Both the position numbers and the translations under genes were made by a program. Below the pieces are notes generated by a model, which saw nothing but the letters and a program-made list of their open reading frames with translations, searched no databases and was not told the DNA's origin. A stretch of 37,350 nt of DNA from Fischerella sp. CENA71 (lineage in GTDB: Bacteria > Cyanobacteriota > Cyanobacteriia > Cyanobacteriales > Nostocaceae), in the NCBI GenBank assembly GCA_024239075.1, contig JANBVI010000070.1, positions 1-37,350 of the forward strand, read 5' to 3'. Shown here piece by piece: positions 1 through 37,350 of this stretch (within the stretch, counting starts at the first letter, position 1; every line of letters begins with the position of its first letter).

Positions 1-188
1 CTAGTATTAAGCATCAAGTAATATTACAATTAATTGTTAATAAAGTGTTAATTGAAGCATAAAATTGCTTCAATCAACTAAATTTGTCAGTTATTAGACC
101 AGGTAAACCGAAAAGTTTAAGCTTTTCGTGTAATTTTTCAGTTCACTCTGCCAAAAACGATTAGTGAACTATTAGGTATAAAAAAATA

Positions 189-410
189 ATGTTGAAACGT
201 CGCACAATACTAGTGTGTTTAACTGTCCTTGGCTTAACTTTGGCTGTTAGTACAAAAGTTCACGGACAATCTACTGGCGAAGCTTGGGAGACTGTATATA
301 ACGAGGCAGTTGCTGGGGCAACAACGATAATTACAGTTCCGCTTCTGGACTTATTATTATCATCTATTCTGCAAGTATTCTTCAAATTGGGAGGTTTCTG
401 GGGTGGTTAA
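189..410 (+). CDS. small exported or membrane protein, function unknown
   Basis: This 73-residue protein is not one I recognise. Residues 1-26 look like a signal peptide: basic MLKRRT start, hydrophobic core, and a V-H-G-Q stretch that could be a cleavage site. A second hydrophobic stretch lies at about 46-68, and the protein ends in the Gly/aromatic tail GGFWGG. The ATG follows an A-rich stretch and has no clear Shine-Dalgarno. It lies upstream of another exported protein (588-1868) in the same direction, but the 177-bp gap holds hairpins, so an operon is uncertain. The Gly-rich tail could suggest a small secreted peptide, but that is only a guess. Confidence 0.5.
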   Translation: MLKRRTILVCLTVLGLTLAVSTKVHGQSTGEAWETVYNEAVAGATTIITVPLLDLLLSSILQVFFKLGGFWGG

Positions 411-458
411 GTCTTTATTTAAAATCTCAACAGAAAAAGAGTTTAAACAGAGACTTTT

Positions 459-496
459 GCAGGTAATTTTTACGCCTGCGTAGACGCTCTGCGTCT
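459..496. repeat. two adjacent small hairpins
   Basis: GCAGG (459-463) pairs with CCTGC (475-479), and directly after it AGACGC-TCT-GCGTCT (482-496) forms a perfect 6-bp hairpin with a 3-nt loop. The second resembles short palindromic repeats scattered through Nostoc-type genomes. There is no run of T after it, so it is not a standard terminator. Confidence 0.5.
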
Positions 497-587
497 CGTC
501 GCCACACATGGCCTAACCATATCTTTTACTGTTTAACTCAGATTACTCCATAGTCAAATATTTAACAGCCGTGAGGAGCTTTTTTCT

Positions 588-1868
588 ATGTTCAAACCTC
601 GCACAATTTTTGGCGCAATAATTACGATCATCCTAGCATTTTTCATCGGTACACAAATATATAAACAACCCGCCATTGCTCTTAATGGAGTTTGTAATCC
701 AACGACAAATAACCTACCTATATGCCCAAGTACAGCACCTTCAGAATCAGCTAGTTTCCTTGACCCAACTGCAATAATCAAAAATCCAATCAATATTACT
801 TTAGGCGAAAAAGTCTATGTTGCTCCATTTGCCGAGTTAGACGCTACTAATGCACCCATTAACATTGATGCAGATTCTAATGTCCAAGACCAAGTGAAAA
901 TTATAGCTTCAGGAACGGGAGTTGAAATTGGCAAACGTGTCATTATGGCGCACATGGCCACAATCAAAGGAGCAGCTAGAATCGGTATTCAAGGCTCAAC
1001 TGGACCTTTTACAGACCCAATTACTAATACTCAGTTCAACAACGATACTCCAGAGACATTTCTCGCCTTCAACTGTGAAGTAGACGGTGCAACTATAGAA
1101 AGAAACACAGTTATCAACTTTCTCTCGCGGGTTGGCCCTGGTGTTACCTTACCTGCTGGTAAAGTTGTTCTGCCAGGTAAAAACGTCACAACTAACCTAC
1201 AAGCTACTAGCGGTAGCTTAGGAAAAGTCGCAAACTTGACAGAAGCCGACGTGAGATTGATGGAAGGCATCATTGAAGTCAATGAAGCATTTGCGAAAGG
1301 TTACACAGAATTAGCTAGAGCAGACTTGTCAAACGTACAAGGGATAAATTATGCTCCAGCCACATTTTTTAACTCTGGAAGCTTACCGCGGATAGGTGGC
1401 AGTGTCACCCGTGATCCAAACTTCAGGAACCGCATCATCGGCAATATAGTTCTGCAAGATTCTTTAGCAACCCTCAGCAACAAACTAGCGAACAGAATTT
1501 CCCTGCGTGCTGATGAAGGTGAACCTTTTAATGTTGGGCAAATTGCTGGGATGGCAAACGATGTTGTTTTCCACGCTTTAGAGACAACAAGCTTGACTCT
1601 TGGTAATCGGATTGGTTATGGGCCTCGTGCTTTAGTTCATGGCGGTAGGCAGGTTGTCAATGGTGTTGCTAATGGTCCTGAAACTAGCCTAGGTGATGCC
1701 GTTGGGCTAGGACCGAACTCCGTTGTATTCCGCGCCAGCATCGGTAACAACTCAGCACTTGGGCAAAGAAGTGCAGTCTTCAATTCTACAGTAGCTCCCA
1801 GAACAGCGATCGCTTCTCGAACAATCTATGCCGATAACGGCAACCTAATTTTACCTGTGGAGTGGTAA
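588..1868 (+). CDS. exported hexapeptide-repeat (left-handed beta-helix) protein
   Basis: The 426-residue product starts with a signal peptide (MFKPRT, then a hydrophobic segment, ending near the A-I-A at about residue 30), so it should act outside the cytoplasm. The body has turns with small and hydrophobic residues spaced as in hexapeptide-repeat proteins: GEKVYVAPFAEL at about 68-79, then VEIGKRVIMAHMATIKGAARIG, and later LGNRIGYGPRALVHGG and ALGQRSAVFNS. This is the fold of LpxA-type acyltransferases and gamma-carbonic anhydrases. I do not see the full three-histidine zinc set of gamma-carbonic anhydrases, so enzyme activity is not supported. GAGGAG at 573-578 is an adequate ribosome site. 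The next gene follows closely or overlaps, so the two are probably co-transcribed. Confidence 0.65.
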   Translation: MFKPRTIFGAIITIILAFFIGTQIYKQPAIALNGVCNPTTNNLPICPSTAPSESASFLDPTAIIKNPINITLGEKVYVAPFAELDATNAPINIDADSNVQDQVKIIASGTGVEIGKRVIMAHMATIKGAARIGIQGSTGPFTDPITNTQFNNDTPETFLAFNCEVDGATIERNTVINFLSRVGPGVTLPAGKVVLPGKNVTTNLQATSGSLGKVANLTEADVRLMEGIIEVNEAFAKGYTELARADLSNVQGINYAPATFFNSGSLPRIGGSVTRDPNFRNRIIGNIVLQDSLATLSNKLANRISLRADEGEPFNVGQIAGMANDVVFHALETTSLTLGNRIGYGPRALVHGGRQVVNGVANGPETSLGDAVGLGPNSVVFRASIGNNSALGQRSAVFNSTVAPRTAIASRTIYADNGNLILPVEW

Positions 1869-1888
1869 GCAATAACTTTTGCATAATT

Positions 1889-2449
1889 ATGAATCTGAAA
1901 ATCTTGTCGGTAGTGCAACTACAATGCCTACGATTGATTGTGCTGTTCACTTTGATATTTGGACTGGTACTCAGTATTGATGAAAGTTCATCTATAGCGG
2001 CACAGCAAGTTGGGCAAACTGGATTTATAAACTCATTAAACTCCAATCAGCATCAGGTGATACAGCCTCCAGTCACCGGACTTGTCTCTACATTGTCCGA
2101 TGATGTTGAAGAATTACCCGCACAGATGATTCGTTGGTCAACTTACTGGCAACTTTGCTGGGAACCATATCCCGAAGCTAAAGAGTACGAATTGCAAAAA
2201 GTGCTGATGGAAGGCAAGTCTCCAAAATTGCAACGCCAAAGCGATCGCTGTTTTCGTCTTCAAGCTGCATCTAATGAAAACCAAAAATCACAAGGATTAC
2301 TCAACCGTGAATTAATCTTGTTGATGCATAAAATTCAGCTAGGTTATCGAGTACGAGCCGTCTTAGATAAAAACCGCGTCAGCGAATGGTCTCCAGTCAT
2401 GGCAGTTGGTGCAGCTACTGTCTCTGAATCAAATGGTACTAAGTCTTAG
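1889..2449 (+). CDS. exported protein with a fibronectin III-like region
   Basis: The protein has 186 residues from the ATG at 1889. An in-frame GTG at 1862 overlaps the upstream stop and would add nine residues. I prefer the ATG because it puts a basic/hydrophobic signal sequence (MNLKILS...LIVLFTLIFGLVLS) at the N-terminus. The mature part contains the pattern LCWEPYPEAKEYELQ followed by YRVRAVLDKNRVSEWSPV, typical of the B/C and F/G strands of a fibronectin type III-like beta-sandwich. No catalytic motif is visible. It lies directly behind the beta-helix protein and is probably translated with it; a joint surface role is possible but unproven. Confidence 0.55.
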   Translation: MNLKILSVVQLQCLRLIVLFTLIFGLVLSIDESSSIAAQQVGQTGFINSLNSNQHQVIQPPVTGLVSTLSDDVEELPAQMIRWSTYWQLCWEPYPEAKEYELQKVLMEGKSPKLQRQSDRCFRLQAASNENQKSQGLLNRELILLMHKIQLGYRVRAVLDKNRVSEWSPVMAVGAATVSESNGTKS

Positions 2450-2508
2450 TGTAAAACCTTTCTCTGTACAAAATTACTACTTTAGGACTGATACACACTA
2501 ATCAATGC

Positions 2509-2559
2509 TACGTACGCATTTTATGTTAAGAGATAAACACATAATAGAATGCGTACGTA
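2509..2559. other. long inverted repeat in the metH upstream region
   Basis: TACGTACGCATT (2509-2520) is perfectly complementary to AATGCGTACGTA (2548-2559), and the stem continues imperfectly inward (TTATGT against ACATAA). It lies between the end of the upstream gene and metH and lacks a clean U-run. It may be a terminator-like hairpin for the 588-2449 genes or a metH leader element. I cannot fit it to a cobalamin, SAM or SAH riboswitch. Confidence 0.5.
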
Positions 2560-2700
2560 ATTTACGTTATCATTTTCTCTAAATACTTCATATTATTTGC
2601 CACCTGTTTTCATCAATTTCTTACTCCGAAACTGTAGAAATTTTGGAAAATAATAAATTAAGTCGAATTATTAAGACTAACCAAATTTCTTTTGGCAAAT

Positions 2701-5700
2701 ATGACTCATCCTTTTTTAGAACGCTTGCACAGTCCTGATCGTCCCGTGATTGTTTTTGACGGTGCGATGGGAACGAACTTGCAAAGACAAAATCTCACTG
2801 CTGAAGATTTCGGTGGTGCTGAATATGAAGGTTGTAACGAGTATCTAGTCCACACTAAACCTGAAGCTGTGGCGAAGGTTCACCGAGACTTCCTGGCTGC
2901 GGGTGCGGATGTGATTGAAACCGATACTTTTGGTGGTACACCTATAGTATTGGCAGAATATGACCTCGCTGACCAAACATACTACCTCAACAAAATTGCC
3001 GCAGAACTAGCAAAGCGTGTCGCAGCAGAATTTTCTACACCAGAAAAACCCCGGTTTGTGGCTGGTTCGATGGGGCCGACAACCAAACTACCAACTTTGG
3101 GACATATTGATTTTGACACCATGAAAGATAACTTCGCCCAGCAAGCAGAAGCTTTGTGGGATGGTGGTGTCGATTTATTTATTGTCGAAACTTGTCAGGA
3201 TGTGCTGCAAATCAAAGCAGCTTTGAATGGTATTGAAGAAGTCTTTGCTAAAAAAGGCGATCGCCGTCCTTTGATGGTTTCTGTAACAATGGAAACAATG
3301 GGGACGATGTTAGTAGGTACAGAAATTAATGCTGTGCTAACTATTCTAGAACCTTATCCAATAGATATTCTCGGTCTGAACTGTGCTACAGGGCCAGACT
3401 TGATGAAGCCACATATTAAGTATCTTTCTGAACATTCACCTTTTGTTGTTTCCTGTATTCCTAACGCGGGTTTACCAGAAAACGTTGGTGGACAAGCACA
3501 TTACCGCTTGACACCGATGGAATTGCGGATGTCATTGATGCATTTTGTTGAAGACTTAGGTGTCCAGGTAATTGGGGGTTGCTGTGGGACACGTCCAGAT
3601 CATATTCAACAATTAGCAGAAATCACCAAAGAACTCAAGCCAAAACTTAGAGAACCGCAGCTAGAACCAGCCGCAGCGTCAATTTATAGCACTCAGCCTT
3701 ACGAACAAGATAATTCTTTCTTAATTATCGGTGAACGATTAAACGCCAGTGGTTCTAAAAAATGCCGCGAATTGCTGAACGCAGAAGACTGGGATGGACT
3801 AGTGTCGATGGCGAGGGCGCAAGTCAAAGAAGGCGCACACATCCTGGATGTCAACGTTGATTATGTGGGGCGTGATGGCGTGCGAGATATGCACGAATTG
3901 GTTTCTCGCATTGTCAATAATGTGACACTACCTCTGATGCTCGATTCCACAGAATGGGAAAAGATGGAGGCGGGCTTAAAAGTTGCTGGTGGTAAGTGTT
4001 TGTTGAACTCTACCAACTATGAAGACGGCGAACCACGTTTTTTGAAAGTATTGGAATTGGCTAAGAAATATGGTGCTGGTGTCGTTATTGGTACTATCGA
4101 TGAAGATGGGATGGCGCGGACTGCCGAAAAGAAATTCCAAATTGCTCAACGTGCCTACCGTCAAGCATTAGAATATGGTATCCCATCCCACGAAATATTT
4201 TTTGATACACTTGCTCTACCAATTTCTACAGGGATTGCAGAAGACCGAGAAAATGCCAAAGCAACTATTGAAGCCATCCGTCGCATCCGCCAAGAATTGC
4301 CTGGTTGTCATGTTGTTTTAGGTGTATCCAATATTTCCTTCGGTCTCAGTCCCGCCGCCCGAATAGTACTGAATTCGATGTTTTTACATGAGGCGATCGC
4401 AGTAGGTATGGATGCGGCGATCGTTAGTGCTAACAAAATTTTACCACTGTCGAAAATTGAGGAAAAGCATCAACAAGTTTGTCGCCAGTTGATTTATGAT
4501 CAGCGCAAATTTGAAGGTGATGTCTGCATTTATGATCCCCTAGCAGAACTAACAAAGATGTTTGAAGGGGTGACAACAAAACGCGACAAAGGTGTTGATG
4601 ACAGTCTCCCGATTGAAGAACGTCTCAAGCGTCATGTGATTGATGGCGAACGTATCGGTTTAGATGCAGCATTGGCTGAAGCGCTCAAGAAATATCCGGC
4701 TTTGGATATTATCAATATCTTCCTGCTGGATGGAATGAAGGTAGTAGGTGAGTTGTTTGGTTCTGGACAAATGCAGCTACCTTTTGTGTTACAGTCAGCC
4801 GAAACCATGAAAGCGGCAGTTGCTTACCTAGAACCGTTCATGGAAAAATCAGAAGCTGGCGATAATGCCAAGGGTACATTTATTATTGCCACAGTCAAAG
4901 GTGATGTTCACGATATTGGTAAAAACCTGGTAGATATCATTCTCTCTAACAATGGTTATCGGGTGATTAACCTGGGAATTAAGCAGTCGGTGGAAAACAT
5001 CATTGAAGCATACAATAAGCATAAAGCTGATTGTATTGCTATGAGTGGGTTGTTGGTGAAGTCTACCGCCTTCATGAAAGAAAATTTGCAGGTATTTAAT
5101 GAAAAAGGAATTACTGTCCCTGTAATTTTGGGTGGTGCGGCCTTAACTCCCAAGTTTGTTGCTGAAGATTGCCAGAATACTTACAAAGGTAAGGTAGTAT
5201 ATGGCAAAGATGCTTTTTCAGATTTGCACTTTATGGACAAATTAATGCCAGCAAAAGCATCTGGAAAGTGGGATGACCTGCAAGGATTTTTGGGTGAATT
5301 TGCCGAAGAAACATCTCAAAATGGACATAAGAAACCTGTAACGGAAAAACCCCAAGCAGAAAAAGCACCTGTTGAACCAACAGAAGTTGATACTAAGCGT
5401 TCAGAAGCGGTGGCGGTAGATATTCCCCGTCCCACACCGCCTTTTTGGGGAAGTAAGTTATTGCAACCGAGTGATATTCCTTTAGAAGAAGTTTTTTGGT
5501 ATTTGGATTTGCAAGCTTTGATTGCAGGACAATGGCAGTTTAGGAAGCCGAAGGATCAATCTAAGGAAGAATATCAGGCTTTTTTGGATGAGAAGGTGTA
5601 TCCAATTTTGGAGGAGTGGAAGCAGCGAATTATTACAGAGAATTTGTTGCATCCGCAGGTGATTTATGGGTATTTTCCTTGTCAGTCTGAGGGGAATAGT

Positions 5701-6243
5701 TTGTATATTTATGATTGGAACCGCAGAGACACAGAGGGCACAGAGGTAAGATCAAGGTTTGAGTTTCCGAGACAAAAGTCGTTGAGAAGGCTGTGTATTG
5801 CTGATTTCTTTGCGCCGAAGGAGTCGGGGGTGATTGATGTGTTCCCGATGCAGGCGGTGACTGTGGGTGAAGTGGCGACGGAGTACGCGCAGAAGTTATT
5901 TGCAGATCATCAATACACAGATTACCTGTATTTTCACGGTTTGGCTGTACAGATGGCGGAAGCTTTGGCTGAGTGGACTCATGCACGAATTCGGCGGGAG
6001 TTGGGTTTTGCTGCTGAGGAACCAGAGAATATTCGGGATATTTTGGCGCAAAGGTATCAAGGTTCAAGGTATAGTTTTGGCTACCCGGCCTGTCCGAATA
6101 TTCAAGATCAGTACAAGCAACTGGAGTTGTTGGGGACTGAGCGGATTAATTTGCATATGGATGAAAGTGAGCAGTTGTATCCGGAGCAGTCTACGACGGC
6201 GATTATTTGTTACCATCCGGTGGCGAAGTATTTTAGTGCGTAA
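2701..6243 (+). CDS. metH: cobalamin-dependent methionine synthase MetH
   Basis: MetH transfers the methyl group of 5-methyltetrahydrofolate to homocysteine through B12, giving methionine in the cytoplasm. All four modules are present in about 1180 residues. The homocysteine domain has zinc cysteines in GLNCATGP (about 228) and GGCCGTRP (about 294-295). The pterin domain starts near [14 protein letters not shown]. The B12 domain has DVHDIGKN with the axial histidine at about 737. The C-terminal reactivation (AdoMet) domain holds [15 protein letters not shown] nine bases upstream (2692) is in frame, but ATG 2701 is the natural start. Between the B12 and reactivation domains lies a hydrophilic Glu/Lys/Pro-rich linker. 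A short dispersed-repeat sequence seems to sit inside the reactivation domain (5719-5747). A strong terminator follows. Confidence 0.97.
5719..5747 (+). repeat. dispersed-repeat-like insert inside metH
   Basis: The segment around CCGCAGAGACACAGAGGG (5721-5738) resembles a common intergenic repeat of Nostoc-type genomes but is read in frame here as [10 protein letters not shown] in a surface loop of the MetH reactivation domain. The reading frame is kept. Recognition of the repeat is from memory of the family, not a search. Confidence 0.4.
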
Positions 6244-6283
6244 TCTCAGTTTTTCTCTTTACTAAGGCGTAATAGCTCAGAAG

Positions 6284-6321
6284 AAAAGGCGGTTCGTTTT
6301 CCAAGCGTTACCGCCTTTTTT
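6284..6321 (+). terminator. rho-independent terminator after metH
   Basis: AAAAGGCGGT (6284-6293) pairs with ACCGCCTTTT (6310-6319), followed directly by more T. This is a textbook intrinsic terminator about 40 bp behind the metH stop. Confidence 0.85.
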
Positions 6322-6377
6322 ATGGTTTTAATATTATTAAATTAATATAAGTAATATCTGTATAAATTTAAAAAATA

Positions 6378-6596
6378 ATGCCTATACAAAATCGAGTCAA
6401 AAGCTTCTTAGAAGGTAGAAATTTGTCTGCGTACCAGTTCATTAAAGATACTGGTATAGCTCCTGCGACTGGTTATAAGTTGGCTAAAAAGTCTAGCTAC
6501 TTGCCTTCTATTCGTGTGTTGGAAGTTATTTGTGATACGTATAAAGTTCAACTCAGTGAAATATTAGAATGGGTAGAACAAGAAAAAGAAGTTTAA
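6378..6596 (+). CDS. small XRE-type HTH regulator
   Basis: The product has 72 residues and is almost entirely one helix-turn-helix domain of the Cro/C1 (XRE) class. The helices run FLEGRNLSAYQFIKDTG, then the recognition segment APATGYKLAKKS, then IRVLEVICDTYKVQLSEILEW. Proteins of this size act as DNA-binding dimers, often as antitoxins or phage-type repressors. No toxin or phage gene is next to it. It follows the metH terminator and precedes msrB by about 170 bp, so it is probably its own unit. The target is unknown. Confidence 0.7.
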   Translation: MPIQNRVKSFLEGRNLSAYQFIKDTGIAPATGYKLAKKSSYLPSIRVLEVICDTYKVQLSEILEWVEQEKEV

Positions 6597-6764
6597 CAGT
6601 TCAAGGAGAATGGGAAACGGGGAAACAATGCGTGTAATTTAATCTCAGTCTCAGCTTGGGTTCAGCTTCAGTATTTATCATAGCGATCGCGTGAGGAAAT
6701 CTCTATCGAAGTGAGACGGTTTACCTAATTGTTAAGTTAATAAAGCTTAATAAAATAGTAGAAG

Positions 6765-7265
6765 ATGAAAAGAAGAGTTGTTTTAGAAACAGGTGCTGCG
6801 ATCGCAGGGGCGCTGTGGTTATCAAATTATTTAAGTAGGAGGGATGAAGTTATGACAACTTCTAATAGTGAAAAGTTTGAAGTTAATAAAACTGAGGAAG
6901 AATGGCGTAAAACTTTAACACCCGAACAGTTTCGTGTTCTACGTAAGCACGGTACAGAACGGGCTGGTACAAGTCCACTAGATAAAAATTATGCTGATGG
7001 CACTTACGTATGTGCTGGTTGTGGACAGCCATTGTTTACATCAGAAACTAAGTTTAATAGCGGTACTGGCTGGCCTAGTTTTTACCAACCGATTGAAGGT
7101 GCAATTAGCACAACGGTAGACAAGTCATTTTTTATGACTAGGGTAGAGGTGCATTGTAGCCGTTGCGGTGGACATTTGGGTCATGTATTTGAAGATGGGC
7201 CTGCACCAACTGGACAGCGCTATTGTATGAATGGTGTAGCGATGGAGTTTAATCCAGAAGCGTAA
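6765..7265 (+). CDS. msrB: peptide-methionine (R)-S-oxide reductase MsrB
   Basis: MsrB reduces methionine-R-sulfoxide in damaged proteins. The core shows zinc pairs CAGC and CSRC, the substrate motif GTGWPSF, and the catalytic cysteine in RYCMNG near the C-terminus. From ATG 6765 the protein has 166 residues and begins with MKRRVVLETGAAIAGALWL, a basic/hydrophobic export-like leader. A second in-frame ATG at 6852 gives a leaderless protein of 137 residues, close to the usual cytoplasmic MsrB length, and has a much better ribosome site. Two products, one exported and one cytoplasmic, are therefore possible. Confidence 0.93.
   Translation: MKRRVVLETGAAIAGALWLSNYLSRRDEVMTTSNSEKFEVNKTEEEWRKTLTPEQFRVLRKHGTERAGTSPLDKNYADGTYVCAGCGQPLFTSETKFNSGTGWPSFYQPIEGAISTTVDKSFFMTRVEVHCSRCGGHLGHVFEDGPAPTGQRYCMNGVAMEFNPEA
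6837..6843 (+). promoter_or_regulatory. strong internal Shine-Dalgarno in msrB
   Basis: AGGAGGG lies 8 nt before the in-frame ATG at 6852 inside the msrB coding sequence. It is far stronger than anything in front of ATG 6765, so the short form is probably the main, or at least an alternative, product. Confidence 0.6.
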
Positions 7266-7275
7266 AATAATACAG

Positions 7276-7477
7276 TGATATCAGGTTCGCTTGATTACTT
7301 ACTAATTCCCTTTGAACCCCACTCCGACTTCGCCACCCCTAAGCGCGTGCGCTTAGGGGTTTGGTATGCGGGCAAGTAAAACATTAGTATTTAGTACAAT
7401 TTGATACTGTTTCATGGGTTTTACACGGTTGCATCTATGAACGGGGTGGGATTCAAAGGGAATTTCAGTAATCAAGC
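7276..7477. mobile_element. MITE-like element with about 38-bp inverted repeats
   Basis: The left end 7289-7326 (GCTTGATTACTTACTAATTC...) and the right end 7442-7477 are imperfect inverted copies; both contain AATTCCCTTTGAA on one strand or the other. They enclose about 115 bp without a coding sequence. Inside is a perfect hairpin, CCCCTAAGCGC-GT-GCGCTTAGGGG (7336-7359). The outer border (7276-7301) recurs as a solo copy at 24561-24586, so this is a dispersed family. It could be a non-autonomous transposon or a structured RNA repeat. No target duplication is obvious. Confidence 0.6.
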
Positions 7478-7564
7478 AAAAGAGCGATCGCCACTGAGGA
7501 AGGCTATGTGCGATATCACATCGTCACGTTGTAAGTAGAAATTGAGTTGTGGTTACGAACGTTG

Positions 7565-7750
7565 TTTCATCCATAGAGAACATCAAAGCATTTGTTCAAA
7601 ACGTTTCAACGTTGCTTATTAACCTTTCTCCATCCATAGAGAACATCAAAGGGTTTGTTCAATCCGCTTCAACGTTGCTTATTAACCTTCCTTCATCCAT
7701 AGAGAACATTAAAGCGTTTGTTCAATCCGCTTCAATATTGCTTATTAACG
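7565..7750 (+). repeat. three tandem 63-bp repeats, possibly coding
   Basis: The motif CCATAGAGAACAT starts at 7571, 7634 and 7697, exactly 63 bp apart, and each unit ends in GCTTATTAAC. Because 63 is 21 codons, a GTG-started frame (7549-7773, 74 residues) runs through all three copies, giving SIENIKAFVQSASTLLIN-type repeats. There is no ribosome site and no known homologue, so coding is unsure. Differences between units fall at both silent and replacement positions. Confidence 0.7.
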
Positions 7751-7937
7751 TGAAGACTTCATTGATAACATGATGAGCGAATATCTAACGAAGTGCGATC
7801 GCTCTCAGATACAAGAGTGTGTTATGGCTTTAGCCTAACGCACCATCACTGATTGAGGAATACTTACACGCACCAACTTCAGCAACTATCAAATATAATT
7901 AAATTGCCAATATTATTAATAATCAAACAATTTCTAT

Positions 7938-8201
7938 ATGAAACGATCAAATATACGAGCAAAAGTGTTGACAGAAATAAATCTCATTCCCGAAGAAAAA
8001 CTAGAAGAATTATATAATTTTATTCATTATTTTCGAGTTGGAATAGAGGCATCTAAAGTTACACCAGAACAAATTATGCAGTTAGCTGGTTGCTGGGATG
8101 ATATGTCAGATGAAATGTTTAATGACTTAAATGAAGAAATTCTCACACGTCGCCAGCAAGCTTTTTTGAGGAGAAGAAGCGATGAAACCAGCTTTGGTTG
8201 A
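7938..8201 (+). CDS. antitoxin of a VapBC-type pair
   Basis: The 87-residue acidic protein overlaps the next gene by 20 bp. The N-terminal half, KVLTEINLIPEEKLEELYNFIHYFRVG, resembles the DUF2281/VapB-like antitoxins common in cyanobacteria, where a small DNA-binding or dimerising helix pair is followed by a toxin-wrapping tail. The tail here is WDDMSDEMFNDLNEEILTRRQQAF. By family analogy it should neutralise the PIN toxin downstream and repress the shared promoter. Confidence 0.75.
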   Translation: MKRSNIRAKVLTEINLIPEEKLEELYNFIHYFRVGIEASKVTPEQIMQLAGCWDDMSDEMFNDLNEEILTRRQQAFLRRRSDETSFG

Positions 8202-8589
8202 TACCAACATTTTATCTTTATTTTTCCGCAATCAACCTCTGGTTATCAAAAACTTTGATGCATATATTCGAGAATATGGCAAAATAAACATCAGCATCAT
8301 CACATATTACGAAATAGTTAGCGGATTAAAGCATCGTGATGCACATAAACAATTAACATCTTTTTTAGAATTTGTCTCGTATAATACAGTTTTACCTCTA
8401 ACTACTGACTCTACAACTATTTCTGGTGATATTTATGCCAAGGTACGAAAAAAGGGGACACCTGTAGACGATATTGATATTCTCATTGCTGGAATTGCTA
8501 TAACTAACGATTTGGTTCTTGTAACTAATAATCACAGAGATTTTGAGAAGATTGAAGGCTTAGAAATTGTAGACTGGAGCCAAAGCTAG
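8182..8589 (+). CDS. PIN-domain ribonuclease toxin (VapC type)
   Basis: The 135-residue protein has the PIN acidic residues in order: D in LVDTNILSLFF at the start, E in TYYEIVSGL near 50, D in VDDIDILIAG near 100, and the terminal TNNHRDFEKI. Family members cleave tRNA or other RNA when free of antitoxin. GAGGAG lies about 10 nt before the ATG within the antitoxin gene, so the two are translationally coupled. All catalytic positions appear intact, unlike the second PIN toxin in this window. Confidence 0.88.
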   Translation: MKPALVDTNILSLFFRNQPLVIKNFDAYIREYGKINISIITYYEIVSGLKHRDAHKQLTSFLEFVSYNTVLPLTTDSTTISGDIYAKVRKKGTPVDDIDILIAGIAITNDLVLVTNNHRDFEKIEGLEIVDWSQS

Positions 8590-8836
8590 CTAGTAGCGAC
8601 TGTCTTAAAAGTCAAAATGTTACAAGGTTAACCCGCAGGGTAATCCAAAATCGAATGACGCTGAAATCGTGGTTAAGATTTAAAATCTTTGCTTTTTTAA
8701 CAAAAATCTTCTTTATAAAGTTATATAAAAATAATGTTGCAAAACTAAATCGTCAAGACCGATGTAGCAAACCAATTTTGGGGAGATGGCGTAAATCCTA
8801 AAAAACAGTCATCTGTCAAAATTAAGGAGCCAGATT
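8590..8836. other. intergenic region before bchE
   Basis: AAGATTTAAAATCTT (8675-8689) followed by GCTTTTTT could be a weak terminator for the toxin-antitoxin pair. The rest is AT-rich, with a good ribosome site AAGGAG close to the bchE ATG. No riboswitch or operator was recognised, although oxygen-dependent control of bchE would be expected. Confidence 0.4.
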
Positions 8837-10444
8837 ATGCGGATCATGATGATTCAACCCAACTACCATTCTGGTGGTGCGGAAATTGCGGGAAATTGGC
8901 CACCCAGTTGGGTTCCTTATGTAGGTGGAGCGTTGAAAACAGCTGGCTTTACTGACATCTGTTTTGTTGATGCTATGACCGATTATATTGCGGATGATGC
9001 TTTAGCGGAAATTATTGCCAAGCATCAGCCGGATGTGGTGCTAGCAACGGCGATTACGCCGATGATTTACCAATCTCAGACAACCCTGAAGATAGTTAAA
9101 CAAGTTTGTCCGCAAGCTAAGACAATTATGGGTGGGGTTCATCCGACCTATATGTATAATGAAGTTCTCAACGAAGCACCTTGGGTAGATTATATCATCC
9201 GGGGAGAAGGGGAAGAAATCACAGTTAATTTGCTCAGAGCGATCGCCAATGGTACAGATGAGAGCGATCGCCGTAATATATTAGGTATTGCTTTCCTCGA
9301 AAATGGGCAAGTCGTCGCTACACCAGCCCATCCCCCGATTGCTGATTTAGATACTCTTACCCCAGATTGGAGCCTATTAGACTGGAGTAAATATATCTAT
9401 ACTCCTCTCAACGTCCGAGTTGCAGTTCCCAACTACGCCAGAGGATGTCCCTTCACCTGTCGTTTTTGTTCCCAGTGGAAATTTTGGCGCAAATATCGTT
9501 CTGGTACTCCCAAGAAATTCGTCGATGAAATTGAAATCTTGGTGAAAAAACACAAAGTTGGCTTTTTCATTCTCGCAGATGAAGAACCAACAATTAACAA
9601 ACCAAAATTTATCGCCTTGTGTAACGAATTAATCGAACGTAACTTAGGCGTCTACTGGGGAATCAACACACGGGTGACAGATATTTTACGAGATGAGCAA
9701 GAACTACCACTTTACCGCAAAGCCGGACTAGTGCATGTTTCCTTAGGAACAGAAGCAGCAGCGCAGTTAAAGTTAAACTTGTTCCGCAAAGAAACAACCA
9801 TCGAACAAAATAAACGCGCCATCAAACTCCTAAATCAAAATGGTATCGTTACCGAAGCTCAATTTATCATGGGCTTAGAAAACGAAACCCCGGAAACTAT
9901 CGAACAAACCTATCAAATGGCTTTGGATTGGAAAGCAGACATGGTGAACTGGAATATGTTTACCCCTTGGCCATTTTCCGAATTATTTCAAGATTTAGGC
10001 GATCGCGTCGAAGTTCGCGATTATTCCCAATATAACTTTGTCACGCCGATTATGAAACCGGATGCAATGGAAAGGGAAGATGTTCTCAAAGGAGTACTAC
10101 GAAACTACGCCCGTTTTTACCTCCGCAAAACCTTTGAATATTGGTTTGTCAAAGATCCATTTAAACGCAAATATCTTTTAGGTTGCTTGAAAGCATTTGT
10201 GCAAACCACCCTCAACAAGCGCTTCTATAACCTCAAACGAGTCAAGTACAAGGGACTACAAACCGAGATAGAACTCGGTTTTGATGAGTCGAAGATTCTC
10301 ACCCGCGAACAAATCGCCCAGCGTAAGCAACAACATCCAGAACTCATGGCGGATGTGAACTTCACAGGTAATATTTCCGCCTGCGGCGCACCGAATGACT
10401 TACCGGAATATGATGAGAAACAAGAGGATGTGGTAAATCTTTAA
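8837..10444 (+). CDS. bchE: oxygen-independent Mg-protoporphyrin IX monomethyl ester cyclase BchE
   Basis: BchE is a B12-binding radical SAM enzyme that closes ring E of chlorophyll precursors without oxygen. The N-terminus MIQPNYHSGGAEIAGNWPP is characteristic of the family. It is followed by a cobalamin-binding-like Rossmann domain (about 1-165) and the radical SAM cluster C204, C208, C211 in ARGCPFTCRFC. Length (535) is normal. In cyanobacteria it coexists with the aerobic cyclase AcsF and is useful when oxygen is low. It stands alone here; the next gene is convergent. Other B12-radical SAM enzymes are possible, but the N-terminus argues strongly for BchE. Confidence 0.88.
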   Translation: MRIMMIQPNYHSGGAEIAGNWPPSWVPYVGGALKTAGFTDICFVDAMTDYIADDALAEIIAKHQPDVVLATAITPMIYQSQTTLKIVKQVCPQAKTIMGGVHPTYMYNEVLNEAPWVDYIIRGEGEEITVNLLRAIANGTDESDRRNILGIAFLENGQVVATPAHPPIADLDTLTPDWSLLDWSKYIYTPLNVRVAVPNYARGCPFTCRFCSQWKFWRKYRSGTPKKFVDEIEILVKKHKVGFFILADEEPTINKPKFIALCNELIERNLGVYWGINTRVTDILRDEQELPLYRKAGLVHVSLGTEAAAQLKLNLFRKETTIEQNKRAIKLLNQNGIVTEAQFIMGLENETPETIEQTYQMALDWKADMVNWNMFTPWPFSELFQDLGDRVEVRDYSQYNFVTPIMKPDAMEREDVLKGVLRNYARFYLRKTFEYWFVKDPFKRKYLLGCLKAFVQTTLNKRFYNLKRVKYKGLQTEIELGFDESKILTREQIAQRKQQHPELMADVNFTGNISACGAPNDLPEYDEKQEDVVNL

Positions 10445-10455
10445 AATGAAAATTT

Positions 10456-10507
10456 CTTGGTGTCTTGGTGGTGAAAAAAATTATTTTTTAAACACTAAGA
10501 CACTAAG
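10456..10507. terminator. hairpin between convergent genes
   Basis: CTTGGTGTCTTGGTG (10456-10470) pairs with CACTAAGACACTAAG (10493-10507) over 15 bp with two G-U pairs, around an A/T-rich loop. It lies between bchE (plus) and the caspase-like gene (minus) and may terminate both. The ACACTAAG tandem units also look like a dispersed genome repeat. Confidence 0.5.
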
Positions 10508-10548
10508 ACACAAAGATTAAACATCTGGGATTCTTCCATACCCAATGA

Positions 10549-13500
10549 CTATTGTACAGACGCGATGAATCGCGTCTCTACCAATGACTTTTGCTGATTC
10601 TCTGGTTTTTTCTCCTGAGTACGATTCCAAATAATCAAACCCGCAAGTACGACTAATAATATAGTAATTACCCAAATCACAGGGCCATTTACCGTTGAAC
10701 GATTTTGATTTTCTGTTGGTTGATTTTTGGTTGGGGATGGATTGGGAGGATTATCGGGTATGGGGTCATGTCGTGTGCCTGGTGGGATAATCATGGTGAT
10801 GTCTTCATAATTAATCCTGCTATGGCGCATCGGTGGAAATTGTGTCTGTGGTTGAGAGGGAATTCTTGGACTTGGTGATTGAGAAAGTGCTTTCGCCAGT
10901 GCTTCTAACCCAGCTGGATCAGTAAAATAGGTGAGGTGATCACAGGTTGCATTTGGTGTTAATATCTGAGGCTGGGGTGAACGGCTGAAACTTATACATT
11001 TGATACTAGCCAGAGTCACAGCGATATCATTTGGTTGTTCAAAGAAAACTAAGTTTACTATTTGATCTACACTTTGACCAAAAAGCTTAGACATTAATCT
11101 TTGCAGAGGACTTGATTGTTTGTCTATTTGCATTTCTGTAGCGGCGCGAATTAATGAGCGATCGCCTGCGACAATTGTATAAGGAACACCAGGATCGGGA
11201 TTTTCTGCTAGTTGTTTGAGCAAATCTGAATCTGGATGCATTTGCTCAAGGGAATAATTGTTATTTTCCAGATATTCTAATAAATCAGCTACTATTTTTG
11301 CAGGCCAAACAACTGCTGCAAGTTGATTTAAACCAAATACCAAAACTGTAAAAATTAAATCTTGTACCGCAGGCCAAGGAGAGCCAGCGTTGGGTGTACC
11401 CAGCATCACCAAGTGTTGTACAATCTCATTACCGCCTTCTCGTTCAATGAACCAACGAGACACTAAGCCACCCATAGAATGAGCAACAATATGTAATTGT
11501 TTACCGTGATTTGCACCCAAACCAACTGCTTGCAATTTTTGTTTTAAAAGTCGGGCATTTTCTTCAATAGTTGTATTGAGATTTTCGTAATCAAATGCCA
11601 ATACTAAGTCATAGTAATCTTTGATTAGATTTTGTTGTCCATCTGCGGTGACTGTAACTTTTTTAATACTAGGAAGTTGAGCTTCTGTATCACCAATAAT
11701 GCCATGAATGTAGAGAATTATTCTTTGTGCTTGAGTGACTTTTTCTCTGACTGATTCGATGTTTTTGTCATAAATTACTTGTTCGTTTTCATCAACTGTT
11801 GCTGCTGCTAAAATCGGATAAGTAAATTTTATTCCCAGCTTCCGACAGATAATTTTTTGAAAAAAGATGCGGATGGAACCTTGTAAACAACGATGACTTC
11901 TTGTGGGTGTAGGTAGTCTTTCTATCGTAATTTCTGTTTTTCCATCTAGAGTCTTTTTACCTGTTCCTAGAGGTAAGAAAAATTCCCCATCGTAACTGAT
12001 TGGTAAAAGATATTCGTTATCTGCGATTTCTCGATCAACTAGTAATTTTAAAGGTGCTGTTTTTGTGACAACTGTGTGATCTACCACGTTACTTAATTCC
12101 AAACCACTCAAGCCAGGATCGCTGGCTCGGCTGGTGGTAAATTGAAAGGGTTCGGTATTCTCTAGTTCTTGCAGAAGCGGAGGTAAGGTGACATTTCCTA
12201 AGTCTCTGCTGGTTTGCGGTACGGTTGTCAGATTAATTTCTGCTTGTAAATTTGCATGAGGTAACACCTCTACTAAACCATTTTGCAATTGCATGGGGCG
12301 ATCGCTCTGCAAACTTTTAGAATCTTGAGGACGAACGATAGTGACTGCGACTTCTTGCGTTAGCCAATCATCATTGTTAACTCTGGCTTTCACTCTGACA
12401 GCATTGCGATCGCCAACTTCCTGCATTAAACTTTCTAAAACACTCCTTCCCCCGATTGAACGTTTGGGTGAAGGTGGATTTAAGCCATCTTGTTCTAATA
12501 AACTCGCATCAAATTCAGAAGTACTAACAATCAATTTCAATATATCTTTGTACTCAGTAATTCCCTGTGCTAAAAACTCATCGGGAATCACAAAACCCAG
12601 ATCATCAAAACTTGCCACTGTGACGCTAGCTTCACTACCTTTGGGTGCTAAACGCACACTACTTTTATCTGGGAAAAATGGTACTTCGATGCTATAATTT
12701 TCGGTGAGATTCAGGATATTACAATAAAGGGTTTTTTCACTGTTATTTGTGAGTACAACTTGAATACTTGGCGGTATCCATTCACCATTTTCATTGGTGT
12801 ACTCTAACCGCATTTCTGAATCTGAACCAGATTCTTGGCTTCCAGACAAAACGATAATTTCCATCTGGATATCATCAGGTTGAATGCGACTAGTAGCAGG
12901 GGTTTTGAGTTGCAAAATATTTTGCCAACGCGCAATATGTTCTAAACGGTGAATAGCTTTGCTAGCAAAATAAGGCATGTAACCAGCCTGAGTTGATTGT
13001 TCTGGAATCGGAGCAACTACAGGATGTTTACTAGTAGGAAGTATAATCCAATATTGATTATTTTTTGCTAACAAATAGTAATCTGCATCTTCTGATTTTG
13101 TAACTTCCTGCACATACAAAGAACCAATGCTTGCTAATGCTTGACGCGCTAAATCTATACCTGCGCCTTGACCATCAAGATATACTTTCAACGGGGGTAA
13201 TGGTAGGCTAGTAACTGTCGCCCAATAACTGGTATTTTCAAATAGATTATTGCTTCCCTCAATAATTTCTATTTTACTCCGTTGTGGGAAGACTTGTGTT
13301 ACGCGTGCTTGAGCTAAAGCATTTCCTAAATCACGCCACTGTTGATCAGCAGTTCCAACTGGGAAAATTGCCAGGAGAGTATCTCCACCATTTTCAGGTT
13401 TCGGGATACCATGAACAGCACCCGCATCAATTACCCAACTTCTTTGATTTTCGCTGTAAGTCAAAGTAAAGTAATGAGAACGCTCTCGAATTGCACCGCC

Positions 13501-14385
13501 CAAAAATGGCTTGTCTAATTCCTGTGCATCAGTGGTGTCAATTTGTGGTGACTGTTCCTTAAGTTTGCCACTAATTAAAGCATTGAGATTTCTCGCTAAA
13601 TCCCGATAAGTGATATTACTATTAGTTCTTTCTAGAGTTTGCAGTAAAAAGTAAGAAAAAGCACCACGAGATTTCCCATCTTCAGCTTTATACTCTTTCG
13701 CTTGTTCGTATTCTCGACACGCAGACAACATGACGTGTCTACCCTTGGGTAACACAACCCCTGTGATTTTTTTCTCCAAACTGCGAGAAGCACTTAAGAT
13801 TTCTGCAATATTTATCTCATCTGCAAAAATGTAGCTATCCACAGGGCGATCGCGATAATCTATAGGAGCCTGACGCACATTAACTTCAATATCTCTAGTT
13901 CCTGAACCAGAATGACAGCAGTCAAGAATCACCACAACATGAGGATTTTTTTGAGCAACTTCCGAAATCAGGTAAGCTATTTCTTTATCGGCTAAATCTC
14001 GACTAGTTACTGTCCGGCTATCGTAACAAACCAAAGTTTCATCCAAACGATCTGGCTCTAAACTCCAAAATTCCTGCGGTGACTTTTGTTGTGCGCCATG
14101 ACCCGCATAATAAAATAAGACAACATCTTCACTATCAGCATTGCACAGATGTTGCCGAAAACCATCAATAATCGCCTGACGAGTAGCATTTTGATTGATT
14201 AATATCCAAGGTTGATTTGTTGGTTCTACCAAATTCCATTCGCGATCGCGAGCTACACGTTCTCGTAAATAAGTTTCTACTGCGTTGATGTCGTTAACGC
14301 AACCCTGCAAAGATGGTATAGACACAACAGAAGCGGGATCGTATTCATCTATACCGACTAGCAGCGCATAAATATTTTTAGCCAT
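10549..14385 (-). CDS. caspase-like protease fused to alpha/beta hydrolase, membrane-anchored
   Basis: This giant protein has 1278 residues from ATG 14385. An ATG at 14400 would add five residues but overlaps the GGAG ribosome site, so 14385 is preferred. Counting from the longer start, residues 8-300 are a caspase/metacaspase (peptidase C14) domain with histidine 101 in YYAGHGAQ and cysteine 162 in LDCCHSGSG. Residues about 300-890 are beta-rich and unassigned. Residues about 892-1050 form an alpha/beta hydrolase of the PGAP1/lipase kind, with ILYIHGIIGD, nucleophile serine 975 in AHSMGGLV, and MLGTPNAGSP. A Pro-rich linker leads to one membrane helix (about 1240-1259). Orthocaspases of this sort cleave after basic residues and are linked to stress or cell death; the hydrolase target is unknown. 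The last ten residues come from a palindromic repeat. Confidence 0.85.
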   Translation of the reverse strand: MAKNIYALLVGIDEYDPASVVSIPSLQGCVNDINAVETYLRERVARDREWNLVEPTNQPWILINQNATRQAIIDGFRQHLCNADSEDVVLFYYAGHGAQQKSPQEFWSLEPDRLDETLVCYDSRTVTSRDLADKEIAYLISEVAQKNPHVVVILDCCHSGSGTRDIEVNVRQAPIDYRDRPVDSYIFADEINIAEILSASRSLEKKITGVVLPKGRHVMLSACREYEQAKEYKAEDGKSRGAFSYFLLQTLERTNSNITYRDLARNLNALISGKLKEQSPQIDTTDAQELDKPFLGGAIRERSHYFTLTYSENQRSWVIDAGAVHGIPKPENGGDTLLAIFPVGTADQQWRDLGNALAQARVTQVFPQRSKIEIIEGSNNLFENTSYWATVTSLPLPPLKVYLDGQGAGIDLARQALASIGSLYVQEVTKSEDADYYLLAKNNQYWIILPTSKHPVVAPIPEQSTQAGYMPYFASKAIHRLEHIARWQNILQLKTPATSRIQPDDIQMEIIVLSGSQESGSDSEMRLEYTNENGEWIPPSIQVVLTNNSEKTLYCNILNLTENYSIEVPFFPDKSSVRLAPKGSEASVTVASFDDLGFVIPDEFLAQGITEYKDILKLIVSTSEFDASLLEQDGLNPPSPKRSIGGRSVLESLMQEVGDRNAVRVKARVNNDDWLTQEVAVTIVRPQDSKSLQSDRPMQLQNGLVEVLPHANLQAEINLTTVPQTSRDLGNVTLPPLLQELENTEPFQFTTSRASDPGLSGLELSNVVDHTVVTKTAPLKLLVDREIADNEYLLPISYDGEFFLPLGTGKKTLDGKTEITIERLPTPTRSHRCLQGSIRIFFQKIICRKLGIKFTYPILAAATVDENEQVIYDKNIESVREKVTQAQRIILYIHGIIGDTEAQLPSIKKVTVTADGQQNLIKDYYDLVLAFDYENLNTTIEENARLLKQKLQAVGLGANHGKQLHIVAHSMGGLVSRWFIEREGGNEIVQHLVMLGTPNAGSPWPAVQDLIFTVLVFGLNQLAAVVWPAKIVADLLEYLENNNYSLEQMHPDSDLLKQLAENPDPGVPYTIVAGDRSLIRAATEMQIDKQSSPLQRLMSKLFGQSVDQIVNLVFFEQPNDIAVTLASIKCISFSRSPQPQILTPNATCDHLTYFTDPAGLEALAKALSQSPSPRIPSQPQTQFPPMRHSRINYEDITMIIPPGTRHDPIPDNPPNPSPTKNQPTENQNRSTVNGPVIWVITILLVVLAGLIIWNRTQEKKPENQQKSLVETRFIASVQ
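10554..10581. repeat. palindromic dispersed repeat overlapping the gene end
   Basis: AGACGCGAT-GA-ATCGCGTCT is a near-perfect palindrome with GTAC and CTAC flanks, like the GTAGAGACG...CGTCTCTAC repeats spread through Nostoc-type genomes. It encodes the C-terminal VETRFIASVQ of the caspase-like protein, so its insertion apparently rewrote the gene end. Confidence 0.6.
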
Positions 14386-14635
14386 AATATCTCCACTCAC
14401 TCAGGCTGTTTTCAATATTTTGATGTTTTAATCTGGTGATGGTTCAGGCAAATAAAATTAAAAAAATTTTGTCTCAATACTCAGATAATTCAAAAAGACT
14501 TCTAGCCGAACACAAAAATGTCAAAATACACCTATATTTTTATAAAAATTAACAATAGTATTGTTTAAACATAACAATACTAACGCCATTCATAATACAG
14601 CAAACAGTAAACAGTGGACAGTGAGTAATAGAATT

Positions 14636-14665
14636 TGATAACTGATAACTGATAACTGATAACTG
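14636..14665. repeat. heptamer tandem repeat (STRR), TGATAAC x4
   Basis: Four exact copies of TGATAAC stand directly behind the stop of the VOC gene. The rest of the 14401-14667 gap is AT-rich with no gene seen. Confidence 0.85.
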
Positions 14666-14667
14666 GT

Positions 14668-15696
14668 CTAATTCCCAATCAAATTCCAGAAATACCCATC
14701 TGGTGCGACAAAGGAAAAACTTAGTTCTCTAAATTCATTTTCAGTGATAGTTGTAAATTTTTGTATGGAACTTGCTTTGATGCGATCGCAAAATTGATTG
14801 AGTTCTCGCACTCGGTAAGTATACAAACACATTCCTAAACTACCTGGTTGTGCTGCTTCATAACGAGAATCCAGATTTATGGCGTTGGGAAAGCGAACAA
14901 TATAAAGTCTACCGCTACGTGCTGCCATGAAGTCAGTTGTGGAAGAACGTGGATCATCAAAAGCGGTGACAAAAAACTTTTCACCTGGTTGAAGATCAAA
15001 AATTTCTCTTCCAGCTAGAGATGATTCGTAGCTAGTTTCGACATCATCACGCACCCGCAACAAACCCAAAACTTCGTCATAAAATTTCAATGTTTCCTTA
15101 CTGTCATCTTGAACTACCATCCCGATGTGGGTAAACTGACTCGTCTTGAGAGGAGAATTAAAATCAATATTTCCGTAATCGGGGAGTGTATAACCAAACC
15201 TTTGAAAAAAAACTTGTCGTGTGAATGGTTGTAGCAATAGCATTTCACGCACCCCAACCATCGCGTCAATAAAAGGACGCTTTTTCCTTTCTTTGTTATA
15301 GATTACTTCCCAATGGGGACGGGTAAACCAAAGCGGCCAACCAGCTGCTTTTGCTTCTTCTACATGATTTAAGATGTTGATAATATCGGCAGTTAAAGTT
15401 GTTGTCCAACGATTACCCTTCACTTTCATCGATCCCATCTTTAACCCGTTATTTATAGGGTTTTGCCAAATCATCAGACGAATCAAACCATGATCTGCAT
15501 TTTGGTGGTAAAGGCGAATTGAGCGTAAAGACGAGTCCACACCATACAATTGTTTCGCAACTGTTGCTGATAAATCGCCCTGTTGACCAATGCGATAACC
15601 GAATTGCTCCCAATACTGAATCGCCGCAATTGGTTCTGAGACGCCAATACATACTTCATAGATTCCTTCTATTAAATTTTGTAGTCCCTGATGCAT
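14668..15696 (-). CDS. VOC-family (glyoxalase/dioxygenase fold) protein
   Basis: The 342-residue protein is built of two vicinal-oxygen-chelate modules. The first starts IYEVCIGVSEPIAAIQYWEQFGYRIG. The second starts FTHIGMVVQDDSKETLKFYDEVLGLLRV and ends FVAPDGYFWNLIG. Family members bind a metal and act as glyoxalases, dioxygenases or resistance proteins. In the second module I see H in THIGMVV; the remaining metal ligands are not certain. The substrate cannot be named. It is a single gene, with a long AT-rich gap before the divergent GGDEF gene. Confidence 0.75.
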   Translation of the reverse strand: MHQGLQNLIEGIYEVCIGVSEPIAAIQYWEQFGYRIGQQGDLSATVAKQLYGVDSSLRSIRLYHQNADHGLIRLMIWQNPINNGLKMGSMKVKGNRWTTTLTADIINILNHVEEAKAAGWPLWFTRPHWEVIYNKERKKRPFIDAMVGVREMLLLQPFTRQVFFQRFGYTLPDYGNIDFNSPLKTSQFTHIGMVVQDDSKETLKFYDEVLGLLRVRDDVETSYESSLAGREIFDLQPGEKFFVTAFDDPRSSTTDFMAARSGRLYIVRFPNAINLDSRYEAAQPGSLGMCLYTYRVRELNQFCDRIKASSIQKFTTITENEFRELSFSFVAPDGYFWNLIGN

Positions 15697-16022
15697 AGTT
15701 GTTTATACACGTATAACAAAAAGTTAACTTCAATCAAGCTTGAGTAAAGATGCCCGGGTTTTTACAAAAACGAAGCTATCTTGAATTTTGAGATGCCATT
15801 GTTATTTTCGCTGTGATCCAGCAGCATCCGCTACAAGTGTAAACATTAAAAAAAAATTAAAAATTTTTGGAATAACTATTGGATTTTGCCTAAAGAAAAG
15901 GTTAAAAATTTTACATATAGATTTTTACTTGTATAGGATTTACGTGTTTAACAAAAAGATGATGTTCTGACTACCAAGATTTCAACTATTTTTCTCATTC
16001 TCGTAAAACAAAGGCGGGTGCA
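15697..16022. other. AT-rich intergenic region
   Basis: This gap separates the divergent VOC and GGDEF genes and must hold both promoters. A 60-codon frame (15788-15970) has low-complexity Lys/Ile/Phe composition and no ribosome site, so I do not call it a gene. No other structure was recognised. Confidence 0.5.
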
Positions 16023-18218
16023 GTGTATCAGCATTACTACTTATATCAAACACAAGTGACCCGGCTGGATGCTACATCCGACTCTGCGATCGCCTTCGCT
16101 TACTACTTAATTTCCATCATGGTTGTTTCTTCTCCTCGCAAACGGCAAGAGATTATCTCTCAGTGGATATACGGAATATTTAGAATTTTATTAGTTTTAA
16201 GTATTACAATTAATTTTCTAGAGACTTGGCTGTTTTGGCGCCCAGATTATTGGGTGCTGGGATTACTCAAAGCGATCACAGCTTCTAGTTCAGTGTGTGC
16301 CATGATTTTACTGATGCGATCGCTTCCTCAATTTCTAACTAATCCCAACTTGACACAACTGAAGCAAGCCAATCAGCTACTCGAACTGGAAATCAAAGAA
16401 CGCCATTTAGCTGAAGAAGCACTACGAGAAAGTAAAGAACGTTTTCACAATGCTTTTGATTATGCTGCTATTGGTATGGCTTTAGTAGGGTTAAACGGTA
16501 GTTGGCTACAAGTGAATCATGCTTTGTGTGAAATTGTCGGTTACTCGGAAGCAGAATTACTAGCTAAGACTTGCCAAGATATCACCCATGCAGAAGATTT
16601 AGAAACAGATTTTGACTACGTACGTCAACTTTTAACTGGTGAGATTCGCTGTTATCACATAGAGAAGCGGTACATACACAAGCTTGGATATGTTCTGTGG
16701 ATTATGTTAAGTGTATCGTTAGTGTGTGATATCCACGGTCAACCGCTATATTTTATTACTCAGATTCAAGATATCACTGAGCGCAAACGAGCTGAACAAA
16801 CTTTACAGCAGCAAGCTTATATTTTTGAAAATATCTCCGATGGTGTAATTATTACTGATTTGCTGGGTCGGATTATCGATTGGAACCGAGCCGCCGAGAA
16901 CATGTTTGGCTATGATAAAGCAGAAATCATAGGTAAAAATCTAAATATATTACACAAACCAGAAGAATCTGCTGTCCTGACAAAAAAAATTATAGACGAG
17001 TTACATACTAACAATCGCTGGGCTGGTGAAATTAACTTTGTTCGCAAGGATCGCACCCAAGGAGTATGCGAAACAGTATTTGTCCCACTGTATAATGAAC
17101 ACGGTCAGCCCAGCGCCACAATTGGCGTCAACCGCAACATCACAGAACGCAAACAAGCAGAAGCAGCTTTGCAACAAGCTAATAAGCAACTTACCTCTTG
17201 GGTGCAGCAACTCGAACAACGCAACCATGAAATTGCTCTACTCAGTCATATGAGCGATATTTTGCAAGCTTGTCTCACGATAGAAGAAGCATACAAAGTA
17301 ATTGCTCAGTTAATCCAACCCTTGTTTCCTCAGACATCAGGTGGAGTGTTTATTATTAGTTCCTCAAAACACTTAGTCGAAACTGTGACGATTTGGGGTG
17401 ACTTAACTGTTGCGAGTAAAACAGTATTTTCAGCCAATCAGTGTTGGGCTTTGCGACGGGGGCGATCGCATCTTTCTACATCTGATCAACAGGGTTTAAA
17501 GTGTAGCCACATTGAAGAATCATTTGCAGGTGAAGCCCTTTGTGTACCAATGATGGCTCAGGGTGAAGCTTTGGGAATGCTGCATTTCCATTCCCCAGAA
17601 CCAGGACAACTAACAGCAGCCAAACAACAATTAGCCTCTGAGGTTGCGGAACGCATCGCCTTAGCTTTAGCCAACTTACGACTCACGGAAGCTTTGCAAC
17701 AGCAGAGTATTCGTGATCCTCTCACAGGTTTATTTAATCGCCGCTACTTAGAAGAATCTCTAGAACGAGAAATCAGCCGCGCCGAACGCAGTCACAAACA
17801 TGTGGGCATTATTATGATGGATGTTGATCATTTTAAAAGCTTCAACGATAAATTTGGTCACGAAGCTGGCGATATTGTTTTGCGCGAACTCGGTGCATTC
17901 TTGAAAAAACAAATTCGCAAAGCGGATATAGCTTGTCGCTATGGAGGCGAAGAAATAATGTTGATTTTACCAGAAAGTTCTTTAGAAGTTTGTCAAGAAA
18001 GAGCCGAGCGCATTCGGCAAACAGTAAAACTTTTAGACCTCCGGTATCAACATCAGAAACTTGGTAGCATTACTTTGTCACTGGGGGTAGCTATGTATCC
18101 AGAACATGGTTTAACGGGTACAGCAGTGATTGAAGCCGCCGATACTGCTTTATATATTGCCAAAAAAACTGGACGCGATCGCATCGTCATGGCTCAATCT
18201 CAGGTAAGTTTGTATTAA
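16023..18218 (+). CDS. diguanylate cyclase with degenerate ethylene-receptor-like domain, PAS, PAS, GAF
   Basis: The protein (731 residues) should make cyclic di-GMP. Residues about 15-115 are a membrane domain similar to the ethylene-binding domain of cyanobacterial receptors (ATSDSAIAFAYYLISIM...WRPDYWVLGLLKAITA). The segment that normally holds the copper ligands Cys and His (around CGTTH) reads LSITIN here. PAS/PAC units follow at about 138-255 and 265-380, both ending in ITERK. A coiled segment, a GAF domain (about 400-560) and a C-terminal GGDEF domain with active-site GGEE (RYGGEEIMLILP) and DPLTGLFNRRYLEE complete it. The start is a GTG with no in-frame ATG before the upstream stop at 15960. 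The N-terminus looks shorter than in full receptors. A small membrane protein follows by 22 bp. Confidence 0.85.
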   Translation: MYQHYYLYQTQVTRLDATSDSAIAFAYYLISIMVVSSPRKRQEIISQWIYGIFRILLVLSITINFLETWLFWRPDYWVLGLLKAITASSSVCAMILLMRSLPQFLTNPNLTQLKQANQLLELEIKERHLAEEALRESKERFHNAFDYAAIGMALVGLNGSWLQVNHALCEIVGYSEAELLAKTCQDITHAEDLETDFDYVRQLLTGEIRCYHIEKRYIHKLGYVLWIMLSVSLVCDIHGQPLYFITQIQDITERKRAEQTLQQQAYIFENISDGVIITDLLGRIIDWNRAAENMFGYDKAEIIGKNLNILHKPEESAVLTKKIIDELHTNNRWAGEINFVRKDRTQGVCETVFVPLYNEHGQPSATIGVNRNITERKQAEAALQQANKQLTSWVQQLEQRNHEIALLSHMSDILQACLTIEEAYKVIAQLIQPLFPQTSGGVFIISSSKHLVETVTIWGDLTVASKTVFSANQCWALRRGRSHLSTSDQQGLKCSHIEESFAGEALCVPMMAQGEALGMLHFHSPEPGQLTAAKQQLASEVAERIALALANLRLTEALQQQSIRDPLTGLFNRRYLEESLEREISRAERSHKHVGIIMMDVDHFKSFNDKFGHEAGDIVLRELGAFLKKQIRKADIACRYGGEEIMLILPESSLEVCQERAERIRQTVKLLDLRYQHQKLGSITLSLGVAMYPEHGLTGTAVIEAADTALYIAKKTGRDRIVMAQSQVSLY

Positions 18219-18240
18219 ATAAAAAGAGAGGAGGAAAACA

Positions 18241-18711
18241 ATGATAGATCCTAAATGGATAGGGAGAGTCAATTTTTACGAATTAATTTTTGGTACTTTT
18301 TTATCCTATATATTTATCGTATTAATGTGGGAAATTGTTTTCAAAACTAAGCTGGAAGAATGGAGATATATATTTATTACATTAATCGGTGCTAGCTTTT
18401 TTCTAGTAAATCATTATTTTCAAAATGCGCCTTTTTATCTGTGGCTACTATATGGATATAGTTTAGTATTCCTAGTTGCTTATTACATTATTGGCGTCAA
18501 GCCAATGCCAGGTTCTTCACTCAAAAAGATTTTCGCAACTCTGAGTGGTATAGTTTTTACTATTGCTTTTATCTTGTTTGAAAATATTGCCAAATTTGGT
18601 GTAGAAAATGGCATTAACGAATTTTGGTTTATGTTAATCGCATATTTTGGTTATCTCGCTATTGTTGTCTGGCGTGCTGAAGTCTTAAAACCAAAATCTC
18701 AACAGTTGTAA
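18241..18711 (+). CDS. small multi-pass membrane protein
   Basis: The 156-residue product has about five hydrophobic segments (about 13-32, 42-60, 64-85, 96-115, 128-146) and few charged residues between them. The ribosome site GAGGAGG lies just before the ATG, and the gene begins 22 bp behind the diguanylate cyclase, so the two are probably one operon. It may assist or be regulated with the signalling protein. I recognise no family. Confidence 0.6.
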   Translation: MIDPKWIGRVNFYELIFGTFLSYIFIVLMWEIVFKTKLEEWRYIFITLIGASFFLVNHYFQNAPFYLWLLYGYSLVFLVAYYIIGVKPMPGSSLKKIFATLSGIVFTIAFILFENIAKFGVENGINEFWFMLIAYFGYLAIVVWRAEVLKPKSQQL

Positions 18712-18749
18712 GCTACTACTTTGTCAAGCTTAAATTGATGACTAAAAAA

Positions 18750-18806
18750 GTTCGTAGTAAGGACTTTAGTCCTTATTTTTTAAGCAATAAAGTGCTTACT
18801 ACAAAC
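18750..18806. repeat. inverted repeat between convergent genes
   Basis: GTTCGTAGTAAGGACTTTAG (from 18750) and the inverse of 18782-18806 (GTTTGTAGTAAGCACTTTAT) are imperfect copies facing each other. Each half also contains its own small palindrome, for example AAGGAC-TTTA-GTCCTT. This GTAGTAAG repeat is typical of Nostoc-type genomes and may terminate the flanking convergent genes. Confidence 0.65.
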
Positions 18807-18854
18807 CTTCTGTTATTTGCGCCCCTCTCCGCGTCGGAGAGGGTTAGCAAATAG

Positions 18855-21155
18855 TCAATCTTGAGATTCCATCACCTCAGCAGTCTTCTCCCTATCCAAC
18901 TTGAGAATCAACACACCCAAGGGTGGTAAACATAAATCCACTGAATAAGACCGATTGTGCATTGACCAATTATCAGTCCATTTACCACCTAAATTACCCA
19001 TATTGCTACCACCGTATTTCCGCGCATCACTATTGAATAATTCGGTATAAAATCCTGGCTCAGGCACACCGATACGGTAGTGAGAATGAGGTTGGGGTGT
19101 GAAGTTGCAAACCACAATTACAAAATCTTCAGAGTCTTTGTCTCTGCGGATGAAAGACACGACGCTGTGACGGTTATCACTACAATCAATCCACTCAAAC
19201 CCTTCCCTAGCAAAATCTAGGGTATACAAAGCTGGTTCGCTGCGGTAAAGATGATTTAGCTCCTTGAAAAATTCTTTGAGCTGTTGGTGGGGTTCATACT
19301 GCAACAAATGCCATTCTAAATCAGCCCACACATTCCACTCACTCCACTGCCCAAACTCCATGCTCATAAACATGGTTTTCTTACCTGGGTGAGCAAACAT
19401 ATAAGCGAACAAACAACGAGCGTTGGCAAATTTCTGCCATCTGTCACCCGGCATTTTGCCGATGATGTTGCTCTTACCATGCACAACTTCATCGTGAGAT
19501 AGTGCCAACATGAAGTTCTCGCTGTGGTGATACCACATACTAAAAGTAACATTGTTCTGGTGGAATTGACGGAACCAAGGGTCCATGCTGAAATAATCCA
19601 GCATGTCGTGCATCCAGCCCATGTTCCACTTTAAGTTAAAGCCCAAGCCACCAGTGTAGGTGGGCCAAGAAACCATCGGCCAAGCTGTAGATTCTTCAGC
19701 GACAGAGACAACACCAGGAAAATAGCTAAAGATTAGGTGGTTAACCTGACGCAAAAAATCAGCTGCTTCTAGGTTTTCTCTACCTCCATATTGGTTGGGA
19801 AGCCATTCGCCTTCTTTGCGGCAATAATCGAGGTAAAGCATAGAAGCAACCGCATCAACACGAATTCCGTCAATGTGGTATTTATCAAACCAAAATAGAG
19901 CGTTTGCAACTAAGAAATTGCGGACTTCGTTGCGTGAGTAGTTAAATACCAAAGTTCCCCATTCTTTATGTTCGCCTTTGCGGGGATCGGCATGTTCATA
20001 AAGGTGAGTACCATCAAAGAAAGCTAAACCATGACCATCTTTGGGGAAGTGGCCAGGAACCCAATCTACAATCACACCAATATCGTGTTTATGGCACTGG
20101 TCAACAAAATACATAAAATCTTCTGGGCTACCGTAACGGGAAGTGGGAGCGTAATAGCCCGTGACTTGATAACCCCAAGAACCATCAAAGGGATGTTCTG
20201 CGATCGGCAACAATTCTATGTGAGTGTAGCCCAAATCTTTGACGTAGGGAATCAACCTATCTGCTAATTCTCGATACGTTAGAAAACGCGCACCAGTATT
20301 GAGTTCGGAAACAGCAACTACTGGCTCGGTTTCGCCATTCGGGAGTTTGGGTGGTTCCGCACTAGAGGCGTGTAACCAAGAACCTAAATGTACTTCGTAA
20401 ACTGAGATGGGTTGAGTCAGCGGATCGGTGTGACGCCGCTTTTCCATCCATTCTCCGTCGTTCCACTGATACTTATCTAAGTCACTGACAATCGAAGCTG
20501 TTTTAGGACGGGGTTCTTGTTGGAAACCGAAGGGATCAGATTTTTCGTAAATATGACCTTCTATATTTTTGATTTCATATTTGTAATTCTCTCCTACCCC
20601 AATTTCAGGAATAAATAATTCCCAAACTCCAGTTTGCCCTTTACGCATCTGGTGTTGGCGTCCGTCCCATTTGTTGAAATCGCCAATCACTGAAACGTTA
20701 CGAGCATTAGGCGCCCAAACGGCAAAATAAACCCCTTTGACGCCATTGACTTCTGTGGGGTGCGCTCCCAATTTCTCGTAAATGCGGTGATGGTTTCCTT
20801 CAGAAAACAAATGTAGATCAAACTCAGTCAAGCGGGGAGAACGGAAGGCATAAGGATCATAGATGACTCGTTCGTGTTCCCCTTCTTTGATTTTGAGTTG
20901 GTAGTTTGCTAATTCTTTTGTTTCGATCGCGCATTCAAAAAAATGTGGATCATGCACGCTTTGCATTGGATATTCTTTTCTTTCTTCGGGAAGAAGCACC
21001 CACGCCTCACTAGCATTGGGTAGGTAGGCTCGCACAGCCCAAACAGTTTTGCCATTTGTTTCTACAAGATGGGAACCCAATATTTCAAACGGATCTTGAT
21101 GCTGATTCCAAACGATACGGTTTACTTGTTCGGGGGCAATCATGGTCATAGACAT
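18855..21155 (-). CDS. glgB: 1,4-alpha-glucan branching enzyme GlgB
   Basis: GlgB moves short alpha-1,4 glucan chains to alpha-1,6 positions in glycogen synthesis. The 766 residues include N-terminal CBM48-type beta-sandwich modules (for example [20 protein letters not shown]) and a GH13 barrel. The barrel shows the conserved regions DWVPGHFP, the nucleophile Asp in [15 protein letters not shown], the acid/base Glu in [10 protein letters not shown], and the third acid in [10 protein letters not shown]. The C-terminal beta domain ends [11 protein letters not shown]. Length fits cyanobacterial GlgB. ATG 21149 is an alternative start two codons in. It is a single gene. Confidence 0.97.
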
Positions 21156-21267
21156 GGAGCTACCTACGTTGGTTTACTGAAAGTGGCTAAGTAAATCTGC
21201 TTTTTTAACTTCTATATATTATTCTTTACATTTATTTGCAATTTTGTCTTGATGTCATGGTTAATTA

Positions 21268-21378
21268 GGGGATTGGGGATCGGGGATCGGGGATCGGGGA
21301 CAAGGGGGAAACTAATGACAAATGACCAATGACAAGTGACCAATGACCAATTACCAATGACCAATGACAAATGACCAT
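21268..21378. repeat. two blocks of heptamer tandem repeats (STRR)
   Basis: 21268-21302 is GGGGATT followed by GGGGATC units. 21314-21378 is a run of ATGACCA/ATGACAA units with some variation. Both lie in the gap behind the small exported protein gene and upstream of glgB. No gene is seen in this gap. Confidence 0.85.
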
Positions 21379-21381
21379 TGA

Positions 21382-21702
21382 CTAAATCAATGTATCCAAA
21401 AAAGGGAAAAGCTGGAATAATGCTTTACGCAGCCTCAGCAAAAAGATATTTTCTCTGATTTTGGAATTTAGTTTTGGTGGTGGGGTTTGTTGCAGTTGAG
21501 CTTGTAGTTGTGCATACTCAGCAGCAGATAAAGATTTGCCGTCAATGGGCGATCGCGCCGCTAATATAATTTCTGTTCGTAATATTTCTTCTGGTATGTC
21601 TTCTGGCGGTGGTAAGGCTATTACTTTTGCTCCTTGATGACTAGTAAGACTTACCACAATGCTACTGATAACTATCAAATAAATGTATTTTCTATTTTTC
21701 AT
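21382..21702 (-). CDS. small exported cyanobacterial protein, function unknown
   Basis: The 106-residue product starts with MKNRKYIYLIVISSIVVSL, a signal or anchor sequence. It has a conserved-looking core LPPPEDIPEEILRTEIILAARSPIDGKSLSAAEYAQLQAQLQ and a basic/hydrophobic C-terminal helix. From memory, similar small proteins are widespread in cyanobacteria, but no function is known to me. It is transcribed toward the STRR blocks. Confidence 0.65.
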   Translation of the reverse strand: MKNRKYIYLIVISSIVVSLTSHQGAKVIALPPPEDIPEEILRTEIILAARSPIDGKSLSAAEYAQLQAQLQQTPPPKLNSKIRENIFLLRLRKALFQLFPFLDTLI

Positions 21703-21884
21703 TTTTATAAATTTTTCATTTTTGATTTTTAATGTTTAATTTTATTTGTTGAATGCTAAAAAGTTTATACCACAGTTGCTGCTGTGCGACTTGTATATAT
21801 TGATCAATTGACCAAAAAACAACCGATGCACTCAAGTTGCATCGGCTAGAAGAATATTTATTAAATAGGGACTTGACATTTTGC

Positions 21885-22964
21885 TCATGCTAATGCAGAG
21901 GCTTGGGGTTTGGCAAAGATCATCCTGCCGGCGGATGTTTGCAAGGCGCTGGTGACAACTACCCGCAATTCACCACCGACATAATTACTACCTTCTTCGA
22001 CTACGACCATTGTGCCATCGTCTAGGTAGCCAATTCCTTGACTGGGTTCTTTACCTTCTTTGAGAATCTTCAGGTCAATGTTATCGCCTGGTAGGTAAGT
22101 TGGACGTACAGCATTAACTAAATCGTTAACGTTTAAAACAGGTACTTTTTGAACACTGGCTACTTTGGATAGGTTGTAGTCATTTGTTAGGAGTGTGCCA
22201 TTGATTTCTTGGGCAAACCGGACTAACTTAGCATCTACGGTTGTGATATCGTCGTAGTCTATTGAGTTAATCAAAATGCGATCAGGGTAAACTGTTTTAA
22301 TTCGGTTGAGAATTTCTAGTCCCCGTCTTCCCCGTACACGTTTTTGATCTTTGCTTGCATCTGCTACTTGTTGCAGTTCTTGCAAGACAAATTGTGGTAC
22401 AAGTAACTGTCCTTCCAAAAAGCCAGTTTCTAGAAGTGTTTCAATACGACCATCAATAATGCAGCTAGTGTCTAAAACTTTGGTGCTAGCTGGTTTAAGT
22501 GTTCCTTCTACTACCAGTGTTTCTACAGTATTAGGATTAATTAACCTCAACAAACCACGCCCGTGGGTGTCAGCTAGATTCATGCCAGTATAAGCCAGCA
22601 CGATACTACCAACAACTGCTACCAGTGGCTTAATAAAAAAGCTAAAATCGGCGGGAATTGGTAGCAAAAATAGAGGTGCTAACATGAGATTAGCGATCAA
22701 TAACCCAATGACCAGACCGATCGCACGGGTTAAGATAATTTCAAATGGCATTTCTCGGACTTGGCTTTCGAGGCGGCGATAAGCTGTCTGAAATCTCAGT
22801 CCGACTGCGCCGCCAATAATCGCGGCAAAAGCAGCAAAAACCAAGCGTAGAGCTTCTATGTTTGTTACTCGATCAAGCGCTCCATCTGGCAGCAACTCGA
22901 TACTGTAGAAACCTACCCCTGCCGCTGCTAGGATGAATGAGAATATGATAATTGCATCAAGCAT
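21885..22964 (-). CDS. membrane-anchored PIN/TRAM-domain protein (YacL-like)
   Basis: About four membrane helices occupy residues 1-125. A PIN nuclease domain follows, with acidic residues in VLDTSCIIDGRI, LQELQQVAD and LLTNDYNLSKVA. A C-terminal TRAM RNA-binding domain ends the protein (PSQGIGYLDDGTMVVVEEG). This is the YacL architecture conserved in Gram-positives and cyanobacteria, probably a membrane-bound RNA-acting enzyme. ATG 22964 is chosen; a TTG at 22985 would add seven residues. The length of about 359 is normal. It is divergent from hemW. Confidence 0.85.
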   Translation of the reverse strand: MLDAIIIFSFILAAAGVGFYSIELLPDGALDRVTNIEALRLVFAAFAAIIGGAVGLRFQTAYRRLESQVREMPFEIILTRAIGLVIGLLIANLMLAPLFLLPIPADFSFFIKPLVAVVGSIVLAYTGMNLADTHGRGLLRLINPNTVETLVVEGTLKPASTKVLDTSCIIDGRIETLLETGFLEGQLLVPQFVLQELQQVADASKDQKRVRGRRGLEILNRIKTVYPDRILINSIDYDDITTVDAKLVRFAQEINGTLLTNDYNLSKVASVQKVPVLNVNDLVNAVRPTYLPGDNIDLKILKEGKEPSQGIGYLDDGTMVVVEEGSNYVGGELRVVVTSALQTSAGRMIFAKPQASALA

Positions 22965-22985
22965 AATAGTGCTAATTTCCTGCAA

Positions 22986-23315
22986 CAGTTTTAATCGATA
23001 GGTAAAGTATTTCTTATCTCATCGCTAAGAGCGATTTAATATATTTACGCTCATACTAGAGGTTGAGACTGACAACATCTGCAATCATTATAACTAAAGA
23101 TTTTTATGCTCTATTATTGCCATCTTTTTAGTTAAAAACGATAAAAATTTGTTAATAAATAACTAGAAATAATTAAAATAAAATGCTAATTCCAAGAGGG
23201 CTGTCAGTACGGATTTTCCCCCTTGCCTGATATCTTCTTATCTTCTGTGTTTTACTTAACTTATTAATTTTCATGTTTTGTAATTTTAATAATCTTATTT
23301 TAATTTTTACTCAAA
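22986..23315. other. divergent promoter region, PIN/TRAM and hemW
   Basis: About 330 AT-rich bases between divergent genes must carry both promoters. I see no riboswitch, convincing operator or RNA gene. Confidence 0.4.
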
Positions 23316-24503
23316 ATGGTACAAAAAGATATACTTTCAGACATTCCAACTTCTGCCTACGTACATATTCCTTTTTGCAGACGCCGATGTTTTTACTGTG
23401 ATTTTCCGATCTATGTTGTAGGCGATCGCTTGCGTGGTGAAACATCTAACACTATTTCTCAATACGTAGACATTCTTTGCCAAGAAATTGCCATTGCTCC
23501 TGTTTTTGGCGAATCTTTGCAGACAATCTTCTTTGGTGGTGGTACTCCCTCACTGTTATCTGTGCAGCAATTGCAACATATATTATTGGTGTTAGAGCAA
23601 AAGTTTGGTATTGCTCCTGGGGTAGAAATTTCGATGGAAATAGACCCAGGTACGTTTGATCTAGCACATGTTCAAGGCTATCGTAGTGCAGGGATCAACC
23701 GCGTCAGCTTGGGTGTACAAGCCTTTGATGCAGATTTATTGCAAGCTTGTGGGCGATCGCATTCCGTAACTGATATTTACAACGCCGTAGACTTAATTTC
23801 GCAAGTTGGATTCCCTGAATTTAGCATAGACTTAATTTCCGGATTACCCCATCAAACTTTGGATAGGTGGCAGGAGTCATTAGAAAAAGCAATTGCCATA
23901 GCACCGACACATATATCTATATATGATCTGACTATAGAACCAGGAACAGCCTTTGGTCGTTACTACAAAGGCGGTATTCATCCCCTACCAACAGATGAAA
24001 CCACAGTCAAAATGTACCAGATGGCGCAGCAAATCTTAACTGGTGCAGGTTATGAACATTATGAAATTTCCAACTATGCCAAAGTTGGACACCAATGTCG
24101 GCATAATCGAGTTTACTGGCAAAATCGCCCTTATTACGGCTTTGGTATGGGTGCAGCTAGTTATGTCGCCAGAAAAAGATTTACTCGCCCGCGTAAAACC
24201 AAAGAATATTACCAATGGGTAGAAGCTGGTTGTGTAATTGATTGTGAAGTAACCTCAGCAGATGAAATTTTGTTAGAAACCTTAATGCTAGGTTTACGTT
24301 TAGCAGAAGGTGTAAATTTAGCAGTACTAGTAGAAAAGTTTGGAGAAAAGAAAATAGAAGAGATTGAGAAATGTTTACAGCCGTACTTCCAAAAAGGCTG
24401 GGTCAAACTTGAGGGAGAGAAATTGCGTTTGCATGATCCCGATGGATTTTTATTTTCTAACGTGATTTTGTCAAAGTTGTTTGCGGAATTCGGGGTAGAT
24501 TAG
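23316..24503 (+). CDS. hemW: radical SAM heme chaperone HemW
   Basis: This protein is related to oxygen-independent coproporphyrinogen oxidase. The N-terminal AYVHIPFCRRRCFYCDF has the radical SAM cysteines 21, 25 and 28. GGGTPSLL, EIDPGTF and GVQAFD are also typical. The 395-residue length fits HemW rather than the longer HemN, which also has an N-terminal extension. HemW is thought to deliver heme to target proteins rather than decarboxylate coproporphyrinogen. The C-terminal HemN_C-like region is complete. It is a single gene followed by STRR repeats. Confidence 0.9.
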   Translation: MVQKDILSDIPTSAYVHIPFCRRRCFYCDFPIYVVGDRLRGETSNTISQYVDILCQEIAIAPVFGESLQTIFFGGGTPSLLSVQQLQHILLVLEQKFGIAPGVEISMEIDPGTFDLAHVQGYRSAGINRVSLGVQAFDADLLQACGRSHSVTDIYNAVDLISQVGFPEFSIDLISGLPHQTLDRWQESLEKAIAIAPTHISIYDLTIEPGTAFGRYYKGGIHPLPTDETTVKMYQMAQQILTGAGYEHYEISNYAKVGHQCRHNRVYWQNRPYYGFGMGAASYVARKRFTRPRKTKEYYQWVEAGCVIDCEVTSADEILLETLMLGLRLAEGVNLAVLVEKFGEKKIEEIEKCLQPYFQKGWVKLEGEKLRLHDPDGFLFSNVILSKLFAEFGVD

Positions 24504-24548
24504 GGATCGGGGATTGGGGATTGGGGAGCGGGGAGGCGGAGCGGGGTT
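24502..24548. repeat. GGGGATT-type heptamer repeat (STRR)
   Basis: G-rich heptamers (GGGGATC, GGGGATT, GGGGAGC) start at the hemW stop codon and degrade toward 24548. Confidence 0.75.
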
Positions 24549-24586
24549 CTTTGGGATTTATAAGTAATCAAGCAAATCTGATATTA
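24542..24586 (+). repeat. solo end of the 7.3-kb MITE-like family
   Basis: TAAGTAATCAAGC plus AAATCTGATATTA (24561-24586) matches the reverse complement of 7276-7301 at 23 of 26 positions, and GGGGTTC...GGGA upstream matches further in the element. Only one end is present. Confidence 0.6.
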
Positions 24587-24622
24587 TCTATTGACAAATG
24601 ATTATTGACAAATGACAAATGA

Positions 24623-24946
24623 CTACTTTTGCATTGTAATTGCGATCGCTTCTTCAAGTTGTTGCTGAGGAAGAGTTGTTAAAATAAATACTTCTTGTAC
24701 AGTTTTTCCGTGACGTGCAATTAATTTAAACCCACCGCGAATAGGAACAGATACCCGCAATTGCAACTTTGGACTATGACCTTTTACGCGTCCAATTTCT
24801 CCTGGTGTGATGGTTTGGATTCCATCTAGTTTGCAGAGACGTTCGAGGATGGGAATAAGTCCAGGAATATGAGTGGAGTGATTCCAAACTAATCTGCCAT
24901 CTTTAACAGGTGTTGCTTTACGGGTGTCTGGGGTGGGTTTAGTCAT
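24623..24946 (-). CDS. DUF2103-type protein
   Basis: The protein has 107 residues from ATG 24946. An open frame runs further upstream, but that part overlaps clpS and is not credible. The core GRLVWNHSTHIPGLIPILERL has an N-H-S-T-H motif that could bind metal, followed by ITPGEIGRVKGHSPKLQLRVSVP. This pattern matches the cyanobacterial DUF2103 family as I remember it. It starts 5 bp after the clpS stop and is surely in its operon; a role in proteolysis or RNA binding would be speculation. Confidence 0.75.
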   Translation of the reverse strand: MTKPTPDTRKATPVKDGRLVWNHSTHIPGLIPILERLCKLDGIQTITPGEIGRVKGHSPKLQLRVSVPIRGGFKLIARHGKTVQEVFILTTLPQQQLEEAIAITMQK

Positions 24947-24951
24947 AAATT

Positions 24952-25245
24952 TTACGCTGCTTCCAGAGGAGCCATTGTTAAACCAGCTCGACGTAATTGC
25001 TGATGGTAAAGTTCGGCTGGTTCTTGCGGCCCAGTCCAAACAATGGCTTGACCCTCATAGTGTACTTGATTAGTGAGATCCCAAGCGCGATCGCTAGTCA
25101 TTCCCGGAATGTACTTGACCAAGCACTCTGCAACGTGCTGAAAAGTATTAAAATCATCATTTAAAACAATGACTTTGTAATTTGGATAGGTCTTACGGGT
25201 AACTTGAGTTGACCGTTCAGGAGCTATAGTTGGTGTCGCTGCCAT
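24952..25245 (-). CDS. clpS: Clp protease adaptor ClpS
   Basis: ClpS binds N-degron substrates and hands them to ClpAP/ClpCP. The 97 residues from ATG 25245 hold the family core YKVIVLNDDFNTFQHVAECLVKYIPGM and the later VHYEGQAIVWTGPQEPAELYHQQLRRAGLTMAPLE. The Asn-Asp-Asp and Thr of the N-degron pocket are present. An upstream ATG (25278) would add 11 residues. The DUF2103 gene follows by 5 bp. Confidence 0.93.
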   Translation of the reverse strand: MAATPTIAPERSTQVTRKTYPNYKVIVLNDDFNTFQHVAECLVKYIPGMTSDRAWDLTNQVHYEGQAIVWTGPQEPAELYHQQLRRAGLTMAPLEAA

Positions 25246-25410
25246 CCCGTAAACAGCTGCTGAAAGTCTGGTAATCATAAAATTAATTAACCAACAGGTC
25301 TTTACAAAACTACACTACAATTAACAGTCTAGTCTATAGTCAAGAGTCATTAGTCATTTGTTTTTTGTTTTTTGTTATTTGTCATTAGTCATTTGTCCTT
25401 TATTGTAAGT

Positions 25411-25451
25411 AATGACCAATGACCAATGACCAATGACCAATGACCAATGAC
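25411..25451. repeat. AATGACC heptamer repeat (STRR)
   Basis: Six near-identical AATGACC units end at the stop of the FAD oxidoreductase gene. T-rich heptamer-like TCATTTG/TCATTAG units occur just before (25340-25400). No gene is seen in 25279-25450. Confidence 0.85.
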
Positions 25452-27484
25452 TACTTCCAATCTTCCCAATTTTGATTGAAAATTGAGGTATCGGGGAAAG
25501 CGGTGGGGTTGCCGTTTTTCTTAAGTAGTTGTTGCAATTTTAGTAATTGCGGCTCTGGTTTGGGCAAATCATCAACTAATTGGTAGGGTGCAATGTTGTT
25601 TTTCAAAGCAAAAGCTACTGTAGTTCCCGCCGCAGCGCCAGAAGACCATTCAAAAGAGTGTACCCGGTAGGCTGCTGCTGCAATGTGGCTGGTAGCAATA
25701 CTTTTACCCCCGACTAGTAAATTATCAATTTTTTGAGGGATCATTGCCCGCAGAGCAATTTGGAAGGGATAAGCTTGACCTGCACCACGTCTTTCTCCTG
25801 GACGTTCTTGATTTCCGGGTGCTTCTGGTGGACTTTTAACCATACAAGGATGGAAGTCGATCGCATAGTGTCCAATACCGACTCCATCCGGGAAAACCGT
25901 AGAACGAGTACGTTTTGCCACGTTTTCTGGACGCTTTTGACCTGAAAGGATTGATAAAGCTTCTAAACCTGCCAAAGTTGCTTGTAGACGACGATATTCC
26001 GCTGGTGAAAGCACTTCCCGATAATAGGGGTCATCGTATTTACGGCGAGAAATATCAACTTCCCAAATACTAAAACCTTGAGGCGCACCCCAACTAGGAC
26101 GACCAATGATCCGTCTTCCTTCTCGCATATAAGGGTATTTTGACAAACCATGTGCTGTTCCCATGGGGGAATTTAACCCGGAAAGAAAGCGATTGTTTGT
26201 CTGTTGTTGCTTGACGCCATTACCTAATTGGGAATCTGTAGTCCCTGCTGTCAACCAGTAATAATAACCAAGAGCATTTTCCTCACCTTTACGCAAGGTT
26301 TCTACCCGCAGTCCACCCATCCAACCACCAGGGTTAAGCTGTCCGGTAGCTTTGAGTTGCTCGCGAGTGTAAATCAAGTTGTCTTTGGCAGTTCCGGGAC
26401 GGTAGTCATTTCCCCAAGTCCAGTTTTGCATGGAAATGTCTCCTGGGGTAGGAGCCGTAAAAGTTACGCCGCCAAATTTCGTTTCTTCGCCTTTTTTCGG
26501 ACTCCAGATACGACGGTAAGTAAATACTAAAGGAAAGCTGGCTAGTCGTTTCAATTCATAACTGTAATAGGGCGAATACTGCATGTAAAATGGAGGCATG
26601 GTTTGGGGTTGCGGTTGCTTGGTTGCCTCCATTGCAAAGGTGTAAGTAAAGCCTTGAGTGCAGTAGGGATCGTTAGTTGCACTAGAAGATGAAGGCTCTA
26701 AATAAGAACGTGCATCGATGCCTAGACGATAGGGAACATCAGCAAGACCAATTATTTCTCCAGTCTCACTGGCATCTACAATATACCAGTTAGGAACATT
26801 GCCTTTTTGTGCTTGTTTAGGAGCAAGGCGAATGATAGTTTTGGTATAGCGAGAAGAGTTTAGATAGGTATAAGCATCTTGAATGCTCTGAGATAAGGTA
26901 AAAGTATTAAGTGGGGGAGCATTGGGTGCTGGTTGATGTTGGATAGCGATCGCACTATTAATGATTTTCCCATCAGAACTAAGATTTAATTCTTTAATGA
27001 CTGTATTTGGGAACCATTGCAATTTGCCTTTTCCCTGTTTGGCTGCATCTTTGAGCATAGAACTCAAAATTTCATGTCCATCTTTGGGCATAAAACAGGA
27101 ATCACTTACCCAGCAATCACCAGGGTTGAGTTTGCCGTATTTACGTTCAATTCGTTTTCGCAGTTCTAAGTAACCGCGAGAGTAGTATAACTTTGCTCGT
27201 TGGGTTGGTCGTTCGTCAAGTGCCGAAGTTCCTTGAGCCGAAATTTGTCCTCCCAGCCAGTCAGTAATTTCTGTGAGACAAACCGTTCTCCCAGCTAGTA
27301 GACCTTCGTAAGCAGTCGCAACACCAGAAAGTCCACCACCGACAACAAGAATGTCACAATTTACCGTTTTGTCGGGTGTTCTCGGTGGTGCTGCAATCAC
27401 AGCATAAGGTGCAATCAAACTAGAAATGAGAGTCAGACTAATTAAAGAGGTGTAGTGAAAAGATACTGGGTGTTTACATTTCAT
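25451..27484 (-). CDS. exported FAD-dependent oxidoreductase
   Basis: The protein has 677 residues from ATG 27484. A signal peptide (MKCKHPVSF...IAPYAVIA) is followed by the dinucleotide-binding motif CDILVVGGGLSGVATAYEG. Late in the protein IDNLLVGGKSIATSHIAAAAYRVHSFEWSSGAAAGT forms the second FAD contact. This is the FAD_oxidored class (PF12831 type), often exported and with unknown substrates. WYIVDASETGEIIGLA is also typical. The long middle region is rich in Tyr and Pro. It is a single gene with STRR repeats behind it. Confidence 0.82.
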   Translation of the reverse strand: MKCKHPVSFHYTSLISLTLISSLIAPYAVIAAPPRTPDKTVNCDILVVGGGLSGVATAYEGLLAGRTVCLTEITDWLGGQISAQGTSALDERPTQRAKLYYSRGYLELRKRIERKYGKLNPGDCWVSDSCFMPKDGHEILSSMLKDAAKQGKGKLQWFPNTVIKELNLSSDGKIINSAIAIQHQPAPNAPPLNTFTLSQSIQDAYTYLNSSRYTKTIIRLAPKQAQKGNVPNWYIVDASETGEIIGLADVPYRLGIDARSYLEPSSSSATNDPYCTQGFTYTFAMEATKQPQPQTMPPFYMQYSPYYSYELKRLASFPLVFTYRRIWSPKKGEETKFGGVTFTAPTPGDISMQNWTWGNDYRPGTAKDNLIYTREQLKATGQLNPGGWMGGLRVETLRKGEENALGYYYWLTAGTTDSQLGNGVKQQQTNNRFLSGLNSPMGTAHGLSKYPYMREGRRIIGRPSWGAPQGFSIWEVDISRRKYDDPYYREVLSPAEYRRLQATLAGLEALSILSGQKRPENVAKRTRSTVFPDGVGIGHYAIDFHPCMVKSPPEAPGNQERPGERRGAGQAYPFQIALRAMIPQKIDNLLVGGKSIATSHIAAAAYRVHSFEWSSGAAAGTTVAFALKNNIAPYQLVDDLPKPEPQLLKLQQLLKKNGNPTAFPDTSIFNQNWEDWK

Positions 27485-27570
27485 GTTAAATTCGATTCCG
27501 CTCAACTCCTCGATCACGGCTTGTTAACCTGGAATTAAAATTCAGGCTCAAAGCAGAAACCCGTTACAAT

Positions 27571-27631
27571 CGGTTGAATGTAGAAGCCGGAAATTTATTT
27601 TACGGCTACTTTTGCAAGTAACATTCAACCG
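27571..27631. other. nested inverted repeat upstream of the FAD gene
   Basis: CGGTTGAATGT (27571-27581) pairs perfectly with ACATTCAACCG (27621-27631), and AGCCG/CGGCT forms an inner stem (27584-27606). The surrounding gap (27485-27865) also has a GCGATCGC-containing repeat near 27827 but no gene. Its function is unknown; it may be a promoter-region cruciform or a dispersed repeat. Confidence 0.5.
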
Positions 27632-27865
27632 CTACGGGTATCCAAAGATGACTAGCCGCGATTTTATTTTACTTTCGCTACGTACTTTATCAGTTCTTGA
27701 TGACGGATAGCCCAGATTCCCCAGTTTTATACGTGGTTGAGTTGAGCCGCCAAGGTTCGCGTTGCGAAGAAAATAATAGAGTGGAATATTATAATAAAGC
27801 GATACTCTGTAGGAGTGGCTACCGCGATCGCGTAGCGTGATAAAGAGTAAATTGCATACACAACC

Positions 27866-28105
27866 ATGAATGTACAACTTGTTAACTCCCTCGTGGAAGT
27901 GGTACTAAACCTCTCGGCCGAAGAGCAAAAACTTTTTCAAGAAAAGCTTAGTAATAAGCATTTAACGTTACGAACCAGTAAACCTAAAACATCAGAAGAA
28001 AGATTGTTACTTTGGCAGGATTGGATACACACAGCGCCAAAAAGCTATGCCAACCTTTCTGATGAAGCTCTGCGGCGAGAAAATATCTATGATGATGAAG
28101 TATGA
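27866..28105 (+). CDS. antitoxin of the second PIN toxin pair
   Basis: The 79-residue protein starts MNVQLVNSLVEVVLNLSAEEQKLFQEKL, a pattern I associate with cyanobacterial antitoxins paired with PIN toxins. The C-terminal WIHTAPKSYANLSDEALRRENIYDDEV is the likely toxin-binding tail. The stop overlaps the toxin start (ATGA), giving translational coupling. It appears intact although the toxin is broken. Confidence 0.75.
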   Translation: MNVQLVNSLVEVVLNLSAEEQKLFQEKLSNKHLTLRTSKPKTSEERLLLWQDWIHTAPKSYANLSDEALRRENIYDDEV

Positions 28106-28545
28106 CCGATTATCTATTAGATACTAATATTCTGTTGCGTTCTAGGGATATATCTTCGCCCGATTACAATCTTGTTGATTGCACAATCAGGTATCTAATA
28201 TCTAACAACCATCAATGTTTTATTACACCTCAAGTTTTAATTGAACTTTGGGTTGTAGCCACCCGTCCCGTTGCTGTAAATGGATTGGGATGGACATCAG
28301 AAGAAACCGAACGAGCAGTATAAATGCTTATAAATCAGTTTGAGTGGCTGGAAGAAACACCAGATATATTTCGCATTTGGTTGAACCTCGCTACAACTCA
28401 TAGGATTTCAGGGAAGCGCACTGACGATTTACGCATACAAGCAGTAGTGCTTGCCCATAACATCAGTCATATTCTGACTTTAAACCCAAAAGACTTTGTA
28501 GAAGTTAAAGGAATTACTATTGTTCATCCCAAGAGCATAATATAG
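28102..28545 (+). pseudogene. PIN-domain toxin split by one in-frame TAA
   Basis: Codons from 28102 read MTDYLLDTNILLRS...ETERAV, then TAA at 28321-28323. The same frame continues with MLINQFEWLEETPDIFRIWLNL...RTDDLRIQAVVLAH and LTLNPKDF. Together this is one complete PIN protein of about 147 codons. The first catalytic Asp and the middle Glu are before the stop, and the other acidic residues are after it. The codon after the stop is an ATG, so re-initiation could make the second half, but the split separates the active site. This looks like a recent nonsense mutation. Confidence 0.85.
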
Positions 28546-28692
28546 CTAAAGTTTTGGCAATGAAACTCACAACTTGCTGTGTTTTACAGTAAAGCATCTG
28601 AAGCAAGTTCCACACCTCCATTTTCATCTTTGCTAGTCTGTATCAGTGTTGTCTATGATAATCATGCTGGTAATCTGCAAACTTTTAACTTC

Positions 28693-29745
28693 ATGAGTTA
28701 CTTCCGTCCTGCGATTGATGCGATGACTGGTTACGTTCCCGGAGAACAACCGAAACCGGGAACCAAAATTATTAAACTCAATACCAATGAAAATCCTTAC
28801 CCGCCATCACCAAATGCACTTAGTATCCTTAGAACTTTAGACGGCGAGTGGTTACGGCGTTATCCTGATCCCTTTGCGCGTGAATTTTGTGCAGCTGTCA
28901 GTGAAGCTTTGGGTGTACCCACCGATTGGATTATTGTTGGTAACGGTAGTGATGATGTGCTAAATGTGCTGATGCGTGCTTGTGCAGAAGGACGCGATCG
29001 CAAAGTTGTTTACCCAATGCCGACTTACGTTTTATATCGTACTCTAGCAGCCATGCAACCTGCGGAAGTTGTGGAAATTCCCTATCCCCAAGATTTTACA
29101 CTGCCGATTGATGATCTGGTTGCTGCTAATGGCGCGATTACGTTTATTGCTTCTCCCAACAGTCCTTCTGGTCATTCTGTACCGTTGGATGATTTGCGTA
29201 CTTTAGCACAGAAGGTTTCAGGAGTAGTGGCGATCGATGAAGCCTATGTTGATTTTGCTGAATATTCTGCCTTGCCATTGGTGCAGGAATTTGAGAATGT
29301 AATTGTGTTGCGTACTTTATCCAAAGGCTACTCTCTGGCAGGTTTACGGATGGGTTTCGGTATTGCCAATCCGAATTTACTGACAGGGTTGTTTAAAGTT
29401 AAAGATAGTTATAACATTGATGCGATCGCCACTCTGGTTGGTGCAGCAGCAATGCGTGATCAAGCTTATAAAAATGATTGTGCTGAGAAAGTCAAAATAT
29501 CACGAGCAAAGCTGACTGTTGAGTTGAAAAACTTGGGTTTCACAGTTCTTGATTCCCAGGGAAACTTCGTCCTTGCAACACCGGAACAAGCCAATGCAGA
29601 ACAGCTTTATTTAGGATTGAAGGAACGAGGCATTTTAGTACGCTACTTCAAGCAACCAGGATTAGACAAGAAACTGCGAATTTCAGTCGGTACAGATGAA
29701 CAGAATCAAACATTAATTGAAGCTTTAGTCACCTTGCTCAAATAA
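28693..29745 (+). CDS. hisC: histidinol-phosphate aminotransferase HisC
   Basis: HisC is the PLP enzyme that converts imidazole-acetol phosphate to histidinol phosphate. The protein has 350 residues from ATG 28693 (MSYFRPAIDAMTGYVPGEQP). The open frame begins earlier, but that part shows no family similarity. Landmarks are KLNTNENPYPPSP, YPDPFA, GNGSDDVL, SPNSPSGH, IDEAYVDFA, the PLP lysine in TLSKGYSLAGLRMGF, and a final RISVGT. Some class I/II aminotransferases of this size also act on aromatic amino acids. A terminator follows. Confidence 0.92.
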   Translation: MSYFRPAIDAMTGYVPGEQPKPGTKIIKLNTNENPYPPSPNALSILRTLDGEWLRRYPDPFAREFCAAVSEALGVPTDWIIVGNGSDDVLNVLMRACAEGRDRKVVYPMPTYVLYRTLAAMQPAEVVEIPYPQDFTLPIDDLVAANGAITFIASPNSPSGHSVPLDDLRTLAQKVSGVVAIDEAYVDFAEYSALPLVQEFENVIVLRTLSKGYSLAGLRMGFGIANPNLLTGLFKVKDSYNIDAIATLVGAAAMRDQAYKNDCAEKVKISRAKLTVELKNLGFTVLDSQGNFVLATPEQANAEQLYLGLKERGILVRYFKQPGLDKKLRISVGTDEQNQTLIEALVTLLK

Positions 29746-29752
29746 CTCCTTC

Positions 29753-29775
29753 AACCCACTTCAAGTGGGTTTTGG
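29753..29775 (+). terminator. hisC terminator
   Basis: AACCCACT (29753-29760) and AGTGGGTT (29764-29771) make an 8-bp stem with a 3-nt loop followed by TTTGG, directly behind the hisC stop. Confidence 0.7.
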
Positions 29776-29925
29776 CTATGAGCCAGCTATTTATTTTGAA
29801 AGCGAGATTATGGCTCATCAAATCTATTGAATTCACTTTTCACGACCAAATAAATAAAAAAACTATAAAGCTAGCTTTTTTATGCTAATATTTGTCTATT
29901 GTATGCGCGTAATTAAGCAGTACAA

Positions 29926-29998
29926 GGGCGTGTAGCTCAGTGGATAGAGCGTCAGATTCCGGTTCTGTAGGTCGGGGGTTCGAATCCCTCCACGCTCG
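29926..29998 (+). tRNA. tRNA-Arg (anticodon CCG)
   Basis: The 73-nt cloverleaf has acceptor GGGCGTG/CACGCTC, D arm GCTC/GAGC, anticodon loop TTCCGGT (CCG at 29959-29961), variable loop AGGTC, and T arm GGGGG-TTCGAAT-CCCTC. CCA is not encoded. The anticodon stem has a T27-T43 mismatch at its base (29952 and 29968). This gene is the landing site of the CAST that starts 7 bp behind it; the tRNA itself is left intact. Confidence 0.95.
29939..29959 (+). other. CAST homing target: PAM AGTG plus 17-bp protospacer in tRNA-Arg
   Basis: AGTG (29939-29942) fits the NGTN PAM known for Cas12k. The next 17 bases (29943-29959) match the delocalised guide at 30210-30226 except at position 10. From the end of the PAM to the first transposon base is 63 bp, inside the 60-66 bp reported for ShCAST. 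Confidence 0.9.
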
Positions 29999-30000
29999 TT

Positions 30001-30005
30001 TTTAA
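30001..30005. other. putative target-site duplication TTTAA
   Basis: These are the five bases directly before the TGTACA terminus; Tn7-like elements duplicate 5 bp. The partner copy should lie at the other element end, outside the window. Confidence 0.5.
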
Positions 30006-30092
30006 TGTACATTAACAAATTAAATGTCACTGTTAACAGATTAATGTCATTTTTAACAAATTGATGTCACTGTTAACAAATTATGTGTCACC
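30006..30092. repeat. CAST terminus with four TnsB-like binding repeats
   Basis: After TGTACA come four direct repeats of the type TTAACAAATTAATGTCACTG, starting at 30012, 30033, 30053 and 30073 (spacing 21, 20 and 20 bp). The ACA-ATT-TGTC pattern is the one known from ShCAST ends. The four sites abut without gaps. Confidence 0.88.
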
Positions 30093-30209
30093 GTTAGTTA
30101 TACACTGTTATGTCCTATACAAAGATGGCAGTATTCTCTTTTTGGAGATTGATTGATAACTAAATAAATTATTCACTAGTATAGCCAGAGGTCAGTTCCT
30201 CCAAACAAA

Positions 30210-30266
30210 GAATCTGTCGCTCTATCCTTTCAACCCACCGAAAAACCGTCAGCTTGGCATTGAAAT
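30210..30266 (-). ncRNA. delocalised homing crRNA targeting tRNA-Arg
   Basis: On the minus strand an atypical repeat (30227-30266) ends in GGTGGGTTGAAAG, the same 3' handle type as the array, and starts with a TTTCAA arm. Its middle differs completely from the array repeats. It is followed by the spacer GATAGAGCGACAGATTC (30226 down to 30210), which matches the tRNA at 16 of 17 positions. The match ends there, giving a short guide as described for V-K homing. It lies 55 bp beyond the last array repeat and is probably on the same transcript. The handle pairs perfectly over 8 nt with AACCCACC of the tracrRNA. Confidence 0.9.
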
Positions 30267-30321
30267 CGAGAACCAGCGACAAAAGTTAACAAAGCTTTTA
30301 AAGTAATGCGAATAGTGACTA

Positions 30322-30874
30322 CTTTCAACCCGCCTCTAGCTGGGAGGAGTGTTGAAACGGCGTTAGCACTGCTTTGTCAGGAGCTAAATAAAGTTACTTT
30401 CAACCCGCCTCTAGCTGGGAGGAGTGTTGAAACTTAGCTGCCAAAGTCACTCTTTAGGGCAAACTGCCGCTTTCAACCCGCCTCTAGCTGGGAGGAGTGT
30501 TGAAACCTAAATACTTGCGATCGCATATCATCCGTAACTTTCTCACTTTCAACCCGCCTCTAGCTGGGAGGAGTGTTGAAACTGGGGATATCCAACTAAT
30601 GCACATATGTATCAACTTCTTTCAACCCGCCTCTAGCTGGGAGGAGTGTTGAAACTTGAAAAACCCGTTTGCATATTCCCAGGATGAAGCCTTTCAACCC
30701 GCCTCTAGCTGGGAGGAGTGTTGAAACCCTTCATAGCGCGTTGTAACCCTTTGTCTAACTGCCTCTTTCAACCCGCCTCTAGCTGGGAGGAGTGTTGAAA
30801 CTTTTGAGTATTGACACATCTGTTTTAACTGTGTTATCTTTCAACCCGCCTCTAGCTGGGAGGAGTGTTGAAAC
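30322..30874 (-). CRISPR. type V-K CRISPR array, 8 repeats, 7 spacers
   Basis: Eight identical 37-bp repeats start at 30322, 30397, 30470, 30546, 30619, 30691, 30765 and 30838. On the minus (transcribed) strand they read GTTTCAACACTCC... to ...GGCGGGTTGAAAG. The spacers are 38, 36, 39, 36, 35, 37 and 36 bp. All are different, and none obviously matches this window. The orientation follows cas12k and tracrRNA, so the array is read toward the tRNA. There is no adaptation module (cas1/cas2), as is normal for V-K. No repeat is degenerate, even at the distal end. Confidence 0.98.
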
Positions 30875-31069
30875 TCTGCGCCTCAAACCCTTGGCTTGCC
30901 AACAGTTCTGAAAGCATTTTTGGCAAGTCTCCCAAAATCACTCATCAGTCAGCACTCAAAAAAGTAAATTAACTGACACCTGAAAGGCTATAAACTTCAC
31001 CTAATAAGCGATTTAAAGTTTTGGCAGATCCCCAGGGAAATTGACCCCGCTTCGATTCGCCAAAAAATA
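30875..31069 (-). other. tracrRNA-array spacer region
   Basis: About 195 bp without a gene. In V-K systems the tracrRNA runs on into the array, so this is probably transcribed and partly removed by processing. TTGGCAAG-type inverted words near 30896-30926 might form a hairpin. No separate leader promoter was recognised. Confidence 0.4.
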
Positions 31070-31297
31070 ATTAAGGTGGGTTCCTCCTTGGTCGGAGGTG
31101 ATTGGGTAGCCACCACTGCGGTAAACCCGCACCTCTATTACTGGGGGTGCGCCTTATTCCTGTCCTCAAGGGACAGCAGCATCAAGGTGGGCAGCTACCA
31201 GGGTCAGAAAGCAAAACTGTCTTCCAACAGTCAAACTAACCCACATTTTCACAGTACAGAGGCTTGAATAAAACAAGCATGAACTGCGGCACTATTA
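31070..31297 (-). ncRNA. tracrRNA of the V-K system
   Basis: The minus strand closely follows the ShCAST tracrRNA as I remember it: AATAGTGCCGCAGTTCATGC at the 5' end, then GGTTAGTTTGACTGT, GCTTTCTGACCCTGGTAGCT, GATGCTGCTGTC, and a 3' part with GGTGGCTAC and CACCTCCGACCAAGGAGG. The anti-repeat GGAGGAACCCACC (31087-31075) pairs with TCCTCC and GG(C/T)GGGTT of the repeats. It begins about 40 bp behind cas12k. Exact ends are estimates. A 63-codon frame on the plus strand here is not a gene. Confidence 0.88.
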
Positions 31298-31337
31298 CTT
31301 GTCTCTATTCTATTTTCAAGGTTCTGTTTTCTGTCAA

Positions 31338-33254
31338 TCAGGTTTTTTGGCGAGAATTGTAAGCAGCGATCGCTAATTCTTTCGCTTTCTCTTGCGGACT
31401 ACCTCGAATTGGTTGTTTTGACTCCTCTATGACAATTCCAGCTTTAGCAGCTGACGAGCAAATATTTGCAATCAATCTGCCGTAGCTCCATTGATGGACG
31501 CTAACTCGGTACTGTTTGGCATACTTTTGTTGAACTTCTATTAAGTCTGATTTCTGTTCGGCTTTAGCTTGAATCTCACTTTGAACTTGTTCTCGCATAT
31601 CGCCCAACTTAGGGAGGACAATACTGCCAGCTTTATATGTTTGGGCGATCGCCACAATTTCTTTAGCTAGTAATCTGTCTACATACTGCCCTAACTCTGA
31701 TTCTCCCATTTGATTTGGTGCAGCCAATGTTTGAGCTATTTGGCGTTGGTGAGATAAGGTATGTTTTTGTTGTCGCTGTCTATTGAGCAGTCTGTAATTA
31801 TCGCCCAGTAATTGTTTAATGCTGCGGTAGGTAATGACTTCACTTGTAGAGCCATCAACCACTGCTACTGTTATAGGTTTCTCTAAACCAAGGCTGACAC
31901 CAACAAGAATATGAGATTGACCTTGATATAAGGGCTTACTGGGGCGGGGAAAGGGGTTATTAATTCTGCCTAGAGAAGAGTTTTTTCGTTTGATATGAGC
32001 TTGTTGTTTATCGTTGAGTTCACCTTTAGCTTTTGTTTGGGTGATAGCTTTAGCAATTTCTTCTGCTTTCTCTTCTCTGACAAGGTTTGTTCCTTCAGTT
32101 GTCCACAGGCGAGTATCTACAGAACAGTACAAGATTAAGCGGTTAACTTTCCAAGGTTCACCTTTAGCTTCCCCGGATTGCCAAGTAATACGCCCACTTC
32201 GGAGAGTAAATAGACTGCTAGAGTGTTGGTTTTTACTGTTTCGTTTAACTTGCTGATCTTCTAAAAAGCGTTGAAACCAGTGGAGTTGGCGAGAATTGCA
32301 ATAAACTTGAAAAGTATGCTCACTCAAACCATTGAATTTTACACAAATACGTCTACGTTCGTTCTTAAACCAAGTCATGTCTTCGTTGGTTTCATAAGTG
32401 ACTGGGAAAGGTAGTTTACTAGATTTTTTTAAAAGGCTGTCTTGCCAAGATTTCGCTTCTATTTCACTTTCAGGAACATTATCAGTGGCAAGCAAAAGAG
32501 TTTCCAGCCACTTGGCATCGGTTAAATCTCGACCTTTAGGGATTCGTGCCTCTAGTTGTTCTCTAAGGCGTTCAATTTGAATCTCAAGTTTACGGCGACG
32601 TTTAGCAAATTTCTCAGTATCTTCTTCTTCTTTGTCTTTGATTTCGCAGCCGTTTTTGAGCAAATAACTAATCGCACAACGAGTCACGATGTCTTCTGTG
32701 TCGCAGTAATTTTCAAACAAGGTTTTGGAGATAGTGCGATCACTATCTGAGGCTTTTGATTTTTTAGTTTTTTTACGTTTGTTTCCTTTTGTTGGTTGTG
32801 GTTCAACTGTATCGGACTTGGGGGTAAGTTAAGCTAGTATTTCAGTGGCTCTACTACGAAGCCTCTCTAAATTCACACCACTGTTTTCTACTAATTCAGG
32901 ATCGCTTTTAAGCATTCCCCACCAGCAAATTTTGCCTTCTAGTTGGGACTGCGATCGCTTCATTAGAGCTAGCCAGGATTTGTAAATGTAATTGACTGTC
33001 GCGATCGCACTCGTATAAAACCGTGCTGGTTGACCGATGAAACGAGGGTCAGTTTTCAAAGGTTGGCACAATTCTTTGACAATACTAGAGGGGTGTTTAC
33101 CCTTTTGTCGCCAAGTCTCAAACTCTGGATGTTCAGCCACTTTAGATAGCAATTCGTTTATCAGCGGTGTGTTTTTCTCTGCCATCAGCTTCCATAGCTG
33201 TTGGCGAGTATTAACGCTGGCGACAAGACGACATTGAATCGTGATTTGGCTCAT
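31338..33254 (-). pseudogene. cas12k: Cas12k effector, interrupted by one in-frame stop
   Basis: Cas12k is the nuclease-dead, tracrRNA-dependent effector that guides V-K transposition. Reading from ATG 33254 (MSQITIQCRLVAS) to 31338 gives 638 codons, matching the normal length of about 637-639. Codon 142 (32831-32829) is TAA where ShCas12k has Gln in AEILAQ. Frame and similarity continue unbroken after it (LTPKSDTVEPQPTKGN, a Lys-rich linker, then TLFENYCDTEDIVTRCAISYLLKNG). The RuvC part is present (ILVGVSLGLEKPITVAVVD, KAGSIVLPKLGDMRE, IRGSPQEKAKELAIAAYN) and, as in the family, lacks catalytic acidic residues. A TTG at 32720 is the first possible restart. A TTG at 33269 in front of ATG 33254 is less likely because it overlaps the -10 box. 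Confidence 0.93.
32829..32831 (-). other. premature TAA at Cas12k codon 142
   Basis: The sequence reads GAA ATA CTA GCT TAA CTT ACC. One C-to-T change from CAA would explain it. It lies at the border between the N-terminal 141 residues and a basic low-complexity linker of about 36 codons. Confidence 0.93.
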
Positions 33255-33268
33255 GAAGCTTTTAAACA

Positions 33269-33297
33269 ATTATGTTTAATAATAACACATTTGTCTA
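33269..33297 (-). promoter_or_regulatory. cas12k promoter
   Basis: On the minus strand TAGACA (33297-33292), a 17-nt spacer and CATAAT (33274-33269) fit a sigma-70 promoter. Transcription would start only about 8 nt before ATG 33254. An imperfect dyad TTAGACA-AA-TGTGTTA lies over the -35 box and could be the CvkR operator. Confidence 0.6.
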
Positions 33298-33318
33298 ATA
33301 AAAAGTCATGAATAAAAT
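33291..33318 (+). promoter_or_regulatory. cvkR promoter overlapping the cas12k -35 box
   Basis: TTGTCT (33291-33296), a 16-nt spacer and TAAAAT (33313-33318) point to a start at or near the ATG 33325, so the mRNA may be leaderless. The two divergent -35 boxes share the same bases, so one bound repressor could control both. Confidence 0.5.
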
Positions 33319-33324
33319 AGTTTC

Positions 33325-33756
33325 ATGCAGGAAACATTTTTTACGAGCAAACAAGCTGCTGTCATGACAGGGTGTACTCTTCGCCAGCTCCAGTACTGGC
33401 GTGAGAAGGGTGTAGTTGTTCCCGTTATCAGTGAGACGGGAACAGGGCGTAGTATTTATTACTCAAAAGCCAATATAGTTGAACTGGCAGCAATGGCATA
33501 TTTGCTGTCTACGGGGTTAAGTTTTGAACTAGCTAGTGAAACCCTCAAAAAGCTGAAAGACCAAGAGCCGGATTTGTTTAATTCAGGTAAGGGAAGGCGT
33601 TTTATGTTGCTATGGGATGGGGAAAAACGAACGCTTTTACTTATGGAGTTTGACCGAGAAAAGGCGATCGCATCTCTTGATGAAGGTAAACCTGTGATTC
33701 CTGTATGGTTGGACGAAATTTATCAACGGTTAGCGCTGAAGTTGGGAAGTAGTTAA
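33325..33756 (+). CDS. cvkR: MerR-type repressor of the V-K CAST (CvkR)
   Basis: The 143-residue protein starts with a winged-helix MerR domain (FFTSKQAAVMTGCTLRQLQYWREKGVVVP, then GRSIYYSKANIVELAAMAYLLSTGLSFELASETLKKL). A short C-terminal part follows (FMLLWDGEKRTLLLMEFDREKA...VIPVWLDEIYQRL) with no metal-binding cysteine motif. Its position, divergent from cas12k with a 70-bp gap, is that of CvkR, shown in Anabaena to repress cas12k. It probably binds the shared promoter region. The type I restriction genes follow in the same direction after 45 bp. Confidence 0.9.
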   Translation: MQETFFTSKQAAVMTGCTLRQLQYWREKGVVVPVISETGTGRSIYYSKANIVELAAMAYLLSTGLSFELASETLKKLKDQEPDLFNSGKGRRFMLLWDGEKRTLLLMEFDREKAIASLDEGKPVIPVWLDEIYQRLALKLGSS

Positions 33757-33801
33757 ATTTTTCGGGCTTAGTGCTAAGTTTGGTAAGACAGGAGTGATTT
33801 G

Positions 33802-36027
33802 ATGAGCGACTTTAGCAAAGAGACAGACGCACGTATTAATATTGATGACCTTCTCCGCCAAGCAGGATGGAACCCGGCTGATAAATCTCAGGTAATGACT
33901 GAGGTTTCGGCTCCAATGGCAGATGGTAGGAGAGGTAGAGCCGATTATGTACTGCTTGACCAAAGAGGTCGTCCCTTGGCTGTGATTGAAGCTAAGAAGC
34001 GTGCGATTGAGCCTTATGTTGCTAAGAACCAAGCACTTCCCTATGCTCAGAAGTTGGAAGCACCGTTTATTTTCCTCAGTAATGGCGAACTGATTTATTT
34101 CTGGGACTATCAAAACGATGATGCCCGGATTGTTAATTCGTTTTTCTCACGGCGAGATTTAGAGCGACTGGTTGAAATGCGCTCGACTCGTCAACCTCTA
34201 GCTACTATTGAAATTCCTGAGTATTACACTCGACAAGGAGAAATTCGCTCAGTTCGTCCCTATCAAAGGGAAACTATGCAAGCAATTGACCATGCGGTTG
34301 AATTGGGAAAGCGGCGATTTTTACTGGAACTACCTACCGGAACAGGTAAAACTGATTTAATTTGCTTGCAATTAAAACGCTTGATTCAATCGGGATATGC
34401 AGAAAAAATCCTGTTTTTAGTGGATAGGGAACAGTTAGCTAAACAGGCATTAGAAGCAATTCAAGATGTTTTAAACCAGTATGGTAGCTACTGGCTCAAG
34501 CCGAGTGTAATCCGCCAAGAGCAGCAAATTACAGTTTGCTTACTTCAAACAATGATTAGCCGTTATCGGGAGTTTACTAGCGGTTATTTTGATGTTGTTG
34601 TGGCTGATGAATGTCACCGTTCGATTTATGGTGTTTGGCAGACGGCACTTACTCACTTTGATGCGTTCCATATTGGTTTAACTGCTACGCCAGCAGCTTA
34701 CATTGAACGGAATACTTTTGATTTTTACAACTGCCGGAACGAGCAGCCAGATTTTACCTACTCTATTCAGACGGCATTTGAACAAAAGTATCTTGTTCCC
34801 TATCGGTTCGCTACTGGCATCACTGAAATTATTGCTGAAGGTGCTGAAGTTGATGAGGTTTATTATGACCCAGCAGCCTTTGAACGCAAGTGGACTAATG
34901 AGGCAAGTAACCGCCTCATGATGCAGGAATTTGATAGACTGGCTTGGGAAAATTATCAAGAATTAGCACCAGGGCAAAAGATTGGGCCTGGTAAGTCAAT
35001 AGTATTTGCTTTGACAAAAAATCATGCGGCACGGTTAACCAGATATCTTAACGAGTTACATCCAGAATGCAAGGGGCGTTACGCTGAAGTAATTACAAGT
35101 GATGTTGCTAATGCCGATGATTTAATTCGCCAGTTCAAATATGAGGATTACCCTCAAGTTGCAGTCAGCGTTGATATGCTCAATACTGGCTTTGATTGCC
35201 GGGAAGTTCTGCATTTAGTTATGTGTCGCACAGTGCGGAGTCCAATTCTTTATCAGCAGATTCGTGGACGGGGGACAAGGACTGCGCCACATATTGATAA
35301 ACGCAAGTTTGTTATTTATGATTTCTTCGGAAATCACCAATATTTTAATGACAGCGATACTGATATTTATGCTGAAACTGGTCGAGGTCATGTATCAATT
35401 AGAAGTAACCAGCAACAATCCCGTCCTCGCTCAGAATTAATTGAATTAGGGCTGAGGGATAGATGGCAGCAATATGTGAGTTATGTAGAAGTAGGGACAG
35501 AAGGGGAGCGCGTTGATAAGCGTGATTATGTCACTAATTGGGAGCAAACTATTCAATCTGCTGTCAGCAATGATCCAATACTCCAGAAAATCCGGGATGG
35601 AGAATTGTTGACGGAAACTGAAGAAACGGAACTCGTGCAGCGTTTGAATACGCCCCGATATTACTTTAATGAAGAAAACTTGCGGCGAGCTTACCGAAAT
35701 TATAATGGTAGCTTGATTGATTTTATTCGGGCTGCATTGGGAACATTAAAGATTAAAAGTCACGAAGAATTACTAGAAGAAAATTTTAGAGCTTGGTTGG
35801 TTTCTCACTCTTTCGCACCAGCCCAAGCTCAGTATCTTTCTTTGTTGAAAAATCGGGGTATTGCCAAAGGTCAGCTAACCATAGATGATTTATTCTTGCC
35901 ACCCCTTTCAGTTCTCAATGCTGCTGGTTTAGGTATAGAACTGTTTGGTGAGCAGGGATTGCGGGATATTTTTGATGAATTAAACCGCTCTGTGTTTACG
36001 GTGGATGCTACAGGTACAGAGGGTTAA
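33802..36027 (+). CDS. hsdR: type I restriction enzyme, R subunit
   Basis: HsdR is the translocase/nuclease of a type I restriction system. The 741 residues from ATG 33802 (AGGAG ribosome site) hold an N-terminal PD-(D/E)xK-like nuclease (RGRADYVLLDQ...LAVIEAKK, about 46-66), Walker A PTGTGKT (about 178-184), the DEAD-like box VADECHRS (about 266-273), LTATP (about 293-297), the second RecA fold with QIRGRGTRTAP, and an EcoEI-type C-terminal region. An in-frame TTG just before the ATG is ignored. hsdM follows by 9 bp. It is cargo of the CAST and seems intact. Confidence 0.93.
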   Translation: MSDFSKETDARINIDDLLRQAGWNPADKSQVMTEVSAPMADGRRGRADYVLLDQRGRPLAVIEAKKRAIEPYVAKNQALPYAQKLEAPFIFLSNGELIYFWDYQNDDARIVNSFFSRRDLERLVEMRSTRQPLATIEIPEYYTRQGEIRSVRPYQRETMQAIDHAVELGKRRFLLELPTGTGKTDLICLQLKRLIQSGYAEKILFLVDREQLAKQALEAIQDVLNQYGSYWLKPSVIRQEQQITVCLLQTMISRYREFTSGYFDVVVADECHRSIYGVWQTALTHFDAFHIGLTATPAAYIERNTFDFYNCRNEQPDFTYSIQTAFEQKYLVPYRFATGITEIIAEGAEVDEVYYDPAAFERKWTNEASNRLMMQEFDRLAWENYQELAPGQKIGPGKSIVFALTKNHAARLTRYLNELHPECKGRYAEVITSDVANADDLIRQFKYEDYPQVAVSVDMLNTGFDCREVLHLVMCRTVRSPILYQQIRGRGTRTAPHIDKRKFVIYDFFGNHQYFNDSDTDIYAETGRGHVSIRSNQQQSRPRSELIELGLRDRWQQYVSYVEVGTEGERVDKRDYVTNWEQTIQSAVSNDPILQKIRDGELLTETEETELVQRLNTPRYYFNEENLRRAYRNYNGSLIDFIRAALGTLKIKSHEELLEENFRAWLVSHSFAPAQAQYLSLLKNRGIAKGQLTIDDLFLPPLSVLNAAGLGIELFGEQGLRDIFDELNRSVFTVDATGTEG

Positions 36028-36036
36028 GAGAAAAAT

Positions 36037-37233
36037 ATGGATTCAGAAATTCGTCGCAAACTCAAGCATATTACTGATACCTTGTGGGCTGGTGGGGTAA
36101 CAAATCCTGTCACCTATATTGAGCAGATTTCTTACCTGATATACCTGAAGCTGTTGGATGAAGAGGAAGCAAATCGGGAGTTACGCGCCCGTCTTACTGG
36201 TAATAATGGTAATGCTAAATTACTATTTCCCCAGCAAGCGGAACGTTATCGCTGGTCAAAATGGCGTTTCAAGAGTGGTACTGAACTGCGGGACTTTTTG
36301 CGGGATGAAGTTTTCCCCTACATGGCGAATTCTTTGCTGAAAGATGAGCCAAAAGTGGCAGAGTATTTCCGGGATGCGGTTTTAGAAATTAATGACCCGA
36401 ATGTTCTCAAGTTGGTAGTTGATGAACTCGATACCTTGGATTTCCTCAAAATGGGTCAGGATGTCAAAGGTGATATTTTTGAGTACCTGTTAACCCATTT
36501 AGGTCAATCTGCGCTTAATGGTCAATTCCGTACTCCCCGACAGATACGGGCGTTTATGGTGGAGATGGTTGACCCTGATTTAGGGGATACTATCTGTGAT
36601 TTGGCTTGTGGAACAGCAGGATTTTTAATTGATAGTATTGAGTATATTTTGGCTAAGTACAGCGAAAATCCCATAGAAGTACCGATTTATGGTGAAGACT
36701 GGCTGGAAAAACGGGGACTGACTTTGGCTGAAGCAAAACAGCAAATCTCAAATCTCCAGACTTATCGCAAGGGAAATGGGGATAGATTACCTGACTGGAA
36801 ACTGTTGGAAGAGTCGATTTATGGCTTTGATGTTTCCCGCCAGATGATGCGAATTTCGATGATGAACTTGGTGCTGCATGGAATTCGCAACGCCAAGCTG
36901 AAAGTAGCAAATGTCTTGTCAGATATGGGGGGACTGACAGAAGATGATTTGCGCCGTCGCTATAAGGTAATGTTTGATAATCCGCCTTTTGCGGGAACGT
37001 TACCCAAAGATTCTATCCGTGCAGATTTACCAACAAATTCCAAAAAAAGTGAATTGCTGTTTTTGGCTGCAATCATGAAGTCTTTGGTAGCAGGTGGAAA
37101 GTGTGCGGTAGTTGTACCAGAAGGGTTACTGTTTGGTTCCACTGGCGCTCATGTAGATTTGCGTAAAAAACTGGTGACAGAATTTGATTTATTGGCAGTG
37201 GTTTCTTTACCTGCGGGTGTGTTTAAGCCATAA
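36037..37233 (+). pseudogene. hsdM: type I restriction M subunit, cut off in the FKPY motif
   Basis: HsdM methylates adenine at the recognition site and is needed for both methylation and cleavage. Present are the HsdM N-terminal helical domain, the SAM motif DLACGTAGFL (about 188-197) and the catalytic FDNPPF (about 312-317). The frame ends after 398 codons with VSLPAGVFKP then TAA, whereas family members continue FKPY(A/S)GV... for roughly another 80-120 residues. Behind the stop the sequence no longer resembles hsdM but reads as an IS630-like transposase end on the other strand. The break lies exactly at a TA, the IS630 target. No hsdS is seen before the window ends. Confidence 0.8.
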
Positions 37234-37237
37234 GTAG

Positions 37238-37350
37238 TTACTCAAAATTAATTACATAGTTTTGTCCAAATTCTCTGAGTATTTTTTCCAGAGATTCAAC
37301 AAACGTTTGCCAGCTAGAATAAGCATCGAGCTCAATCCATTGATATTTAA
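37238..37350 (-). CDS. IS630-family-like transposase, C-terminal part only
   Basis: The minus strand from the window edge reads KYQWIELDAYSSWQTFVE, SLEKILREFGQNYVINFE, stop (37 residues). This resembles the C-terminus of cyanobacterial IS630 transposases, which end in K-Y-x-W...A-Y-x-S...ILxxxGxxYxIxFA. The stop is only about 5 bp from the presumed IS end at 37233, which is very short but seen in compact IS. The rest is outside the window, so the family call is tentative. Confidence 0.55.
   Translation of the reverse strand, partial: KYQWIELDAYSSWQTFVESLEKILREFGQNYVINFE

Follow-up and report, generated by a model that had tools for sequence, protein, structure and literature searches.

Was the element that lies beside the tRNA-Arg(CCG) gene of Fischerella sp. 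CENA71 placed there by a guide that it carries itself? The window, by which we mean the whole 37,350-nucleotide stretch of DNA analyzed, comprises positions 1 to 37350 of contig C70 in a genome of 7.47 Mb and 95 contigs. The tRNA gene (29926 to 29998, plus strand), which serves as the attachment gene, is intact; it was identified by ARAGORN and as Rfam RF00005, the sole Rfam family to reach the gathering score in the window. It is followed by TTTTTAA (29999 to 30005, plus strand), the left copy of a target-site repeat, and then by the left end of the element, which starts with TGTACA at 30006 to 30011 and contains TTAACAAATTA..TGTC subterminal repeats (30006 to 30110, plus strand; the inner limit is approximate). 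Further inward, the minus strand carries a 17-nt anchor (homing) spacer, GATAGAGCGACAGATTC (30210 to 30226), recognized by comparison with its target and with other loci; directly before it a truncated repeat, R* (GGTGGGTTGAAAG, 30227 to 30239), also recognized by comparison with other loci; a CRISPR array with a count of 8 repeats (30322 to 30874); a probable tracrRNA region (31060 to 31300, limits inferred); and cas12k (31338 to 33254). No tracrRNA reached the Rfam gathering score in the window, and the region was recognized by its anti-repeat, AACCCACC (31082 to 31075), a motif that, like its position after cas12k, is common to other loci. Cas12k matched NCBIfam model NF038191 with 981.9 bits over positions 1 to 629, the full model length, with one in-frame TAA inside (32829 to 32831).

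Divergent from cas12k is a gene for a MerR-type regulator (33325 to 33756, plus strand; Pfam MerR_1), in the position that passages of PMC9938897 describe for cvkR. The cargo on the plus strand consists of genes for the type I restriction subunit HsdR (33799 to 36027; profile match) and the N-terminal part of HsdM (36037 to 37233; profile positions 3 to 364 of 491). The window stops within the cargo, and we took its end to be that of the contig. The last 120 bases (37231 to 37350) are identical to a stretch on the reverse strand of contig C64 (L012:15753-15872) and probably represent a repeat that was inserted into the cargo or is shared by it, at the point where hsdM splits. Because these bases are present in C64 too, repeated sequence probably caused the contig break.

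The anchor spacer matched the tRNA gene at a protospacer, GATAGAGCGTCAGATTC (29943 to 29959, plus strand), that was identical to it at 16 of 17 positions, the sole mismatch being at position 10. The protospacer is preceded by the PAM AGTG (29939 to 29942, plus strand; NGTN), and the left terminus begins 63 bases after that PAM. The distance from PAM to left end in V-K transposition is about 60 to 66 bp. A spacing of 63 bp was part of the original prediction, and the coordinates check out. As a control for chance, we compared the tRNA with all 74,484 17-mers of the window, from both strands, minus those overlapping the tRNA. Four had no more than one mismatch, and all were the guide, its one-base shift, or their complements; the best 17-mer away from the guide, on either strand of the window, had three mismatches. 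Two other tRNA-Arg genes, found by similarity, were rejected as the true target, with three mismatches for TCT and more than four for ACG.

The right end of the element was located on a second contig. We scanned the whole genome for the terminus, both exactly and with up to one mismatch, using the reversed pattern as a control. Allowing one mismatch gave 12 matches versus 6 in the control, so only exact matches were used; these fell at four places, on C70, C63, C64, and C88. The end at C63:128123 has the same TGTACATTAAC terminus form as the left end. Inward of it are uninterrupted open reading frames for TnsB, TnsC, and TniQ (570, 278, and 175 aa; L010), with rve/Mu-transpos_C, TniB, and TniQ domains, respectively, and the end of C63 carries the C-terminal part of HsdM (profile positions 369 to 487 of 491). 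Because the HsdM parts on C70 (3 to 364) and C63 (369 to 487) belong to one model, they tie the contigs together, and most simply C70 and C63 each hold half of a single element, whose hsdM is divided by the gap. It counts against this reconstruction that the halves are on different contigs with a gap between them and that no assembled stretch spans the whole. Adjoining tniQ (L010:5721-6825) are SocA/Panacea-like and PemK-like genes, likely a toxin-antitoxin cargo pair. Contig C38 was considered as the right end and rejected; it has tnsB, tnsC, and tniQ homologues, but no V-K-type terminus was found there, and C63 was preferred because its flank and the HsdM remainder fit. The genes on C38 (L009:1820-4808) are a third tnsB-tnsC-tniQ set, on a contig with no Cas12k match, and by eye a CRISPR array with another repeat sequence lies nearby.

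The sequence outside the left end is CGTTTTTAA and that outside the right end is TTTTTAATTTTTTGGTG, with the right copy of TTTTTAA adjoining the right end on C63. TTTAA, which was expected at the second element end once that end was found, is thus present there, inside the longer shared TTTTTAA. The usual V-K target-site duplication is 5 bp, the length seen at the second V-K element of this genome, so a shared repeat of 7 bp counts against the reading; slippage in the T run would explain the extra length, but this is our guess.

An empty tRNA-Arg(CCG) site in related genomes had also been proposed as a check, and it was found, exact in one genome and diverged in another, with three others differing. 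In G004, of the same genus, the uninterrupted junction CGCTCGTTTTTAATTTTTTGGTG was exact over 23 bases, with CGTTTTTAATTTTTTGGTG after the tRNA and no insert. It counts against this comparison that G004 realigns with the right flank only from flank base 188 (92% over 580 bases). In G003, also of the same genus, the C63 flank came directly after the tRNA from its first base, with 90% identity over 767 columns and a diverged junction. The sequence after the tRNA was different in G001 and G002 (same genus) and in G011 (same family). When the element halves were compared with stretches of about 5 kb around the tRNA in five relatives, there was no match except one of 23 bp. After tRNA-Arg(CCG) in G002 (L052) we saw, by eye, a short stretch with CAAATTAGTTGTC before TAATTTTTTGGTGCATA, the latter common to G004; an earlier V-K element may have left this stretch as a scar.

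A short, separate crRNA reportedly guides V-K insertion beside a tRNA gene. For such delocalised-crRNA homing of a V-K CAST, passages of PMC8649781 cite Saito et al. 2021, and the window's element resembles that system in having a short separate crRNA, predicted here from the sequence, beside a tRNA gene. Ziemann et al. 2023 (PMC9938897, in the passages on architecture) derived the layout from 118 systems and gave an anchor spacer usually of 17 nt, an R* of about 12 nt, a GTN PAM, and 46 to 82 nt between PAM and left end, with one exception among 147. In common with their V-K CASTs, the present element has a tRNA that points at the left end, R*, and an anchor spacer, then array, probable tracrRNA, cas12k, divergent regulator, and tnsB-tnsC-tniQ adjoining the right end; unlike that layout, its cas12k is interrupted. 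Passages of an Annual Review article (PMC11406308) state that V-K elements attach mostly at tRNA genes of diverse kinds and that even close relatives can differ in their sites.

The right end, the shared flanks, and the empty site indicate that a V-K CAST was inserted where its own guide would direct it. We are thus confident, from the sequence evidence, that the window very probably holds the left half of a type V-K CAST inserted downstream of tRNA-Arg(CCG) under the guidance of its own anchor crRNA. Guide-target match, PAM, spacing, ends, shared repeat, empty site, and a gene set spread over two contigs are all present, and we infer both transcription of the anchor unit and its actual use as the guide for this insertion. 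If so, a short crRNA made up of R* and the 17-nt anchor spacer would, together with tracrRNA and Cas12k, bind the tRNA gene beside AGTG, and TnsC, TniQ, and TnsB would insert the element 63 bp further on with the left end nearest the target. Such an insertion would spare the tRNA and duplicate a few T/A-rich bases. It is explained by known homing, and neither its kind nor its site is new. As a natural case the locus is clean: guide, PAM, protospacer, the two ends, and an empty site are all legible, and another V-K element of the genome serves as an internal control.

Two other accounts of the locus have to be weighed. The 17-mer match, which is short and imperfect, could be due to chance or to a tRNA fragment carried by the element without guide function. 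However, no 17-mer of the window away from the guide is within two mismatches of the tRNA, the matching 17-mer stands directly after a truncated repeat, as in 34 of 52 Cas12k loci, and 26 of the 34 resolved targets are in a tRNA gene; we regard this account as extremely improbable. Alternatively, the element could have reached the site by another route, either untargeted transposition or recombination between V-K copies, its guide match being a legacy of an ancestor that had homed to this tRNA. The interrupted Cas12k of the window's copy, the target repeat 2 bp longer than expected, and the position of the second V-K element's ends on two contigs, though C64 runs far past it, would all fit such a history. 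That the insertion lies at the guide-predicted distance, with flanks that match at both ends and an empty junction in G004, argues against it, and we consider it very unlikely. Guided insertion by the element's own anchor crRNA remains our preferred explanation, although the central mismatch in the guide counts against it.

The original prediction spoke of a complete self-homing circuit. Its claim of agreement among guide, PAM, protospacer, and insertion point was borne out by the two ends of the element, the target-site repeat beside them, and the unoccupied site in a relative, but "complete" overstated the present state of the element because of the TAA at 32829 to 32831. This copy looks damaged, with an in-frame stop in cas12k and hsdM split at the contig break. 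With cas12k interrupted, it probably cannot home unaided; the in-frame TAA is relevant to what the element can do now, not to its descent. The intact Cas12k of the genome's other V-K element might rescue it. That element, element B, is at tRNA-Val(GAC) and has an uninterrupted cas12k, a guide matching at 17 of 17 positions, the PAM GGTT, a spacing of 62 bp, and a 5-bp target repeat, GGTTC, at C64 and C88. Its left end is at C64:174488 (L012:6489), and the matching right end is at C88:279196 (L011:3197). Contig C64 (624 kb) continues for about 450 kb beyond the left end of element B, which reflects either a rearrangement or an assembly join. A search of plasmid records for a carrier of the window's element found none: 16 records matched, none of the 12 listed had more than 80% coverage, and the best covered 21% of positions 29900 to 33800.

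How common is this attachment site among V-K elements? A Cas12k scan of the genome contig collection gave 52 loci. We called an anchor guide resolved if a target lay within 1.2 kb with no more than three mismatches and GT in the PAM. This was the case in 34 loci (no mismatch in 26, one in 6, and two in 2); the other 18, some cut by a contig end and some with a partial cas12k, yielded no such guide. The resolved targets were tRNA-Arg(CCG) in 7 loci, tRNA-Val(GAC) in 6, and tRNA-Leu, -Cys, and -Lys in 5, 3, and 2, with Ser, Ala, and Thr once each and 8 targets with no tRNA called. TGTACA occurred within 150 bases in 23 of the 34, at 57 to 66 bases from the PAM in 20 and at 23, 28, and 86 in the others.

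The suggestion that use of tRNA-Arg(CCG) might be new did not hold, because other CASTs with a guide to it exist: 7 of the 34 resolved loci, together with G007, G331, and G215, carry an anchor guide that targets these same 17 bases of the tRNA, with PAM AGTG. The guide GATAGAGCAACAGATTC, matching its own tRNA at 17 of 17 positions, is found in Tolypothrix sp. FACHB-123 (L085), Nostoc foliaceum FACHB-393 (L092), Nostoc sp. FACHB-973 (L093), a Nostoc indistinguendum MAG (L097), Nostoc sp. WHI (L115), Nostoc sp. FACHB-110 (L120), G007, and G331. The variant guide of a Pleurocapsa MAG (L113) and the guide of G215 have two mismatches; by eye, the first 900 bases of G215 showed neither a left end nor an array. 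Unlike that of the window's element, the left ends of L093, L097, L115, and L120 do not start with TGTACA. An order-wide pattern search found such a guide, at no more than two mismatches, in 5 of 388 genomes, the window's included (one of the genomes, G301, seems to represent the L113 contig again, the two contigs being equally long). A Cas12k tree was built from 32 of the 35 rows prepared (3 were dropped, including L097, and L116 and L120 were not entered because they are partial). In it, the window's element fell in a supported group of six (100/99), four of which use tRNA-Arg(CCG); L092, L115, and L113 fell in other groups. Thus, tRNA-Arg(CCG) is an attachment site common to V-K elements with different end sequences. 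The site is not mentioned in section 6 and further passages of PMC9938897, and a literature search, the scope of which did not extend to the original homing papers, returned one unrelated paper, on fish transposons, and nothing on this site.

The mismatch in the window's guide may bear on the history of its host. At positions 9 and 10 this guide reads GA, and the guides of related elements read AA. A fixed tRNA-Arg(CCG) pattern matched in 155 of 218 genomes of the family (the 63 others were unmatched and not read), and among the 150 matches listed, counted by eye, these two positions were AA in 138, GT in 9, GG in 3, and GA in none. The GT tRNAs among the matches listed belong to all five host-genus genomes searched and to four others. 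An AA guide has two mismatches to the host tRNA, and one after a single change. The simplest path to the GA guide would be one substitution in an AA guide that brought position 9 into line with the host. Being one step from both AA and GT, it may record an earlier host. By simple arithmetic, of the 51 single changes that are possible, only 2 lessen the mismatch, and the direction taken therefore hints at selection for homing in the new host rather than drift. Drift in a decaying element offers an account that is just simple as well, one favored by the interrupted cas12k and the split hsdM. We offer tentatively, as less likely than not, the reading that the anchor guide has been following a change of host. 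If it is true, V-K homing guides keep a readable record of past hosts. With a guide that is one step off, adaptation of homing guides to the host tRNA becomes a testable question.

Finally, we compared the pairing of R* and of the array repeats with the tracrRNA in 37 elements (loci L072 to L120), of which 31 were counted; 4 in which no anti-repeat was found, 1 with no clear array repeat, and 1 with no tracrRNA anti-repeat were left out. At one base of the tracrRNA-paired GGXGGGTT (30227 to 30239 and 31075 to 31082 in the window), pairing is confined to R* in 23 of the 31 and to the array repeats in 4, while it is absent from both in 3 and present in both in 1. For the tracr-T class, the two-sided Fisher test gave p = 0.07 with kinship ignored, and because of this value and the lack of a correction for kinship, we report the pattern only as noticed. 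A preprint on V-K guides is said to discuss mismatched tracrRNA pairing. In the elements compared here, a single base may distinguish the homing crRNA from the array crRNAs.
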